A stretch of 64,000 bases of DNA from Lyngbya sp. HA4199-MV5 (GTDB lineage Bacteria; Cyanobacteriota; Cyanobacteriia; Leptolyngbyales; Leptolyngbyaceae), in the NCBI GenBank assembly GCA_019359375.1, contig JAHHHL010000019.1, positions 62,001-126,000 on the forward strand, given 5' to 3'. Position numbers and translations under genes: made by a program. Each line of letters begins with the position of its first letter. Position 1 is the stretch's first letter. This document shows positions 1 to 64,000 of the stretch, in pieces. Below the pieces are notes generated by a model. It had not been told where the DNA came from, did no database searches, and was given only the letters and a program-made list of their open reading frames with translations.

Positions 1-123
1 CAGGTAGCGCGCTACTTCTTGAGAGAGTGGCGTATTGGCTGAACCAGAGAGCAGCCGTAACCGATTTTGGTCACTCAGGAACGGCAGGCTTGCTTGAGGT
101 GTAAGAGTTGCAGAGCGAATCAC
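1..123 (-). CDS. prs: Ribose-phosphate pyrophosphokinase, N-terminal part only
   Basis: The enzyme makes PRPP from ribose 5-phosphate and ATP for nucleotide, His and Trp synthesis. Only the first 41 codons are inside the window; the gene runs off the left edge. The translation contains RLLSGSANTPLSQEVARYL, the N-terminal signature of bacterial PRPP synthetases (the SGS(A/S)N motif followed by the first helix). The start is taken as GTG at 121-123, because the frame closes upstream at a TAA and no other usual start codon precedes the conserved part. The family call comes from motif recognition; the catalytic part is not visible. Confidence 0.83.
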   Translation of the reverse strand, partial: MIRSATLTPQASLPFLSDQNRLRLLSGSANTPLSQEVARYL

Positions 124-621
124 GGTGTGCCCTCGAACGTAGTCATCGCAATATTACCATTCGGATTCAAAAACATCCCTCAGGATATACCCTTGAGAAC
201 GATTACAGATACCCCGTTGTTGTGCGTGCTTAAGGCTCCGTGCAAAAACGGGTACTGAGAAGAATGCGCCCGAAGCTTCTAAAGAGTACGAAACGGTCTA
301 CTGCGCGATAAAGTCAATAGCAGCCTTCCTTACCCTTCGCTCCTTATTCTCTCTTGATCCTTAAAAAACAAATCAGTGAATTTACAGAAACCACTATTAC
401 AATTTTATGCAATTCGAGCGTACCTGTTCCTCGCGTCGATCGCCTTCATCGGCATAGAGCACCTACTACAGCAGAATGTAGGAGCCAGAAGTCAGCGGCG
501 AGAAAGGCTCTCGCTCTGGCTTTCAGACCGAGATAATATCCTTCACGACCGTGGTTAACCACACAGCTCAAACACGCAAAATTGTTAATGTAAGCAGATT
601 AGGCGTAAGGAATTTGAAGTA
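124..621. other. Gene-free spacer between prs and yqeY
   Basis: About 500 bases between two divergent genes. Open frames here are short, have no recognisable motif and lack a convincing ribosome binding site. No tRNA-like or other RNA fold was recognised by eye. The spacer should hold the promoters of both prs (leftward) and yqeY (rightward), but no clear -35/-10 pair could be assigned. Confidence 0.5.
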
Positions 622-1072
622 ATGAGTTTAAAAGATCGCGTCAGTGAAGAGATCAAAACGGCGATGAAGGCAAAAGATAAGATTCGGCTAGAAACCGTTC
701 GCAGCATCAAGAAACTCATTCTAGAGAAAGAATCAAGCGTGCGTGCTTCGGGGCAAGAGGGGTTGACAGAAGCTCAGGAAATTGAACTTCTGGTGCAGTT
801 GGCAAAGCAGCGACGAGACTCGATCGCCCAGTACCAGCAGGCAAACCGCGCCGATTTAGCCGCTCAAGAAGCTCAGGAATTAGCCATCCTGGAAGAGTAT
901 CTACCCAGGCAGCTTTCGGATGAGGAAATTGGGGCTGCGATCGACCAAATGATCGTGCAGGTCGGTGCCACATCCGCCAAAGATATGGGCAAAGTGATGG
1001 GAGCAGCCATGCAGCAGCTTAAAGGCAAAGCAGACGGCAAGAAAGTGCAGGATCTGGTGAAAGCAAAATTGA

Positions 1073-1320
<248 letters not shown>

Positions 1321-1471
1321 CTATGGTCGTCCCTCTGCCAGAATAGGAGAGGCTGAGGGTGCGGCACTGGCTAAACTAGAGAATCAAAGCGCGAAGCCTT
1401 CTCCACACCGTCCACTCCGCAATTTTCATTCCCAACGTTTGCGTCCGCCATCCAGTTAGTTACTCTCTTCT

Positions 1472-3370
1472 ATGCGACCACCGATTCCTACTAGCTCCAC
1501 CTTGCAGAACCGCTACCGCATCCTGAACGTTTTGGGGCAGGGAGGGTTTGGTCGCACGTACCTGGCAGAAGATCAGGGTCGTTTTAACGAACGCTGTGCC
1601 CTCAAAGAGTTGATTCCAGCCCAGGGTGGAGCCTATGCGCTGGATAAATCGAAAGAACTGTTTCAGCGAGAGGCACAAACTCTGTACCAAATTCAGCATC
1701 CCCAGATTCCGCAATTTCGAGCAACGTTTGAGGAAGATCAGCGCTTGTTTTTGGTGCAGGATTATGTCGAAGGGCAAACCTATCGGACGCTGCTGGAACA
1801 ACGCCAGGTGCAAGGATTAGCCTTTTCGGAAGCCGAAGTTTTGCAACTCATGCGACAGTTGTTGCCTGTGCTGGCGCATATTCACAGTAAAGGCATTATT
1901 CACCGCGACATTGCACCAGACAACATTATGCTCCGGCAGCAAGATGGAAAGCCCGTCTTGATTGATTTTGGTGTGGTGAAAGAATTAGCGACGCGGTTTC
2001 AATCGCCGAATTTGACGACGCAGAATACGACGGTTGGGAAGCCAGGGTTTGCACCGAGCGAACAAATGCAGTCGGGACGCGCTTACCCCAGCAGTGACCT
2101 GTATTCGCTGGCAGTGACCGCCGTGGTGCTGCTTACGGGTCGAGAACCGCAGACGTTGTTCGACGACACCACGCTGACCTGGTACTGGCAGCGATGGGTG
2201 ACGGTCAGCCCCAGTTTCGCCCAGGTGTTGAACAAAATGCTGAGCTATCGTCCGGGCGATCGCTTTCAATCCGTTGCCGAAGTGGTGCAGGCGCTCCAGT
2301 CTCCCATCCCTGCTACCTATACTCAGCCACCCTATCAACCGTCGCCTGTTCAACCACCACCCGTTCAAACGGCTCCCCCGCCGACTCCTGATGTCTCTCA
2401 CATGGCAACGATGGCAGTGGGACGATCGCCCGATCCACTGCCCGTGACGACCAGCCCCAATCGAGCCGCCCCGACCATCCCAGCCGCTCGTAACTCCGTT
2501 TGGGATGATCCCTTAGCTGTGGTCGCGATCGGGTTAGGACTGGTTGTGCTGACAGGCGTTGGCACCTGGGCTGTGGTACGCGCTGTGCTGAATAATCAGT
2601 CCACACCCACTCCTACTCCCACGCTGACGACCTCCTTCAGCCCATCCCCGACTACTTCGCTCACCCCAACACCCAAACCAACGAACTCGCCTGACGTTCG
2701 TAACGAAGGTCTTGATATCAGACCTGATACAAAGGCTGTGAGAACGGGCACGCTGCGATCGAATGAAACTGTGAACTATATTCTGGCGGGGGGAGAGGGG
2801 CAGCAATTGAGCGCCGTGATTGCGGGTGAAGGGGTCTTGATGTCGATGTTGGGACCCGATCGGCAACTGCTGCCAGGACAATCGAATCGCGTGTCACTGT
2901 GGCAGGGAACGTTGCCTTCCACAGGTAACTACTACATCCAACTCAGCCCCGTCAAAGGTCTGGACAAAAGCGACTATCGGCTCGATGTAAGCTTGAGAAG
3001 CGCTGTAGCACCCAGCCCATCTCCCACCTCCACAACGCCGCCACCTAGCCCATCCCCCTCGACACCAACCGTAGAATCGCATCGCGTCCAGTTTGAAGCC
3101 GGACAAACAGCAACCACCGTCAGCGAACGTGCCAACCCACAGCTCATTCATCGCTATCTGGTGCGAGCGACCGAAGGGCAAATTTTCAAGGCAATCGTGC
3201 GCGATGGTTCGGTGACGCTCAACATTACAACCCCCGACGGTCAGCCCATCCAGGCTGCAACCAACGTCTTATCGTGGGAAGATCAGCTACCGATGAGCGG
3301 CACCTACCAAATTGATGTCATTGCAACCCAGGACACCACATTCAGCCTGGATATTGGCGTGCGGAATTAG
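1472..3370 (+). CDS. Membrane Ser/Thr protein kinase with two C-terminal beta domains
   Basis: A 632-residue Hanks-type kinase. The Gly-rich loop GQGGFG is at residues 22-27, the ATP-binding Lys at 45 (ALKE), HRD at 144-146, Asn at 151 and DFG at 165-167. The catalytic loop reads HRDIAPDN, with Ala where most Ser/Thr kinases have Lys. The kinase domain is followed by a Pro/Thr/Ser-rich linker, one membrane segment near residues 348-375, a second low-complexity linker and two related beta-rich domains (about 405-500 and 540-632) that resemble pre-peptidase C-terminal domains. Inference: cytoplasmic kinase with an extracytoplasmic sensor. The target is unknown. The gene stands alone. Confidence 0.9.
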   Translation: MRPPIPTSSTLQNRYRILNVLGQGGFGRTYLAEDQGRFNERCALKELIPAQGGAYALDKSKELFQREAQTLYQIQHPQIPQFRATFEEDQRLFLVQDYVEGQTYRTLLEQRQVQGLAFSEAEVLQLMRQLLPVLAHIHSKGIIHRDIAPDNIMLRQQDGKPVLIDFGVVKELATRFQSPNLTTQNTTVGKPGFAPSEQMQSGRAYPSSDLYSLAVTAVVLLTGREPQTLFDDTTLTWYWQRWVTVSPSFAQVLNKMLSYRPGDRFQSVAEVVQALQSPIPATYTQPPYQPSPVQPPPVQTAPPPTPDVSHMATMAVGRSPDPLPVTTSPNRAAPTIPAARNSVWDDPLAVVAIGLGLVVLTGVGTWAVVRAVLNNQSTPTPTPTLTTSFSPSPTTSLTPTPKPTNSPDVRNEGLDIRPDTKAVRTGTLRSNETVNYILAGGEGQQLSAVIAGEGVLMSMLGPDRQLLPGQSNRVSLWQGTLPSTGNYYIQLSPVKGLDKSDYRLDVSLRSAVAPSPSPTSTTPPPSPSPSTPTVESHRVQFEAGQTATTVSERANPQLIHRYLVRATEGQIFKAIVRDGSVTLNITTPDGQPIQAATNVLSWEDQLPMSGTYQIDVIATQDTTFSLDIGVRN

Positions 3371-3435
3371 ATGAGAGTTGTTGGTTGTTAGATAGAAATG
3401 GGCGATCGATGAGTGCCAGATCTAGCCTCGTTGTA

Positions 3436-3507
3436 CTGATCACTTTCTAGTAGGCGATCACTCACGACTAACAACCAACAACTAACAACTAACAACTAAC
3501 TACTACT
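3436..3507. repeat. AACTAAC heptamer array before bioD
   Basis: Tandem copies of ACTAACA/AACTAAC-type heptamers fill 3465-3505 and abut the TTG start codon of bioD, so no Shine-Dalgarno sequence is present there. The opposite-strand form (GTTGGTTGTTAG) occurs at 3378-3390, giving a loose inverted arrangement. Confidence 0.8.
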
Positions 3508-4227
3508 TTGAACGCTCTACTCATTACTGGAACCGATACCGACGCGGGTAAAACTGTCCTCACGGCAGCGCTGGCAGCTTACTGGAAAACCTATTGTGCA
3601 GCGCAAACGTTAGGTATTCTAAAGCCCATTCAAACGGGCGGTGGTAGCCTGGATGGATCACAAACGGACGATCGAGCACTTTATAGTCGTCTCTTTAACG
3701 TGGCTCAGGATGAGGTGACACCACTGCACTTTGAGGCACCGCTAGCACCCCCATTAGCTGCTGCGCGTGAAGGTCGCTGGGTGGAATTGGATAAGCTATG
3801 GCAAGCCTTTGAAGCCATGCGACAGCAATATGATTGGGTGCTGGTAGAGGCATTGGGAGGGCTGGGTTCTCCGATCACGTATGAATCAACCGTGGCAGAT
3901 TTGGCGTGGGATTGGCACCTACCAGCCGTGTTAGTCGTGCCTGTGAAACTGGGCGCGATCGGACAAGCTGTTGCCAACGTTGCACTCGCCCGCCAAACCC
4001 GCGTTCACCTCAAGGGCATTGTGTTGAGCTGCACACACCCCTGTACAGACCAGAACATCGCCGATTGGGCACCCGCTGACCTGATTCGATCGCTCACGAA
4101 TGTGCCCGTCTTAGGACTCATTCCCCACTTATCTGACCCGACAGATCTAAGCGCTCTCGCTCAAGCCGCCTCCAACCTCGACTTAGAGCGCTTATTGCCC
4201 CTGGCAAGTTTGCGGCTGGTAGGGTGA
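3508..4227 (+). CDS. bioD: Dethiobiotin synthetase
   Basis: An ATP-dependent carboxylase that closes the ureido ring of dethiobiotin, the penultimate step of biotin synthesis. The 239-residue protein opens with MNALLITGTDTDAGKT, the family P-loop at residues 8-16, followed by KPIQTGG near residue 38 and the EALGGLGSPI loop (usually EGAGG) near residue 115. The start is TTG: the P-loop lies so close to the N-terminus that no later start is possible and no ATG or GTG precedes it. No other bio gene is adjacent. Translation may be weak, since the upstream bases are a heptamer repeat without a clear ribosome binding site. Confidence 0.88.
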   Translation: MNALLITGTDTDAGKTVLTAALAAYWKTYCAAQTLGILKPIQTGGGSLDGSQTDDRALYSRLFNVAQDEVTPLHFEAPLAPPLAAAREGRWVELDKLWQAFEAMRQQYDWVLVEALGGLGSPITYESTVADLAWDWHLPAVLVVPVKLGAIGQAVANVALARQTRVHLKGIVLSCTHPCTDQNIADWAPADLIRSLTNVPVLGLIPHLSDPTDLSALAQAASNLDLERLLPLASLRLVG

Positions 4228-4466
4228 GGAGTGAGGAGTTCAGCCTTTTAGCCGTCAGCGGTCAGCGATCAGCTTTTAGCCTTGATCCTTCCGGCTTCCC
4301 CTGCTCCCCTTGCCTCTTCTGCTTCCCCAACTTCTGCCTTCTGCCTCCTGCCCTCTGCCTTTTTTCAGCCTTTAGCCTTTAGCCCTTCCCCCTGCCTCCC
4401 TTTCCCCCCTTGCTCCCCTTGCTTCCCTACTCCCCACTCCCTACTCCCTACTCCTCACTCCCCCAC
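4228..4466. repeat. Pyrimidine-rich heptamer repeat spacer
   Basis: The whole gap between bioD and the convergent GNAT gene consists of degenerate heptamer units: GTCAGCGGTCAGCGATCAGC, then CTTCTGCCTTCTGCCTCCTG, TTTAGCCTTTAGCC and finally ACTCCCTACTCCCTACTCCT. There is no gene in it and no evident terminator. Confidence 0.85.
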
Positions 4467-5117
4467 CTAACTCCGCTTCCCCTGCCCAAACACCATCGCT
4501 ACAATGCCGTACTCACGAAAGCGATCGATCCCCAGACGGTTACGCACCATCATGGGGACAGCATCTGGTGGCAAGGGCACAAAGCCTAACCGCATGTAAA
4601 ATTGCAGCCGATGGGGTTGGCTTGCCAGATATAGCGGGATCGCTGCTTCTTTGGTCAGCCGCTGCACCAAACGCGAGCCATGTCCCTGCCCACGCCATAC
4701 CGGATCGACATACACCAGATACGCTTCAGAGTGAGTGTCATAGCAAAACAGCTTGGCGCAACCAGTAACCTTGCCGTCGCATTCTACAACCCAGAAGTTT
4801 GATAGCTCTCTAAGAGCATGCCGATCAGCTTGCAACACCACGAGGCTGAGGAAGCACAATAGAGCAAAAACCTGCGGGTAAAACCCATGTAGTGCCAGCA
4901 CAACCATCAAGGTTCCAAACCCAAGAGAGATTGCCCACAAGACCTCACGAGGAAGCTGGTTGATGGACTTTAGCTGGGACAGTTGAAGCGATCGATGAAA
5001 CTGTCGTACCAGCCGCTCAATGGTTTTGCGATCGCCCGCCTGTGCAGGACGAATCAGGCAAGGTGAATCGGGCGATCGTAAAGGTCTTGTCATAGAAAGA
5101 TGAAAATCGCAAGCCAA
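4467..5117 (-). CDS. GNAT family N-acetyltransferase with an embedded hydrophobic segment
   Basis: A 216-residue protein. The C-terminal half has the acetyl-CoA binding motif in VDPVWRGQGHGSRLV (residues 138-151) and the typical strand FYMRLGFVPL (173-182), so it should transfer an acyl group from acyl-CoA to an amine; the substrate is unknown. Residues 20-55 look like the first GNAT helices, but residues about 59-95 form one or two strongly hydrophobic stretches inserted before the core, which suggests membrane attachment. An alternative start is Met9 (5093). It is convergent with bioD and divergent from the amidohydrolase. Confidence 0.8.
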   Translation of the reverse strand: MACDFHLSMTRPLRSPDSPCLIRPAQAGDRKTIERLVRQFHRSLQLSQLKSINQLPREVLWAISLGFGTLMVVLALHGFYPQVFALLCFLSLVVLQADRHALRELSNFWVVECDGKVTGCAKLFCYDTHSEAYLVYVDPVWRGQGHGSRLVQRLTKEAAIPLYLASQPHRLQFYMRLGFVPLPPDAVPMMVRNRLGIDRFREYGIVAMVFGQGKRS

Positions 5118-5195
5118 AGCACTGGTGCAAAGTCGCTACAGTAGACATATTGCAAGCGGTAGCCTCTTTCAGGATGCCCACGGCTCGATTGAGAA

Positions 5196-5240
5196 GCACA
5201 GTGTTAAGCAGCACAGTATTGAGAGGCACAGTATGGTTTC
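5196..5240 (+). repeat. Three 15-bp tandem repeats at the amidohydrolase start
   Basis: GCACAGT recurs at exact 15-base spacing at 5196, 5211 and 5226. The third copy contains the ATG start codon (5233). In the reading frame upstream the copies encode HS-V/I/M plus two charged residues, so the repeats would also be translated if a GTG at 5125 were used. Confidence 0.7.
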
Positions 5241-6441
5241 GACTTCGTTATCCCCACATCCGGTCGATACATCCCGCATTCGTGCTGCGATCCAGGCATT
5301 GCAGCCAGAACTCGTGTCATGGCGGCGACACCTTCACCAGAAGCCAGAACTGGGGTTTCGTGAGCAGCTTACGTCAGCCTTTATCGCGCAAAAGCTGAAG
5401 GAATGGGGCATTAAGCATCAAACCGAGATCGCTCAAACGGGGATTGTCGCAATCATTCAGGGCGATCGTCCTGGTGCGGTATTGGGTATTCGTGCAGACA
5501 TGGATGCACTGCCGATTCAGGAAGAAAACGATGTGCCTTACAAATCGCAGCACGATGGCATGATGCACGCGTGTGGTCATGATGGGCACGTCACGATCGC
5601 CCTCGGCACAGCTTACTACCTCTCCCAGCACCAGGATTTTGCAGGCACCGTCAAGATCATTTTTCAGCCTGCTGAAGAAGGTCCCGGTGGTGCAAAACCC
5701 ATGATTGAGGCAGGTGCCCTCAAAAATCCAGATGTGGATGCCATCATCGGCTTACATCTGTGGAACAATCTACCGTTGGGGACGGTGGGCGTGCGGAGCG
5801 GTGCGCTCATGGCAGCCGTCGAACTTTTTAACTGCACTATCTTTGGCAAAGGTGGACACGGCGCGATTCCACAGCAAACGATCGACTCCATTGTGGTTGC
5901 CTCGCAGGTTGTGACAGCGCTACAGACGATCGTGGCGCGCAATATCGATCCATTAGAATCAGCCGTTGTCACGGTCGGTCAACTCAATGCAGGTACAGCA
6001 CACAACGTCATTGCGGCAACGGCGCAGATGAGTGGTACGGTACGATACTTCAACCCTCACTTTGATGGCTACTTTAAGCAACGGATTGAACAGGTCGTGA
6101 GTGGCATTTGCCAGAGCCACGGAGCAATCTACAAGCTGGAGTATGAAAGCCTCTATCCACCTGTCATCAACGATGAACGGATGGCAAGCCTGGTGCGATC
6201 GATCGCCGAAACCGTCATTGAATCCCCGATCGGCGTGGTACCCCAATGCCAAACAATGGGCGGCGAAGATATGTCCTTTTTCCTTCAAGAAGTTCCCGGT
6301 TGCTATTTCTTCCTCGGTGCCGCCAACGCCGACAAAGATCTGGCGTATCCCCACCATCATCCCCGGTTTAACTTCGATGAAACGGCTTTGGGCATGGGCG
6401 TAGAAATCTTTGTCCGCTGTGTGGAGCAGTATTTGGGTTAG
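5233..6441 (+). CDS. M20 family amidohydrolase (N-acyl amino acid hydrolase type)
   Basis: A 402-residue metal-dependent amidohydrolase of the M20D type (hippurate / IAA-amino acid hydrolase group). Visible motifs in order are GIRADMDALPIQE, the metal-binding MMHACGHDGH, QPAEEGPGGAKPM with the catalytic Glu pair, GLHLWNNLPLG, the dimerisation domain (about residues 185-300) and MGGEDMSFF. The substrate cannot be read from the sequence. The start at ATG 5233 is preferred; an in-frame GTG at 5125 would add 36 residues rich in repeat-encoded HS pairs that the family lacks. Confidence 0.92.
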   Translation: MVSTSLSPHPVDTSRIRAAIQALQPELVSWRRHLHQKPELGFREQLTSAFIAQKLKEWGIKHQTEIAQTGIVAIIQGDRPGAVLGIRADMDALPIQEENDVPYKSQHDGMMHACGHDGHVTIALGTAYYLSQHQDFAGTVKIIFQPAEEGPGGAKPMIEAGALKNPDVDAIIGLHLWNNLPLGTVGVRSGALMAAVELFNCTIFGKGGHGAIPQQTIDSIVVASQVVTALQTIVARNIDPLESAVVTVGQLNAGTAHNVIAATAQMSGTVRYFNPHFDGYFKQRIEQVVSGICQSHGAIYKLEYESLYPPVINDERMASLVRSIAETVIESPIGVVPQCQTMGGEDMSFFLQEVPGCYFFLGAANADKDLAYPHHHPRFNFDETALGMGVEIFVRCVEQYLG

Positions 6442-6602
6442 ATGGTTTAGTGGGATTGAAAATGCTAAAGCGATCGTCAAGTATTAAGAAGGTCGTTCTG
6501 TCGTTACCAGCGTCAGGCATTTTGGCAGTATTTGAGACCAGGTAGCGTTGCCGCGAACTCTATCGTTTTTAGGTAGCACCCATTGAGGAACATCAGTCGC
6601 CC

Positions 6603-6818
6603 TTACTCTTCCTGCTGTCGCTTTTTGCGAATATCATCCAGAATTTTTCGTAGTTCTTCGGTTTCATCCCGTCCATTGGCGGGCGGCATGGTTGCCAGCA
6701 CTGGCTCTGTCGCTAATTTATCCATCAAGGCGTAGAATGCGTCCTGATCATCCCGATGCTCAAAGAAGTAGGACAAGAGTTCTTTGCGATTCATTTCTTG
6801 AAAATTTGGTTGGCTCAT
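6603..6818 (-). CDS. DUF6887 family small protein
   Basis: A 71-residue charged protein. It matches the cyanobacterial DUF6887 pattern: an N-terminal PNF..M.R.EL..Y..EHRDD..AFY segment followed by a helical Lys/Glu/Arg-rich tail. In many cyanobacteria it is encoded directly after a DUF6888 gene, and that is the case here: its ATG overlaps the TGA of the upstream frame (ATGA). AAAGGA lies just upstream of the start. Function is not established; the size and paired organisation resemble a toxin-antitoxin module, which is an inference only. Confidence 0.75.
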   Translation of the reverse strand: MSQPNFQEMNRKELLSYFFEHRDDQDAFYALMDKLATEPVLATMPPANGRDETEELRKILDDIRKKRQQEE

Positions 6819-6988
6819 GGGAATGTCCTTTTACCGTAGCGGTTAATCAAAACAATGGTCTCTTCACCCGCCAGGATGAAGATATTCCCGGTTCGCTCGT
6901 CGATGCGAACGATGTAAATGGGCAGATACATCTTGGTTAAACTGTAGCAGACGCTAAAACATTCCAGAGTTTGTGCTGCTGTAGGAAT
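6815..6988 (-). CDS. DUF6888 family small protein, apparent ATT start
   Basis: A 57-residue frame reading (M)PTAAQTLECF, then LPIYIVRIDERTGNIFILAG, and ending INRYGKRTFP. This is the DUF6888 pattern (PT.AQ..C..VC..L...Y.PIY.VR.DERTGN..ILAGEE). The conserved N-terminus is reached without any ATG, GTG or TTG: the codon at the expected start is ATT (6986-6988), with AGGAG eight bases upstream. An internal ATG (Met20) would delete the conserved PTAAQ and Cys residues. Its stop overlaps the DUF6887 start, so the two are translationally coupled. The function of the pair is unknown. Confidence 0.68.
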   Translation of the reverse strand: MPTAAQTLECFSVCYSLTKMYLPIYIVRIDERTGNIFILAGEETIVLINRYGKRTFP

Positions 6989-7050
6989 GGCTGATGCTCC
7001 TGAAAACTCTACAGTGTTTAATTTGCCCCTTCAGTTTCTAACTCGATCGC

Positions 7051-8037
7051 TTAGCCACCAATTTGTGACATGGTGCGACTGTAGGTGCCTGTGGTGCCAG
7101 AATCACGCTCTTTGTAGTTGATTTCGGGTTTGAGCATGAGCAACTCGCGCACCTGTTGACGGAGTTCGTGGAGTAGTACGCCCGATCGCAAGGCTGTTCT
7201 CAAATCAAGTTGCCCCGTTTCGTTGAGCAAGCAGGGACGAAGCCAACCATCCGCAGAGAGGCGCATCCGGTTGCAGCGATCGCAGAAACATTCTGACATC
7301 TGGCTAATAAAGCCGAGTGTGCCTTTGGCACCCGGAATTTTGAACACATCAGCGGGACCATTGCCACGCACCTGTCCATCCGTCAGTCCCCAGCGATCGC
7401 GGATGCGCTGCCGCAGGTCTTCGGAACTGACCCAGCCACGATCGCTAAACAGGTAATCATTGCCGATCGGCATAAATTCAATAAAGCGAACGTGCCATTC
7501 GCGATCGAGGCTCAGGGCAGCTAAATCCAGCACTTCCTGATCATTCACACCCGGAATGACCACCACATTCAGCTTGAGAGGATTAAACCCCACGCGGTAC
7601 GCTTCCTGGATGCCGTCCCACACTTGCTGCCAGCGCGACCGACCATGATGACCAATAATGGCATCGAATACCTCTGGTTGTAGCGAGTCCAGGCTAATAT
7701 TGATACGCCGTAAGCCTGCGTTGTAAAGATCTTTCGCCATCTCTGCCAGCAAAAACGCATTAGTCGTCATCGACAAATCTTGCGTTTCGGGAAACTGAGC
7801 GATCGCCCGCACAATATCCACCACACCGGGACGAATCAACGGTTCACCACCCGTCAGCCGAAAGCGTGTAAAGCCTGCGGGAATAAATACGTCCTGCAAA
7901 AGCAGCAGCAGTTCATCTTGAGTCAGCACGTTCTGCTGCAACGCATACGTCAAGTCTGCACCCTCTGGCATACAGTACTGACAGCGGAAGTTGCAGCGAT
8001 CGACAAGGCTAATGCGGAGATAGTCAACCTGGTTCAT
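7051..8037 (-). CDS. moaA: GTP 3',8-cyclase MoaA
   Basis: A radical SAM enzyme that converts GTP to the cyclic precursor of molybdenum cofactor together with MoaC. The 328-residue protein has the SAM cluster Cys15-x3-Cys19-x2-Cys22, the GGEPL motif, and the second 4Fe-4S site as CDRC followed after 13 residues by Cys ([10 protein letters not shown]...RPCL). It ends in the conserved Gly-Gly (SQIGG) needed for activity in characterised homologues. GGAAG precedes the ATG. No other moa gene is nearby. It points away from the MFS gene that starts upstream on the same strand, 28 bases apart. Confidence 0.95.
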
Positions 8038-8065
8038 ACTTCCATTGTGACGGATCGGCAGTCGG

Positions 8066-9700
8066 TTAGTGTGTTACATCATCCAGTTGGATCTCCATCT
8101 CAGCAGGTTTGGTATCGATCGCAACCGTCTCCGATCGACTGGGAAACAGTACGCGCATCATCTGTCGCAACGATTGTCCACGCTGCTCATGCACCAGCAC
8201 CAGCGGCAATAGCGCCACCAGCCGCACGATCGTCGAGAGCGTAAACGCTCCGGGAATGCCACCGTAATCCGCAAACTCTGCCACAAAACTACCTGCTGTT
8301 GTGCCCAGTGCGCCACTGATGCCTGCCACTGCCGCCGCGATCGCAAAGTACGTTGCCTGGTGCTGCACCGGAGCCACACCAAGCTGAAGATTGTTGTTGC
8401 CAAGGTCGATCGCTGCCCACGTTGCACCGGAGAGGATATGCAGCAACGGCAACCACAGCCAAACCGAAAGCGAATTTGCCCCTATGCCGACCCAAAGCAG
8501 CGGCGTTAGTGCGACCAGAATGCCGACGGTCATCAAAATCGTACGATTGCCGATGCGATCGACCACGCGCCCCCAAACCACCAGCATCAGCATCATTGTG
8601 CCAGCCTGAAGGCTATTGTAAAGCGTGACCCAACTAACATCGATCGCCAAGTCATCCAGCATGTAGAGGTTAAAAAACGGCGAACTCAAATTCACCGCAA
8701 ACATCCAAAGGCTGAAGTAGAGCAAGAAAAAAAGAAAGTTTTTGTCCTTGAGGAAAGGGAGTGGGGAGTGGGGAGTGGGGAGTGGTGTATGAGGGGTGAG
8801 AGGTGAGGGGTGAGGGGTGAGGGGTGGTAAGCCTGCTTCCCCTGCCTCCTCCGCGTCCCCTGCTTCCCTCGCCTCCCCTACCTGCCCTACTCCTTCTAGC
8901 TCACGATTCCCGACTCCCAACTCCCGACTCCCAACTCTCAGCTCCTCCCCCTCCGCATCCTGCACCTGCGGATTCACATCCACCATCAAAAACTGAAAGC
9001 CCAGGCTGATAATGCCTGCAATGACTCCCAGCACCAACACCACGCCAAACCCTTGCAGTGAGCCACCCGGAAAATTTGAAACGGCAAAGCCTAACAGTGG
9101 CACACAAAGCAAATTGGTTAGACTGGCGGCACTATTGCGAATGCCAAAATATCGTCCCCGCAACCGACGCGGCACGAGTGCTGCCAGCCAGCTTAACCAC
9201 GACGCGCTGCCCAATGCTCCCACAAAGTGTGTGAGACACACGATCGCCAGCGTCCACATCACCAATACTTGCGAGTTAAGGTCTTGCCAGTTGACAAGCG
9301 CAATACCCGCCGCGAGTACGAGCCAGAGCAAGCGTGAGGGACCATAGACCCAGAGGCAATAATTGTGGCGGCTGGAGGTGCGATCGCCCAAGAAAGCTCC
9401 CAAAGGCTGAATCAAATTCGCCAACATCGGGATCGATGACAGCAATCCAACTTCTGTGGGGCTGGCGTGCAGTTCCACCAAAAAATTGCTCAGCAGCACA
9501 CCACCCGTCACGTTAGAAAAAATGGTGGCAAACACCCCATCCAGCGTCGATGCCGTCAAGCTCTGGCGAATTGCTTGCTTGGCAGCGATCGGTGAAGGAG
9601 TTTCAGTCACAGGGGTTGCCGCAACTGATTTAAGTTCGGGAGTGTGCTGTTCTGGTGGAAACTCAGGCGCGATCGACTTCAGCCTCACGGATCTCAACAT
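8066..9700 (-). CDS. MFS transporter with an in-frame repeat insertion
   Basis: A 544-residue major facilitator protein with about 12 hydrophobic segments in two halves. The substrate is not evident. The central cytoplasmic loop between the halves (residues about 250-315) is encoded by heptamer repeats and reads as low-complexity peptides such as [15 protein letters not shown] and [20 protein letters not shown]. The membrane helices on both sides resume cleanly ([17 protein letters not shown]), so the insertion has kept the frame and probably the fold. The stop lies 28 bases before moaA, which follows on the same strand, so both may be co-transcribed. Confidence 0.85.
8755..8945. repeat. Heptamer array inside the MFS gene
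   Basis: Runs of GTGGGGAGTGGGGAGTGG and GTGAGGGGTGAGGGGTGAGG followed by CCTCCCCTACCTGCCCTACT and CTCCCAACTCCCGACTCCCA units. It is the same repeat type as the intergenic arrays, here fully translated without a stop codon. Confidence 0.85.
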
Positions 9701-9855
9701 GCTGCATCGGTGATTTCAATCATGGTAGCGGAATCATCTAGCAGAACACACGCTCAATGCTTGTATTCTCACAATCCCTTTTGCAGGCTAAGGGGTGAGT
9801 GTGTTCTCTTGCACCTTCCGGCAGGCAGAAGTTGATTTTGATTGCCCGTTTTGCA

Positions 9856-9877
9856 GGGACGTTACATGTAACATCCC
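9856..9877. repeat. Hairpin repeat with a GTTACATGTAAC core
   Basis: A 12-base perfect palindrome GTTACATGTAAC (9861-9872) flanked by GGGA and TCCC, giving a 22-base hairpin with one mismatch. It lies between the convergent tail of the PP2C gene and the start of the MFS gene. No T-run follows, so it is more likely a dispersed hairpin element than a terminator. Confidence 0.55.
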
Positions 9878-9915
9878 TACTAGATGCCAATGGTAAGGGA
9901 GCGATCGACGCTCGC

Positions 9916-10665
9916 TTATTCTACATTTCCACGCTGGTTCAAGCCATCGATCGCCACAATCACAACGGTAATATTGTCTCGCCCACCGTGGTTTTTGGCT
10001 GCGTCGATGAGCGCGATCGCGGCTCGTTCACAGGCGCGAATGGACTTTAAGTGGGAGGCAATCAGTTGATCGGAGACTTCTTCGGTGAGACCATCGCTGC
10101 ACAACAGCAGGCGATCGCCTCCCTGTACCGTCAGCGGCTGCACATCAATTTGATGCACATCTTCACGCCCCAAACACTGTGCCAATACATGCCGCCAGGG
10201 ATGCACACGCGCCTGATCAGGTGTTAACTCACCAACTTTCATCGCCCGTGCTACCCAGGTATGATCCTCGGTAATCTGGTCTAACTTTGCGCCCCGTAGG
10301 CGGTAGAGCCGTGAGTCTCCAATATGAGCGCACCAAACCTGCTCATCCCGAAAAACCACAGCAACCGCCGTTGTACCCATGTCAGAGCGCTCTGGATGGC
10401 TTCGCTGATCGGTCAAAATCGCTTGATTTGCCTTAAAAAACGCATCTTCCAGCAGCGATCGTGAACTCTCAGCCGTCTCCCAATGCTCAATGAGGTGAGC
10501 TTGAATCGCCTGGGTTGCCAGACGGCTTGCTTCTTGCCCACCTGCGTGCCCACCCATACCATCCGCGACGATGAAAAAGCGCCCATGCTCATCAACATAG
10601 TAAGCATCCTGGTTTACAGAACGCAAAAGCCCCACATCCGTCAGACCCGTGAAAAGGCGTTTCAT
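9916..10665 (-). CDS. PP2C-type protein Ser/Thr phosphatase
   Basis: A 249-residue bacterial PP2C (Stp/PrpC type), metal-dependent, cytoplasmic, opposing Ser/Thr kinases. Seen motifs: TDVGLLRSVNQDAYYVD at the N-terminus, VADGMGGHAGGQEAS (metal-binding Asp), GTTAVAVVF, CAHIGDSRLYRLR, EDHTW, LLLCSDGLTEEV and GGRDNITVVIV near the C-terminus. The set is complete, so activity is expected. Two Ser/Thr kinase genes are in the window, but neither is adjacent, so a specific pairing cannot be claimed. Confidence 0.93.
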   Translation of the reverse strand: MKRLFTGLTDVGLLRSVNQDAYYVDEHGRFFIVADGMGGHAGGQEASRLATQAIQAHLIEHWETAESSRSLLEDAFFKANQAILTDQRSHPERSDMGTTAVAVVFRDEQVWCAHIGDSRLYRLRGAKLDQITEDHTWVARAMKVGELTPDQARVHPWRHVLAQCLGREDVHQIDVQPLTVQGGDRLLLCSDGLTEEVSDQLIASHLKSIRACERAAIALIDAAKNHGGRDNITVVIVAIDGLNQRGNVE

Positions 10666-10718
10666 AAAGGGAGTGTGCTGTCGTCAACGACCATTGCAAG
10701 CCAGGGGTAGAAGCACCA

Positions 10719-12776
10719 TTATGGCATCCGTTCAGACCGATCGAGGCGTATCATGAGTCGAATGAAGGCGATCGCGGCAGCAGCAGCGGCACCCGCAGGC
10801 AAGAGCGCCCACCAGGCATAGCCTGTTGCTACTAGGATGGTCGCCGACAGGGTAAAGGCACACACCAGCAGCGTGTAGTTTGTCCCCATATTAACGCCAC
10901 TGAGTCGTCGGAGAATGCGATCGGTTTCAATCGATCGCACGCGTACCCGCACATCGCCCCGCTCCAACTTGTCTAGAGTGTCTTCAATGCGGCGAGGTAG
11001 CCCCAATGCGGTACTGCTAACCTGAGCCGCCTGTCGCCCAAACTCGCTCAAAATACTGTTTGCATCGGATGATGGATTGCCGTTCGCCATAATTTGCATT
11101 GCAAAAGGTCTTGCAACCTCCATAAAGTTAAAGTCTGGATCAAGCCCCTTGCCCACACCTTCCAGCGTAGAAAAGGCACGCATCACAAAGGTAAACGTCG
11201 CTGGAAACCGAAACGGTTGTCCGTAAGCAATTTCGTATAAATCGTCGCTGATGGCACTCACCGATTGGTTTTCAAACGGCTTGTCCATGAAGTTATCCAG
11301 CATGAACTGCACCGATCGCCGCACAGGACCCATATCGTCCGCTTCAGCCAGCGCACCCAGTTCCACCAGGGACGCAACCACGCGATCGCCATCCTTCTGC
11401 GCTACCCCAAAGAATACCTCCAGCAGCTTCTCGCGGGTGAGAATTGAGACCTGCCCCATCATGCCAAAATCATAGAAAATGAGCGATCCGTCCGGGTTAA
11501 CCGCAATGTTACCAGGATGGGGATCGGCATGAAAAAAGCCATCGTTCAGCAATTGATGCAAATAAGCTTTTGCGCCCATTTGAGCCAGCGATTTGCGATC
11601 GAGTCCTGCCGCTTCCAGGGCTTCGTAGTGACTAATTTTGATCCCCGGTAGATACTCCAGCGTCAATACGCGAGGCGAGGCATAGCGCCAGTAGACGCGC
11701 GGCACAGAAACCCACTCTTCTTGCCGAAAGTTGCGTCGAAACGTGTCTGCGTTGCGCCCTTCGTTGAGATAATCGACTTCCTCATACAAAATTTTGCAGC
11801 ACTCCTCATAAATGCCCAGCCAGTCGCGCCCCTTGCCCCATTCAGGATGGTTCTGGAAGTAGCGGGTAATGCCTTTGAGGATAGCCAGGTCAATCTTAAA
11901 CAGCTTGAGCAAGCCAGGACGCTGCACCTTTACTACGACTTCTTCACCCGAATGAAGCTGTGCGCGATGCACCTGTCCCAAACTTGCAGCCGCGAGGGGA
12001 ATTGGGTCAAAACTCTGAAAAAGCTGCTGGATAGGCTTTCCCAAATCTTGCTCAATAATGACTTTTGCCTGCTCGTAGCTAAATGCAGGCACTCGGTCTT
12101 GCAGCTTGGATAGCTCTTCGACATATTCTGTGGGGAAGAGGTCGGCACGGGTAGAGAAAAGTTGCCCAACCTTAATAAACGTGGGTCCCAGATCCAGCAG
12201 CGTGTCCCGAATCCAAATCGCCTGTTTACGCCGCCGTTGCGTTTGCTTCTCCTCGGTCATCCCACCAGGATAGCTCCAGGGCTTTTTGTAGAGCCATTGT
12301 GAAAAGAGCAGCAGCCACACAAAAGACTGGATATCGTAGGTCCGACCCAGACGAGAATAATTTTCCCGACTCCATCGGTAGGATTTGTCCCCATAAGCTT
12401 TCGGCTTTGGCTGCCGAGTGCCCCTAACCGATGGGACTTCTACAGGTGCCTGACCATTGCGAACAGCCTGCTCATACTGGTGTGCCACAGCTTCTTCAGC
12501 CGTTACCGTTTTTTTTGGATCGGCTTTAGGGGGAGGAGCCTCTGGCAAGTCCGCAGCAGCCGTATAGTGAAAGGCACCGTTCGGGCTGGATGTGATCGCA
12601 TGATCATCACCTTTAATCGACGCAAACTTGCCATTCGTGCCATCTAAGTGATCAAATGGATACGCTGGCACCCGATGCTTTGTCAAACCATCTACATCCG
12701 TTTGATGCGCGTTGACACCATCAACAGGCTCCGCAGATTGCTGTAAGGGGTCGGAGTCGTGGGAAAAAACAGACAC
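10719..12776 (-). CDS. UbiB/ABC1 (AarF) family atypical kinase-like protein
   Basis: A 685-residue protein. The first 130 residues are polar and low in conserved features. The core shows the family motifs KVGQLFSTRADLFP (KxGQ), the Ala-rich loop PLAAASLGQVHRA, VVVKVQRPG with the binding Lys, FFHADPHPGNIAV and YDFGMMGQ. Two hydrophobic segments close the protein (about residues 640-675). ABC1 proteins are ATPases tied to isoprenoid quinone synthesis or lipid homeostasis; the role of this paralogue is unknown. Its start is 95 bases downstream of the small coiled-coil gene on the same strand. Confidence 0.92.
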   Translation of the reverse strand: MSVFSHDSDPLQQSAEPVDGVNAHQTDVDGLTKHRVPAYPFDHLDGTNGKFASIKGDDHAITSSPNGAFHYTAAADLPEAPPPKADPKKTVTAEEAVAHQYEQAVRNGQAPVEVPSVRGTRQPKPKAYGDKSYRWSRENYSRLGRTYDIQSFVWLLLFSQWLYKKPWSYPGGMTEEKQTQRRRKQAIWIRDTLLDLGPTFIKVGQLFSTRADLFPTEYVEELSKLQDRVPAFSYEQAKVIIEQDLGKPIQQLFQSFDPIPLAAASLGQVHRAQLHSGEEVVVKVQRPGLLKLFKIDLAILKGITRYFQNHPEWGKGRDWLGIYEECCKILYEEVDYLNEGRNADTFRRNFRQEEWVSVPRVYWRYASPRVLTLEYLPGIKISHYEALEAAGLDRKSLAQMGAKAYLHQLLNDGFFHADPHPGNIAVNPDGSLIFYDFGMMGQVSILTREKLLEVFFGVAQKDGDRVVASLVELGALAEADDMGPVRRSVQFMLDNFMDKPFENQSVSAISDDLYEIAYGQPFRFPATFTFVMRAFSTLEGVGKGLDPDFNFMEVARPFAMQIMANGNPSSDANSILSEFGRQAAQVSSTALGLPRRIEDTLDKLERGDVRVRVRSIETDRILRRLSGVNMGTNYTLLVCAFTLSATILVATGYAWWALLPAGAAAAAAIAFIRLMIRLDRSERMP

Positions 12777-12871
12777 TCGAATTCCTAAAAGTTTGTTTTA
12801 TGTAACTGAGTGTAACTGATTTATCAGGTTGAAGTCTGTACACAGGATGTAAACCCAAGCCAGACTTCAAT

Positions 12872-13198
12872 TTAAGCCGGACTGTTGCTGCGATACCGCT
12901 TCAGCTCAGAGCGAAGTTGCGCGACTTCTGCACGAAGTTCGTCGATCGTGGCTTGTAGGTCGGTTGGTTGCGACCCTACGGTGACGATCGCAGTGGTAGA
13001 ACGCGCTTGTCTAGCGGCATCTGCCTCTCGTTGGGCACGCGCCAGCACCTCGTCTGTAAACTGACGCAACCGCTCTCGCTGCTCGGCATCAAATTTACCC
13101 AGTTCACTCAGCGCATCCGTCAACGCCCGCTCGGTTTGTTCGTAAACCGCTTCAGCCAGCGCTCTGCCAATAAAGAAAGCATCAAAGGGACTACTCAT
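12872..13198 (-). CDS. Conserved small coiled-coil protein
   Basis: A 108-residue protein beginning MSSPFDAFFIGRALAEAVYE, followed by a helical amphipathic region (EQRERLRQFTDEVLARAQRE) and a predicted coiled coil at residues 80-102 (heptad Leu in LQATIDELRAEVAQLRSEL). It looks like a small protein conserved in cyanobacteria that I recall under DUF6825, but the family name is from memory and the function is not established. It precedes the UbiB-like gene on the same strand. Confidence 0.7.
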   Translation of the reverse strand: MSSPFDAFFIGRALAEAVYEQTERALTDALSELGKFDAEQRERLRQFTDEVLARAQREADAARQARSTTAIVTVGSQPTDLQATIDELRAEVAQLRSELKRYRSNSPA

Positions 13199-13456
13199 AG
13201 AAACTCTCTGCCAGGAAACTGCCGCGTTTATTCAGAATTGTAACTACCCGAAATTATAGCCTGCTTGCCTGAGAGAGCGGTGATACTTAAGGTCTAATTC
13301 CGTGCTGGGAAGCTGTTGATGCGTGCCAGTACGAAAGTCATTCCTCTCTTTGCAAAACTTCTTCTTCATTTCAACAGATTGACCTAGACTGGTTAGCCTA
13401 CACTGGGGTTTAATTTGTGTCGGCGTTGTGTCCTTACCCTTCTTTCCCACCCAAAC

Positions 13457-14650
13457 GTGAACCTGCGCGTCCTTATTCCTTTTTTTGATACTTCGGCTCA
13501 GGGTTGGTCATCTGAGGCACGCTGGCTACGCTGGCTAACGTTTCTCTGGCTCCTGCTGGGACTGACGGTTTTGTTTTCGGCATCGTATGCGGTTGCAGAT
13601 GCCGATCGAGGCGACGGGCTTTACTACTTCAAAGTGCAGATCCTATGGATTCTGGTGGGGCTGGTCGGGTTTAACCTCGTCGTGCATTCGCCACTGCGCT
13701 ACATCGTCGGTGTCGCCGATTGGTTTTTAGTCGTGATTTTGGGCTTGATTTTAGTGACCGCGCTTCCGGGCGTTGGCACATCTGTGAACGGTGCCACCCG
13801 CTGGCTCTTTCTCGGCTCGTTCCAGATTCAACCGTCAGAACTCATCAAGCCTTTTTTGGTGCTTCAGAGTGCCCGCATCTTTGGACAATGGGATCGCCTG
13901 AAGCGAGGAACACGAGTGCTCTGGCTAGGCATTTTTGGGCTGGTGCTGATCGGCATTTTGCTGCAACCAAACCTGAGTACAACAGCCTTATGCGGCATGT
14001 TGCTTTGGCTGGTCGCGCTGGCAGCGGGGCTACCGTATTCTTACATGGGCGGCACGGCACTGGCAGGCGTTTGTCTTGCCGTACTCAGCGTCAGTTTTAG
14101 AAGCTACCAGCGTCGCCGCATTTTGTCGTTTTTGAATCCCTGGGCAGACGCAACTGGGGACGGCTACCAACTGGTGCAAAGCCTTTTAGCGGTAGGCTCT
14201 GGCGGCAGTTGGGGATCGGGCTTTGGGCTATCGCAGCAAAAGTTGTTCTATCTTCCCATTCAGTACACCGACTTTATCTTTGCGGTCTTTGCAGAAGAAT
14301 TTGGCTTTGTGGGTTGCTCAATGCTGATGCTGATGCTGATCGCCTATGCAACCCTGGCACTGCGGGTTGCCATGAAAGCGCAAAATTCGGTGTATCGGCT
14401 GATTGCGATCGGCGTGATGGTGCTGATGGTGGGGCAATCGCTGCTGAATATCGGTGTTGCCACAGGTGCTTTGCCGACGACAGGATTACCGCTGCCACTC
14501 TTTAGCTATGGCGGCAGTTCGATGATTTCCAGCCTGGTGTCTGCTGGTTTGTTGATCCGGGTCGCAAGAGAAAGCAACGAAGCAAAAGTCGTTCACCTCG
14601 ACGATCACCGACCACAGGGGAAGGGGCGATCGGTGTCGAAGGCGACTTGA
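13457..14650 (+). CDS. FtsW/RodA/SpoVE family glycosyltransferase
   Basis: A polytopic SEDS protein of 397 residues with about ten membrane segments. SEDS proteins polymerise lipid II into peptidoglycan strands with a partner class B PBP. The signature GLPLPLFSYGGSSM is near the C-terminus and TLFSAS-type FSASYAV lies in the first helix; FVGLVGFN-like and QPSELIKPFLVL segments are also present. GTG at 13457 (VNLRVLIPFF) is the preferred start because cyanobacterial homologues begin with this NLRxLIPFFD segment; a GTG at 13415 would add 14 unconserved residues. Whether it serves division (FtsW) or elongation (RodA) cannot be decided without comparison. Confidence 0.9.
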   Translation: MNLRVLIPFFDTSAQGWSSEARWLRWLTFLWLLLGLTVLFSASYAVADADRGDGLYYFKVQILWILVGLVGFNLVVHSPLRYIVGVADWFLVVILGLILVTALPGVGTSVNGATRWLFLGSFQIQPSELIKPFLVLQSARIFGQWDRLKRGTRVLWLGIFGLVLIGILLQPNLSTTALCGMLLWLVALAAGLPYSYMGGTALAGVCLAVLSVSFRSYQRRRILSFLNPWADATGDGYQLVQSLLAVGSGGSWGSGFGLSQQKLFYLPIQYTDFIFAVFAEEFGFVGCSMLMLMLIAYATLALRVAMKAQNSVYRLIAIGVMVLMVGQSLLNIGVATGALPTTGLPLPLFSYGGSSMISSLVSAGLLIRVARESNEAKVVHLDDHRPQGKGRSVSKAT

Positions 14651-14689
14651 TTGAAGAAGTTTTTAGTTGTATAGCCCGATGGGCATTCA

Positions 14690-14800
14690 AGAAAGGTTGT
14701 TAGTTGTTAGAAGGAGTCAAAAGGTAAAATCAGAAGGCTGGTAGAAAGCTCAAAGCTTTTCCTCGTCCTCCTCTCACTTCACCCCTCTCACCTCACTCAA
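14690..14800. repeat. GTTGTTA heptamers and pyrimidine repeat after ftsW-like gene
   Basis: GGTTGTTAGTTGTTAGAAGG at 14692-14711 followed by TCACTTCACCCCTCTCACCT near 14775-14800, in the gap between two convergent genes. No gene and no clear terminator. Confidence 0.7.
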
Positions 14801-14801
14801 C

Positions 14802-15674
14802 TCATCCCTTCACCATCATGGGTTCACGCACCGACATCTGCGTCACCGCTGGCTCCGCTCCTGTGCTGTAAACTTCACAGGAATTGTTGGGGCTTTCGAT
14901 GAGTTTGACTTTGTGCAATTGTGCGCCAATGTCGCGGATGGGCTGTTCCAGGAGCGATCGGATGTGGACGGCAATGTTTTCGGCAGTCGGCACGACTTCA
15001 GCGAAGTAGGGGATGTCTTTGTTGAGAAAGGTGTGGTCGAAGGGTTCCACAACGTAATCATCCACGGCTTTTTGGAAAGCAACGAGATCGGCAATCATCC
15101 CGGTGCGCGGCTCGATCTCGCCTTTGATGGTGACTTCGAGGTGGTAGTTGTGTCCATGCCCATTGGGGCGAGCGCATTTGCCGTAAATTTCGCAATTCTT
15201 TTCATAGCTGAGGTCGGGACGCGCCAGACGATGGGCGGCGCTGAAGTGGGTGCTGATGGTGAGATAGGCTTCCATGTGGTTTCCGTAGTAGTCTGCCCAG
15301 AGTTCGGGATGTTCAAAAAGCTGAATGCGGACGATCGGCAAGTGGGGTGCAAGCCGCTGCCAGATGGTACGCGCGATTGCCTCGGTGGTTGGTAGCGTGT
15401 CCTGAAACTCTGCCCAGGCATCGTTGAGATAAGAAAAATCAAGCTGGCTGGTGACTTCGCGCTTAATGACCTGCTTTACATCGGATAGGTTTAGCACCAT
15501 GCCGTACTCATCCAGTTCGCCTGCCATTGAGACATAGAGGACGTAGTTGTGACCATGACCGGGCGATCGGGCACAGGCACCAAACCGCTCAAAATTCTCA
15601 GCCTCACTCAGTTCGGGCAACCAGTAGCGATGGCTGGCAGAAAACTGGGCGCGACGATCGATAATGCATTTCAT
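14802..15674 (-). CDS. Tandem 6-pyruvoyl-tetrahydropterin synthase / QueD-type fusion
   Basis: A 290-residue protein made of two consecutive PTPS domains, twice the usual length. Domain 1 (1-130) has His15, Cys34 and His40/His42 (GHGHNY); domain 2 (133-290) has His148, Cys167 and His173/His175. Zinc ligands and the catalytic Cys are therefore present in both. The catalytic Asp-His pair is intact in domain 2 (PFDHTFLN, 213-214) but reads Asp-Phe in domain 1 (QLDFSYLN, 79-80). The substrate is probably dihydroneopterin triphosphate, in 7-deazaguanine (queuosine) or pterin synthesis; folE lies 38 kb away. Domain 1 may be inactive or altered. Confidence 0.9.
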   Translation of the reverse strand: MKCIIDRRAQFSASHRYWLPELSEAENFERFGACARSPGHGHNYVLYVSMAGELDEYGMVLNLSDVKQVIKREVTSQLDFSYLNDAWAEFQDTLPTTEAIARTIWQRLAPHLPIVRIQLFEHPELWADYYGNHMEAYLTISTHFSAAHRLARPDLSYEKNCEIYGKCARPNGHGHNYHLEVTIKGEIEPRTGMIADLVAFQKAVDDYVVEPFDHTFLNKDIPYFAEVVPTAENIAVHIRSLLEQPIRDIGAQLHKVKLIESPNNSCEVYSTGAEPAVTQMSVREPMMVKG

Positions 15675-15786
15675 AGGAAGGCGGAAAGGAAAAACTATGA
15701 AGTTCCGTTAATGAAGCTCTCTTCAGGATAAACCACAATGCTGGCAAGCTTCAGTGTTAGAGTCTTTGCCTAACAGGCGCGGCGGA

Positions 15787-16365
15787 TTACTTTCCCGCGT
15801 TCAAAACCTGATCAGCGGTCAGCGACAACGCCTCAAATTGTGACTGGATGATCATGTCGCCTGTATACTCCGCGGCTTCGTAAAGTCCCGCTACCAGCGT
15901 TAGAACAGTAACATTCGATCGCCGTGGGTTGATAAGCCAATATTCAAAAATGCCTCTGGCTGCATACTCAGAGCGCTTGTAGCGGTAGTCTCGCTCTTCA
16001 TTCGCTTTGCCAGGAGACACCACTTCCACAATGAGTAGCGGCGGTGGCATGTCGCGTGTAATCGTGCCCCGTTGATCACCCAGCATCGCCGCCAACTCAG
16101 CCGATAGCACCATCAGGTCAGGTAAACGAACCTGCGCCTGCGGTCCCGTCACTTCAATTTCCGTATCTTTATGGCAAACACGATCAGGAGATATGAGTTT
16201 AGCCAACTCAAGTGCCAAGAAAAGTGAGATTTGTGAGTTTAGGCGACTTTCTGGTGGCATTGCAGCTAATTCCCCCGCCACCAATTCGTAGTGCGTGTCC
16301 GTACCATCGTCGTAGTCCAAGTATTCCTCGAAGGTAAGTCGTTTCCCGATCGCCGCTTCCGTCAT
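15787..16365 (-). CDS. Uma2 family protein (DUF820, PD-(D/E)XK-like)
   Basis: A 192-residue member of the large cyanobacterial Uma2 family. It begins MTEAAIGKRLTFEEYLDYDD and shows LVAGELAAMPPE, RLPDLMVL, LLIVEVVSPGKANEERDYRYK and the GIFEYWLINP strand, with the usual Asp/Glu-x-Val core of the nuclease-like fold (PD..., EVVSP). Members are proposed endonucleases, often in mobile contexts; function is unproven. The start at 16365 has AGAGG seven bases upstream. Reading further upstream gives only repeat-encoded residues and runs into mntH. Confidence 0.88.
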   Translation of the reverse strand: MTEAAIGKRLTFEEYLDYDDGTDTHYELVAGELAAMPPESRLNSQISLFLALELAKLISPDRVCHKDTEIEVTGPQAQVRLPDLMVLSAELAAMLGDQRGTITRDMPPPLLIVEVVSPGKANEERDYRYKRSEYAARGIFEYWLINPRRSNVTVLTLVAGLYEAAEYTGDMIIQSQFEALSLTADQVLNAGK

Positions 16366-16424
16366 AACGAAGCCTCTGAAGTGCCGTATCACTATTGTAA
16401 GGGAGGCATTTGATGGGACGAGTT

Positions 16425-16574
16425 GAGAGTTAAGAGTTTTGAGTTCGGTAGCTGTCAGCTTTTCATCCCTCATCTTCTTGCCGTCTGCCTCCTCTTCCCC
16501 TTTCCCCCTTCCCCTTTTTCCCTCTGCCTCCTGCCTCCTGCCTCCTGCCTTCTGCCTCCTCTTCTGCCTCCTGC
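16425..16574. repeat. Pyrimidine-rich heptamer spacer between mntH and Uma2 gene
   Basis: Consists of CTCTGCCTCCTGCCTCCTGC and CCCCTTCCCCTTTTTCCC-type units directly after the mntH stop codon at 16575. The array is open in the minus frame of the Uma2 gene, where it would encode an artificial RRQEAEGKRGRGKG extension. Confidence 0.8.
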
Positions 16575-17912
16575 TTACAGCCATCCTAAAAACGTTTGCA
16601 GCAGCAGCCAGAGGTTCAGGCTCACGATGATGACGGCTACAGCCCCAGCAAGCACCTTAAGCCACGTCGGATTGACAAATTCGCCCATGAGCCGTCGATC
16701 GCTCGTAAACATGACCAGGGGCACAACGGCAAACGAGAGTTGCAAGCTGAGAATGACCTGACTGAGCACCAGCAGATTGCCCGTACTGTGTTCGCCAAAA
16801 AAGACGATCGCAATGACCGCAGGCACGATCGCCAGCAGGCGAGTGACAATGCGCCGCAACCAGGAAGGAATGCGAAGGTGCAGAAACCCTTCCATGACAA
16901 TTTGCCCTGCCAGCGTTGCAGTCAGCGTAGAGCTTTGACCAGAGGCAAGGAGCGCTAACCCAAAGATGGTACTGGCAGCGCTGACACCCAGCAACGGTGA
17001 CAGCAGTTTGTAGGCATCCTGGATTTCGGCGACTTCTCGATAGCCGTTGTTATGGAAGGTTGCCGCCGCCACAATTAAAATGGCAGCATTGATGAACAGT
17101 GCCAGGGTGAGTGCCACAGTCGAGTCGATCGTGCCAAACCGGATTGCCTCGCGTCGTTTTTCAGGAGTGGGTTCCCAGGCGCGGGTCTGAACGATCGCGG
17201 AGTGGAGATACAGGTTATGCGGCATCACCGTCGCACCCAGAATGCCGATCGCGATGTAAAGCTTTTCGGGATCGCGCAAAATCTCGCGATCGGGCAGAAA
17301 GCCCTGCACAATACTCGCCACATCAGGGCGTGAAAACAGGATCTCAGCGGCAAAGCATGTCCCGATCGTGGCAACCAGCATGATGACAAGCGCTTCGACG
17401 TAGCGAAAGCCCTTACTTTGCAAAAAGAGTAAGCCCAGTACATCCAGCGCGGTGATGCACACGCCCCAGAGGAGCGGTAGCCCAAACAACAGTTGTAAGG
17501 CGATCGCGCTACCCAACAGTTCTGCCAGGTCGCAGGCAGCGATCGCAATCTCGCATAGCACCCACAGCACAAAGCTCACTTTAGGGCTGAAGGAATCGCG
17601 GCACATCTGAGCCAAATCTTTTCCAGTCGCAACCCCCAACCGCACACACAGCGATTGCAGCAGTACAGCCATCAGGTTTGAGAGCAAAATCACACTCAGC
17701 AGGGTATAGCCAAACCGGGAACCACCTGCCAAATCGGTTGCCCAATTGCCTGGATCCATGTAACCAACTGAAACCAAATAGCCTGGTCCTGCATATGCCA
17801 CCATTTTGCGCCAAAAGCCCTTGATGGTAGGAATCGGGATGCTTCGATGCACTTCTGGCAGGCTAGGGGCATCAGTGACTTTAGACGGCACATCATCGTT
17901 AGAGAATGACAT
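16575..17912 (-). CDS. mntH: Nramp family divalent metal (Mn2+) transporter
   Basis: A proton-coupled importer of Mn2+ and related ions in the cytoplasmic membrane; Mn is in high demand for photosystem II. The 445-residue protein has about 11 membrane segments. Diagnostic are YMDPGNWATDLAGGSRFGY (DPGN metal site, TM1) and VMPHNLYLHSAIVQTR (MPH motif, TM6) and LASGQSSTLTATLAGQIVMEGF. No Shine-Dalgarno sequence precedes the ATG; instead two copies of GATTATGAAA lie immediately upstream. The protein ends in LLLQTFLGWL and the stop touches a repeat array. Confidence 0.94.
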   Translation of the reverse strand: MSFSNDDVPSKVTDAPSLPEVHRSIPIPTIKGFWRKMVAYAGPGYLVSVGYMDPGNWATDLAGGSRFGYTLLSVILLSNLMAVLLQSLCVRLGVATGKDLAQMCRDSFSPKVSFVLWVLCEIAIAACDLAELLGSAIALQLLFGLPLLWGVCITALDVLGLLFLQSKGFRYVEALVIMLVATIGTCFAAEILFSRPDVASIVQGFLPDREILRDPEKLYIAIGILGATVMPHNLYLHSAIVQTRAWEPTPEKRREAIRFGTIDSTVALTLALFINAAILIVAAATFHNNGYREVAEIQDAYKLLSPLLGVSAASTIFGLALLASGQSSTLTATLAGQIVMEGFLHLRIPSWLRRIVTRLLAIVPAVIAIVFFGEHSTGNLLVLSQVILSLQLSFAVVPLVMFTSDRRLMGEFVNPTWLKVLAGAVAVIIVSLNLWLLLQTFLGWL

Positions 17913-17920
17913 TGGCTCGA

Positions 17921-18066
17921 TTTCATAATCTTTTCATAATCCATTTTATCATTCTCGTTTGCACTGTCTTCACCCTCGCGGCAGGGATTACATTCAACGG
18001 TTAAGCGCGGCAATGGTGTCGTAGCAAACAAGTTGATGAATGAGTCTTCATATGTCTTCATATGAA
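17921..18066 (-). promoter_or_regulatory. Direct repeats and palindrome upstream of mntH
   Basis: Two features lie in the mntH leader. TTTCATAATC is present at 17921-17930 and again at 17932-17941 (GATTATGAAA on the coding strand), 9 to 29 bases before the ATG. Further up, TCTTCATATG is duplicated in tandem at 18045-18064 and overlaps the perfect palindrome TTCATATGAA (18057-18066). Direct repeats like these are typical binding sites of response regulators; regulation by a Mn-sensing system such as ManS/ManR is an inference. Confidence 0.4.
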
Positions 18067-18597
18067 TGATGGAGTCTTTCCCCCCTTAAAGGTTGGCAAA
18101 GCACGTAGCACGCAATAGAAAAGCTACCGCGACTTCAAAACCGAAGGACACGGCAGCACGTACGTTTGGAGTCCCTGAAACCCGATGCGTGGCAAGCAGG
18201 TTTCAGAGTGCCGCCTTCATGAGGTTTGAAGACGACACTATGCTGGTTCTAACTTGCTCTAAATTAGCCATGCCAGCATTCTGAAGGATCTTTATCGTTT
18301 GATTACGCACTTGCCTGGAGAGGGGAAAGTTTTGATTGCGTTGAGAAGGCAGGAGGCAGGAGGCAGAGGGCAGAAGGCAGAGAGCAGAGGGCAGAAGGCA
18401 AGGCTAAAGGCTAAAAAGTTGACTCCTCGCTCCTCACCCCTCACTCCTCGCCCCTCACTCCTCACCCCTCACTCCCCAACGTTTCAACTCAACTGCACCG
18501 TGTGGGGGCTTGTTAAACACAAGCAGACCGTGTAAAGGTAAGGGCATTGTTGCGATCGCTGCAACGTTGAACCCTCTTTGTCCTTACGAATACGCTG
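18067..18597. other. Spacer with heptamer array between mntH and the mla genes
   Basis: No credible gene. 18345-18415 is AGGCAGGAGGCAGAGGGCAG-type repeat and 18420-18478 is TCCTCACCCCTCACTCCTCG-type repeat, in opposite purine/pyrimidine sense. The bases 18500-18597 should hold the promoter of the downstream ATPase gene; no clear -35/-10 was identified. Confidence 0.6.
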
Positions 18598-19380
18598 ATG
18601 GGTGAGCCGTTAATCGAATTAAAGGGAGTCTCCAAAGCCTTTGGTAATCGCGTTGTTTTAGACCGCGTTGACCTGACGCTTCATCGGGGGGATGCACTCG
18701 GCATTATTGGACCGTCAGGTACGGGCAAGTCAACCATTCTGCGCATCATTGCGGGGTTGGATGTGCCAGACGAAGGCGAAATTTTCGTTCAGGGGCAGCA
18801 GCGGCTAGGGTCGATCGACGATGTGCCTGATCCAATCAGCATTGGGCTGGTGTTTCAGCAATCGGCGTTGTTTGACTCATTGACCGTGGAAGAGAATGTT
18901 GGCTTCTACCTGTTGCGGCATTCCAAGCTACCACGGCAGCGGATTCGGCAATTGGTGAAAGACAAGCTGGAGACAGTTGGGCTAGCGGATATTGGCGATC
19001 GCTACCCGGCTGAGCTTTCGGGTGGGATGCGGAAGCGGGTGAGCTTTGCGCGTGCCATCATTGCAAACCCCGATAATCCGCGCGATCAACCAGAAGTGCT
19101 GCTTTACGATGAACCAACCGCTGGCTTAGACCCGATCGCCTCAACGGTTTTAGAAGATGTCATCCGACAATTGCAGTGTGTCAATGTTGGTTGTAGCAGT
19201 TACGCGATCGTGACCCACCAGGAAAGCACGATTCGTCGTGCCGTCGATCGCCTGGTCTTTCTCTATGAGGGCAAAATTCAGTGGGAAGGTGCTCCTCAGG
19301 AGATGAACACCACTGATCATCCGATGGTACAACAGTTTGCCAGAGGCAGTACCAGGGGACCCATTCACGCCACGGGTTGA
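18598..19380 (+). CDS. mlaF: MlaF-like ABC transporter ATP-binding protein
   Basis: The ATPase of an MCE-type lipid transport system (Mla/TGD3 group), working at the cytoplasmic face of the inner membrane. The 260-residue protein has Walker A GPSGTGKST (residues 38-46), the Q-loop in VFQQSALFDSLTVEENVGF, signature LSGGMRKRVSFARAI and Walker B VLLYDEPTAGLDPIA, the last typical of this subgroup. It is followed after 27 bases by the MCE protein. The permease (MlaE/TGD1) is not in the cluster and must be encoded elsewhere. Confidence 0.9.
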   Translation: MGEPLIELKGVSKAFGNRVVLDRVDLTLHRGDALGIIGPSGTGKSTILRIIAGLDVPDEGEIFVQGQQRLGSIDDVPDPISIGLVFQQSALFDSLTVEENVGFYLLRHSKLPRQRIRQLVKDKLETVGLADIGDRYPAELSGGMRKRVSFARAIIANPDNPRDQPEVLLYDEPTAGLDPIASTVLEDVIRQLQCVNVGCSSYAIVTHQESTIRRAVDRLVFLYEGKIQWEGAPQEMNTTDHPMVQQFARGSTRGPIHATG

Positions 19381-19407
19381 TGGTTTGAAAAAGTGTGAGG
19401 ATAGTGT

Positions 19408-20637
19408 ATGCAGAATTCCACAGGCGGCAGACGACTCTCGAGATCGCTCCGGGAAAGCTCTTTGGGGCTATTCGTTTTACTAGCAGTCGGGCTTTTTGTG
19501 CTGCTGGTCATCTGGTTGCGGGGCTTCAGTCCGGGTAAACGCAGCTACAACGCCTTTGTCGAATTTGATAATGCAGGCGGCATCAAACAGGGCACCCCCG
19601 TTGCCTATCGGGGCATTCGAGTGGGCGAAGTTGTGGGCGTGAAACCGCAGCCCAGAGGCGTGATCTTGAAAGTAAAAATCTCTCCTTCCGACTTGTTAAT
19701 TCCCAGTAGCGCGGTGATTGAGGCGAATCAATCCGGGCTAATTGGGGAACCGTCGATCGACATTTCGCCGCTTCAAGATCTGCCACCCGGTAACATTGCC
19801 CAACCGCTCGATCGCAACTGCAACCCCAGCATCATTATTTGCAATAACTCCAGGCTGCAAGGGCAAGCAAGGCTCAACGTCAACGAGCTGATCCGGGCTG
19901 TTCTTCGTATTGCCAACCTGGTCAGCGACCCCGAATTTACCGCCAATGTGAACTCAGTGGCGAAGAATGCCTCTAATGCAGCAGCGGGCATTGCCAAACT
20001 CAGTCGTGAAGTGTCCAAACCCTTGAAATCGGTGGCACCAACGCTGGATGAATTTCGCCTCTCTGCTCGTCAGTTGGGTTTAACCGCACAGGAAGCCAAT
20101 CGACTGCTGGCGACCAATCGGACTTCGCTCACCACGACCCTGAGCAACGTGAGTGAGGCAAGCGGTGAACTGAAGGGCGCAATCGCCAGCCTTGCCCCGG
20201 TTTTGAACCAGGTGAAGCGTACAGAAATCCTCCGCAACCTGGAAACGCTCTCTGCAAATGCAGCGGCTGCCTCTGCCAATTTACGCACCTTCTCGCAAGA
20301 TTTTGGCAATCCAAATAATCTGCTCCTCCTCCAGCAAACGTTGGATTCAGCTCGCTCGACTTTTCAGAACACGCAAAAAATTACCTCCGATCTGGACGAG
20401 CTAACAGGTGATCCCAGCTTTCGAGTCAACCTTCGCAAGCTGATTAATAGCCTGAGTAAGCTGGTCTCTTCCACACAGCAACTCCAGAAGGAGGCAGAAA
20501 TCGCTCGGTTGCTGACTCCGATCGCCGCAATGGATGTTTCTGCCAACCCGCCAGTGGTCAGCCCAACCGCAGTGCCCACACCGACTAAATCGGTGCTGGA
20601 GGAACCTACACCATCTGCCTCTGAGGTGCAAAAATAA
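19408..20637 (+). CDS. mlaD: MlaD/TGD2-like MCE family protein
   Basis: The substrate-binding component of the MCE lipid transporter. The 409-residue protein has one N-terminal membrane segment (SLGLFVLLAVGLFVLLVIWL, about residues 18-37), an MCE domain at about 40-130 (FVEFDNAGGIKQGTPVAYRG, IRVGEVVGV, GLIGEPSIDI) and a long helical region at 150-370 that probably builds a periplasmic tube, then a Pro/Thr-rich tail. Cyanobacterial homologues are thought to move lipids between membranes; the direction is not settled. It lies between the ATPase and a WD40 lipoprotein, all co-directional. Confidence 0.9.
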   Translation: MQNSTGGRRLSRSLRESSLGLFVLLAVGLFVLLVIWLRGFSPGKRSYNAFVEFDNAGGIKQGTPVAYRGIRVGEVVGVKPQPRGVILKVKISPSDLLIPSSAVIEANQSGLIGEPSIDISPLQDLPPGNIAQPLDRNCNPSIIICNNSRLQGQARLNVNELIRAVLRIANLVSDPEFTANVNSVAKNASNAAAGIAKLSREVSKPLKSVAPTLDEFRLSARQLGLTAQEANRLLATNRTSLTTTLSNVSEASGELKGAIASLAPVLNQVKRTEILRNLETLSANAAAASANLRTFSQDFGNPNNLLLLQQTLDSARSTFQNTQKITSDLDELTGDPSFRVNLRKLINSLSKLVSSTQQLQKEAEIARLLTPIAAMDVSANPPVVSPTAVPTPTKSVLEEPTPSASEVQK

Positions 20638-20683
20638 CCCACCTCCAAGGTGCAAAAATACTCACCTCCAAGGTGCAAAAATA
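20625..20683 (+). repeat. Triplicate GGTGCAAAAATA with hairpins at the mlaD stop
   Basis: GGTGCAAAAATA occurs at 20625, 20649 and 20672. The first copy carries the mlaD stop codon (TAA 20635-20637). The second and third copies are preceded by CACCTCCAAGGTG, an inverted repeat with a 3-base loop. This looks like a recent tandem duplication of the gene end and could form two small hairpins in the mRNA between mlaD and the WD40 gene. Confidence 0.7.
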
Positions 20684-20713
20684 AAAAGGAGTGGCAGCAG
20701 AGGGACGATCGCA

Positions 20714-21739
20714 ATGTCAGCAAGAGGCATCATTCTCAGCGGATTAGTCACGATCGCAGCTTTTACAGGCATTCTCACAGGCTGTGATTCCTCCTCGTCT
20801 TCAGATTTCCCGTCGTCGATCGATCGCCCTTCACCCAGCGCCAGTGTGTCCAATCCCTGGCAGTCGGCGCAGCTAGTGCGCACGATTAGCAAAGCAGATG
20901 AACCTATCCTCCAGATTGCTATCAGCCCAAACGGTAAAACGATCGCCAGCGGTAGCGTTGAAGGCTTTGCCGATCTATGGGAAGTCAGCACAGGCAAACA
21001 ACTGCGCGACTTCAGCGTTCGCTCCAGAGTGGAATCGCTCGCCTTTAGTTTGGATGGGCAAAGCTTGGCGACGGGTGGCGATGACGGCAAAGTGAGGCTC
21101 TGGCAAGCTAGCACTGGGAAATTCATTCGATCATTAGCAACGTATCCCTTTCCTGTACAGTCGATCGCCTTTAGTCCCGATGGCACTATCCTTGCGACCA
21201 GCAGTTGGAAAAAAACCGTTGAACTCTGGAATGTCTCGACCGGGCAATTGCTCCGCACTCTGATTGGTCACACCGATACCGTCAATGCAATCGCCTTTAG
21301 CCCGGATGGTAAAACCCTGGCTAGCAGCAGCTATGATGGCACCATTCGGCTTTGGAACCCGACCGCAGGCGACTCCATCCATACCTTTGTGGCATACAAA
21401 CGCCCGGTGTATACCCTTGCCTTCAGCCCCGATGGAAAACAGCTCGTCAGCGGCGGCGATAACACGCTCAAGCTTTGGGATCTACAGACGACCCAACTGC
21501 ACGCCACCCTGATCGGTCACGCTGATGTGATCACCTCCATTGCGATCGCCCCTGACGGACGCACGCTCGTCAGCGGTAGCCGCGATAAAACCATCAAGGT
21601 CTGGGATCTCGCCACCGGAGTGCTGCTCAAAACCCTCTCGGATAACCCAATTCTTGTGGTCGGCATGACACCCGATGGACAGACGATCGTCAGCACGGGC
21701 AACGACGGCAAAATCAAGCTCTGGAGACCCGCTCAGTGA
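20714..21739 (+). CDS. WD40 repeat lipoprotein
   Basis: A 341-residue secreted lipoprotein. The signal peptide MSARGIILSGLVTIAAFTGI is followed by the lipobox LTGC with Cys24, then a Ser-rich linker. Seven WD units follow, each with FSPDG...LA(S/T)...D..(V/I)(R/K)LW (for example FSPDGTILATSSWKKTVELW), enough to close one seven-bladed propeller. ATG 20714 is chosen because it opens the signal peptide; upstream frame overlaps mlaD out of phase. Its position 76 bases after mlaD suggests co-transcription and possibly a scaffold role on the outer side of the membrane, an inference only. Confidence 0.88.
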   Translation: MSARGIILSGLVTIAAFTGILTGCDSSSSSDFPSSIDRPSPSASVSNPWQSAQLVRTISKADEPILQIAISPNGKTIASGSVEGFADLWEVSTGKQLRDFSVRSRVESLAFSLDGQSLATGGDDGKVRLWQASTGKFIRSLATYPFPVQSIAFSPDGTILATSSWKKTVELWNVSTGQLLRTLIGHTDTVNAIAFSPDGKTLASSSYDGTIRLWNPTAGDSIHTFVAYKRPVYTLAFSPDGKQLVSGGDNTLKLWDLQTTQLHATLIGHADVITSIAIAPDGRTLVSGSRDKTIKVWDLATGVLLKTLSDNPILVVGMTPDGQTIVSTGNDGKIKLWRPAQ

Positions 21740-21764
21740 TTAACGTCATCGAGATTGAGCGCAG

Positions 21765-21850
21765 AGGCAGAGGCAAAGGGATGAGGGATGAGGGATGAAG
21801 GCTAAAAGGCTGACCCCTGACCCCTGACCCCTCACTCCTGACCGCTGATT
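21765..21850. repeat. Heptamer arrays before mutL
   Basis: AGGGATGAGGGATGAGGGAT then CTGACCCCTGACCCCTGACC-type units; no gene. It separates the WD40 gene from mutL. Confidence 0.8.
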
Positions 21851-21889
21851 GCATGTTCATCCACTTGCCGTCTCACCTACACTAAAGGT

Positions 21890-23785
21890 ATGACATCTGG
21901 GATTGGGGCTTTACCAGTAGAGGTTGTGCATCTCATTGCAGCGGGAGAAGTCATTGATTCCCTGGCGGCAGTGGTGCGCGAGTTAGCAGAAAATGCGCTG
22001 GATGCTGGGGCAACCCGCATTATGATCGCGCTTTCACCAGAACAATGGCGATTACGCGTGGCAGATAACGGCATTGGCATGAGTCTGGTAGACCTGAAGC
22101 AAGCCGCAGCCCCCCACAGCACCAGCAAAATTCGAGACAGCCATGATCTCTTGAAGATCACCAGCCTGGGCTTCAGAGGTGAAGCCCTCCATAGCCTTGC
22201 CCAACTTGCCGATCTCCAAATTCTGAGTCGTTCAGCAGGATCTAGTGAAGGTTGGCATGTCCTCTATAACACTCAGGGAAAGCCACTGCACACAGAGCCT
22301 GCTGCGATCGCTCCTGGCACCGTTGTCACCGTCGATCAGCTCTTTGGCACCTGGGCATCTCGTCGTCAAGGCTTACCACCTCTAGCTCAGCAAATGCGGG
22401 CTGTACAAGCCACCATCCATCAACTGGCGCTCTGTCATCCGCAAGTCACCTGGCAGGTGCAGCAGACCGACACTCGCAGCGACACGCCCCGCGATCGTGA
22501 CTGGTTTCATCTTTGGGCTGGCACCACTGCACTGCAAATTTTGCCCCAAATTTTGCGCGACGTACAGGCAGATGATTTGCAGGAGTTGACGCTAAAAGTT
22601 AAGGAGTTGGAAAAGGATCCAGGATTAAGACTAAAAGCTAAAGAAAGTCGAATCTCCTTTCATCCCTCATCCCTCATCCCTCATCCCTCCCTCTACCTCC
22701 TCCTCGGCTTGCCCGATCGCTGCCATCGTCACCGTCCTGATTGGGTTCGCGTGGCAATCAATGGTCGCTTTGTCCAAATGCCAGAGCTAGAGCAGACGAT
22801 TCTGGCAAGCTTTCGGCAAACTGTGCCACGCGATCGCTTCCCCATTTGCCTCATCCATCTCCAGGTGCCCCCAGAGCACATCGACTGGAACCGCCATCCC
22901 GCTAAGTCCGAAATCTACTTGCATCACCTCAGCTTTTGGCGAGAGCAGGTTGCCAGCGCGATCGAGCAAGCGCTGCGCCTCAGCCCTCTGAATCTTTCAG
23001 ATACTCTCTATTCGCAACGAGTCGGCACACTGCTGAAAACGGCTGAAGCGGAAGGTGGGTATGGTGAGAGGAGGGTTCAGGAGGCAAAAGGCAGAAGGCA
23101 GGAGGCAGGAGGCAGGAGGCAGGAGGCAGAAGGAGGAGAAGCAAGGGGGGCAGAGGAAGCAGGGGAGGCAGGGGAAGTAGGGGAAGCAGGGGAGGCAAAC
23201 GCAACTCAAAACTCTTCTCACTCCTCACTCCTCACTCCTCACTCCTCACCCCTCAAAGCCCTTGCTCAAGTCCACAACACCTACATTCTTGCCGAGCATC
23301 CTACGGGCGTTTGGTTGGTGGAGCAGCATATTGCCCATGAGCGGGTGCTGTACGAGCAGTTGTGCGATCGCTGGCAGCTTGTCCCCCTTGAACCAGCGAT
23401 CATTTTGAATCAACCTGCCGTTTCTCAAGTGGAACAACTGCAACGCCTAGGTTTAGACATTGAACCCTTTGGCGAAACGGTGTGGATGGCGCGATCGGCT
23501 CCAGCGATCCTGGCGCAGCGCGACGATTGCACAGAAGCCCTGCTAGAACTCAGTTTGGGTGGAGACTTACAAACGGCGCAAGTGGCTACAGCGTGTCGCA
23601 GTGCCATTCGTAACGGCACGCCGCTGTCTCTTCACGAGATGCAAACCCTGCTCAATCAGTGGCAGCAAACCCGCAATCCGCGCACCTGCCCTCATGGTCG
23701 CCCCATTTGCCTCACGTTGGAAGAATCGTCGCTGTCACGGTTTTTCCGTCGGCATTGGGTGATTGGTAAGAGTCATGGGGTGTAG
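21890..23785 (+). CDS. mutL: DNA mismatch repair protein MutL with two repeat-encoded insertions
   Basis: A 631-residue MutL. The N-terminal GHKL ATPase shows RELAENALDAGA, DNGIGM, STSKI and GFRGEAL, the transducer domain NGRFVQMPELEQ, and the C-terminal domain ACRSAIRNGTPLS and CPHGRPICLTLEE. The endonuclease motif (DQHAx2Ex4E in nicking MutLs) reads EQHIAHERVLYE. Two segments are encoded by heptamer repeats: residues about 233-267 inside the transducer domain and 387-455 in the interdomain linker (EAGEAGEVGEAGEA, SSLLTPHSSPL). The linker is disordered in MutL and can tolerate this; the first insertion is more surprising. No mutS is adjacent. Confidence 0.93.
   Translation: MTSGIGALPVEVVHLIAAGEVIDSLAAVVRELAENALDAGATRIMIALSPEQWRLRVADNGIGMSLVDLKQAAAPHSTSKIRDSHDLLKITSLGFRGEALHSLAQLADLQILSRSAGSSEGWHVLYNTQGKPLHTEPAAIAPGTVVTVDQLFGTWASRRQGLPPLAQQMRAVQATIHQLALCHPQVTWQVQQTDTRSDTPRDRDWFHLWAGTTALQILPQILRDVQADDLQELTLKVKELEKDPGLRLKAKESRISFHPSSLIPHPSLYLLLGLPDRCHRHRPDWVRVAINGRFVQMPELEQTILASFRQTVPRDRFPICLIHLQVPPEHIDWNRHPAKSEIYLHHLSFWREQVASAIEQALRLSPLNLSDTLYSQRVGTLLKTAEAEGGYGERRVQEAKGRRQEAGGRRQEAEGGEARGAEEAGEAGEVGEAGEANATQNSSHSSLLTPHSSPLKALAQVHNTYILAEHPTGVWLVEQHIAHERVLYEQLCDRWQLVPLEPAIILNQPAVSQVEQLQRLGLDIEPFGETVWMARSAPAILAQRDDCTEALLELSLGGDLQTAQVATACRSAIRNGTPLSLHEMQTLLNQWQQTRNPRTCPHGRPICLTLEESSLSRFFRRHWVIGKSHGV
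22590..22690. repeat. Heptamer repeat inside the mutL N-terminal region
   Basis: Units such as CTAAAAGCTAAAG and CATCCCTCATCCCTCATCCC encode LKAKESRISFHPSSLIPHPS between the ATPase and the rest of the transducer domain, in frame. Confidence 0.75.
23050..23258. repeat. Heptamer repeat inside the mutL linker
   Basis: AGGCAGAAGGCAGGAGGCAG, GGGGAAGCAGGGGAGGCA and CTCACTCCTCACTCCTCACT arrays, translated without a stop into GRRQEAGGRRQEAEGG and related peptides. Confidence 0.85.
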
Positions 23786-23921
23786 GGTGCGGGGTGTAGG
23801 GGATAGGCAGTAAATGTGTTTGCAGGAAAGACGATCGCTCTTCTGGTGTGGAGATGTGGCGAGAGCGATCGTCTTCCCGGCAGTTTCTAGCAGTTCAAAC
23901 AAGTTCGCTTAAACAAGCGCC

Positions 23922-24278
23922 TCAGCTAGCGTAATAGAAGCGCTCATAGACAACTTTGCCGTCTTTCCACTTTTGGACAGACACCTGATCGTAAGTGCGC
24001 TTACCCCAATCGGCATGAGTGTAGTCTAAAAACCACTCCGAAATGATGACATCATCGCCGTAGGCAACGCTTTTCACCTCGGCTCCTCGAAACTCGGTCA
24101 GCTTTGAGAAAAACTCCAGTTCGCGCTGACGGTTCGCGTCTTTGCCCACCGTTGGCGGATTGTCATTCTCTTGCATCACTACACCATCCGCGTAGTATTG
24201 CTCGAAAACATCCATTGCTTTGCCTTGCAAAACCTGGGTTTTGATGTCTTCAAAGGTTGCTTTCAGGTCCGTACTCAT
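23922..24278 (-). CDS. SnoaL-like (NTF2 fold) small protein
   Basis: A 118-residue protein of the SnoaL/NTF2-like fold: MSTDLKATFEDIKTQVLQGK, a helix-loop DVFEQYYADGVVMQEND, then strands EFRGAEVKSVAYGDDVIISE and QVSVQKWKDGKVVYERFYY. Such domains hold small hydrophobic ligands or act as isomerases; the actual role is unknown. Start at 24278 is chosen for the strong GGAGAGG upstream; a longer frame to 24512 has no conserved residues and low-quality composition. Confidence 0.78.
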   Translation of the reverse strand: MSTDLKATFEDIKTQVLQGKAMDVFEQYYADGVVMQENDNPPTVGKDANRQRELEFFSKLTEFRGAEVKSVAYGDDVIISEWFLDYTHADWGKRTYDQVSVQKWKDGKVVYERFYYAS

Positions 24279-24420
24279 ATAAGCCTCTCCGTTTGTTTGT
24301 GTTTGCGATGATTTAGAACGTGAACTGGCATTGGAAGCATCATGGAAAGCGCTTTTAAGCAGAGATAGCCCGTTTGTGTCTGGAACTATTCTGCTCGCCC
24401 TGCTCTGTTCAACTCCATAC

Positions 24421-24436
24421 TGTACGACTTCGTACA
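24421..24436. promoter_or_regulatory. 16-base palindrome TGTACGACTTCGTACA
   Basis: A perfect inverted repeat (TGTACGA - 2 bases - TCGTACA) about 145 bases upstream of the SnoaL-like gene, next to an AT-rich run (ATATATATACAGG). It also satisfies the loose NtcA consensus GTA-N8-TAC. Operator function is an inference. Confidence 0.35.
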
Positions 24437-24540
24437 ATATATATACAGGTATATCACGCAAACTATTTGATTGCAAACTATTTTGATAGAAATTTTTAGG
24501 TAAGATAGGCAATTAATGTAGGGCTTACGCATTCTGACTA

Positions 24541-24605
24541 AAACCTCGGAGGTTTAAACCGCTACGGGATTTAAATGCCCGCTCCCTGGTTCAAACCTCC
24601 GAGGT
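24541..24605. repeat. Inverted repeat ACCTCGGAGGTTT / AAACCTCCGAGGT
   Basis: Left arm 24543-24555 and right arm 24593-24605 pair perfectly over 13 bases around a 37-base loop, and the left arm with its flank (AAACCTCGGAGGTTT) is itself palindromic. It sits in the 351-base gap between the SnoaL-like and TPR genes, which holds no gene. It may be a small non-autonomous mobile element or a dispersed repeat. Confidence 0.6.
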
Positions 24606-24629
24606 CTGGTAAGCTACTCTGGAATTTTG

Positions 24630-25151
24630 CTAGCTGGGTTGCTTCCGGCTAAGCCGATGCCACAGGCTGGTTAACCATGTTTGCAAACTCCACCCTTCAG
24701 TCGTCTGTCCAGTAGCTCGATCGTAGCTCTCGTAGGCACGCTGATATTGCCCCAAGTAGTAGAACGCCACACCACGAAAGGTTAGCGCCTCCCAATCATT
24801 AGGCTGCAAAGCTAGAGCCTGTTCGCAGTTTGTCAAAGCATCTTGATACCGTTCTAGATGAATCAAAGCAACCGCACGAAACGTCCAGGCTTCATGCTGA
24901 GTGGCATCAGACGCGATCGCCTGGTCAAAACTAAGAAGCGCTGACTCGTACTGCCCCAAGTTTGCCAGCGCAACACCGCGACCATAGCAAGCTGCAAAGT
25001 GGTTTTCTCGGATCTGAAGGACACGGTTATAGCAAGCGATCGCCTCGCTATAGCGATGCGACTCCGCCAGCATCAGACCCTCACGAGCCTGAACCTCAAT
25101 ATACGTCTCAATCTCGGACGCTCTATTCTTGGCAAGCGATCGCAGTTCCAT
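24630..25151 (-). CDS. Tetratricopeptide repeat protein
   Basis: A 173-residue soluble protein composed of at least three to four TPR units with the A..YG.A...Y..AL...P pattern: SEAIACYNRVLQIRENHFAA, YESALLSFDQAIASDATQHE, YQDALTNCEQALALQPNDWE and YQRAYESYDRATGQ. No signal peptide. TPRs mediate protein-protein contacts; the partner is unknown. Confidence 0.88.
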   Translation of the reverse strand: MELRSLAKNRASEIETYIEVQAREGLMLAESHRYSEAIACYNRVLQIRENHFAACYGRGVALANLGQYESALLSFDQAIASDATQHEAWTFRAVALIHLERYQDALTNCEQALALQPNDWEALTFRGVAFYYLGQYQRAYESYDRATGQTTEGWSLQTWLTSLWHRLSRKQPS

Positions 25152-25480
25152 AGTAATTGGGGGAAGTTAATGTTTGCGCCTGTCGTACTCGTGCCATGCT
25201 GACAGTATCAATAAAGCCGAAGCTGGTAGAGCCGCCACCGAAACATCCAACCGCACCCATCTCTAGCTTGCTCAGTTTGAAGCAAATCTATTTGAAGCAA
25301 ACCTAACGGTGCGCGTGTCGTTTCAACGCTTGAAGAAACAACAATTTGTATACTACCAGTCTTTTCGCAATTAAGCAGCACCGCAAGAAAAAGTGACACG
25401 ATCGCGCACTTTTTCCTGCACCCCCTCACTTCTTGCCTGTCTGCTGCTGCCTCCTGCCCTCTGCTTCTCCTGCCTTCCTC
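25152..25480. other. Spacer downstream of the DUF4278 gene
   Basis: No gene. It includes the leader of the TPR gene at its left side and pyrimidine-rich CTGCTGCCTCCTGCCCTCTG repeats at about 25435-25478. Confidence 0.5.
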
Positions 25481-25511
25481 AAAAAAAAAGCCACCTCGTT
25501 GTAGAGATGGC
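25481..25511 (-). terminator. Rho-independent terminator of the DUF4278 gene
   Basis: On the minus strand GCCATCTC - six-base loop - GAGGTGGC forms an 8-bp stem with one G-T pair, followed directly by nine T. It lies 63 bases after the stop codon of the DUF4278 gene. Confidence 0.85.
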
Positions 25512-25573
25512 AGCATTTTGTACACTCTTTAGGAGACAGTCCAGAACTCGTGGTGAGTCCTGGCAAGTCTGCA

Positions 25574-26080
25574 TTAGCTCAAAGCCACATGACTGCGATC
25601 GTAGGTTGCCTGAAATGCGGGGTTGAAGGTCTCCTGAAGCCGCTCCCAATGACTCACCGCCGTGGCAGGCATACCAACTTCAGCCGCCGATCGCACCAAC
25701 ATAACCTGTTGCCGTTTTTTCATCGCACGATGATGATTCATCGTCAATGTCCGCGCTTGCTCTTGAATGGAAGTAGCAGGAGCCTTGATAGCATTCACTA
25801 CGGCTGGTTCTGCGGCAACCACTGAAGCGGGTACAGTTTGGGCGGCGGGCTGCACAGTGTAAGAAAAACCACGGTACGTCAGCACGGTTCCTGCGGGAGC
25901 ACCAAGGTTAGCTGATACAAACTGAGCAGATGGGTCAACCGTGTAGGCAGCACCCCGGTACGTGAGAATAGCACCCAAAGCCCTTGCTTTAGAAACTTCA
26001 GACAAACGATGCTTTGCACCACGCGCTTGCAGAGAAGAAGGGTTAAAGTCGTAATCAACGCCGCGATAAGAAAGTTTCAT
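25574..26080 (-). CDS. DUF4278 domain protein
   Basis: A 168-residue cyanobacterial protein with three copies of the short DUF4278 motif L(S/T)YRGxxY: LSYRGVDYDFNP at 3-14, ILTYRGAAYTVDP near 38 and VLTYRGFSYTVQP near 65. The remainder is helical and basic (HHRAMKKRQQVMLVRSAAEV). The role of DUF4278 proteins is not known; many are stress induced. AGGAGG precedes the ATG at ideal spacing, and a consensus promoter and terminator frame the gene as a monocistronic unit. Confidence 0.85.
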   Translation of the reverse strand: MKLSYRGVDYDFNPSSLQARGAKHRLSEVSKARALGAILTYRGAAYTVDPSAQFVSANLGAPAGTVLTYRGFSYTVQPAAQTVPASVVAAEPAVVNAIKAPATSIQEQARTLTMNHHRAMKKRQQVMLVRSAAEVGMPATAVSHWERLQETFNPAFQATYDRSHVALS

Positions 26081-26233
26081 GATTCGCCTCCTGGATAATG
26101 TATTGCGAGAGGCGCGTTCCTTCGGGATGACTCCCTACTTCCGTCCGGTTTCTGTTGCTGGCAGACTCGTTTGAATCGTGAGCCTTAGCCTAAGTGCAGA
26201 AGTCGAGATGAACGATTTACTTTTCTGTATCTA

Positions 26234-26262
26234 ATCATACAGTTTTTAGTCGAGATCGTCAA
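26234..26262 (-). promoter_or_regulatory. Sigma-70-type promoter of the DUF4278 gene
   Basis: Minus strand TTGACG (26257-26262), 17-base spacer, TATGAT (26234-26239). It is the best -35/-10 pair seen in the window. The implied 5' untranslated region to the ATG at 26080 is about 145 bases. Confidence 0.7.
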
Positions 26263-26458
26263 TATTTACATAAGTTTATCTTCATGCGTTCGATCGACGG
26301 TAGGATGTCTTCAAATTCTCTACAGCACAGCTTCAGAACAACTAGATGCCGTTCAGATCTACCGTAAGACTCCTGGGAAAACCAGCGAATTAACGTTACA
26401 ACGGCTGTGAAGCAGCACCAGACTGCTCCATCACGCAAGGCAAGAGGGTGTTGGTGAA

Positions 26459-27454
26459 ATGACGACTTATCGTGACGCGATCGAAACTCTGATTAACAAG
26501 ACAAGAGCACGGGAAGAGGCGCTTGGACTCCGCGATGACGCTTGTCGATCGCGCTTTCTCTTGCAATCAAACCCAACGGCTAAAGTCATTATCTTCTTCC
26601 ACGGCTTTACTGCTGTGCCGGAACAGTTCGTCCCCATTGGTGAAGCATTCTTTCAGACAGGTTACAACGTCCTGATTCCGCTGCTGCCGGGGCATGGACA
26701 GGCAGGCGACTGGAATGACGATCAACCACCACCGCTGCCAGAGAACCCAGACATTTATCAGGAGTTTGGGCAAAAGTGGCTAGAAAACGCTCAAGCTTTG
26801 GGCGATCGTGTGCTGGTCGGAGGCTTATCGGGTGGCGGTACGTTGAGCGCATGGCTGGCGTTTGAATATGCTCAGCAGGTCGATCGCAGCTTACTGTTCG
26901 CACCATACTTAGGCGGTACTAATGCTTTGGTGGACTGGGTTGTAGAGCGGATGAACGTGTATTTTGAGTGGAAGACAGAGCCAGGAAAAGTTGGTTTTGG
27001 GTACGGTGGCTTTCATATGCCAGCGCTGCGGGTATTTTTAGATATGGGTCAAGCAATCCTCGATCGTGCGAAAGACCAGCCTGCGGCACCCATGCTCATT
27101 GTGTCGAGTGAGAGCGATCTTGCCGTAGACAGTGAAGAACACCGTCAGTTGTTTGAGTCTGCGCTGCAATTTCAGCCCAAATGCTGGTATCACTGTTTCG
27201 ATCGCAAACTAGCTATTCCGCACAATATGATGACGCAGGCAGAAGGCAGCCCACGCCCCGATCTTCCCATCGCCCTTGCCAAAACCTATGCTGAAAGCGA
27301 CCTGCTCTGGAAGGAAATCACCGCACTCAGCGATCGATGGAAGCAAGGAGAAGCCCTGGACGCGATCGTGACAGAGTTCGATTTAAGCCAGCGTCTTTCG
27401 CCCGATCGAGCTTCTGTGTTAACGACCCTGAAGCTGTTTGCTGGAGAGATTTAG
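26459..27454 (+). CDS. Alpha/beta hydrolase
   Basis: A 331-residue serine hydrolase. The oxyanion segment IIFFHGFTAVPEQF is near residue 45, the nucleophile elbow is VGGLSGGGTLSAWLA (Ser near residue 123), an acidic residue is offered by SSESDLAVDSEEH and the likely catalytic His by KLAIPHNMM. No signal peptide is seen, so it should be cytoplasmic. It is related to the carboxylesterase/lysophospholipase group; the substrate is not known. It is followed by heptamer repeats rather than a terminator. Confidence 0.88.
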   Translation: MTTYRDAIETLINKTRAREEALGLRDDACRSRFLLQSNPTAKVIIFFHGFTAVPEQFVPIGEAFFQTGYNVLIPLLPGHGQAGDWNDDQPPPLPENPDIYQEFGQKWLENAQALGDRVLVGGLSGGGTLSAWLAFEYAQQVDRSLLFAPYLGGTNALVDWVVERMNVYFEWKTEPGKVGFGYGGFHMPALRVFLDMGQAILDRAKDQPAAPMLIVSSESDLAVDSEEHRQLFESALQFQPKCWYHCFDRKLAIPHNMMTQAEGSPRPDLPIALAKTYAESDLLWKEITALSDRWKQGEALDAIVTEFDLSQRLSPDRASVLTTLKLFAGEI

Positions 27455-27560
27455 AAGGCAGGAGGCAGAGGGCAGGAGGCAGAGGGAGGGATGAGGGATG
27501 AAGGACAAAGGCTAAAGGATAAAGGCTAAAGGATGAAGGCTAAAAAGGCTGACCGCTGAC
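27455..27560. repeat. Heptamer arrays after the alpha/beta hydrolase gene
   Basis: AGGCAGGAGGCAGAGGGCAG, AGGCTAAAGGATAAAGGCTA and GCTGACCGCTGACCGCTGAC arrays. No gene. Confidence 0.8.
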
Positions 27561-27799
27561 CGCTGACTGTTGGCTACTCAATGGGAGCTATTTTGCGGTA
27601 CCTCTCGTAAGACTGCATTTTGTGAATGATTTTCTCCAAGCTTTGCCCGTTGTAGTGGTGACATTCAGACGACTAGAGCTACACATGCGAGGTTGATCAC
27701 TTTCAAATGTGATGTAGATTACGATTCCAGTGTCTAAGAGTCACGGTCGCAGCAGAGGAACCATGACATAACTAGGGGACTACACGCTCCGAAGTCGTC

Positions 27800-27958
27800 A
27801 TGTCTAGTTCCTTGCTCAACAAAAGTGCTGCCGTAGTTAACGCGATCGCCATCACCACAGCTCTGGCGGTTATTTCTGGCTACCTGCCGATGCAGCCCCT
27901 TTCGATTTCAAATCTGCAAACAACTCTGCAAGCTCAATGGCACAGTGGTCAGAAGTGA
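27800..27958 (+). CDS. Possible 52-residue small hydrophobic protein
   Basis: A short frame that begins MSSSLLNKSAAVVNAIAITT and contains one hydrophobic stretch (VNAIAITTALAVISGYLPM), with HIP1-like codons and no recognised family. The ribosome binding site is weak. It is located between two repeat arrays. It could be a small membrane protein or chance. Confidence 0.3.
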   Translation: MSSSLLNKSAAVVNAIAITTALAVISGYLPMQPLSISNLQTTLQAQWHSGQK

Positions 27959-27959
27959 T

Positions 27960-28140
27960 ATTCAGTTGTTAGTTGTTGGTTGTTAGAGCGGAGAAGGCTT
28001 AAGGCTAAAGGATGAGGGCTAAAAGCTAAAGTCTAAAGGATGATAGCTGACTGCTGATAGCGACTGAACTTAGAACTTTCACTCCTCACTCCTCACTCCT
28101 CACCCCTCACTCCTCACCCCTCACTCCTCACCTCTTACCC
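27960..28140. repeat. Heptamer arrays before the GTPase gene
   Basis: GTTGTTAGTTGTTGGTTGTT, then AAGGCTAAAGGATGAGGGCT, then TCACTCCTCACTCCTCACTC and TCACCCCTCACTCCTCACCC. No gene. Confidence 0.85.
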
Positions 28141-28181
28141 CCAATTGCCTAAACTAGAGAGAACGCGCTCAAACGGTGGCA

Positions 28182-30101
28182 ATGGTGCGATTAAAACTGT
28201 GGCAGTGGATGGCGTTGGGACTTCCGATCGCCAGCATTATCAGCTTTCTAGTCATTGCAGCAGGGTTTCAGATTCAGCAGTGGGGCATTAGCTGGATCTG
28301 GGGCGTTGTGGTGCTTATGTTTGTGCTGTGGCGGTGGCTGCTGGTGAAATGGACGCAACCCGCATTAGCGCAAGTGCAAGCGGTCGTTGCTGAGGTAACG
28401 GAAGAGCTGGAGGCAGACGTAACGGAAGCGACAACGGCACCGACCAATAGCACCACTCGACAAGCGGAAACAGCCATCCATGCAATCCTGGAAGAAGCGC
28501 GGAGTGATCCACCGCTTTGGGAAGGATGGACTGAGTTTTGGGGACGGTGTAAGCAGGTAGTGGAAGCAGTTGCCCATGCCTATTACCCACAGGTACAACG
28601 TCCGCTGCTGCAAATCTACGTTCCACAGGCGTATGCGCTGATGCGGGGCACAGTAGACGACATGGATCAGTGGATGCAAAAGCTGTCGCCTGCCCTTAAT
28701 CAGGTGACGATTGGGCAGGCGTATCAGGCGTATGAGATCTACCAAAAGCTGGAACCCTCGGCGCGCAAGGTGCTGCAAGTATGGAACTGGGCGCAGTGGT
28801 TGTTGAATCCAGTGGCAGCGCTGGCACGGACGGCGACTCAGCGATCGAGCAATCGAGCCACACAAGAACTGTTGGTGAATTTGGGACAGCTTTTGCGGGA
28901 AGCAGCGTTGACCAATCTGGGCAGACAGGCGATCGCGCTTTATGGGGGAATGCCTGCTGCCACGTTGGAATTACCAGCTTCAACCCCAGCAGCCAAAACG
29001 AAAACTCAAACCTTACGCGATATTCTGACGCAAGCTGAACCTGCTGAAGCGGTGGAGCAGAAACCCGTCAATATCCTCCTGGTTGGGCGAACGGGAGCGG
29101 GAAAGAGCAGCTTGATCAATACCCTTTTTGTCGATCGTCGCGCTGAGGTTGACGTGCTGCCCAGTACCGATCGGGTACAGTCCTACCATTGGGAAGCGGC
29201 AGAGGGCGAAACGTTAACGCTGTGGGATACGCCAGGGTACGAGCAGGCAACGCGGGATGATTTACGGGAGCAAGTGCTGGACTATATCACGCAAGCAGAT
29301 TTGCTGCTGCTGGTCACGCCCGCCCTTGATCCAGCGCTGCAAATGGATGTGGACTTCCTCAAGGACGCGAAGGCAGAAGTCGCGGATTTACCTGTGATTG
29401 CTGTGGTGAGCCAGGTCGATCGCCTGCGTCCCATACGCGAGTGGGCACCCCCCTACGATTGGGAATGGGGCGATCGTCCGAAGGAAAGGGCAATTCGAGA
29501 AGCCACGGAGTATCGCGCTAAGCTGCTGGGTGATTTTTGCACGCTGGTTGTGCCGATCGTCACAGGCGATTTAGATGCCGATCGCGTTGCCTGGGGGATT
29601 GATACGCTTTCGGTTGGACTCATGCAGGCGATCGCACCCGCCAAGCAGTTGCGACTGGCGCGGTTTTTGCGCAATCTGGATGCCCGCACGATCGCGGCGG
29701 CTAAAATCATCGATCACTACACGTTTCAGATGACGACCACCCAGGGACTGACGGCGCTGCTTAAAAGCCCCGTGCTGCGGTTTGTGTCCATCCTGACGAC
29801 GGGTTCACCCACGCTGGCATACCTTCTGGCAGAGCAAATTCCGGTCGAGCAACTGCCTGTGGTGCTGGGCAAGCTCCAGATGGCATACGACCTGTTTACG
29901 CTGCTCAATGCTGATTTGCCGAATGCGCGTAATTTTGATCTGCTGGGGCTGTGGTCGCTGCTGTTGAACAATGCTACAGCACCCGATCGCAACGCCTGGG
30001 CCTTTGGTCACGCCATTACAGAATACTGGACACGTTCTTTGACCACAGAGCAACTTGAAGCGCGCTTTGAGGCGTATCTCCAGCAGTATTTGGAAAAGTG
30101 A
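28182..30101 (+). CDS. Membrane-anchored GTPase
   Basis: A 639-residue protein with two hydrophobic helices at residues about 8-50 (LPIASIISFLVIAAGF, GISWIWGVVVLMFVLW), a helical middle region and an Era/YcjF-like G domain at about 290-470. G1 is GRTGAGKSS, G3 is WDTPGYEQ. The G4 motif (N/TKxD) reads SQVD, so guanine specificity is altered or uses another residue. The C-terminal 150 residues are helical. Similar GTPases in cyanobacteria have no assigned role; membrane remodelling or transport is only a guess. An in-frame GTG at 28176 adds two residues. Confidence 0.85.
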   Translation: MVRLKLWQWMALGLPIASIISFLVIAAGFQIQQWGISWIWGVVVLMFVLWRWLLVKWTQPALAQVQAVVAEVTEELEADVTEATTAPTNSTTRQAETAIHAILEEARSDPPLWEGWTEFWGRCKQVVEAVAHAYYPQVQRPLLQIYVPQAYALMRGTVDDMDQWMQKLSPALNQVTIGQAYQAYEIYQKLEPSARKVLQVWNWAQWLLNPVAALARTATQRSSNRATQELLVNLGQLLREAALTNLGRQAIALYGGMPAATLELPASTPAAKTKTQTLRDILTQAEPAEAVEQKPVNILLVGRTGAGKSSLINTLFVDRRAEVDVLPSTDRVQSYHWEAAEGETLTLWDTPGYEQATRDDLREQVLDYITQADLLLLVTPALDPALQMDVDFLKDAKAEVADLPVIAVVSQVDRLRPIREWAPPYDWEWGDRPKERAIREATEYRAKLLGDFCTLVVPIVTGDLDADRVAWGIDTLSVGLMQAIAPAKQLRLARFLRNLDARTIAAAKIIDHYTFQMTTTQGLTALLKSPVLRFVSILTTGSPTLAYLLAEQIPVEQLPVVLGKLQMAYDLFTLLNADLPNARNFDLLGLWSLLLNNATAPDRNAWAFGHAITEYWTRSLTTEQLEARFEAYLQQYLEK

Positions 30102-30119
30102 TCACCATAGTCATGGACA

Positions 30120-30821
30120 TTAGCCTGCACGCAGTTCATCCAGCTTCGTCTTGACTGCCTGAATGTCTTGCCACATCAGCCACTTAGGTTGTCCCCGTTC
30201 GCGTGACTGGTTTCGCAGCAGATACGCCGGATGAAAAATGGGCATGTAGAAGCGATCGTCTTGCTCAATCCACTGCCCGCGTACCTTGGTAATGCCCTGC
30301 TTAATACCTAATAAACCTTTGAGCGCAGTTGCACCCGTCAGCAGAATAATCTTCGGATTCACGATGCGAATCTGCTCTAACAAATAGCCTTTGCAGGCTT
30401 CTGCCTCTTCCGTCGTGGGCGTGCGGTTTTCGGGCGGACGGCATTTCACCACGTTGCAGATGAACACATCCTCCTCAGCGACAAGATTCACTGATGCCAG
30501 AATTTTGTCGAGCAGTTGTCCCGATTTGCCAACAAACGGCTTGCCCTGCTCATCCTCGTTTTGTCCCGGACCCTCACCCACAATCATGATGGGAGCCTGG
30601 ACACTACCCCGTGAGATCACCGCATTCTTGCGGTTCTGTCCCAAATCGCAACGAAAACAGCGGCTACAATGCGCCAACATCTGCTCCATTGTTTGATAGG
30701 TGCCAGCCGGAATGGGCACTTTGGCGCTGGTGGGAATTTGCTCAGGGTCAAAGTCTTTGGGCGGTTGGGCTTCGTTCGTCGCGGGAAGGTTAAACAGGCT
30801 GATCTGGTCTTCAGTTGCCAT
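30120..30821 (-). CDS. Family 4 uracil-DNA glycosylase
   Basis: A 233-residue Fe-S uracil-DNA glycosylase that removes uracil from DNA formed by cytosine deamination. Motif 1 is GEGPGQNEDEQGKPFVGKSG, motif 2 IFHPAYLLRN. Cluster-binding Cys are available in LAHCSRCFRCDLGQ and in FICNVVKCRPPENR...CKGYL. The first 50 residues are a poorly conserved extension. It is convergent with the GTPase gene, with only 18 bases between the stops. Confidence 0.92.
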   Translation of the reverse strand: MATEDQISLFNLPATNEAQPPKDFDPEQIPTSAKVPIPAGTYQTMEQMLAHCSRCFRCDLGQNRKNAVISRGSVQAPIMIVGEGPGQNEDEQGKPFVGKSGQLLDKILASVNLVAEEDVFICNVVKCRPPENRTPTTEEAEACKGYLLEQIRIVNPKIILLTGATALKGLLGIKQGITKVRGQWIEQDDRFYMPIFHPAYLLRNQSRERGQPKWLMWQDIQAVKTKLDELRAG

Positions 30822-31024
30822 GAATCTGCAAAAAATGCGTAAGGTGGTTGGTAAATGCCCATTAAGGAATGTTTTTTCAGGAACGGGATGGGCGTATTCC
30901 TGAGCCTTACTTACCCTTGAGCCTTTAAATTCTAGGGCAGTCGCCCCTCGTTCAGCTACGGCGGTTGAAAAGATTCAGTGCTTGGAGCGATTAGAACGCT
31001 GAACACTACCTGCCCTCGCCCCGA

Positions 31025-31741
31025 TCAGCGCAGGTAGGCAACGGCTTCTGCCAGCGTGACTTGAGGAAAGCTTTTGTAGAAGCGACTCACGCTATAGAAG
31101 GGGTGTGGCGTTGCCAGCACAATGACCCGATCGCCATAGGCATGAAGCAACGGCATCAACTCACCGGGCGAAACAGGGGTACAGAGCCATACTTGAGCAG
31201 GCTGCTGCGATCGCACGGCTTGTACAGCCGCCATCATCGTCATCCCTGTGGCAATGCCATCATCCACCAAAAGGGCGATCGCGCCATGTGGGCTGAAGCG
31301 AGGATGATCAGGAGAAAGGGCAGCCAGTTGAGCCTGAGCATGAATCTGTGCCTCTTGTAGCGCCACTGCATACAAGGTGGAAAATGATAAGTCAGTTGCC
31401 TGTGAGGTCTCAGGAGAAGCAGTCGCGTAAAGCTCACGGCGATGGGAATCCCAAACGACGTGCCCGTCTGCTGTCACCGCCCCGATCGCCAACTCCACAT
31501 TATCGGGTCGGGTGATCTTTTTTGCTACAATCACGTCCAGCGGACAGTTTAAGGCTCTGGCGATCGGCTCGGCAATCGGCAAACCACCCTTGGGCAAGGC
31601 ATACACCACAAAGTTTGCTGTTTCTAGTTCAGGCTGTTGACTGACGATGTGAAGAACCGCCTGCGCCAGCTTTTCACCTGCCTGATGGCGATCGATGAAA
31701 CAGACGATCGAACCCGATTCTCGATAAGGTAAAAACGGCAT
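31025..31741 (-). CDS. Phosphoribosyltransferase family protein
   Basis: A 238-residue type I PRTase. The PRPP-binding loop is ALLVDDGIATGMTMMAAVQA, with two acidic residues before the Gly; ALPKGGLPIAEPIA and VIVAKKITRPDN form the other active-site segments. It resembles the uncharacterised cyanobacterial and actinobacterial group annotated only as phosphoribosyltransferase, not a defined purine or pyrimidine enzyme. GGGAGG lies just upstream of the ATG. Confidence 0.87.
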   Translation of the reverse strand: MPFLPYRESGSIVCFIDRHQAGEKLAQAVLHIVSQQPELETANFVVYALPKGGLPIAEPIARALNCPLDVIVAKKITRPDNVELAIGAVTADGHVVWDSHRRELYATASPETSQATDLSFSTLYAVALQEAQIHAQAQLAALSPDHPRFSPHGAIALLVDDGIATGMTMMAAVQAVRSQQPAQVWLCTPVSPGELMPLLHAYGDRVIVLATPHPFYSVSRFYKSFPQVTLAEAVAYLR

Positions 31742-32067
31742 GATCCTCCCTCAAATCACTGTGGGGATACCGTTCATCATGACTGATTTTCCTCCATTAG
31801 CCCAACCCTGCTATAGCAATTTCCAGTCTAGTGAAATGCAGTCTTAGCAAGGCAGAAGGCAGGGGGCAGAGGGCAGAAGGTCGAGAAATGGAAAGCTTCA
31901 GTCATTGGCGATCGTTCAGTTCGATCAATCCTTTCTTAAATACCATCTCCGGAATGGCTCAAGCAGGCAGCGTATTTATTTAGTATCCCAAATGGCACGT
32001 CTGGCTGATTCCACTAAAGCGATACATTGAGCCAACTGCCTGTGTTTCCTGTTTCTTCATCACTTCC
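31742..32067. other. Gene-free spacer with short heptamer run
   Basis: A divergent gap between the PRTase and the DUF2259-like lipoprotein. AAGGCAGAAGGCAGGGGGCA at about 31850-31880 is the only repeat seen. Presumably holds both promoters; none assigned. Confidence 0.5.
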
Positions 32068-32967
32068 ATGCGGCACCATTCTCAAACCGTCTTTCGTTGG
32101 GTTCCTACCGCTGTGGCGTTGGGGCTACTTGCAGCTTGTTCTCAATCACCTAAGACGCAGGTATCTGAAGCGCCCAGCCCGATCGCAGTACAACCTGAGG
32201 CTTCACCCACACCAACTGCCAGCGCGATCGCCCCTCTAGACCGCAAACCCTCCCCTTCAGCATCAGTACGTCCGTCGGAGCCACCGATCGCGCCTGCTAC
32301 AAAGCCACAATCGCAAGCTCCGATCGCTTCAGCCCCTGCCACTAAACCATTGCCCCTTGAACGCACGCCAACGTTTCGGGCAACACCCCGCATGACGGGG
32401 TTTTCGCCCGATGGCAACTATTTCATCTATTTGGAAAGCTCTCAAGATACGGGCGCGGGTATACCAAAATCTGTATTACAGCTTGTCCAACTGGATGCGA
32501 ATCGCTGTGTTGAAGATGCGTGTGTTGAAACGCACTACAGCGAAAAAGAGGCTGGTGTAAAGATAGCCGAAGCAGAAAGTGAATTATTGAAGCAAACCTG
32601 GAAAGTACGTCAGGATTTGAATCTCACTCCCCCAGCAGCAGGGATTGATCTTCCGATCGTGTCTCGCTCACGCGCAGCGAATGGCAGCGAAACTGTCACC
32701 ATTCGTTTAAACAACCGCGACTTGCAGCTTCAGCTCCAGCAAAAAAGCACGCAGGACAAAGCCTCTATGCAGCTTGGGGTGCGCTATGACGGACAGCAGC
32801 GATCGCTCGACTCCCTCAACAACTTTCGAGACAACGTGCTGGATTACTCGATCCGTCAGGTGAAGGTATCACCCGATGGCAAACGAGTCGCAGTCCTCAT
32901 CACAGCGGTAAAACCCACGTTTGAAGGCACTTTGGGGACGACGGTTGTACAGGGGTTTGCGTTGTAG
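32068..32967 (+). CDS. DUF2259-like secreted lipoprotein
   Basis: A 299-residue protein. MRHHSQTVFRWVPTAVALGL is a signal peptide with lipobox LAAC (Cys24). A Pro/Ser/Ala-rich linker (25-100) follows. The rest has FSPDGNYFIYLES...GIPKSVLQLVQL and QVKVSPDGKRVAVLI near the end, the pattern of DUF2259 predicted secreted proteins, which contain a partial beta-propeller-like arrangement. Function is unknown. The family call is from motif memory. Confidence 0.72.
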   Translation: MRHHSQTVFRWVPTAVALGLLAACSQSPKTQVSEAPSPIAVQPEASPTPTASAIAPLDRKPSPSASVRPSEPPIAPATKPQSQAPIASAPATKPLPLERTPTFRATPRMTGFSPDGNYFIYLESSQDTGAGIPKSVLQLVQLDANRCVEDACVETHYSEKEAGVKIAEAESELLKQTWKVRQDLNLTPPAAGIDLPIVSRSRAANGSETVTIRLNNRDLQLQLQQKSTQDKASMQLGVRYDGQQRSLDSLNNFRDNVLDYSIRQVKVSPDGKRVAVLITAVKPTFEGTLGTTVVQGFAL

Positions 32968-33250
32968 AGGAGGGAGTGGGGAGTAGGGAGTGGGGAAGGA
33001 TGAAGGCTAAAGGATGAAGGATGAAGGCTAAAAGGTTTGAATAGTCGTCAGTGAACGGTGAAACAGTTACGAGTAACCAAGCTGGCATGACGGAAGGCTG
33101 CAAATTGAAAACCGATCACTGTAGCTTGCTTCCCGCAGGGTTGGCTGACTGCTGTAGCTTGCTTCCCGTAGGGTTCGCTGACCGCTGAAAGGCTAAGTTT
33201 TTATCCTTCATACTTCATCCTTTATCCTTTCCTCCTCACTCAAAACTTCC
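32968..33250. repeat. Repeat-filled spacer with two tandem 33-base units
   Basis: Begins with GTGGGGAGTAGGGAGTGGGG and AAGGCTAAAGGATGAAGGAT arrays. At 33118-33153 and 33151-33186 are two adjacent copies of the unit beginning (G/A)CTGTAGCTTGCTTCCCG, period 33 bases. The right end is CATCCTTTATCC-type repeat. No gene. Confidence 0.8.
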
Positions 33251-33255
33251 TTCCC

Positions 33256-33888
33256 TCAAGGTTTGACCGCTCCTGATTCACAACTGCTTAGCCACGTCCG
33301 AATGGCTTCAGCGGTTGCACTCTGGCTGCTGTCGCGGGGAGGGGTAATAGGCTGGCGATCGCGGGGATAGGAGCCAAGGCGAGAAAATAGGAGTGCCAGT
33401 CGCCAACCGTCTGCCGTCTGTGCCAAAAATAGCCAGTGATACTGTTGAAACTCGACGACCCGCTTACCAAGATATTGTCGCTCCAGCACCGTGAAAAAGA
33501 CCTGATGCAAATTGGCATCATTGGGGTTGGGGTACTCGCTAGAATCCGTTGGCAGGGGCATGAAGTCGGGTTGGCTTGCAAGGATGGCATACGTTGGTTC
33601 GGTCACTCGCTTTGAGCGCAACCGCACGTTAGAGCGATTAATATAACCTGGGAGATCTCGCAAAAGGGCTGTTGTCAGAGGCTCTAGCGCGGTTGGGCAG
33701 GTGAATTTGCGCGACAGAGGGGAGAGGGGAGAGGGGAGAGGGGAGGGGGGAGAGGAGGGAAAAAAATGAAGCTTAGGTTGGGCAGGAAGATGATCGCTCG
33801 ATCGCTCAGCAGTGGCGATCGGCATAACCAATAGCCCAACAATTCCCCATCCCACCAAGCCTTGTAGCAAACAAACCTTGCTCACCAT
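33256..33888 (-). CDS. Secreted protein of unknown function with a repeat-encoded segment
   Basis: A 210-residue protein. Residues 1-27 form a signal peptide (LVGWGIVGLLVMPIATA). Residues about 39-58 ([15 protein letters not shown]) are encoded by a GAGAGGGGAGAGGGGAGAGG array. The mature domain has two conserved-looking Cys (FTCPTALEPLTTALLRDLPG and WLSSCESG) and the strand region VFFTVLERQYLGKRVVEFQQ, a pattern I recall from unassigned cyanobacterial secreted proteins. Function unknown. pyrF follows upstream on the same strand 81 bases away. Confidence 0.72.
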   Translation of the reverse strand: MVSKVCLLQGLVGWGIVGLLVMPIATAERSSDHLPAQPKLHFFPSSPPSPLPSPLSPLSRKFTCPTALEPLTTALLRDLPGYINRSNVRLRSKRVTEPTYAILASQPDFMPLPTDSSEYPNPNDANLHQVFFTVLERQYLGKRVVEFQQYHWLFLAQTADGWRLALLFSRLGSYPRDRQPITPPRDSSQSATAEAIRTWLSSCESGAVKP

Positions 33889-33924
33889 ATCTCCCTCTAC
33901 TTTTAGCGCGCTCGTCTATCCCCT

Positions 33925-33965
33925 ACACCCCACACCCCACACCCACACACCCCACACCCCTCATT
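33925..33965. repeat. CCCCACACC tandem array
   Basis: CCCTACACCCCACACCCCAC-type array in the gap before pyrF's stop codon. The same unit on the other strand (GGGTGTGGGGTGTAG) appears after mutL and inside the osmoprotectant binding-protein gene. Confidence 0.75.
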
Positions 33966-33969
33966 CTCC

Positions 33970-34713
33970 CTACACCACCGTTGCCATCTCTTCACAGATG
34001 CGCTCAAACGCTTCAACCGGATCGACAGCAGCGGTAATGGGACGACCAATCACCAAATAGTCTGCCCCTGCTTTCAAGGCGGCGGCAGGTGTCACAATTC
34101 GGCGTTGGTCTTTGGCTTCTGCCCAGGTCGGACGCACCCCAGGACATACCAGCAAAAAGTCATCGCCACAGATCTGCCGTAGTTGTGCAGCTTCTTGGGG
34201 TGAACAGACGGTTCCTGCCAGCCCTGCGTCTTTTGCCAACAGTGCCATATGCAGCACATATTCTGGCAGTTCTAATGGCACTTTTAACTCAAAGGCGAGC
34301 GATCGTGCGGTCAAACTTGTCAACAACGTAATCGCCAGCAACTTGGGCGCTGGTTGCCCTACTGCTGCGGCTCCTGCTTCTGCGGCTTGTTGCGCGGCTT
34401 GCAGACCTTCTTTACCGTTCGTGGCATGGAGCGTGACTAAATCCACGCCATGACGAGCAGCGGCGGCACAGGCACCTGCTACCGTGTTGGGAATATCGTG
34501 AAATTTGAGGTCTAAAAAAATTCGTTTCTGCCGTGCCTTCAGCACCGATAGAATGGTTGGTCCACCGCTGACAAAGAGTTCTAACCCAACTTTCCAAAAG
34601 GTTACGTGAGGAAGCTGGTCGAGGAGGGCGATCGCCGCCTGCTCACTCGACACATCCAGCGGAACAATCACACGCTCAGCAACAGACACAGGCAAGCCGT
34701 TAACGCAACGCAT
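33970..34713 (-). CDS. pyrF: Orotidine 5'-phosphate decarboxylase
   Basis: Final step of UMP synthesis. The 247-residue TIM barrel shows VIVPLDVSS at the first strand, the catalytic [12 protein letters not shown] (DxKxxDI) near residue 70, [19 protein letters not shown] and [11 protein letters not shown] phosphate-binding segment near the C-terminus. The set is complete. No other pyr gene is adjacent. Confidence 0.94.
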
Positions 34714-34757
34714 CCAGTCTACAGCGTAGGAGCGGTCAGCAGTCAGCCGTCAGCTTA

Positions 34758-34851
34758 AGAGTTGTTAGTTGTTAGTTATTAGTTGTTAGTGCATAAGCCG
34801 TTCTTGGCTCCTTCTAAAAACCAAAAACTAAAAACCAACAACTCCCTTGCC
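34758..34851. repeat. 94-base repeat, left copy (inverted relative to 36657-36750)
   Basis: GTTGTTA heptamers flank the unique core GTGCATAAGCCGTTCTTG and a run of CTAAAAACCAAAAAC. The reverse complement of 36657-36750 aligns with it over all 94 bases without gaps and with 9 mismatches by eye. The pair brackets the 65-residue gene and glyA. Confidence 0.85.
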
Positions 34852-34859
34852 CTCTGCCC

Positions 34860-35057
34860 TTACTCAATATCCGCAAATCGAAAGCCCATCTGACACTCAA
34901 ACTGCTCAGGTTGTTGCTCGTTCGCCTTACGAATGGCATGACCGCAGCGCAGTTTACCGCTTTGCCAGCGAGGTTTGCCGCTTTGATCTGCCATAAGGCA
35001 CGTTTCACAGACCGTTTGCGGCGCAATGAGCTGATTGTCCATGAGGATGACTAACAT
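34860..35057 (-). CDS. Small Cys-rich protein
   Basis: A 65-residue protein, MLVILMDNQLIAPQTVCETC, with Cys17-x2-Cys20, a Cys-x-His pair (RCGHAIRK, residues 38 and 40) and Cys54 (FECQMGF). The layout suggests a small zinc-binding domain, an inference. It looks like a short conserved cyanobacterial protein without assigned function. The ATG has GGAGG six bases upstream, which supports this frame over the overlapping alternatives. Confidence 0.7.
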   Translation of the reverse strand: MLVILMDNQLIAPQTVCETCLMADQSGKPRWQSGKLRCGHAIRKANEQQPEQFECQMGFRFADIE

Positions 35058-35351
35058 GCAACACCTCCAGTGAACGACCGAATCTCTAAAGCGGCAGCTC
35101 TAACCTCATTGTAAGAGACTGAACAACGAGTGTAGGCGCACTGGTACACAGCTTAATATGCTTCCTTCAGTGCCATCGTATTCATTGACTCATTTTTTGA
35201 GCCAGCCTTGCTTTAACTATCTTCAATCGGCTGACTTTAAGGTGCCCAAACAGGATTTTCCTCTACCCTGGCTTGGTGGCTGCTAAAGTGGAAAAGTGCG
35301 TTTGGCTTGATGACTGAACGTGATTACGCTGCTTTTTAGGGGTTTCCTCCT

Positions 35352-36635
35352 GTGACTCGAACCAACTTAGATTTTCTTGCCGAAACCGATCCAGCGATCG
35401 CTACCATCATCCAGAAGGAACTTCAGCGTCAGCGGGATCACCTGGAACTGATTGCCAGTGAAAACTTTACCTCTGCGGCAGTGCTAGCAGCACAGGGATC
35501 AGTCCTTACGAACAAATACGCCGAAGGACTTCCCAGCAAGCGCTACTACGGTGGGTGTGAGTTTGTGGATCAGGCAGAAACGCTCGCCATTGATCGGGCA
35601 AAGCAACTGTTTGGTGCGGCTCATGCCAATGTGCAACCCCACTCTGGCGCACAGGCAAATTTTGCAGTGTTCTTGAGCCTGTTGGAACCGGGCGACACCA
35701 TCATGGGCATGGATTTGTCCCACGGCGGACATTTGACCCACGGATCGCCAGTCAACGTGTCGGGCAAGTGGTTTAAGGTACATCACTATGGCGTGAGTTC
35801 TGAAACCGAGCAATTAGACTACGACCAGATTCGAGAGCTGGCACTGCAACATCGTCCCAAGCTGCTGATCTGCGGCTATTCTGCCTATCCTCGCGTGATT
35901 GAGTTTGACAAGTTCCGCGCGATCGCTGATGAGGTGGACGCATATCTACTGGCTGACGTGGCTCATATTGCAGGGCTTGTTGCCACAGGGCATCATCCCA
36001 GCCCCATTCCCTACTGTGACGTGGTGACGACAACGACCCACAAAACGCTGCGCGGACCCAGGGGCGGTTTGATTCTCACCCGTGATGCCGAACTGGGCAA
36101 GAAGCTAGACAAAGCAGTTTTTCCAGGCAGCCAGGGTGGTCCCTTGGAGCATGTGATCGCCGCGAAAGCCGTGGCGTTTGGTGAAGCGCTGAAGCCGGAG
36201 TTCAAAACCTACAGCGGTCAGGTGATTGAAAATGCGCGCACGCTAGCCAGTCAACTGCAAGCACGCGGTCTGAAGATCGTCTCTGGCGGCACGGATAATC
36301 ATCTGATGCTGGTTGATCTGCGGTCGATCGGCATCACGGGTAAGCTAGCTGATCAACTGGTTAGCGACGTGAACATCACCGCCAACAAAAACACGGTGCC
36401 CTTTGATCCCGAATCACCCTTTGTCACCAGCGGTCTGCGGCTAGGGTCGCCTGCCATGACCACTCGCGGTATGGGTCAGCCTGAGTTTACAGAGATTGGC
36501 AACATTATCGCCGATCGCCTTCTAAACCCGGATGATGCCACCGTTGCTCAGGATTGCCGCCAGCGAGTTGCTAATTTGTGCAGCCGCTTTCCGCTCTATC
36601 CTCATCTGAGCATTCCGGTGCCAGCGTTGGTGTAG
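35352..36635 (+). CDS. glyA: Serine hydroxymethyltransferase
   Basis: PLP enzyme that interconverts serine and glycine with tetrahydrofolate, and supports photorespiration and one-carbon supply. The 427-residue protein has the family signature [14 protein letters not shown] with the PLP Lys near residue 230, [11 protein letters not shown] and SENFTS at the N-terminus. GTG is the start, preceded by AGGGG; no ATG lies near. Monocistronic; upstream 35058-35351 shows no recognisable riboswitch. Confidence 0.96.
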
Positions 36636-36656
36636 GAAGAAAGGCAGGAGGCTAAG

Positions 36657-36750
36657 GGCAAGAGAGTTTTTGGTTGTTAGTTTTTAGTTTTTAGAAGAAG
36701 TCAAGAACGGCTTATGCACTAACAACTAACAGCTAACAACTAACAACTCC
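36657..36750. repeat. 94-base repeat, right copy (inverted)
   Basis: Contains CAAGAACGGCTTATGCAC, the reverse complement of the core of the left copy, between TTTTTAG and AACAACTAAC heptamers. It begins 22 bases after the glyA stop codon. Confidence 0.85.
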
Positions 36751-36760
36751 TAAACTGACG

Positions 36761-36794
36761 GCTGTAGCTTGCTTCCTGTAAGGTTAGCCGACCA
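36761..36794. repeat. 33-base unit GCTGTAGCTTGCTTCC, diverged copy
   Basis: Fourth copy in the window of the unit also present at 1172-1207, 33118-33153 and 33151-33186; here the middle reads TGTAAGGTTAGCC. Confidence 0.7.
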
Positions 36795-36802
36795 TTGATC
36801 GC

Positions 36803-37831
36803 CTAACGAAACATCCAGAGCCAAAGCGGGATGGTAAAGAGCAGGGCGATCGTGGTGAGCGCAATGCCGCTGGCGATGAGTTCGCGATCGAGATCGTACT
36901 CTTCGGCAAGAATGAGTCCGGCAAAGGCGCTGGGCATCCCAGACATCAGCACCAGCGCCAGACGTGGATCGCCAGTGAGACCGAGTAGCGTGGTGCCAAT
37001 GCCAACCGCCAGGGGTAACACCAGCATTTTTACCAGCATGGGCAGTAGGGCAGGCTGAATGCTTTTCCAGCCGTGCAGTTGGCTCAAACGCATTCCCATC
37101 AGCAGAAACGCGCTGGGAATGACAAACCAGAGTGATGCGTGTAAACTCTGTTCGGCAAGATCGGGCAATGGGATCGATCGCGTCAAAGACCCAATCACAA
37201 ACGCCCACAGGGATGGAACCGTCAGTACATCGCGGAGCTGAACCCACCAGTGGTTTTGCTGGTGCGATCGCCCGTAGTAGCTGGCGAGAAAGACCCCAAT
37301 CCCGTAGGTGCCGATAATGTTGTGTGTCACGCTGTAGAACACTGCCCAACCTAAGTACGGTTGGCTAATCAATGCAGGTACGAGACCTAAGCCGACAAAA
37401 CCAGTATTGCCGATCGTTGCAGCGAGGATAAAGCTACCTCGCTGAGGGTAGCTCAGCTCCGCTTGCATGGTTTCTGCTGGAGGCAGTGTGAGCGCTGCGA
37501 TCGCCTCGTCAAAGGGACGAACGGCGACGGATCGTTGGGTTGAAGAGTCGGTTGTTGGTGCTCCTAGCCAGCGTTGATAAAGTTGTAAACTGCTCCAGCC
37601 AAACACCAACCCCAGGCTGAGGGCGGCGATCGTCACAGTGGGAGCCAGCCCAATGTTTTGAGCGTAGTCCGTTTGTCGTGCCAGTGCGAGAATCTGCCAG
37701 GGTACACCCACCCAATAGAGCGATCGACCCAGCAAACGAGGAAATGCCTGTGGCACAAAGCGAAAGGCGATCAGCCCTAAACCAGTCCATAAAACCAGCG
37801 GCAAATAGGCATCAAACAGGGTACTAGCCAT
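36803..37831 (-). CDS. AEC family transporter
   Basis: A 342-residue membrane protein of the auxin efflux carrier / malonate-type permease family, with eight to ten hydrophobic segments in two halves linked by a polar loop (about residues 105-145). Typical elements are SLYWVGVPWQILALARQ, TIGNTGFVGLGLVPALI and LVLMSGMPSAFAGLILAEEY (the conserved P-SA in the last half). The exported solute is unknown. Start is ATG 37831, although an ATG at 37858 adds nine residues. Confidence 0.88.
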   Translation of the reverse strand: MASTLFDAYLPLVLWTGLGLIAFRFVPQAFPRLLGRSLYWVGVPWQILALARQTDYAQNIGLAPTVTIAALSLGLVFGWSSLQLYQRWLGAPTTDSSTQRSVAVRPFDEAIAALTLPPAETMQAELSYPQRGSFILAATIGNTGFVGLGLVPALISQPYLGWAVFYSVTHNIIGTYGIGVFLASYYGRSHQQNHWWVQLRDVLTVPSLWAFVIGSLTRSIPLPDLAEQSLHASLWFVIPSAFLLMGMRLSQLHGWKSIQPALLPMLVKMLVLPLAVGIGTTLLGLTGDPRLALVLMSGMPSAFAGLILAEEYDLDRELIASGIALTTIALLFTIPLWLWMFR

Positions 37832-38041
37832 GATCAAGACCTGTGGCGCTCGGGACAATTGCCAAAGAGGTTGCTAGGGGCTGTCATCAATGACGATTAC
37901 ATATTACTTAGCAGCAGAGGTTATACTCCCCAGCCCGGTGTGCTGGGGCAGGCGCGACAAGGCTAATACCGCAAGGTTTTGAAGCTGAATTGGTGACGCA
38001 CCCCAACAGCTTATCAACGCCGCGCAGTCTGTCATAAAACT

Positions 38042-40387
38042 TTACTGTAAAAGCTTCCAGTTTTGAATATGCCAGATGCCATCTTTTCTCACGAGGCTGT
38101 ACTCAATCCGCAAATTTGGACTCGAATCAGCGTTTTTGCGCTGGTCGCCTTCGTAGAATTCGGTGGCTTCTGTAACATCTGCCAGCACGGTAGCCTGATC
38201 AGGGTTTGTCGCACTTGCCTCAGCGGATACGACCTTTACCGTGTGTTCGTATTTCCGATACTGATTATTACGCTCGGCTTCGGCAGCGGCTTCCTGCCAC
38301 TCAGCTAGCTTTGGTTCAGCCAAGACTTTTGCAAGTGGCTCTGTTTTGTGATCAGGTCCCATTGCATCGGCTTTAGCCGAAAGCCAGGTCTGAATCGTGG
38401 CTTCTGCGATCGCCGTTGTTAGCGCGCCTGTTGCTACCGCTGCAATGCTCGGTGCCGCTGTAGGAGTCGGTGGATCAACGAGTGGACGATCGAGCCTCAA
38501 ATTAAGCTGCTCTTCTTGGACAACAGGTGTGGAAACTTTTCGCCATAACGAGCCTGCGATGAAGCCAAGCGTGACAATCCCTGCAATTAAGCCCAGTGGC
38601 AAGAGCCAGGGTAACAAGGCTGCTAGAGCTTTAGGAGCAGGTGAACGATCGCCCCGACGACGAACAGCCGCATGACCACGACCATCGCCAGTCCCTTGAG
38701 CGCGGTTAGCCGTACGAGGACGATCGCCCGTTGGTCGAGTGGCGGTGGCGGTGCGACCACTTGCTGCCTGGGGTATACGCTCAGCTACGGGCATTCCGCT
38801 CTCCGCAGAAGGGCGATCGTCGGCAAGCGTGGCAGTTCCCATACGGGCGGCAATGTGAGCACGGGCAGTGTTAATTAAAGACTCATGGCTGGTGTCTTGC
38901 TCCAGCGATCGCTCTGCTGAAACGCGACCATCCCGCGATGCCCCATTAGCTTCCTGAACACCAATACGGCGCGATCGTCCATTCGTGCCCACGGCAACGG
39001 GTTCAGAAACAGCGCGATTGGCTAATGGGCGGTTGGTATCGATCGTCGCGCCGACTGAAGCAGCCGCAACCGTCGGTTCCCAGGGTGTTGCCCAGGCTGT
39101 CTGAGCATCCGTTTCTTCTGGCAGTTCTTCCAGGTAAGACTGCACTTGCGGATCAGCAAAATAGTCCTTCAACGAGGCTTGCTGCTGCATCAAATCGCGG
39201 AAGTGAGGAAACACCTCATCCTGTAGCCAGCGTTCGCCGTAAAGACAAAGCCCAGGCAGCAAATCGGGTGCGCCCTGAGAATGTTCGCGGATAAACGCGA
39301 TCGGTCCATAGTCCTGACTGCGTTCTAGCGCACGACTGGCGTTCTCTGTCTGTCCTAAGAGAAGGGCACAAACAGACTGCTCCAAATGCACATCCTGACG
39401 GCTGCTCAGGCGCGTCAACATCAGCTTTGCCCGCCGTATCAATGACGGCTGCCGTTCGGCAAACCCACGCGCCAGCAACGCATAAACCGCCAGATATGTC
39501 GCTACAGGTGAGGGACGTTGTGCTTCCTGCTCAAACAGGACTTGTTGCTCTGCCACCGTCAAGTAGCCGCGTAGCTGTTGAATGAAGCGCAAAAAGTCAT
39601 CAATATTTAGCCCGGATTGATCATCTCCAGCGCCATCAATGCCGTCTCGCTCTTGCAGCATGTCTTCTAGTAGCTGCAATCCCTGGTGGCGCAACGTGAC
39701 CTGATCTTCAGGCAACGCCAACAGCTCCAACACGCGATACGGGCGTAGCTTGTAAAGGTCAGCCTGAATTTCGCCACGCACTTCGGCAAACAGCCCTTCT
39801 CGCAAGAGCAACTGTTGACCTGTTTCCAGTGCTTCCGATGCATTTTCGTACTGCCGCTGCTGCCATTGCTCTCGCCCTAGCTCCATACAGGACAAGGCAA
39901 CCGTCAGCACAATGTCTGAAAACACAATGCTGGGATCACCGAACTGCCCCTGCTTGAGGCTGGCGCTTCCTCCTGTTAGAAAGGGGCGACCCAGGCGCAG
40001 CACCAGCTCGTACTCACCCAAGTCTTGCAGTACGAGCAATGCTCCAACAAACTGGTCGTCCTGAATGTCAATGCTAGGGGTATGAGGATCGCTACCGCCA
40101 GCAGTTTCAGTGAGCGTACCAGAGGCGTGATCGATCGCCGCTCCATTTTCAGGCTCTAGCTCATACGCTCTGGCTAGAAAGCCTGTATCGTAAATTTGAC
40201 GCTGTTCTTCATCAGAAAGACGCGTAAACGCCTCGTCAAGCAGCTTTTTGCGCGATGCGATCGCCGCATCAGAATACTCCCGGCGAGGCAATTGCAACGT
40301 GCGATCGCGATGCGCCTGTCGCAGTTGTTCAGCGGTTGCTTGAATCGGCAAACCCAGTATCCGGTAGTAGTCGAGCGGAATACGCAC
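38042..40387 (-). CDS. ftn2: Cell division protein Ftn2/ARC6 (ZipN)
   Basis: Membrane protein that anchors and organises the FtsZ ring in cyanobacteria; ancestor of plastid ARC6. The 781-residue protein begins with a J-domain-like segment (DYYRILGLPIQATAEQLRQA to about residue 70) that lacks the HPD motif, followed by a long helical cytoplasmic region, a low-complexity stretch, one membrane segment (about 586-614, LPWLLPLGLIAGIVTLGFIA) and a C-terminal IMS domain (DUF4101, about 660-781, ending GIWHIQNWKLLQ). Start is GTG, immediately before the J-like segment. Divergent from pdhA. Confidence 0.94.
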   Translation of the reverse strand: MRIPLDYYRILGLPIQATAEQLRQAHRDRTLQLPRREYSDAAIASRKKLLDEAFTRLSDEEQRQIYDTGFLARAYELEPENGAAIDHASGTLTETAGGSDPHTPSIDIQDDQFVGALLVLQDLGEYELVLRLGRPFLTGGSASLKQGQFGDPSIVFSDIVLTVALSCMELGREQWQQRQYENASEALETGQQLLLREGLFAEVRGEIQADLYKLRPYRVLELLALPEDQVTLRHQGLQLLEDMLQERDGIDGAGDDQSGLNIDDFLRFIQQLRGYLTVAEQQVLFEQEAQRPSPVATYLAVYALLARGFAERQPSLIRRAKLMLTRLSSRQDVHLEQSVCALLLGQTENASRALERSQDYGPIAFIREHSQGAPDLLPGLCLYGERWLQDEVFPHFRDLMQQQASLKDYFADPQVQSYLEELPEETDAQTAWATPWEPTVAAASVGATIDTNRPLANRAVSEPVAVGTNGRSRRIGVQEANGASRDGRVSAERSLEQDTSHESLINTARAHIAARMGTATLADDRPSAESGMPVAERIPQAASGRTATATRPTGDRPRTANRAQGTGDGRGHAAVRRRGDRSPAPKALAALLPWLLPLGLIAGIVTLGFIAGSLWRKVSTPVVQEEQLNLRLDRPLVDPPTPTAAPSIAAVATGALTTAIAEATIQTWLSAKADAMGPDHKTEPLAKVLAEPKLAEWQEAAAEAERNNQYRKYEHTVKVVSAEASATNPDQATVLADVTEATEFYEGDQRKNADSSPNLRIEYSLVRKDGIWHIQNWKLLQ

Positions 40388-40474
40388 GGTGCACTTTCCT
40401 AGCGGTAAGCAGTAAGGTTAAGCTATGGTAGCGAATAACGCTGCCCAAAAGGTGCCATTATCATAACTCGTAGA

Positions 40475-40487
40475 TGCCAGACTGGCA
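40475..40487. promoter_or_regulatory. Palindrome TGCCAGACTGGCA between ftn2 and pdhA
   Basis: A perfect inverted repeat of six bases around a central A, extended weakly by AGA and TCT on the sides. It lies in the 256-base divergent region, about 90 bases from the ftn2 start. Possible operator; no regulator can be named. Confidence 0.3.
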
Positions 40488-40643
40488 GTCTATCCCAGAA
40501 TAAGCAAAAAAGTCCTGAAAGTAACATTCATTCTAGAAGCTCTCGCAGCATTAGTTCTAGAAATTTAGCGGCTTCGGGCAAATATCGTAGCTGATTCGAG
40601 CGAATATAGAGTCCGAGCAAATTATAGAGAATCTCCAGCCAGG

Positions 40644-41687
40644 ATGAAGTCAATGGTTCAAGAACGAGTCTTCCCCACCTTTCAAGCTGCTACCGCGACC
40701 GTCACTAAAGAAGAAGGGCTACGGCTCTACGAAGATATGGTGCTGGGGCGCTTTTTTGAAGACAAATGCGCTGAAATGTACTATCGCGGCAAGATGTTTG
40801 GCTTTGTCCACCTTTACAACGGGCAGGAAGCGGTTTCGACTGGCGTGATTCAAGCCATGCGACCCGGCGAAGATTACGTGTGCAGCACCTATCGTGACCA
40901 TGTGCATGCCTTGAGCGCTGGGGTGCCTGCGCGTAACGTGATGGCAGAACTGTTTGGCAAAGAAACGGGCTGTAGCAAGGGGCGCGGCGGCTCCATGCAT
41001 TTATTCTCAGCAGAACATCGGTTGCTGGGGGGCTATGCGTTTATCGGTGAAGGCATCCCGGTTGCCACGGGTGCGGCGTTTCAATCCAAATACCGTCGAG
41101 AAGCGATGGGCGATGCCTCGTCTGATCAGGTAACGGCGGCCTTTTTTGGCGATGGCACCACGAATAACGGTCAATTTTTTGAATGCCTGAACATGGCGGC
41201 GCTATGGAAATTGCCCATTCTTTACGTGGTCGAGAATAATAAGTGGGCGATCGGCATGGCGCATGAACGAGCGACCTCTCAGCCCGAAATCTACAAAAAA
41301 GCCAGCGTGTTTGGGATGCCCGGTTATGAAGTAGACGGGATGGATGTGCTGGCAGTCCGTGCGATTGCCCAAGAAGCCGTTGCCCGTGCCCGTGCAGGTG
41401 AAGGTCCCACCTTGATTGAATGTCTTACGTATCGGTTCCGGGGGCACTCGCTGGCAGACCCCGACGAACTGCGATCGAAGGCAGAGAAAGAAGTCTGGTT
41501 TGCTCGTGACCCTATCAAAAAATTCGCTGCACATCTGCTAGAACACAATCTGGCAAGTCAGGAAGAGTTAAAGGCGATCGAGAAGAAGATTCAAACCCTC
41601 GTCGAAGAGGCAGTTCAGTTTGCCCTCGAAAGCCCCGAACCCAATCCTAATGATCTGTACAAGTACGTGTTTGCTGAAGACAAATAA
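40644..41687 (+). CDS. pdhA: Pyruvate dehydrogenase E1 component, alpha subunit
   Basis: TPP-dependent decarboxylase subunit that feeds acetyl-CoA synthesis. The 347-residue protein has the TPP motif [20 protein letters not shown] (residues about 169-188) with [11 protein letters not shown] after it, [14 protein letters not shown] near the entrance of the active site and the GRGGSMHLF loop; phosphorylation-type loop region [15 protein letters not shown]. The first codons are MKSM, and Met4 (40653) is an alternative start. The beta subunit gene is not adjacent, as usual for cyanobacteria. Confidence 0.95.
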
Positions 41688-41730
41688 GTGATCGGGATTG
41701 GTTCTTTGCACACTTCGATGGTGATTCAAA

Positions 41731-41997
41731 ATGCAAGCCAGTGATACACCAGAGAATTTTCAGCAGCAGGTATTGACCGAGTTAAAGCAGATCAATCAGA
41801 GGCTCGATCGGCTAGAAACCGAGGTCGAAAAAATCGACTATAAGTTTGACACGTACCAAAAAGCGTCTGATCAGGTCGTGCGGCTGGCGACCACCATCAT
41901 CATCGCGGCTGCTTCTGTGTTTATTCTCTCGCCAGCACTGCAAGCCTTTGCTCCGGTCATCAGAGCCTTTGTGGCTGGCGATGCGGCTAGTGGCTGA
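41731..41997 (+). CDS. Small coiled-coil membrane protein
   Basis: An 88-residue protein: residues 10-45 are a predicted coiled coil (QVLTELKQINQRLDRLETEV), residues 50-70 a membrane helix (VVRLATTIIIAAASVFILSP) and a short tail. Family unknown; similar short proteins are common in cyanobacteria. It starts 43 bases after pdhA in the same direction and may be co-transcribed. Confidence 0.65.
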   Translation: MQASDTPENFQQQVLTELKQINQRLDRLETEVEKIDYKFDTYQKASDQVVRLATTIIIAAASVFILSPALQAFAPVIRAFVAGDAASG

Positions 41998-42079
41998 AGA
42001 GATTCGCTGGAAGTGCGATCGTCCGTTCTGCTTCCACCGTACAATGCTGAAAGATGTGAATCATTGAACGGTAAAGGCG

Positions 42080-42295
42080 ATGCCCATCAAACGCGGTGAT
42101 TTTGTAAAAGCAGTCAAAGACAAGCTAGAGAATAGTTTGGAGGCACAAGCAAGCGATCCTCGCTTTTCGTCCTACATTTTTGACACAAAAGGCGAAGTTG
42201 TCGATCTAAGCGGCGACTATGCCCTGGTGAAATTTGGCATCACGCCGACTCCCAATATCTGGCTACGGCAGGATCAGCTTGAGGCGTTTGAGTGA
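42080..42295 (+). CDS. ndhO: NAD(P)H-quinone oxidoreductase subunit O
   Basis: The 71-residue peripheral NDH-1 subunit specific to cyanobacteria and chloroplasts, bound near the ferredoxin-oxidising side of the thylakoid complex. The sequence [29 protein letters not shown] and [16 protein letters not shown] matches the family over its full length. AAAGG lies before the ATG. Downstream bases 42296-42325 are GAGAGGGGAGAGGGGAGAGG repeat. Confidence 0.93.
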
Positions 42296-42486
42296 GGAGA
42301 GAGGGGAGAGGGGAGAGGGGAGATAGAGTTTTGAGTTTTGAATTGAAATTACAGTGTGAGCTTCATTGCCGTTGATCACACCTACACGCTTACCCCGTCC
42401 TTACACCACACGTCATCATTGTTTAGACGGCGGCTCATCGTTTGAGAAACGCCGTCACGCTCCTCACTCCTCACCCCTCTCCTCCC

Positions 42487-43461
42487 ATGTTAAGTCCCTC
42501 TCCGATCGTCTGCTCTCCCCCTCGCGTCACAGTGGTTGGTTCCGGTAACGTGGGTAGCGCTCTGGCTCAGCGGTTGGCTGAGAAGAATATTGCCGATGTG
42601 GTGCTGCTGGATGTCATTGAAGGTCGTCCGCAAGGGCTGGCATTGGATTTAATGCAGGCAAGAGGCATTGAACGCCACGATCGCCAGATTCTTGGCACGA
42701 ACGATTATGCTGATACTGCTAATTCCGATGTGGTAGTAATTACGGCTGGACTGCCGCGCAAACCGGGCATGAGCCGCGATGATTTGATGCTGACCAACGG
42801 CAAGATTGTTTTGGACGTGACAAAACAGGCGATCGTTCATTCCCCCCATACGATTTTCATCGTCGTCACCAATCCCCTTGACCAGATGACCCACATCACC
42901 TGGAAAGCCAGCGGGCTTCCCATTCAGCAAGTGATGGGCATGGCAGGTGTCCTGGATTCTGCTCGCTTCCAGACCTTTGTGGCAATGGAGTTGGGGGTTT
43001 CGACCAGCGACATTCACGCGACTGTATTAGGTAGTCATGGTGATCTAATGGTGCCACTACCCCGCTATACCACTGTAAATGGCATTCCCATTACTGAACT
43101 CATGTCTGCTGATATATTGGAGCGACTAATTGATCGCACTCGTAAAGGCGGTGCCGAAATTGTCGATCTGATGAAGACTGCAAGCGCTTTTTACGCGCCT
43201 GCCTCATCTACCTGCGTCATGGTGGAATCGATTTTGCTCAACAAGTGCCGTATTTTGCCTGTCACCACCTATTTGGAAGGTCAGTACGGGCTGCGCGATG
43301 TGTTTGTTGGTGTCCCCTGTCGTCTGGGCTGTCAGGGCATCGAAAGCGTGCTAGAACTGGACTTGACCGATGCCGAACTTTCAGCGCTACATGAGTCTGC
43401 CGAAGCGGTGAGGCAAACGAGCGATCGGGTTAAGGAATTGTTAGCATCAGTCATCGACTAA
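42487..43461 (+). CDS. mdh: Malate dehydrogenase (LDH-like type)
   Basis: NAD-dependent oxidation of malate to oxaloacetate. The 324-residue protein has the nucleotide-binding VVGSGNVGSALAQRL, Asp after the second strand (LLDVIEG), substrate Arg residues in GLPRKPGMSRDDLM, VVTNPLDQMT and the catalytic VLGSHGDLMVP His. Arg in the KPGMSRDD loop argues for malate rather than lactate. ATG 42487 is preferred; a TTG at 42442 would add 15 residues translated from a TCCTCACCCCTC repeat. That repeat immediately precedes the ATG, so there is no clear Shine-Dalgarno. Confidence 0.92.
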   Translation: MLSPSPIVCSPPRVTVVGSGNVGSALAQRLAEKNIADVVLLDVIEGRPQGLALDLMQARGIERHDRQILGTNDYADTANSDVVVITAGLPRKPGMSRDDLMLTNGKIVLDVTKQAIVHSPHTIFIVVTNPLDQMTHITWKASGLPIQQVMGMAGVLDSARFQTFVAMELGVSTSDIHATVLGSHGDLMVPLPRYTTVNGIPITELMSADILERLIDRTRKGGAEIVDLMKTASAFYAPASSTCVMVESILLNKCRILPVTTYLEGQYGLRDVFVGVPCRLGCQGIESVLELDLTDAELSALHESAEAVRQTSDRVKELLASVID

Positions 43462-43553
43462 ATTTTGAGTTTTGAGTTTTGAGTTAGAAGAGAGGTGAGA
43501 GGAGTTCAGCCTTTAGCCTTTCCTTCTGCCCTCTACCCTTTGCCTTGTCTTTT

Positions 43554-44114
43554 ATGAACCGAGCCGATCGCACCAGTACCTTACTTGCCAGCCTACTGCT
43601 TGGACTCATTGCACCAGCTCTTTTAGTCAACGGTGTGGCAGCCCATCCAGTCCCAGACTTTATTAGAAATCCATCCGCTTCTAAGGCGCGCGAAAGTCGA
43701 ATTTACGACAGCCAGATTCGCAAAATTCTTGCTGCCATGGCTGCGGCGGCAAACCAAAAAGATGTCGAGGGCTTGATGAAGTACATGGCACCTGACATCA
43801 CCATCAAACTTACCCTCCGGGTAGGCAAAGGTTCCCAGGAGCTTAATCTTTCGCGAGCCGAGTACAAACAGTATCTTCAGCAGGGCTTTGAAGCGACAGA
43901 ACGCTACAGCGGCAAATACACAAACCTCAAAATTCAGATTGCACCGAACGGAAAAACGGGAACAGCAACCTACACCCTTGTAGAAGAAGCAAAACTCAAA
44001 GGGCAACCCGTCACACTCATATCCACCTCTCAAGAAACGATCACGTTTGAACACATCAAGGGAGAGATTTTGGCAACAGCCGTAATGGGTGATTCCACGA
44101 TCGTAGTGAAGTGA
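43554..44114 (+). CDS. Secreted NTF2/SnoaL-like protein
   Basis: A 186-residue protein with a signal peptide (TLLASLLLGLIAPALLVNGV, cleavage near AAH) and a domain of the NTF2-like type: RKILAAMAAAANQKDVEGLM, YMAPDITIKLTL, LSRAEYKQYLQQGFEA and a beta half TGTATYTLVEEAKL...STSQETITFEH. The periplasmic role is unknown. Start is ATG 43554, which opens the signal peptide. Confidence 0.72.
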   Translation: MNRADRTSTLLASLLLGLIAPALLVNGVAAHPVPDFIRNPSASKARESRIYDSQIRKILAAMAAAANQKDVEGLMKYMAPDITIKLTLRVGKGSQELNLSRAEYKQYLQQGFEATERYSGKYTNLKIQIAPNGKTGTATYTLVEEAKLKGQPVTLISTSQETITFEHIKGEILATAVMGDSTIVVK

Positions 44115-44189
44115 CAGATTAAGGAGCCTCACTATCTTATTTACCAAACGTCATGGTCTGCTTTACTGACAGCAACATTCTATTTAAAG

Positions 44190-44205
44190 GACGGTTCAAG
44201 CCGTC
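44190..44205 (-). terminator. Possible weak terminator at the end of the antitoxin-like gene
   Basis: GACGG - loop - CCGTC overlaps the stop codon; on the minus strand it is followed by CTTTAAAT. Short stem, so low confidence. Confidence 0.3.
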
Positions 44206-44435
44206 TCGTTAGGCACTTTTTGTGGCATTGATTCAATTAACGCTCTCAGCACTTTATTAACCGCTTCTGGTGTTGTAAACACTTGAGCAACATCATCATC
44301 TAACACCACAACTGTCAATGGTTTTGTTTCGCTGCGCGCTGCAAAACGATTAGGCTTCGCTTTTTGGTAATTGAAGTGATACTCGGTCAACAGCTCATCT
44401 TCAGGTTCTTGTGTTTCAAAAGGCATTTCGCTCAT
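44196..44435 (-). CDS. Antitoxin-like small protein
   Basis: A 79-residue protein, MSEMPFETQEPEDELLTEYH, with NYQKAKPNRFAARSE and VVVLDDDVAQVFTTPEAVNK. This arrangement (an acidic N-terminus, the KAKPNRFA motif and the VFT..EAVN.VLRALI helix) is common among short cyanobacterial proteins that are usually annotated as hypothetical or antitoxin-like. No toxin gene is adjacent: the upstream neighbour is the kinase, whose stop codon lies 14 bases before this start. The ATG at 44468 would overlap the kinase. Confidence 0.65.
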   Translation of the reverse strand: MSEMPFETQEPEDELLTEYHFNYQKAKPNRFAARSETKPLTVVVLDDDVAQVFTTPEAVNKVLRALIESMPQKVPNETA

Positions 44436-44448
44436 AATCTTCACGTTT

Positions 44449-46137
44449 TCAATCATGCAAATCTGCATCCCATACGCCGATGTAGATGCGATCGCTATTA
44501 TTCCGTTGAATCACCCCTTTCAAATTACCTTTTGAGAACGAGTAGTCGTTGATTCTGCGTTGTTTCACGGCTTCCAATTTGTCTAGCAAATCATTTGCCT
44601 GCCCACCCGTCATGTTGTTGAGGGCGACTTTCATTTGCAGCGTATCCACCGATTGGGCAAAGGAGGCTTCGGTTTGGCGGACGTTGCCGGACGTGCGATC
44701 GTACAAATAAGCCAGCGTCACCGCATTGGGCACCACATCGTACAAAGCGGTGCGAGTATCGCCCCAAGCGCCCTTATTGGTTTGGGTCGGTTTACCAAGC
44801 GCGGCTTCAATTTCGCGTTCTGAGGTGCCGACCGGAAAACCTGGAATCTGTGGGACTTCAGTGGTGGGCTGCTCGTCCTTCGCTTCTGGCTCTACGGATG
44901 GCGAGGGTGAGGGTGACGGCGATCGCTCCACTTTTGGCGGTTCCGTTGGTTTGGGTGCAGGACTGGGCGGCAACGGCTTGGGTGAAGCGGCGATCGACGG
45001 GGAGACGGATGGCGAAGGTGAAGATGGCTCTAATGCCGCCTGGTTGGTTGGTTGCGGTTTGTAGAAAAGGGCGATCGACGCAGTGCCCAGCATGGTCAAC
45101 AGCATCAAGCCCAGCAGAATCGGTAGAGTGCGGCGAGTTCCACCCGGCGTTGGCGTTGCCGCACTGGGACGGGTATGACCTGCGATCGTGCCGTTGGGCG
45201 ATCGTGCCAGTCCAGCAGATGAGGTTTCCTGTTGCGATCGTCGCCCTACAGCCAGCGTTGCAGCCGTCTGAGTCGGTTCAACGGTTGGCGGAAAGAGGGG
45301 TGGAATGGGTGCAGAGCCAGTAGCAGAAGGAGACGGCAGTAGAGCCAGCCATTCATCCATGCTGGCAGGTCGATACTTGACCTCTACCGCCATGCCACGA
45401 ATGACTGCCTGATTGGTCGCCGCGCTGAGTTCTGGACGCAGTTCACGCGGATCGGGGAGGGGTTGACGGTCTCTGAGAATCGACGCAGTGGGCACCCGCG
45501 CAGTTAGGAGCGCATACAAAGTGGCTGCTAACCCATACACATCGGTAGCAGGGGTACGTTTTTCTTCGGAAAGATATTGTTCGATCGGCGCATAGCCAGC
45601 CGAAATCAAGCTGGTGTGGGTTTGGGTAGAACCGGGCGTAAATTCGCGGGCAATGCCAAAGTCAATCAGCACGACTTCTTGCGTGCCCTGGCGCAGAATG
45701 ATGTTTTGAGGCTTGATATCCCGATGGAGCAAGCCGTTTTGATGCACCACTTTGAGCGCATTGCCAATCTGACGGGCGTAGTGAATGGCGATCGCTTCAG
45801 GCAATGGTTTATTTGGAAACACCAGCGCTTCCAGGTTTGCACCCGGAATATAGTCCATCACCATATACGCCTGACCCGCTTCCACGAAGAAATCGCTGAC
45901 GCGGACAATGTTGGGATGTACGCACAGGGCTAACCGTCGCGCCTCATCTTGAAACTTACGCTGATAGTCGCCATAGTCTGGCTCGTAGCGCAGAGCCTCG
46001 TTCAGGGTTTTGATGACAACCGTTTGACCCAAAAAGTGATGGGTTGCCTTGAACGTGATGCCAAAGCCACCACGCCCTAATTCTTCGTTGAGGGTATATT
46101 TGCCCCCCTGGAGTTGCTGACCAATCAGAGAATGCAT
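44449..46137 (-). CDS. Ser/Thr protein kinase with C-terminal extracytoplasmic domain
   Basis: A 562-residue Hanks kinase with all catalytic elements: GRGGFG at 21-26, Lys43 (VIKT), HRD at 138-140, Lys142 and Asn145 (HRDIKPQN), DFG at 159-161. Residues about 270-330 are a linker; one membrane segment ([20 protein letters not shown], near 335-355) follows, then a Pro/Ser-rich region and a 130-residue C-terminal domain that starts at [20 protein letters not shown], a module seen with cyanobacterial kinases. Unlike the kinase at 1472 it has Lys in the catalytic loop. Substrates are unknown. Confidence 0.92.
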
Positions 46138-46264
46138 AGCAGCACTTTATTATTCCCACTGAGCAGTTGTGAAGGAGTTGTAAATAACTTTCCCAACACA
46201 ACCGAATCTCTCAGCAGCCTGATCCAACAGGATTGTTAGGCTTTACCTCACCAACTACCTTACT

Positions 46265-46633
46265 CTACTTCAGCGCTTCGATTGTAACAGTACCACCCTC
46301 GATCGCTTGAATCCGCAAATCATACCCTCGCAGTAGTTTCATTCCAATGAGAGGGATGGTCTCCGACTCGTTGATCTAAACCTCACGATATTGCCCATCC
46401 CAAATTACACGCCCGACATAGACCTCAAACGTGCAGGAGGTTCCATCTCCCAATGTTGCAACATCTCGCCCTTCCCAACGAAGGCTCAATGTTGAGATCA
46501 TGTCAGATGGTAAGGTTAGAAAACCAGAAAACCCTGTATCAATGACGGCTTCCACCAATTGCGTTGTTGCACTGTTCTTAAGGGCAATTGATAACATTGC
46601 CTCACAACTCTGATTTACCCACCCTTGCATCAT
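46265..46633 (-). pseudogene. Retropepsin-like aspartic protease gene split by an in-frame TAG
   Basis: Translation begins MMQGWVNQSCEAMLSIALKN and contains VEAVIDTGFSGFLTLP, the DTG active-site motif of clan AA proteases. At 46376-46378 a TAG interrupts the frame. Beyond it the same frame continues as INESETIPLIGMKLLRGYDL and ends ...TVTIEALK at a stop at 46265. The part after the TAG carries the family's conserved P(L/I)IG and LRGYDL pattern, so the gene was a single 122-residue protein. The start overlaps the stop of the upstream partner gene (ATGA). Either a pseudogene or a site of readthrough. Confidence 0.8.
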
Positions 46634-46905
46634 TGCTTCGTTCTCAAACTTCGTGCGCCAAAATGATCAACGGCTGGATGTCCAATACGAACAAACCATG
46701 TCTGAGCATCCGGTAGTCGCGCTGAAAGCCGTTTCGATGCTACCAGCAGATCATCCGCCACCTCAAAGTTTCCAGTCTCAATGTCGATCGCAACAATCTT
46801 TCCATGATTGCCTTCTTCAACGTGCGATCGAATATGAGATTCATAGATGTCGTTACCCCGGTGGGCAAACTCTTCCTTGCTGTATCGAGGTTGTCGAATC
46901 GCCAT
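46630..46905 (-). CDS. Partner protein of the retropepsin-like gene
   Basis: A 91-residue protein: MAIRQPRYSKEEFAHRGNDI, GNHGKIVAIDIETGNFEVAD and WFVRIGHPAVDHFGARSL. I recognise it as a conserved short cyanobacterial protein that is regularly encoded right before a clan AA aspartic protease, as here, with stop and start overlapping. The pair has been suggested to be toxin-antitoxin-like, but this is not established. Start 46905 is chosen because upstream residues are not conserved. Confidence 0.75.
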   Translation of the reverse strand: MAIRQPRYSKEEFAHRGNDIYESHIRSHVEEGNHGKIVAIDIETGNFEVADDLLVASKRLSARLPDAQTWFVRIGHPAVDHFGARSLRTKQ

Positions 46906-47064
46906 ACGCCTGAACTTGTCTTGACAGCTCCGTTCCATTTTAACTCAGACTGTCATTCGCTCGTTGAGAGATCGAAATCTGAAAACCCTGAGATATTGAT
47001 GGGCATCAACATTACTTTTCCAAATGTAAAGGTGGATGTGATGAATCAGCTTCAACTATCAAAT

Positions 47065-47106
47065 CTGTAGGGCGATCGCCAATTATCTTCAGCGATCGCC
47101 CTACAG
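47065..47106. repeat. Hairpin with HIP1-containing arms
   Basis: CTGTAGGGCGATCGC (47065-47079) and its exact reverse complement at 47092-47106, separated by 12 bases. It lies 20 bases after the nucleosidase stop codon. No U-run follows on either strand, so it is not a standard terminator, but the 15-bp stem could stabilise or end transcripts. Confidence 0.8.
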
Positions 47107-47126
47107 AAAGAATTAGTCACTGTTCC

Positions 47127-48161
47127 TTAAGAATCTGGGTGCTGTTTTGCCCACGCCTCCAAAAAGCCCAGCGTCACTTTCGATTCATTCCCCTCTGCTA
47201 AACCACTGCCAAAGAAGGCTCCCACATCCGCAAAGCCATCGCCACCTGCCAGATCAGACAAACTACGAAACGCGATGAATGGGATTTCGTTAGCATAGGC
47301 AACGTGGGCAAGTGCGGTGGTTTCCATGTCTACGGATACGGCTTTGATGGTTTTGAACAGATAGTCGCGGTAGTTAGGATTGGCAAGAAAAGCGGGACCC
47401 GCTACGCCTCTGCCGCCGATGCGTACAACAGGCTGTTTTGAAACACATAAACTCAGATTTCTGGCACCACAGCGATCGAGTTGGGCGTTCACACTTTTGG
47501 CAACTGCCAGCATTTCTGGATCAACTTTGTAGTCAAATTTGTACTCACCATCCGGGAAATTTGAGTCACTTCTCACAAAGGTATCGCGCATAAATAAGCC
47601 AGTGCCAACAGATCCGCCTGGTGTGGGTACTTGATAATCAGAATTGGGCGTGCTGGTAAATTTAGATAGCTTCAAACCCAGGCATAGTAAATCTCCTGGA
47701 GTACCGCAGGGCGCAGGAACATTACTGTCGCCGTTCCAATATACTTCCAAAGGAAATGCCCATTTGCTGGGAATCACCACATCGCCAATATTATTTTCAG
47801 GGTCAATGCCACCCGCAATACCGCTTAGCAACAAGTGGTGAATGTTGAAGTTGTCGGCCATCAATTGAGTAATCATCGTTGCATTCTCAATACTGACTCC
47901 ACAGAGCACAATCACAACACGATTGCCTCTGAGCTTGCCAGTCGTAAAGAGATTACCGTTAATTTTGTATTCACGTTTATTGGATGTTTCTGCCAACAAA
48001 ATCGTGGCTTCTTCGCCAAAAGCGGAAACGATCCCCAGGCGTGATTTACACTCAGTCAGACATCGTTTTGGCTTTGCTTCTTTGGCACTGACTTGAGCGA
48101 TCGTCACGACAAGACAAAGCAATGCGATGATGAAAATGCGTTTGATTCTCGAAGCCGACAT
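47127..48161 (-). CDS. Secreted nucleoside phosphorylase / MTA-nucleosidase family protein
   Basis: A 344-residue protein of the PNP/UDP superfamily. It starts with a signal peptide (RIKRIFIIALLCLVVTIAQV, cut near VSA) and keeps superfamily elements LGIVSAFGEEATIL, LLLSGIAGGIDPENNIGDVV, VSVDMETTALAHVA (substrate ribose-binding Met-Glu) and FRSLSDLAGGDG with the general acid Asp. Six Cys suggest disulfides. Being exported is unusual for this enzyme type and implies periplasmic or extracellular nucleoside or 5'-methylthioadenosine scavenging, an inference. Start at 48161 opens the signal peptide. Confidence 0.85.
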   Translation of the reverse strand: MSASRIKRIFIIALLCLVVTIAQVSAKEAKPKRCLTECKSRLGIVSAFGEEATILLAETSNKREYKINGNLFTTGKLRGNRVVIVLCGVSIENATMITQLMADNFNIHHLLLSGIAGGIDPENNIGDVVIPSKWAFPLEVYWNGDSNVPAPCGTPGDLLCLGLKLSKFTSTPNSDYQVPTPGGSVGTGLFMRDTFVRSDSNFPDGEYKFDYKVDPEMLAVAKSVNAQLDRCGARNLSLCVSKQPVVRIGGRGVAGPAFLANPNYRDYLFKTIKAVSVDMETTALAHVAYANEIPFIAFRSLSDLAGGDGFADVGAFFGSGLAEGNESKVTLGFLEAWAKQHPDS

Positions 48162-48390
48162 ACTGGTATTGCTCCACAGATTTAGAGGTGCTGATTTAGC
48201 GCAGGGCAACGCGGTATTGAATGTGAGCCGTGCCGTCAGTGGTGAAACATTGAACAGTCACAACCGTACTTGCACGCAGAGTCCTTGGGCTAAACAGCAA
48301 AATATCCCGGTTTTTCGAGCGTTGTTGACACGATCGACACATTTGAGACGATGGTACGTTTAAGTAACAGTCTCTTAGCTGGAGCGGTTC

Positions 48391-49179
48391 ATGGTGCCGA
48401 ATGATGCAAAACACGAACCAACCTCAACAGTTGCCGTAGAGTTTTTGGATGTTGGCTTTTCGGCAGGCGATCGCGCCCTACTCTCTGGGCTGAATTTCGC
48501 CATCCAGTCTGGCGAAGCGCTGGTGCTGCTGGGTCGTAGCGGTTCGGGCAAAACCACCACGATGAAGCTCATCAATCGGTTGCTGACTCCGACTAACGGA
48601 CACGTCAACGTTCAAGGCAAAGCAACGACCGAGTGGGATGTGATTCAACTGCGACGGCAAATTGGCTATGTGATCCAGGAAACCGGGCTGTTTCCCCACT
48701 TCACGATCGAGCGCAATGTGGGGTTAGTGCCTCATCTGCAAAACTGGCAACCCAAACGGATCAAGGCACGCGTACATGAACTGCTGGATCTCGTGGGGTT
48801 GGAGCCTGCTCAGTTTGCCGATCGCTATCCCAATCAGCTTTCAGGCGGACAGCGACAGCGCGTGGGGGTAGCCCGTGCCCTGGCAGCCGATCCGCCCATT
48901 CTGCTAATGGATGAACCGTTTGGTGCCCTCGACCCGATCACGCGCCTGGAACTTCAGCAAGAATTTCGACGGCTCCAGCAAGAATTGGGCAAAACCGTTG
49001 TCTTCGTCACCCACGACATTCAAGAAGCGTTTGTGCTGGCTTCGCGTATTGGCTTGATGCAAGATGGGCGGCTAGTGGTGTTGGGAACCGCAGAGGAGTT
49101 TTTGCGATCGACCGAACCAGAGGCACAAACGTTTCTCAAAACGCTGCGAACATTGGATGCGGTGAGGGGAGAGGAGTGA
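48391..49179 (+). CDS. Osmoprotectant ABC transporter ATP-binding protein
   Basis: First gene of an importer of the OpuC/OsmU type for glycine betaine or related compatible solutes. The 262-residue ATPase has Walker A LLGRSGSGKTT, Q-loop YVIQETGLFPHFTIERNVG, signature LSGGQRQRVGVARAL and Walker B ILLMDEPFGALDP, and the switch His in VFVTHD. No CBS domains follow, unlike OpuCA of Bacillus. The last codons and the stop lie in an AGGAGTG heptamer array. GGAG is eight bases before the ATG. Confidence 0.9.
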   Translation: MVPNDAKHEPTSTVAVEFLDVGFSAGDRALLSGLNFAIQSGEALVLLGRSGSGKTTTMKLINRLLTPTNGHVNVQGKATTEWDVIQLRRQIGYVIQETGLFPHFTIERNVGLVPHLQNWQPKRIKARVHELLDLVGLEPAQFADRYPNQLSGGQRQRVGVARALAADPPILLMDEPFGALDPITRLELQQEFRRLQQELGKTVVFVTHDIQEAFVLASRIGLMQDGRLVVLGTAEEFLRSTEPEAQTFLKTLRTLDAVRGEE

Positions 49180-49192
49180 GGAGTGAGGAGTA
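49166..49192 (+). promoter_or_regulatory. Heptamer array acting as stop codon and ribosome binding site
   Basis: GAGGAGTGAGGAGTGAGGAG is composed of AGGAGTG units. One unit provides the TGA stop of the ATPase (49177-49179); the next ones place AGGAG nine bases upstream of the permease ATG at 49193. The Shine-Dalgarno of the permease is therefore part of a dispersed repeat. Confidence 0.7.
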
Positions 49193-49843
49193 ATGAATAA
49201 TTTTTTTCTTGTTCGCTATGCACCGGAGATTTTGCAGCGTACAGGTGAGCATCTGTATCTGGTGGCGATCGCCATTCTCATTGCCACCCTCATCGGTATT
49301 CCGCTGGGGATTGTGATTACCCGTAAGCCTGCGTTGCGTCAGTCTGTCCTGGGCACCGCAAATATTCTGCAAATTATTCCCAGTTTGGCGTTGTTTGGGC
49401 TATTGGTGACGGTGCCGCCTGCGTTGGGTGGGGGGATTGGCGATCCGCCTGCGATCGTCGCTCTCACGCTTTACTCCTTTCTGCCCATCATTCGCGGCAC
49501 GTATACAGGCATCATGAGCGTTGATCCAGCCATTCGAGAAGCGGGGCGAGGCATGGGCATGACGGATTGGCAATTGTTGTCACAGGTAGAAATACCATTA
49601 GCGTTGGGTGTGATTTTGTCGGGGATTCGGGTGGCGACGGTGATTGCGATCGGCACCGCGACCATTGCGACGGCGATCGGGGCTGGCGGTTTGGGCATTT
49701 TCATCTTTCGGGGCATCTCGGCGTTGAATAACCAACTGATTCTGGCAGGAGTCATTCCGGCTGCGGTGCTAGCACTTCTGGCAGATCTGGGCATCGGTTG
49801 GCTAGAGCATCGCCTGACGCGACGGGGAGGCAAACCTGCATGA
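49193..49843 (+). CDS. Osmoprotectant ABC transporter permease
   Basis: The membrane subunit of the betaine-type importer, 216 residues with about five to six hydrophobic helices. The permease signature region is IREAGRGMGMTDWQLLSQVE (EAA loop) and PLALGVILSGIRVATVIAIG; the first helix region LVAIAILIATLIGIPLGIVI. Its stop overlaps the start of the next gene (ATGA). Substrate is inferred from the operon. Confidence 0.9.
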   Translation: MNNFFLVRYAPEILQRTGEHLYLVAIAILIATLIGIPLGIVITRKPALRQSVLGTANILQIIPSLALFGLLVTVPPALGGGIGDPPAIVALTLYSFLPIIRGTYTGIMSVDPAIREAGRGMGMTDWQLLSQVEIPLALGVILSGIRVATVIAIGTATIATAIGAGGLGIFIFRGISALNNQLILAGVIPAAVLALLADLGIGWLEHRLTRRGGKPA

Positions 49844-50832
49844 GTACAGCCGTCCGAGCAAGAAGCCACAGTTTTATGAATACGGGGATAGGGTACAGGG
49901 TGTGGGGTGTAGTGAAGACAAAAGAAACTCGCTATAAATCTCTGCTGGTATCAATTCTGATGGCGATCGTGCTGGTGACGACGATCGCAAGCTGTAGCGC
50001 CACTCAAACAGGCAGTAACAACCGAGGTGATCTTGTCATCGGTGCCAAAGCGTTTACTGAGCAAGACATTTTGGGCGAACTGCTGGCACAGCAAATTGAG
50101 GCAAAAACGGGTTTGAAGGTGACTCGTCGGTTGCAGTTGGGAGATACGCTCGTTTGCCACAATGCTTTGCTGTCGGGGCAAATCGACTTGTATCCCGAAT
50201 ATACGGGCACCGCGTTTTCGACCATTCTCAAGCAAAAGACGATCGGCGATGTGAAGGAAGTTTATCGTCAGGTAAAAGACGACTATGCCCAACAGTTCAA
50301 GCTGGCAGTGATGCCGCCGCTGGGCTTTCAAAACACGTTTGCGATGATTGTACGGGGTGACATGGCGCGATCGCTCAACCTCAAAACCCTCTCCCAGTCA
50401 TCCCAATACATCCCGCAATGGCAGGCTGGCTTTGGCTATGAATTCACCGAACGCCAGGAATATGCCAACATGGTCAAAACCTACGACTTCAAGTTCACGA
50501 AAGCGCCGCGTTTGCTGAATTTGGGACTGCTGTATCGGGCGTTGCTCCAAAAACAGGTGGATCTGGTGGCAGGAAATTCTACAGACGGGCAAATTACCCG
50601 ATCGGATTTTGTGATTCTTGAAGACGATCGCCATGCCTTTCCGCCCTATGAAGCAGCCGCGATCGTCCGGGAAGCTACCTTGCAAAAATACCCGAAGGTG
50701 CGAGAGGCATTGGAACAACTGGCAGGCAAGATTTCGCCTGACGAAATGCAGCACCTGAATTATCTAGTGGATGGCGAACTGCGTGATCTCAAAGACGTGG
50801 TGCGATCATTCCGCCAGTCCAAAAATCTCTAA
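49840..50832 (+). CDS. Osmoprotectant-binding lipoprotein (glycine betaine type)
   Basis: Periplasmic substrate-binding subunit, 330 residues from the ATG that overlaps the permease stop. A hydrophobic helix (LLVSILMAIVLVTTIASC) with lipobox IASC is followed by the mature domain: LVIGAKAFTEQDILGELLAQ, IDLYPEYTGTAFSTILK, AGFGYEFTERQEYANMVKTY and VAGNSTDGQITRSDFVILED, as in OpuCC/OsmF proteins. The first 35 residues before the signal helix are unusual: they include GYRVWGVVKTKE encoded by a GGGTGTGGGGTGTAG repeat; ATG 49876 is an alternative start within it. Confidence 0.88.
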   Translation: MSTAVRARSHSFMNTGIGYRVWGVVKTKETRYKSLLVSILMAIVLVTTIASCSATQTGSNNRGDLVIGAKAFTEQDILGELLAQQIEAKTGLKVTRRLQLGDTLVCHNALLSGQIDLYPEYTGTAFSTILKQKTIGDVKEVYRQVKDDYAQQFKLAVMPPLGFQNTFAMIVRGDMARSLNLKTLSQSSQYIPQWQAGFGYEFTERQEYANMVKTYDFKFTKAPRLLNLGLLYRALLQKQVDLVAGNSTDGQITRSDFVILEDDRHAFPPYEAAAIVREATLQKYPKVREALEQLAGKISPDEMQHLNYLVDGELRDLKDVVRSFRQSKNL

Positions 50833-50910
50833 AAAGAAGATGGGTGAAAGAAACCTCTAGAATGACAACAGTGCGTTTTTATCCTCCTCTCCAGTTTTTG
50901 TCCTTGACCT

Positions 50911-51891
50911 ATGCCAACCATCGAGCGCAAACCGATTCTGCTTGACTTTGAAAAACCGCTTGCCGACCTGGAAGCACGAATTTTTCAGATTCGTGAACTT
51001 GCAGAAGAAAATGATGTCGATGTTACTGATGAGATCCGTCAGCTTGAGGCACGCGCTGTGCAACTTCGTCAGGAAATTTTTAGTGGCTTATCACCATCCC
51101 AACGCTTGCAGGTCGCGCGGCATCCTCGCCGTCCCAGCACGTTGGACTATATCCAGTCCATCAGCGATGAGTGGATGGAGCTGCACGGCGATCGGGGTGG
51201 GTATGACGATCCAGCCGTGGTGGGTGGCGTTGCTCGTCTCGCCGATCGTCCCGTTGTGATGCTGGGGCAACAAAAAGGGCACGACACCAAAGACAACATC
51301 ACGCGCAACTTTGGGATGGCATCCCCAGGAGGGTATCGCAAAGCCATGCGGTTGATGGATCACGCCGATCGCTTTGGGATGCCGATCATGACCTTTATCG
51401 ATACACCGGGTGCTTACCCTGGCATTGAGGCTGAGCAGCTTGGACAGGGCGAGGCGATCGCCTACAACCTGCGCGAAATGTTTCGCTTGAGTGTGCCCAT
51501 CATTTGCACGGTGATTGGTGAAGGCGGTTCTGGCGGCGCTTTGGGTACGGGGATTGGCGATCGGCTCCTCATGTTTGAGCATTCTGTTTACTATGTGGCA
51601 TCCCCCGAAGCGTGTGCCTCGATTCTTTGGCGCGATGCAGGCAAAGCGCAGCAGGCCGCCGAAGCCTTAAAGATTACCGCTCAGGATTTGCTTCAGTTGG
51701 GTGTCATTGACGAAATTTTGCCAGAGCCGATCGGTGCTGCCCATGCAGACCCCCTCAAAACGACCGAAATTCTTAAAGAAGCGCTGCTGAGACATCTTGG
51801 TGAACTTGACCAACTAACGACTCAACAGCGACGTGAATCGCGCTATCAGAAATTTCGGGCGATCGGAGTTTTTAGTGAACATTCTGTTTGA
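50911..51891 (+). CDS. accA: Acetyl-CoA carboxylase carboxyltransferase subunit alpha
   Basis: Alpha subunit of the transferase that makes malonyl-CoA for fatty acid synthesis. The 326-residue protein has [75 protein letters not shown] and the oxyanion loop [16 protein letters not shown], all typical of AccA. accD is elsewhere. A short open frame on the other strand overlaps the last 20 bases. Confidence 0.96.
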
Positions 51892-52378
51892 CGACGGTTG
51901 CCAGTTGCAGGCTCATCAGTAACATCACTAAATGACGATCAACGCGCTTGTAGTGGCTTTCGTAGAGCCGCTGAACCATGCCCTTCCCTGCTTTGAGATC
52001 AGGAGTGATATAATGAATTCGCAACAATTGTTTATACTTCTATAAGCGGTTGAGGTTTTCAAATCGTGTTGCGCTTTTCGTGCGCACTATGCAGCTTTCG
52101 CACTGTGTTTTTATCAGTGTCGCTGATAGCGACTGTAGATGGCATTCATCAGCCTTTTTACCCGACTCACCCCGTGGCGATACCGATTTTGCGCTTGCTC
52201 TGGTCTTTAAAGCATTGAAGTTAAGCATTGAAGTTTTTTAAGCATCAACGACACCGCTGTCAGCACATTTCTTTTTTCATGTCTGATTCAGCTTGAGTTG
52301 CTAGACTCATCAACCTCAGCAGCAAGAGCTTCCCGGTTCAGATCTGCACTTTAAGCGTTAGGACGTTAAGACGGCTTC
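51892..52378. other. Spacer between accA and the SDR gene, with a 13-base tandem duplication
   Basis: No convincing gene. A 51-codon minus frame (51872-52027, TTG start, or 35 codons from ATG 51979) reads YESHYKRVDRHLVMLLMSLQ; its composition is protein-like and it could be a remnant of a larger gene, but no family was recognised. AAGCATTGAAGTT is duplicated in tandem at 52210-52222 and 52223-52235. Confidence 0.4.
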
Positions 52379-53104
52379 ATGACATCTCAAACCGAACAGT
52401 ATGCTCTCATTACGGGGGCGAGTAGTGGCATTGGCAGAGCAACAGCACTCGCGTTTGCTCAAGCAGGGATTCACCTTGCTCTGGTCAGCCGTAACCAAGC
52501 CAAATTGGAGGCGGTTGCGGCTGACGTTGCCTCCTATGGGGTCAAAGTGGGCTGCTATCCCATTGATTTGCTGCATGTGGAGGATGTGAGCGAAAAAATT
52601 GGCACGATCGCCGCTAGTTTTGCGCCCATCGACATCCTGGTGAACAATGCAGGCATGGGCTATACAGGAACGCTCATCAACACGCCCCTGGCTGATTGGC
52701 AGCAAGTCTTAACGCTCAATCTAACCAGCGTTTTTCAATGTATTCAGGGTATTTTGCCCACCATGCGAGAACGGCGGCAGGGGACGATTATCAACGTGTC
52801 GTCGATCGCAGGGCAGCAGGTGTTTCCCGAATGGGGCGCTTACTGCGTGAGCAAATTTGGTCTGGTGGCGCTATCCAAAACCCTTGCGGCTGAGGAGCGC
52901 CAACACGGTATTCGAGTCATCACGATCGCGCCAGGTTCAGTCAATACGCCCATTTGGGATACCAACACCGTCAACGCGGATTTCGATCGGTCATCCATGT
53001 TGACACCCGAAACGGTGGCTCAAGCAATTCTCTACACTGCCCTTCTGCCGCAGGAAGCGGTGGTCGAAGAGCTGACCCTCATGCCCAACGCGGGCAAGTT
53101 CTGA
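52379..53104 (+). CDS. SDR family oxidoreductase
   Basis: A 241-residue classical short-chain dehydrogenase. The cofactor motif TGASSGIGRATA is at residues 12-23, NNAGMG near 88, and the catalytic Ser-Tyr-Lys is in NVSSIAGQQVFPEWGAYCVSKFG. Arg after the first strand (SRNQAK) indicates NADP(H) preference. Homologues include 3-oxoacyl-ACP reductase-like enzymes, but substrate cannot be assigned. It follows accA by 487 bases in the same direction, and precedes folE. Confidence 0.9.
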   Translation: MTSQTEQYALITGASSGIGRATALAFAQAGIHLALVSRNQAKLEAVAADVASYGVKVGCYPIDLLHVEDVSEKIGTIAASFAPIDILVNNAGMGYTGTLINTPLADWQQVLTLNLTSVFQCIQGILPTMRERRQGTIINVSSIAGQQVFPEWGAYCVSKFGLVALSKTLAAEERQHGIRVITIAPGSVNTPIWDTNTVNADFDRSSMLTPETVAQAILYTALLPQEAVVEELTLMPNAGKF

Positions 53105-53214
53105 GGGGTTTTAGTTTCAGTTGGTTTCATAGCCTGGGATACCGCCCAAACCGGGCGATGCCCGTTCAACGACGCATGCTTATGTTCACATTGTCACGTT
53201 ACTAACCTTCTATC

Positions 53215-53919
53215 ATGACTATTGCTTCTTCTCACGGTTCTAATGGCTCCGAGTCGTCTGCGGCTCAACCTGCGAAAAAATTGACCACACGCCCCGATCG
53301 CAATACGCTCAATGGGGGACAAGAGCCGAAATTTAAAACGCCGCCCGAAGACCTTCAAGACGACATGATGGCAGCCGTCAGAACCATGCTGCTGGGGGTG
53401 GGCGAAGACCCCGAACGCGAAGGTCTACTCAAAACGCCCAAGCGGGTAGCTGAAGCCATGCGCTTTCTCACCAGTGGCTACCATCAATCGCTCGAAGAAC
53501 TCGTCAACGGTGCCATTTTTGACGAAGGGCATAACGAAATGGTGCTGGTGCGCGATATCACGGCGTTTAGCCTCTGCGAACACCACATGCTGCCGTTTAT
53601 GGGCAAGGTACACGTCGCCTACATTCCCAACGAAAAAGTGGTGGGACTCAGCAAACTGGCTCGCATTGTGGAAATGTATTCTCGCCGCCTGCAAGTGCAA
53701 GAGCGCCTGACCCGCCAAATTGCTGAAGCCGTGCAGGAAGTCCTGGAACCCAGAGGCGTTGCCGTTGTAATGGAAGCAACCCACATGTGCATGGTGATGC
53801 GAGGTGTGCAAAAGCCCGGTTCCTGGACAGTAACCAGCGCAATGGTTGGTGTGTTTCAGGAAGATCAAAAAACGCGAGAAGAGTTTTTGAACCTGATTCG
53901 CCACCAGCCATCCTGGTAA
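53215..53919 (+). CDS. folE: GTP cyclohydrolase I
   Basis: First step of folate and pterin synthesis: GTP to dihydroneopterin triphosphate. The 234-residue protein has an extended polar N-terminus (1-45), then [20 protein letters not shown], the zinc site [40 protein letters not shown] and the second zinc Cys in [16 protein letters not shown]. All catalytic residues are present. Its product is the substrate of the PTPS fusion at 14802. Two hairpin elements follow the gene. Confidence 0.95.
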
Positions 53920-53958
53920 GGCTTTCGATCATTAAATAACATCGGCAAGCCGATCGTC

Positions 53959-54023
53959 GGGGCTTAGCATGCGGCAGGTATCTTTCGGCGATGGCAAAGG
54001 TTTCCGCCCGTATGCTAAGCCCC
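53959..54023. repeat. Hairpin element, copy 1, downstream of folE
   Basis: Arms GGGGCTTAGCAT (53959-53970) and ATGCTAAGCCCC (54012-54023) pair perfectly; the right arm is followed by TAC. The interior contains GCGGCAGGTATC and GGCAAAGG, which recur in copy 2. Confidence 0.8.
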
Positions 54024-54108
54024 TACAGAATAATCGGTATGATTAAATTCTTGTTCTTAAGGAATTTAGAATCAAACGACTTCAACAACCTCAGCCTTTT
54101 CGTTGTAC

Positions 54109-54171
54109 GGGCGCGGCATGCGGCAGATGTCTCTAGGCAAAGGCAAGCATTGTCTACCGCATGCCACGCCC
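54109..54171. repeat. Hairpin element, copy 2, downstream of folE
   Basis: Arms GGGCGCGGCATGCGG (54109-54123) and CCGCATGCCACGCCC (54157-54171) pair with one mismatch, again followed by CTAC, with GGCAGATGTC and GGCAAAGG inside. It is related to copy 1, but the stem bases differ on both sides together. Confidence 0.8.
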
Positions 54172-54208
54172 CTACGCAGAGAATGACACCTTAAATAAAT
54201 CCACGATC

Positions 54209-54619
54209 CTAAGTGCTAGAAGCCAGCAACGTGACGATATCGGCGTGAGCGAGTATGACATCGGGATTGCTTTGAAAGGCGGCATCGTATTTCATGGCGA
54301 ATGCATTGCCTTCGGCATTTGGCGTGAGTAAGGTGCGGACATCGACTAAAAAAGTGGCGATCGTCTCTGCGGTCGTCGGTTCGTCTGCGTCGAGCAATTC
54401 ATCGATCTGGACAACAATTTCTGAAAGTTGATGCAACCAGGCAAATTGCTCGTGACCAATCAATAGTTGCAGCAGTTGACCTTTAGAAACCTTGCCTTGC
54501 CCTTGCTCATAGGAACTGCGCTCCATTTCTAGCAGCAGCTTGTGTAAGCGCAGTAGTTTAAGGCGTAGCTCATTAAGATGTTGATGTTGTTTGATGCGTT
54601 GTTGCAATGGATCAGACAT
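54209..54619 (-). CDS. Helical protein downstream of the SNF2 helicase
   Basis: A 136-residue, mostly helical soluble protein: RIKQHQHLNELRLKLLRLHK, LLEMERSSYEQGQGKVSKGQ, HEQFAWLHQLSEIVVQIDEL and a C-terminal half ETIATFLVDVRTLLTPNAEG. I do not recognise a named family with certainty; comparable short proteins in Proteobacteria and cyanobacteria are unannotated. It lies 95 bases after the SNF2 gene on the same strand and is probably co-transcribed. Confidence 0.7.
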   Translation of the reverse strand: MSDPLQQRIKQHQHLNELRLKLLRLHKLLLEMERSSYEQGQGKVSKGQLLQLLIGHEQFAWLHQLSEIVVQIDELLDADEPTTAETIATFLVDVRTLLTPNAEGNAFAMKYDAAFQSNPDVILAHADIVTLLASST

Positions 54620-54714
54620 GAACCGTTCCCATTCTTCCGTGGTGGTAATTGTGGCTGGAGCTGTCTTCTTTCGTTCGGACAGACGATCGCCCCAGCTTCA
54701 GCACTCTTTCTATG

Positions 54715-57700
54715 CTACTCCTCACCGATAATGGCGCTGCGATCGAGCAAGAGTAAATCTCTCAAACTATCGGTATCCAATTCGGTCAGCCAGTTTTCAC
54801 CCGTGCCGATGACGTTTTCAGCCAAAGCCTTTTTGCTTTCAATCAGTTCATGCACCTTCTCTTCCAGGGTGCCGTTACAAACAAATTTGTGTACCTGCAC
54901 ATTCTTCGTTTGCCCAATGCGAAAGACCCGATCAGTCGCCTGATTTTCTACCGCAGGGTTCCACCAGCGATCGAAGTGGAAGACATGATTGGCGCGAGTC
55001 AGGTTTAAGCCTACGCCGCCTGCTTTCAACGACAGGATAAAAATACGTGGACCTTGGGGGTCATGCTGAAAGCGATCGACCATTTCTTCGCGCTGTTTCT
55101 TAGATGTGCTGCCATAGAGAAACAGGGTTTCCCGTCCTAACTGCCGTTCCAGATGCGCTTTCAGCAGCTTGCCCCACTCCGCAAACTGGGTAAAGATGAG
55201 GGCGCGATCGCCTTCTGCCACCACTTCTTCCAGCATTTCTTCGAGCCGCTGGAGCTTGCCAGAACGGGCGGGAAAGGAGTGAGGAGTGAGGAGTGAGGAG
55301 TGAGGAGTTAATTCTGGCTCCTGACTTCTGACTTCTGACTCCTTTCCTGACTCCTTTAAAAACAAGCTTGGATGATTACAAATCTGCTTCAGCTTCACCA
55401 ACAGCGCGAGAATGATGCCTTTACGCTGGATGCCTTCGGCGGCTTCGATTTCTGCCAGGGAGCGATCGACGGTGTGCTGGTAGAGCGATGCTTGTTCGGA
55501 GGAAAGTCCACAGAAAACCGTCATTTCTTGCTTGTCGGGCAAATCCTGGATGATGTCGCGATCGGTTTTGAGGCGGCGGAGCAGGAACGGTTGGACGAGC
55601 GATCGCAGGGTTTGCAGAGAGGCTGTGTCGCCATAGCGTTCGATCGGGGTAGCAAAGCGTCGCTGGAAGAAATTCTTCGGTCCCAGATAGCCCGGATTGA
55701 GAAAATCTAGAATTGACCAGAGTTCCGACAGACGGTTTTCAACAGGGGTGCCCGTCAGCGCAATGCGAAACTGAGCCTCCAGTTCGCGGACTGCTTTAGC
55801 CTGCTTGGCATCGGGGTTCTTGATATTTTGTGCCTCGTCCAACACCACCCCCTGCCACGCCACGCTTTGCAGATCCTTCAGGTCGCGGTGGATCAGCGCA
55901 TAGCTTGTAATGACCAGATCCTGCCCCTGTACCGCTTTGACAAACGCTTTTCCCTGGGGTCGCTTGTCGCCGTGGTACAAGAACGCGTTCAACGTGGGAC
56001 CAAACTTTTTCACCTCACGCTCCCAGTTGCCGAGTACGGAGGTGGGACAGACAAGCAGCGTGGGATATTCCAGGGTTTTCTGCTCTTTGAGGTGCAGCAG
56101 AAAGGCGATGAGCTGAATGGTTTTGCCCAAGCCCATATCATCGGCAAGACAGGCACCCAAGCCCCACTGTTCTAGAAACGCCAGCCAGCCAACCCCACGC
56201 GATTGATAAGGACGCAGGGCACCTCGAAAGTGTTTGGGTGTGGGCAGGGCTTCAATTTGCCGATTGCCACTCAGGGTCGTGATGAGGTCTTGCAAGGGAC
56301 CGGATGCCTCGAAGCTGACGACGGGTAGCTTTTCGATCGTCTGCGTATCGCCCGTACTAATCCGCAACGCATCTTCGAGAGACAGAGCAGTCTGGTCTTT
56401 ACGGCTGGCAAAAAAGGTTTGCGCGGCGCGAATATCCTGGGGACGGAGTTCCACCCATTCGCCGTTGATTTCGACCAGCGGTGCGTTGAGGGCTACCAGT
56501 CGATCGAACTCTGCTTTCGACAGGCTTTGTCCGCCGATCGACAACTCCCACCGGAAGTTAAGCAAGCTTTGCAAGCCCAGGCGCACCTGCCCCTTGTTGA
56601 GCTTTGCCGACTGTGCCTGGATCTTGAGTCCCAGGCGACTCGCCCACCCACCCTGATTGGCTAAACTCGGCGGCAGCACCACCCCAAGTCCACTGTCCTG
56701 CAAGCGCCAGGTGACGGTCTTCAAAAACTCGTAGGCTTGCTGAGCCGTCAGCGAACAATACTGTGGGCGCGGTGCCTGCAAGCTGGGTTCGATCGGCGCA
56801 TACAGACGAGACGCAAGCCCCAACCCCATGAGCAGCGTTTCTTGAGGGCGATCGATCGTGCGTCCCTGATAGTGCAACTGCTCCACCGGATTGCCCCAAA
56901 TCGTCGGCGCACTCACTAAAAAAGCAGAATCATCCGCCGCCTGCAAGAAATATTCCAGCCGCCACTCTGCCTGTCCCGGCTGGGGTGGATGCAAGTAGAG
57001 GCAGGCACGAAACAAGTTTGGCTGCACACCCTGGTACTGCAACGGCGCAATCCAGGTTGACAGCGCTTTTTCAAGTGCATCCAGCCCTGTCACATCAACG
57101 CGTGCCGATGCTTGCCCCAACGCCTGTAGCCATACCCGCCGAAGAGACGCAGGTGGTTTCACACTACCTCCCGTCTTTTCACTCAAGGCTGGCAATGGCT
57201 GCTGCTGAGCCGTCAACCGAATCTGAGCATCCAACGTACTGCTGAGAAAAGCCTGGAGCAGGGTTTTGGGCGTGACGGGAAGGGGAAGGGTGAGGGGTGA
57301 GGAGTGAGGAGTGAGGAGTGAGGAGTGAGGGGTAGAGGAAATACCCTCGTCAGAGTGATGATGAGCTGCTTCCTCTCGCTCCCCCTGCTCCCTCTGCTCC
57401 CCCCACTCCCCCTGCGGATACAGCCGACACGCAACAGGCATACGATCGACAAAATGCTGCCAGCGCACCTGATCCACCGCACTATCTAACAACGGTTGCC
57501 AACGCGCCCACGCCTCACCTCTCTCCTCACCCATCTCTCCTCTCTCCAAACCAGGCAGAAACTTCGATCGCGCCAGCAGATCCAGGCTCCACCGGGCAGC
57601 GTGCGACCAAAACCGCAAATCACCACCCAAAAAGGAATCGTCCGCAGAAAGCGTGCCAAGTGGAAGGGAATTAAGAAACGTGAAAGCTGTGATCGGATCC

Positions 57701-58257
57701 AGGCAAAGCCCCTGCACAGACCACGGATGGAGGAAGAGGGCGCGATCGTCCCTTGCCGCAGAATGCTGGGGCATAATCATGCCTGCTGAAAGATTTAGTT
57801 CACCCAGATCCAGCTCACTATCTGCAACGTAGGACGGTATCGCCAGCGTCTGAGTCTGCCACTGTCCGGGCATGGTTGCGATCGCAGCGTCCAGTGATGC
57901 TCCTGACTGCGAGCGCGATCGTTTTGCTTTAGCGGTAGTCGTTGCGGTGGCTAGTGCTGGTACTGGTTCCAAAAGGGCTGCTGGAAGGCGAAGATTGCCC
58001 GTTTGCTGGCGCGATCGCAGCAGTGCCAGCAGGTCAGCCGGAGCCATGGCAAACGGATGGGTTTGAGCGGTTCCGTCCAGCGTTGATAACTCAGGGTAAA
58101 GCATCTCTGGCTCAAGCCGTCGCCAGACTTCTCCCCAGAGAAACAGATAGCCCGCTGACAAGGGGGCACGCTCAAAGGAGATCTCTGAATCTCTGACTAC
58201 TTGCGTATCAGTCTGTGAAGACGCGTGAATGATCCAGCTACCGTGTAAAATTGCCAT
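54715..58257 (-). CDS. SNF2/RAD54-like DEAD/DEAH helicase with repeat-encoded insertions
   Basis: A 1180-residue bacterial SNF2 ATPase with the usual N-terminal SNF2-associated region. Helicase motifs: I DDMGLGKT (about residue 705), Ia LLVCPTSVLGNWERE, II VVLDEAQNIKN (about 806), III LTGTPVENRLSELWSILDFL, V ILSLKAGGVGLNLTRANHVF and VI NQATDRVFRIGQ. Expected to translocate on DNA in repair or transcription recycling. Two in-frame heptamer segments are present: residues about 239-324 (STPHSSLLTPHSSPLTL) and about 971-997 between motifs (LTPHSSLLTPHSFPARS). Motifs on either side are intact, so the protein is probably functional. Confidence 0.94.
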   Translation of the reverse strand: MAILHGSWIIHASSQTDTQVVRDSEISFERAPLSAGYLFLWGEVWRRLEPEMLYPELSTLDGTAQTHPFAMAPADLLALLRSRQQTGNLRLPAALLEPVPALATATTTAKAKRSRSQSGASLDAAIATMPGQWQTQTLAIPSYVADSELDLGELNLSAGMIMPQHSAARDDRALFLHPWSVQGLCLDPITAFTFLNSLPLGTLSADDSFLGGDLRFWSHAARWSLDLLARSKFLPGLERGEMGEERGEAWARWQPLLDSAVDQVRWQHFVDRMPVACRLYPQGEWGEQREQGEREEAAHHHSDEGISSTPHSSLLTPHSSPLTLPLPVTPKTLLQAFLSSTLDAQIRLTAQQQPLPALSEKTGGSVKPPASLRRVWLQALGQASARVDVTGLDALEKALSTWIAPLQYQGVQPNLFRACLYLHPPQPGQAEWRLEYFLQAADDSAFLVSAPTIWGNPVEQLHYQGRTIDRPQETLLMGLGLASRLYAPIEPSLQAPRPQYCSLTAQQAYEFLKTVTWRLQDSGLGVVLPPSLANQGGWASRLGLKIQAQSAKLNKGQVRLGLQSLLNFRWELSIGGQSLSKAEFDRLVALNAPLVEINGEWVELRPQDIRAAQTFFASRKDQTALSLEDALRISTGDTQTIEKLPVVSFEASGPLQDLITTLSGNRQIEALPTPKHFRGALRPYQSRGVGWLAFLEQWGLGACLADDMGLGKTIQLIAFLLHLKEQKTLEYPTLLVCPTSVLGNWEREVKKFGPTLNAFLYHGDKRPQGKAFVKAVQGQDLVITSYALIHRDLKDLQSVAWQGVVLDEAQNIKNPDAKQAKAVRELEAQFRIALTGTPVENRLSELWSILDFLNPGYLGPKNFFQRRFATPIERYGDTASLQTLRSLVQPFLLRRLKTDRDIIQDLPDKQEMTVFCGLSSEQASLYQHTVDRSLAEIEAAEGIQRKGIILALLVKLKQICNHPSLFLKESGKESEVRSQEPELTPHSSLLTPHSFPARSGKLQRLEEMLEEVVAEGDRALIFTQFAEWGKLLKAHLERQLGRETLFLYGSTSKKQREEMVDRFQHDPQGPRIFILSLKAGGVGLNLTRANHVFHFDRWWNPAVENQATDRVFRIGQTKNVQVHKFVCNGTLEEKVHELIESKKALAENVIGTGENWLTELDTDSLRDLLLLDRSAIIGEE
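55265..55345. repeat. Heptamer repeat inside the SNF2 helicase, C-terminal site
   Basis: GAGTGAGGAGTGAGGAGTGA and TGACTTCTGACTTCTGACTC arrays, translated on the minus strand between the first and second RecA-like domains. Confidence 0.85.
57280..57545. repeat. Heptamer repeat inside the SNF2 helicase, N-terminal site
   Basis: GTGAGGGGTGAGGAGTGAGG, CTCCCCCTGCTCCCTCTGCT and CTCTCCTCACCCATCTCTCC arrays, in frame in the N-terminal associated region. Confidence 0.85.
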
Positions 58258-59131
58258 GCGCGTTAAGCGAGTTTCAGACTGCGCTGAAAGAAACCGTTGA
58301 ACCTGAAAGACTGAATAAGAGCAAGAGGCGAACGATCAAAACGACAGGAACTGTAAGAGGGTGTCTGAGAATATGATCAGCAGCGGATTAAAACCGGATT
58401 CATCACGCCTTGCCCACTCATACCAGTGACACTCATATTAGCCACACTCATATTGGCGACCCTCATATTGGCGACCCTCATACCAGCGACAAAGAACATT
58501 CGCCGCTGAGCCCGATCAGTCACCGTTGCAGCCTACTACCAGCACGATCGACCAGCCGCACGATCGACCAATCGGTCAATTGCCTGAGCATTAGCGCACA
58601 CCATAGAAACTCAATTTTGCTTCAAACGATAGAGGGTGTAAGAGTAGAAAGGCTCACATTGGCTACTGTTGAATCGCGTCAAACTCAAAGAATGACATTT
58701 GAGAACACTATTTAATCCGTATCTTTCCTACACATTTCATTACAAAAGCGGCTGAGTGTAGAAATGGCTACGCAAAAAATCCCGTCATCACGAATGCTTG
58801 AAAGAAGGTTACTCCAAGCAGGGATAGCGCGATCGGAATGGCACAATAGCTCTTATTGTACAACCTGAAACCTGAAGTGGGGCGACAGAAGTTACGGCTA
58901 CCGATCGGGGAAGGGTGGCTCCATAGCAACGCAGGGCTTAGTGTCTAAAAGTCTTTCTAGCTGTAAGTTCTAACCTTTATCTTTGAGCGAATACCCAACT
59001 ATTTTTTAAACTTTTTTCATATTTTGAAGGGTTCACTTTTGCGATCGCAGGCTTTCAAAGCCGTATCTGAATATCAATGCTACGATTGCGAAAGAAAACA
59101 AAAAGAGCGACAGAGAAGGATAACACACTAC
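58258..59131. other. Divergent spacer between SNF2 and pnp, with a 5 x 15-base tandem repeat
   Basis: No convincing gene in 874 bases. At 58416-58490 five 15-base units follow one another: ACTCATACCAGTGAC, ACTCATATTAGCCAC, ACTCATATTGGCGAC, CCTCATATTGGCGAC, CCTCATACCAGCGAC. ACAATA and TATTGT form a small hairpin near 58842-58858. The last 150 bases form the probable pnp leader and include GGCTTTCAAAGCC, a short hairpin at about 59051-59063. Confidence 0.7.
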
Positions 59132-61282
59132 ATGAAAGAATTTGAGAAGTCGATATCCTTTGATGGTAGGGATATTCGGCTGAAGGTTGGTTTACTCGCC
59201 CCACAGGCAGGAGGAACCGTCCTCATTGAATCGGAAGATACGGCTGTTTTGGTGACTGCAACCCGCGCCGCTGGACGAGAAGGCATTGACTTCCTCCCGC
59301 TGCTAGTTGATTACGAAGAGCGTTTGTACGCAGCCGGACGCATTCCCGGAGGGTTTTTACGCCGCGAAGGTCGCCCGCCCGAACGCGCCACGTTGACGAG
59401 CCGTTTGATCGATCGACCCCTGCGTCCCCTCTTTCCTGGCTGGTTGCGAGATGATATTCAGGTCGTTGCTACCACAATGTCAATGGACGATCGGGTTCCT
59501 CCCGATGTGCTGGCGGTAACGGGTGCGTCGATCGCCGTCTTGCTCGCCAAACTCCCGTTCAACGGACCAATGGCAGCCGTGCGCGTGGGTCTAGTCGGCG
59601 ATGATTTTGTGATTAATCCCACCTTCAGCGAGATTGAAGCGGGCGATCTGGATCTCGTCGTGGCAGGCACTCCCGATGGCGTGATTATGGTCGAAGCGGG
59701 CGCGAACCAGCTACCAGAGCAAGACATCATTGAAGCGATCGACTTTGGCTACGAAGCCGTGCGTGACTTAATTCAGGCACAGTTAGACTTGCTGCAAGAA
59801 TTGGGCATTGAGCAGGTGAAGGAAGCGCCTCCAGAAGTTGATTTGACGCTCGAAAACTTCATCAAAGAGCGTGTCACTCAGCCCGTGAAAGAGGTTCTGG
59901 GACGCTTCGAGAAAGATAAGAACGTGCGTGATGCTGCCCTGGATGAAATTAAAGCCTCAGTGGTAGCTGCGATCGCTGAGCTTTCCGATGAAGATCCCGT
60001 TAAAGTAGCAGCCGCAAAAGCGCCTAAAGCGTTGAGCAACACCTTTAAAGACGTGACCAAAACGCTCATGCGTCGTCAGGTCATTGAAGACAAGATTCGA
60101 GTCGATGGTCGCAAGCTGGATGAAGTGCGTCCGATCTCCTGCCGAGTGGGTGTCTTGCCGCCGCGTGTGCATGGCAGTGGCTTGTTCAATCGAGGGTTGA
60201 CCCAGGTGTTGTCGATCGTCACCCTGGGTACGCCCGGTGATGCGCAGGAAATGGATGACCTCCATCCCGATGAGAAAAAGCGGTACCTGCATCACTACAA
60301 CTTCCCACCCTATTCTGTGGGTGAAACCCGCCCGATGCGATCGCCCGGTCGTCGTGAAGTGGGTCACGGTGCATTGGCAGAACGTGCGCTTGTGCCTGTG
60401 CTACCCAAAAAAGAAGACTTCCCCTACGTGCTGCGGGTCGTCTCCGAAGTGCTATCGTCTAACGGCTCCACCTCGATGGGGTCAGTGTCTGGCTCCACCC
60501 TGGCGCTCATGGATGCAGGCGTGCCCATTACCAAACCTGTGAGCGGTGCGGCGATGGGTCTGATCAAGGAAGGCGACGAAATTCGCATTCTGACGGATAT
60601 CCAGGGGATCGAAGATTTCCTTGGCGACATGGACTTCAAAGTAGCGGGGACGGATACGGGCATTACCGCGCTTCAGTTGGATATGAAGCTCAACGGTCTG
60701 CCGCTGGCGGTCATCGCGCAGGCAATCAACGAGGCAAAGCCCGCCCGACTGCACATCCTGTCGAAAATGCTGGAGGCAATTAACCAACCCCGCAGCGACA
60801 TGTCACCCTTTGCCCCACGCCTGCTGACCATTAAGATCGACCCCGACATGATCGGGATGATCATTGGTCCTGGCGGTAAAACCATCAAGGGCATTACCGA
60901 AGAAACCGGAGCCAAAATCGACATCGAAGACACAGGCATTGTCACGATTTCATCAGTGGATGGTGAAGCCGCGAAAAAAGCACGCGGCATCATTCAAGGC
61001 ATGACGCGCAAGCTCAACCAGGGCGATGTGTATGTCGGCAAGGTGACACGGGTGATTCCGATCGGTGCCTTCGTCGAATTCCTTCCTGGCAAAGAAGGCA
61101 TGATTCACATCTCGCAACTGGCAGACTACCGCGTGGGCAAAGTGGAAGATGAAGTGAACCTCGGCGATGAAGTGATCGTCAAAGTGCGCGAAATCGATAA
61201 CCGGGGACGTGTGAACCTCACTCGTCTAGGCATCCACCCCGATGAAGCAGCAGCAGCCCGTGAAGCAGCGACTGTAGTTTAA
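59132..61282 (+). CDS. pnp: Polyribonucleotide nucleotidyltransferase
   Basis: 3'-5' phosphorolytic exoribonuclease, also responsible for RNA tails in cyanobacteria. The 716-residue protein has two RNase PH domains (about 1-230 with [20 protein letters not shown], and about 310-550 with [20 protein letters not shown]), a KH domain near 575 ([20 protein letters not shown]) and an S1 domain near 630-700 ([20 protein letters not shown]). ATG 59132 is preferred because [20 protein letters not shown] is the conserved N-terminus; a frame starting at 59024 is unconserved. Followed by a strong terminator. Confidence 0.96.
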
Positions 61283-61322
61283 GACGCAGTTGGTAGGAAA
61301 AGTAAAGGTTTATAAACCTGCT

Positions 61323-61356
61323 GTAAAGACGTTCCAATGGAGCGTCTTTACTTTTT
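61323..61356 (+). terminator. Terminator of pnp
   Basis: GTAAAGACG (61323-61331) and CGTCTTTAC (61343-61351) form a 9-bp stem; the loop TTCCAATGGAG can pair further through TCC/GGA. Five T follow at 61352-61356. The stem is similar in type to hairpin repeats dispersed in cyanobacteria, so it may be a repeat used as terminator. Confidence 0.85.
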
Positions 61357-61500
61357 GGTATTTGTATAATTTTAGAAATGTGGGTGCAAAGTAAGTATTG
61401 GGCATTCTGAAGGCGTGTACTGCTTCCTCGAATCGAGAAAACAAGCATCGCTCAAGATGAAGTACGTATCCTTACAGTTTTAATTAACTAGGAGAAAACA

Positions 61501-62880
61501 ATGTTTGCACTTGCAGGGCTTGCTTTGCCCGCCGTCACAAGCCTTTTCGCTGCTGTAATTCCAATCCTTTTTGCTTCGCTTGGAAGTCTGTTAGGTTTCG
61601 CATTACCACGAGCAGCCCAACTACCCCGCTACATCAAAGTGCTAACTGTTTTGTATCAAGACGCTTCAGTTGAATCACAGACTCGTAAATACCTGACAGG
61701 CGCTTTATTGATTCTGGGTAGCATCCTAACTTTCCTGGCACATTCTTTCATTCCCTTTACAGGTGTTCCTATTCTTGGTGCTGTCACAACACCGATCGCT
61801 TTATTGATTGCGTTAGTCGTTATTTTGGCGACTCTAGATTTGGTTACACAACTGAATGAACCTTATCTTGCTAATCTGAAATATGTTTACGAGGATGACT
61901 TGCAAAGTATGCAGGATGATCTGCTCACGCTGAAAGTTGAGCTAGGTTCAAAGTGGGTTGAATTAACTCAGAAAACTCAAACGATTTTTAATGATCTAGC
62001 GCCTAAGCTGGCTGAAGCAGGAAGAGATTTGTCTGAAGAAATCAACAAATACTTCAGTCAACAACTGAACGAGCTGATTGTCTATTTTGATGGTGAAAAT
62101 GCCGCTAAAATCACGCTTAATGAAGCGGAAATTAAGGCAATCACCGAAAGCCTTGAACCCTGGAAAAAAGTCGGCGGCTCCTTCATACTGGGTGCTGGTG
62201 CTGGTGCTGGAACGGGCATGATTGCATCGACAGTCGCAGCGGCTAATTTAGCCCCAGCAGTTTGGTGGACTCCTTTTGTGCCAGGTGCAGTGCAAGCTGC
62301 TTTCTTTGGCGGAAGAACTGTTGTAAGTGCTGCAACGTTCAGTATGTGTACAGTAGCTGCTCCGATCGCTTTAGGTTTAACAATCGGCACAGGCGTTTTT
62401 AGTGCAACTATGTTTGCACTTGGCAAAATAGAAGAACATAAGTTAAGCCAGTTTCTTACTGATGTCATTATCGCTTCGCTACCAATGCTGAGAGCAGATG
62501 GTCAATTGGCTGATGCAGAGAAACAAGCTGTCTTACAACTTCTAAATAATCCCAAAATTAATCAGCAAGACCAACTAAAAGTCAAAACTGCGATGGATGC
62601 TGATGATAGCTTTGATGACATTATCACAAAAAATTTGCTACATGAATCAAAGCAGGAAAAGGTTGAAATCAAGCGTAGGTTACTTCTAGCGATTACCTGG
62701 GAAATTGCTAAGGCTGATGGCAGAATTGATGAGAAGGAAACAGCACTACACGATCGCATGGCAAAGATTCTTCAAGTGCCCCAAGCAACTGTAAGTGAAA
62801 TCCGACGCTTAATTACGCCTATCGCTGTGACGAAGCCCCCAAGCCAACCCGTTCCTGTACAAGTTGGAGTATCTCTGTAA
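61501..62880 (+). CDS. Membrane protein with C-terminal TerB-like domain
   Basis: A 459-residue protein I cannot assign to a named family. Residues 1-35 and about 65-120 are hydrophobic (LPAVTSLFAAVIPILFASLG, VTTPIALLIALVVILATLDL), residues 125-190 are amphipathic helices, about 215-305 a Gly/Ala-rich hydrophobic region (ILGAGAGAGTGMIASTVAAA) and 310-440 a helical domain with two acidic units MLRADGQLADAEKQAV and IAKADGRIDEKETALH, the pattern of TerB-like metal-binding domains. AGGAG lies well placed before the ATG. Codon choice looks more AT-rich than in the neighbours, which may point to transfer. Confidence 0.72.
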   Translation: MFALAGLALPAVTSLFAAVIPILFASLGSLLGFALPRAAQLPRYIKVLTVLYQDASVESQTRKYLTGALLILGSILTFLAHSFIPFTGVPILGAVTTPIALLIALVVILATLDLVTQLNEPYLANLKYVYEDDLQSMQDDLLTLKVELGSKWVELTQKTQTIFNDLAPKLAEAGRDLSEEINKYFSQQLNELIVYFDGENAAKITLNEAEIKAITESLEPWKKVGGSFILGAGAGAGTGMIASTVAAANLAPAVWWTPFVPGAVQAAFFGGRTVVSAATFSMCTVAAPIALGLTIGTGVFSATMFALGKIEEHKLSQFLTDVIIASLPMLRADGQLADAEKQAVLQLLNNPKINQQDQLKVKTAMDADDSFDDIITKNLLHESKQEKVEIKRRLLLAITWEIAKADGRIDEKETALHDRMAKILQVPQATVSEIRRLITPIAVTKPPSQPVPVQVGVSL

Positions 62881-62949
62881 GAACTCATTTGCTAGTTTGG
62901 GAATGGACGGTCTCTTGCCTTCTGGTTTTTGATCGTCCTACTCACTTCA

Positions 62950-63132
62950 ATGCCCACTGATACAGGTCAAATCGATCCCAATGAGCAAAACGAAGCTTCT
63001 AACCAAGAGTTGATCATCAGCATTCAAGCGAGTGAGCGTTTGATACTCACGCAAACCTTGGAGATTTTAACGCCCCTTCTCTCACCAGCGCGATCGCCCC
63101 TGCATGGCTGGCTCAAGGGCGATCGCTGTTAA
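62950..63132 (+). CDS. Possible 60-residue protein ending in a repeat
   Basis: A short frame, MPTDTGQIDPNEQNEASNQE, then LIISIQASERLILTQTLEIL. The last 20 residues are encoded by the 54-base repeat at 63073-63126, and the stop overlaps the end of the Uma2 gene on the other strand. It may be the N-terminal remnant of a longer gene cut by the repeat, or chance. No clear ribosome binding site. Confidence 0.3.
   Translation: MPTDTGQIDPNEQNEASNQELIISIQASERLILTQTLEILTPLLSPARSPLHGWLKGDRC
63073..63126. repeat. 54-base direct repeat with HIP1 hairpin, copy 1
   Basis: Starts CCCCTTCTCTCACCAGC and ends with the arms GCGATCGCCC (63090-63099) and GGGCGATCGC (63117-63126). Copy 2 at 63757-63810 matches at 48 of 54 positions by eye; five of six differences are in the loop. 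Confidence 0.85.
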
Positions 63133-63707
63133 AGCCCTCGTCGAAAAGCTCTAATAGCCTCTCCAGCATCCGTTTCAGCCATCAAGATACAACGTTGCAA
63201 TAAATCGAGGTCAAGGTCATTGAGTCCGGGTAGCTGGCTGCGATCGATTGGCTCATAAATGCCATTTTGGAGATGGTAGAGCTTTAGCACTCCGTCTTCC
63301 CAAAACCAAACTTCAGGCACACCTAGAGCTTTGTAACGCTCAAGCTTACTGATGCCACCGCTTGTGAAAACAACCTCGATCGCTAAATCTGGAATTGTCT
63401 TGACGCTCTCGATGCAGTAAGACTCATCTGCTTGGGCAGAGACCACCCCTTCTTTTTCTTGGGTCATTGACCCTGTCGGCTGAAAGAAGATTCCCTTTTC
63501 GGTCAGGAAGGTGGTTACTAAGTAGCCAATGAGTCGCGAGAAAATTTCGTGTTCACGTCCCGGCATAAGAATCTCGATCGTCTGGTCATAATAAAACAAC
63601 CGCACACCACGAGAGTCATCAAAGCCCTTTTGAATCAGCTTAAACTGTTCCCAGGTGCCATGATGGACGATGCGTTGATCGGTTGCTCTATCAAGTAGTG
63701 AGGGCAT
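63129..63707 (-). CDS. Uma2 family protein (DUF820), second copy
   Basis: A 192-residue Uma2/PD-(D/E)XK-like protein, different from the one at 15787. MPSLLDRATDQRIVHHGTWE is followed by QTIEILMPGREHEIFSRLIG, PDLAIEVVFTSGGISKLERY and GVPEVWFWEDGVLKLYHL, the standard core (an acidic P-D-(x)n-E-V pattern). Start at 63707 has AGAGG eight bases upstream; a GTG at 63716 adds three residues. The gene is bracketed by two 54-base direct repeats, the left one beginning two bases after the stop codon. Confidence 0.88.
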   Translation of the reverse strand: MPSLLDRATDQRIVHHGTWEQFKLIQKGFDDSRGVRLFYYDQTIEILMPGREHEIFSRLIGYLVTTFLTEKGIFFQPTGSMTQEKEGVVSAQADESYCIESVKTIPDLAIEVVFTSGGISKLERYKALGVPEVWFWEDGVLKLYHLQNGIYEPIDRSQLPGLNDLDLDLLQRCILMAETDAGEAIRAFRRGL

Positions 63708-63756
63708 TGCATTCACCTCTGCCTATCCTGTCTGCATTGTGGCATATTGCTGATCA

Positions 63757-63810
63757 CCCCTTCTCTCACTAGCGCGATCGCCCCTGCATGATTGGTTGGA
63801 GGGCGATCGC
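63757..63810. repeat. 54-base direct repeat with HIP1 hairpin, copy 2
   Basis: CCCCTTCTCTCACTAGC followed by GCGATCGCCC (63774-63783) and GGGCGATCGC (63801-63810). It lies 50 bases upstream of the Uma2 start codon and thus in its promoter region. Confidence 0.85.
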
Positions 63811-63953
63811 ATAACTCCAACATCAAGAGCTTGGACTGGTGGTGCCGAAAGCGAGGCAGTTTAATGCTCTTCTAGAATTTTCCTGGGAATGCTTTCGCGC
63901 TCAACTACTGCTGGCACAGATTTACAATAGAAGGATCAACTCATTCTTTCTCT

Positions 63954-64000
63954 ATGCCCGCCAAAGATCTCTATCACGACACAGTTAAAACTGCCCTGGT
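63954..64000 (+). CDS. xisH: XisH family protein, first codons only
   Basis: The 15 complete codons before the right edge read MPAKDLYHDTVKTAL, which is the highly conserved start of XisH (M.AKD.YHD.VK.AL). XisH and XisI were found as factors controlling excision of the fdxN element in heterocystous cyanobacteria; homologues are spread as small paired genes in many cyanobacteria and xisI should follow outside the window. The gene is cut by the edge. AAGGA lies about 16 bases upstream of the ATG. Confidence 0.8.
   Translation, partial: MPAKDLYHDTVKTAL

Follow-up and report, generated by a model that had tools for sequence, protein, structure and literature searches.

The known means by which bacteria stockpile and reshuffle single-gene cassettes is the integron, and defence islands containing Uma2, XisHI and type II toxin-antitoxin (TA) modules also exist. 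The locus described here has the gene content of such islands, the difference being that nearly every module boundary carries the same repeat. It is also like a chromosomal integron or a CALIN in that its hairpin sites share one orientation, each with one small module, in that it is TA-rich with contents that differ between relatives at one locus, and in that no integrase is seen at the array; it differs in that the site is based on HIP1 (GCGATCGC) and is devoid of attC ends, while the modules here carry their upstream regions with them and can face either way. Cyanobacterial integrons have been described (in the portions of PMC8618304 and PMC2426708 cited here), and the same portion of PMC8618304 describes TA-rich cassettes as common in chromosomal integrons and off-target insertion as one proposed origin of CALINs. 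HIP1 is linked to site-specific recombination and excision in the portion of PMC4390886 cited here, which also describes SDR5, a small cyanobacterial repeat that inserts within HIP1, and PMC4390886 states that there is no evidence tying HIP1 to homologous recombination. The likeness to HIP1 and the SDRs is that the arms of the present repeat are HIP1, whereas here three HIP1 octamers flank two conserved loops in a fixed order, in few copies and around TA modules. Like REPIN and REP sequences with their RAYTs, the present repeats are small extragenic hairpins that are sometimes in tandem, but they are low in copy number and in direct rather than inverted order, and no RAYT was recognised nearby by eye. 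No description of such arrays was found in the literature searched, namely titles and the starts of abstracts, with few subscription papers.

The window, the whole 64,000-nt stretch that was analysed, is C1:62001-126000 of its genome (G000; 6.9 Mb in 95 contigs). Close to its end are two direct repeats, R1 (63073-63126) and R2 (63757-63810), of 54 nt each and identical at 48 of 54 positions (89%); five of the six differences fall in the loop and one in the left part. Each forms a hairpin with perfect 10-nt arms (GCGATCGCCC/GGGCGATCGC) and a 17-nt loop (63090-63126 and 63774-63810), and the four strands folded were more stable than shuffled sequences (z -2.35 to -4.05). A sequence-only reading of the window had described two copies of equal length, perfect-arm hairpins with the differences mainly in the loop, a Uma2-type gene with one repeat just behind its stop and the other about 50 nt upstream of its start, and xisH adjoining this unit. 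All of this is borne out by direct comparison and by the domain assignments below, the distances being 2 nt from the stop and 40 nt from a GTG start, or 49 nt from an inner ATG. A third copy, R3, is absent from that reading; it follows the xisI ORF at a distance of 41 nt and is 735 nt beyond the end of the window. The order is therefore R1, Uma2 (minus strand), R2, xisH-xisI (plus strand), R3, with all three repeats in one orientation, and over 60 nt R1 and R3 are respectively 85% and 90% identical to R2. The features are as follows.

62950-63069, plus strand: gene remnant of 40 codons ending at R1; the beginning of the remnant is similar to a 584-aa ORF that lies downstream of pnp in G001
63068-63089, plus strand: 5' box of R1 (repeat profile positions 1-22)
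63090-63126, plus strand: core hairpin of R1, its arms being HIP1; the Uma2 stop codon is 2 nt away, and the core at L078:10255-10291 is a homologue
63129-63716, minus strand: Uma2-1 gene (Uma2 family, PF05685), with a GTG start or an inner ATG at 63707
63752-63773, plus strand: 5' box of R2 on the Uma2 start side (alignment and repeat profile)
63774-63810, plus strand: core hairpin of R2 on the xisH start side (alignment and folding)
63954-64000, plus strand: start of xisH (PF08814); xisI (PF08869) and then R3 follow beyond the window end
about C1:126735-126794, same orientation as R1 and R2: third repeat, R3 (blastn and alignment)

Uma2-1 scores 40.9 bits against PF05685, above the Pfam gathering score of 27, and matches the PADLOC candidate defence family PDC-S17, while XisH and XisI reach 187.2 and 120.6 bits against PF08814 and PF08869 (cut-offs 25). 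A gene before R1 was apparently truncated by the edge of the array, as suggested by the short match between the remnant and the G001 ORF (52% over 27 aa, E 4.8e-7 against one 14.5-kb locus); the remnant had no match in five other pnp loci. A TerB-domain protein (window 61501-62880) also adjoins the array. Its homologue was found in only one other among seven genus genomes (39%), and it was dropped as a locus anchor for that reason.

The window contains three 54-nt direct matches with at least 48 identities (best per offset), the other two being joins of CT-rich tracts, and the second copy is recovered by blastn at E 1.6e-13 in the whole genome. HIP1 octamers number 59 in the window, one per 1085 nt, and five pairs of them are no more than 45 nt apart, two of these being the R1 and R2 hairpins; HIP1 alone is insufficient to account for the repeat pair because the loops are also common to both copies. 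Blastn and profile searches of the genome returned no further full-length copy besides R1-R3, and weaker or partial pieces at C1:6743-6779 and C55:271716-271762. A known RNA family was rejected as the identity of the repeat, 60000-64000 giving no match to Rfam at E 1 or below, and so was a consensus intrinsic terminator, none being found in 62800-64000.

The full repeat is about 60 nt long and is built as HIP1, a box loop (CCCCTTCTCTTCACAAG), HIP1, a core loop (CCCTGCATGATTGGCTCAAG) and HIP1. Searching 194 related genomes with a 62-nt query gave matches in 39 at E <=0.01, with the strong matches in the genus and family, in a sample of one genome per species made up mostly of drafts. A repeat model trained on 26 copies, many of them from the array loci themselves, matched 27 of 42 family genomes at E <=0.001 under stricter filters that lose weak matches. 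RNAalifold placed two pairs on these 26 copies, neither of them compensatory, so that the model amounts to a sequence profile. Strong copies were found only in the cyanobacterial family to which the genome belongs; outside it, the kept 3-kb loci from the 62-nt query all scored below 18 bits. A degenerate exact pattern searched in one genome per species across 84,980 species, a set that perhaps does not include the present genome, recovered eight stretches, in Leptolyngbya sp. ES-bin-22, Stenomitos frigidus ULC18, Stenomitos rutilans, Tildeniella nuda and Phormidesmis priestleyi ULC007. Viral contigs gave no exact-pattern match, and plasmids gave only similarity to Uma2-type genes, for a G002 array and for window 63060-64000. 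Copy number is low, no genome having more than 11 profile matches at E 0.001, and the 45 matches of at least 32 bits are confined to 12 of the 42 family genomes, 35 of them within 2 kb of another by hand count. The high-copy extragenic dispersal of REPIN and REP sequences is thus not seen, since the strong copies are few and mostly clustered.

Arrays in relatives are bounded in the same way. Counting copies of at least 15 bits, G002 has seven over 3.2 kb (L070), G005 seven (L072) and G001 seven at L071 with one remote, and there are fewer in G023, G009, G025, G006 and G000. Within each array locus the repeats share one orientation, the one exception being a 13.1-bit match in L085. When intervals under 2 kb between consecutive repeats of at least 13 bits were counted by hand, with representatives scanned against Pfam, 23 of the 24 that bear genes held one Uma2, XisHI or TA-type module, with DUF2442 taken to be TA-type; the unclassified interval is L078:9265-9567. 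In all, the repeats bound at least ten kinds of TA and defence modules. Pfam scans of 31 proteins besides the TerB neighbour, the remaining module members being assigned by DNA or protein similarity, gave names including PhdYeFM, PIN, DUF2281, AF2212-like, DUF2442, ParE, ParD, BrnT, CopG, HicB, PemK, HepT, nucleotidyltransferase, Peptidase_C14 and TIR; the PhdYeFM, HicB and DUF2283 matches fall below the Pfam cut-offs, and four of the 31 had no Pfam match. Some modules are decayed: the PhdPIN module of G002 lacks the part containing most of the PIN gene, and a G025 xisH has an internal TGA. Caspase-type genes adjoin repeats at L070:12822, L075:5778, L078:6838 and L083:7506 (only the L070 gene was Pfam-scanned); these four loci belong to three other genomes and the G002 pair. 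The names pnp, bioB, serS, rnhA, xthA, FHA, clpB and YidD are used here as putative assignments.

The same modules are found between repeats in new company. The window Uma2 recurs at an unrelated Tildeniella locus, L078, with 84.6% DNA identity over a block (L037:5090-5751) that starts exactly where the R1 core does and ends immediately before R2. The window xisHI recurs in Phormidesmis priestleyi, which belongs to another genus, over 966 columns at 81.6% identity; on the window side this block starts inside the R2 box and stops 20 nt short of R3, on the P. priestleyi side it runs from repeat to repeat, and it includes about 140 nt of non-coding DNA between the core and xisH. There, xisHI has a caspase gene on one side and xthA on the other. 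Across 12 tabulated loci, ten modules recur, each in two or three loci, and 33 distinct neighbour pairs were counted among 34, only AF2212-PIN2281 recurring; the table leaves out single-repeat loci (e.g. L074, L075, L077, L079-L082 and L087-L097), and its gene labels and the repeat ends, like those of the half-repeat tests and the motif re-check, were set by hand. The arrays therefore have a trait of integrons, in that one module can occupy several arrays, its neighbours differing between them. The earlier suggestion of a Uma2 cassette with its own flanking repeats holds up, and extends beyond Uma2, in so far as Uma2 and xisHI do recur between repeats elsewhere, and the other repeat-bounded Uma2 genes for which it called were found in the L078 copy; a Uma2-specific cassette is rejected because the repeats are not Uma2's own and bound many other modules.

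The ends of the recurring blocks often coincide with repeats. Both ends are within 9 nt of repeats for PhdPIN (L072/L076) and PemK (L072/L085), while one or both ends lie 20-71 nt away for Uma2-2 (L070/L071), HicAB (L072/L073) and BrnTA (L072/L078, L072/L085 and L078/L085), and there are further misses where one locus is without the repeat; the ends off repeats reach 71 nt for BrnTA, 78 for HicAB, 50 for Uma2-2 and 334 for one end of AF2212 in L071. Of 100 ends of 25 homology blocks, 48 are within 30 nt of a repeat, against a random mean of 9.6 and maximum of 22 in 2000 placements, in a test that kept the 25 of 41 blocks having an end within 600 nt of a repeat, that includes several blocks comparing one module, and whose null ignores the tendency of moved-gene homology to end near gene ends anyway. 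Because of this selection and these limits of the null, we give more weight to the change of neighbours and to the presence of cores and non-coding DNA within the blocks.

Presence and absence of a whole array at one site is seen in two genomes of the same genus. In G025 a 3.4-kb stretch containing DUF and caspase genes, a repeat, XisHI and a second repeat separates an FHA-type gene from xthA, while in G009 about 31 nt lie between the same two genes, with flanks that are 79% and 86% identical. The G025 insertion extends 48 nt past the outer repeat, and no target duplication was seen. Two other anchors were tried and abandoned. At the bioB-side locus, two of six genomes have arrays of different content, three have none in 20 kb and one contig is too short; the upstream side is not conserved and there is no clean empty site. 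pnp is conserved in all seven genus genomes, the other six being without an array there, and the genes downstream of it differ except for one common to G001 and G005 (68%), the G005 contig ending soon after. The check proposed in the sequence-only reading, a search for an empty site with one repeat copy, consequently yielded no clean case at the window's locus among the six relatives.

Cores without a box, boxes without a core and gene-less tandem repeats all occur, and at the edge of L078 the Uma2 module opens with a core placed directly against other DNA. A lone core hairpin (L077:10456-10496, G001:C39) lies behind an rnhA-like ORF with no module adjoining, and may mark either where a cassette was lost or where a core simply inserted. 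Cores do not clearly follow their own gene (identity 0.754 vs 0.739, p 0.24). Boxes appeared to do so (0.759 vs 0.665, p 0.002), the crossed controls of this test giving p 0.90 and 0.67, but some of the sequences compared as boxes were ordinary flanks, and once these were removed the values became 0.769 vs 0.732 (p 0.078). Box co-variation was accordingly given up as proof of the junction, leaving the block ends and the half-sites to suggest that modules may be joined between box and core.

We lean, with some hesitation, towards reading the repeat-bounded modules as an integron-like array of cassettes that have a composite HIP1 site and are reshuffled through recombination at their repeats. 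Each module would be a cassette consisting of a core hairpin, one or more genes, their upstream region and a 5' box, and head-to-tail joining of such cassettes would rebuild a full repeat at each junction. Recombination at the repeats, which would then be recombination sites, could lead to cassettes being gained, lost and reordered, the candidate agents being homologous recombination, a HIP1-linked activity or a dedicated recombinase. A second role for the repeat, as a putative terminator hairpin after stop codons, is plausible. This reading is supported by the clustering of the repeats, the single module per interval, the shuffled neighbours, the module homology that extends to repeats in new company, the occupied and empty site and the bioB-side arrays of unlike content, and also by the half-repeats, the gene-less tandem repeats and the gene remnant abutting R1. 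If it is true, a second site that is unrelated to integrons delimits TA and defence modules in a genome that also has a true integron, and cassette arrays can arise by another route than integrons. The arrays would then offer a natural context for testing the suspected link of HIP1 to recombination. They also list candidate defence modules.

The cassette reading is weakened by modules that have no repeat. Orthologues of Uma2 without such a repeat within 1.5 kb on either side are present in G005 (84%), G018 (83%) and G010 (78%), and XisH without it in the loci examined is present in G004 (74%) and G034 (68%). A strict tie between Uma2 and the repeat, as the first description of the locus implied, fails in part, since relatives carrying Uma2 without the repeat were the case named as refuting it and three were found. 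Next to the G005 Uma2, a diverged HIP1-armed hairpin with a different loop stands where the core would be. The homology of the repeat-free Uma2 copies stops at almost the same points as that of the repeat-bounded ones. With all these cases, the repeat is dispensable for the existence or movement of these Uma2 and XisHI genes. At serS in the present genome (L098:9660-10980, G000:C55) a second Uma2 is joined to a shortened hicA with no repeat, and at serS in a relative (L073, G006:C18) HicAB has a repeat on either side. The block ends off repeats, the insignificant co-variation of gene and repeat halves, the G025 insertion ending 48 nt off, the lone core at the rnhA-like ORF, the serS join without a repeat and the failure to recognise a recombinase by eye in the array loci weaken the cassette reading in the same sense.

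The main rival, which we consider a real if somewhat doubtful possibility, is that the repeats are passive hairpins of the REP or SDR kind: a HIP1-armed repeat would insert beside genes and accumulate in hypervariable TA islands as a bystander, the modules moving by other means and the repeat perhaps acting as a terminator or insulator. The lone cores by housekeeping-type genes, the repeat-free modules of relatives and the repeat halves that do not clearly follow their own genes are all consistent with this, as is the insertion of SDR5 within HIP1 known from cyanobacteria (in the cited portion of PMC4390886). The HIP1 stem of the core is kept, with 89.8% of cells pairing (covariation 0.126 vs 0.108 in shuffles, 21 of 500 shuffles being as high), and in the array loci the core is often near a stop codon. 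Cores are also slightly more alike within a genome than between genomes (0.817 vs 0.787, p 0.002). Against passive insertion are the low copy number and clustering, the single orientation per array with its one weak exception, and the finding that one module can have a box at one end and a core at the other in separate loci, for xisHI even across genera.

A variant in which capture is independent of integrons, circular TA or defence cassettes being cut and joined between box and core by a putative cyanobacterial recombinase, appears unlikely. Were it true, HIP1 would gain a function in site-specific recombination in these genomes.

We regard as very improbable a single-strand element mobilised in trans, in which the box and core hairpins would be the left and right ends for a Y1 transposase of the IS200/IS605 or RAYT type. 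Two different hairpins, one at each module end, would fit such an element, for which REPINs and RAYTs provide a precedent that includes Nostoc (in the cited portion of PMC3116915). No Y1 transposase was recognised by eye in the array loci, however, no target motif was identified, and the GTAG and CGTC tags carried by known REP superfamilies (in the cited portion of PMC3733652) are not in the repeat consensus.

The genome does contain a true integron integrase, on contig C8 (TIGR02249, 475.6 bits against a cut-off of 265), as do 28 of 41 family genomes at scores over this cut-off. At the integron locus (L111, G000:C8:50001-70000) the integrase occupies 11761-12699, and a 76-nt repeat, which from its AAC...GTT form is probably attC, is present in six copies between 1346 and 11461. 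This resident repeat is unrelated to the array repeat, and attC was rejected as the identity of the latter. In ten stretches of integrase loci the array-repeat profile scored no higher than 11.4 bits, and ends of the form RYYYAAC with GTTRRRY were found in none of 37 array repeats of at least 25 bits and loose AAC/GTT ends in one of 37, the strict motif being coarse in that it also misses the resident 76-nt repeat. No integrase was found beside the arrays, those over the cut-off being on other contigs in the draft genomes G000, G001, G002, G005 and G025, where a distant link is conceivable, and the drafts G006 and G009 have repeats and no integrase over the cut-off. On the basis of the unrelated repeat, the missing attC ends and G006 and G009, we can conclude that the present arrays are not the array of the resident IntI/attC integron. 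Least credible of all, then, is an off-target CALIN in which the resident IntI would recombine array repeats as degenerate attC sites, for although integrases are widespread in the family, TA-rich integron cassettes common and an off-target origin of CALINs proposed (in the cited portion of PMC8618304), the unrelated resident repeat, the low profile scores, the missing attC ends and G006 and G009 stand against it.

Elsewhere in the window, CT-rich intergenic tracts of the CTCCTCACCCCTCA type are repeated at 18344-18480 and 28076-28140, and two more hairpins with HIP1-containing arms and unrelated loops are present at 23828-23875 and 47069-47102.
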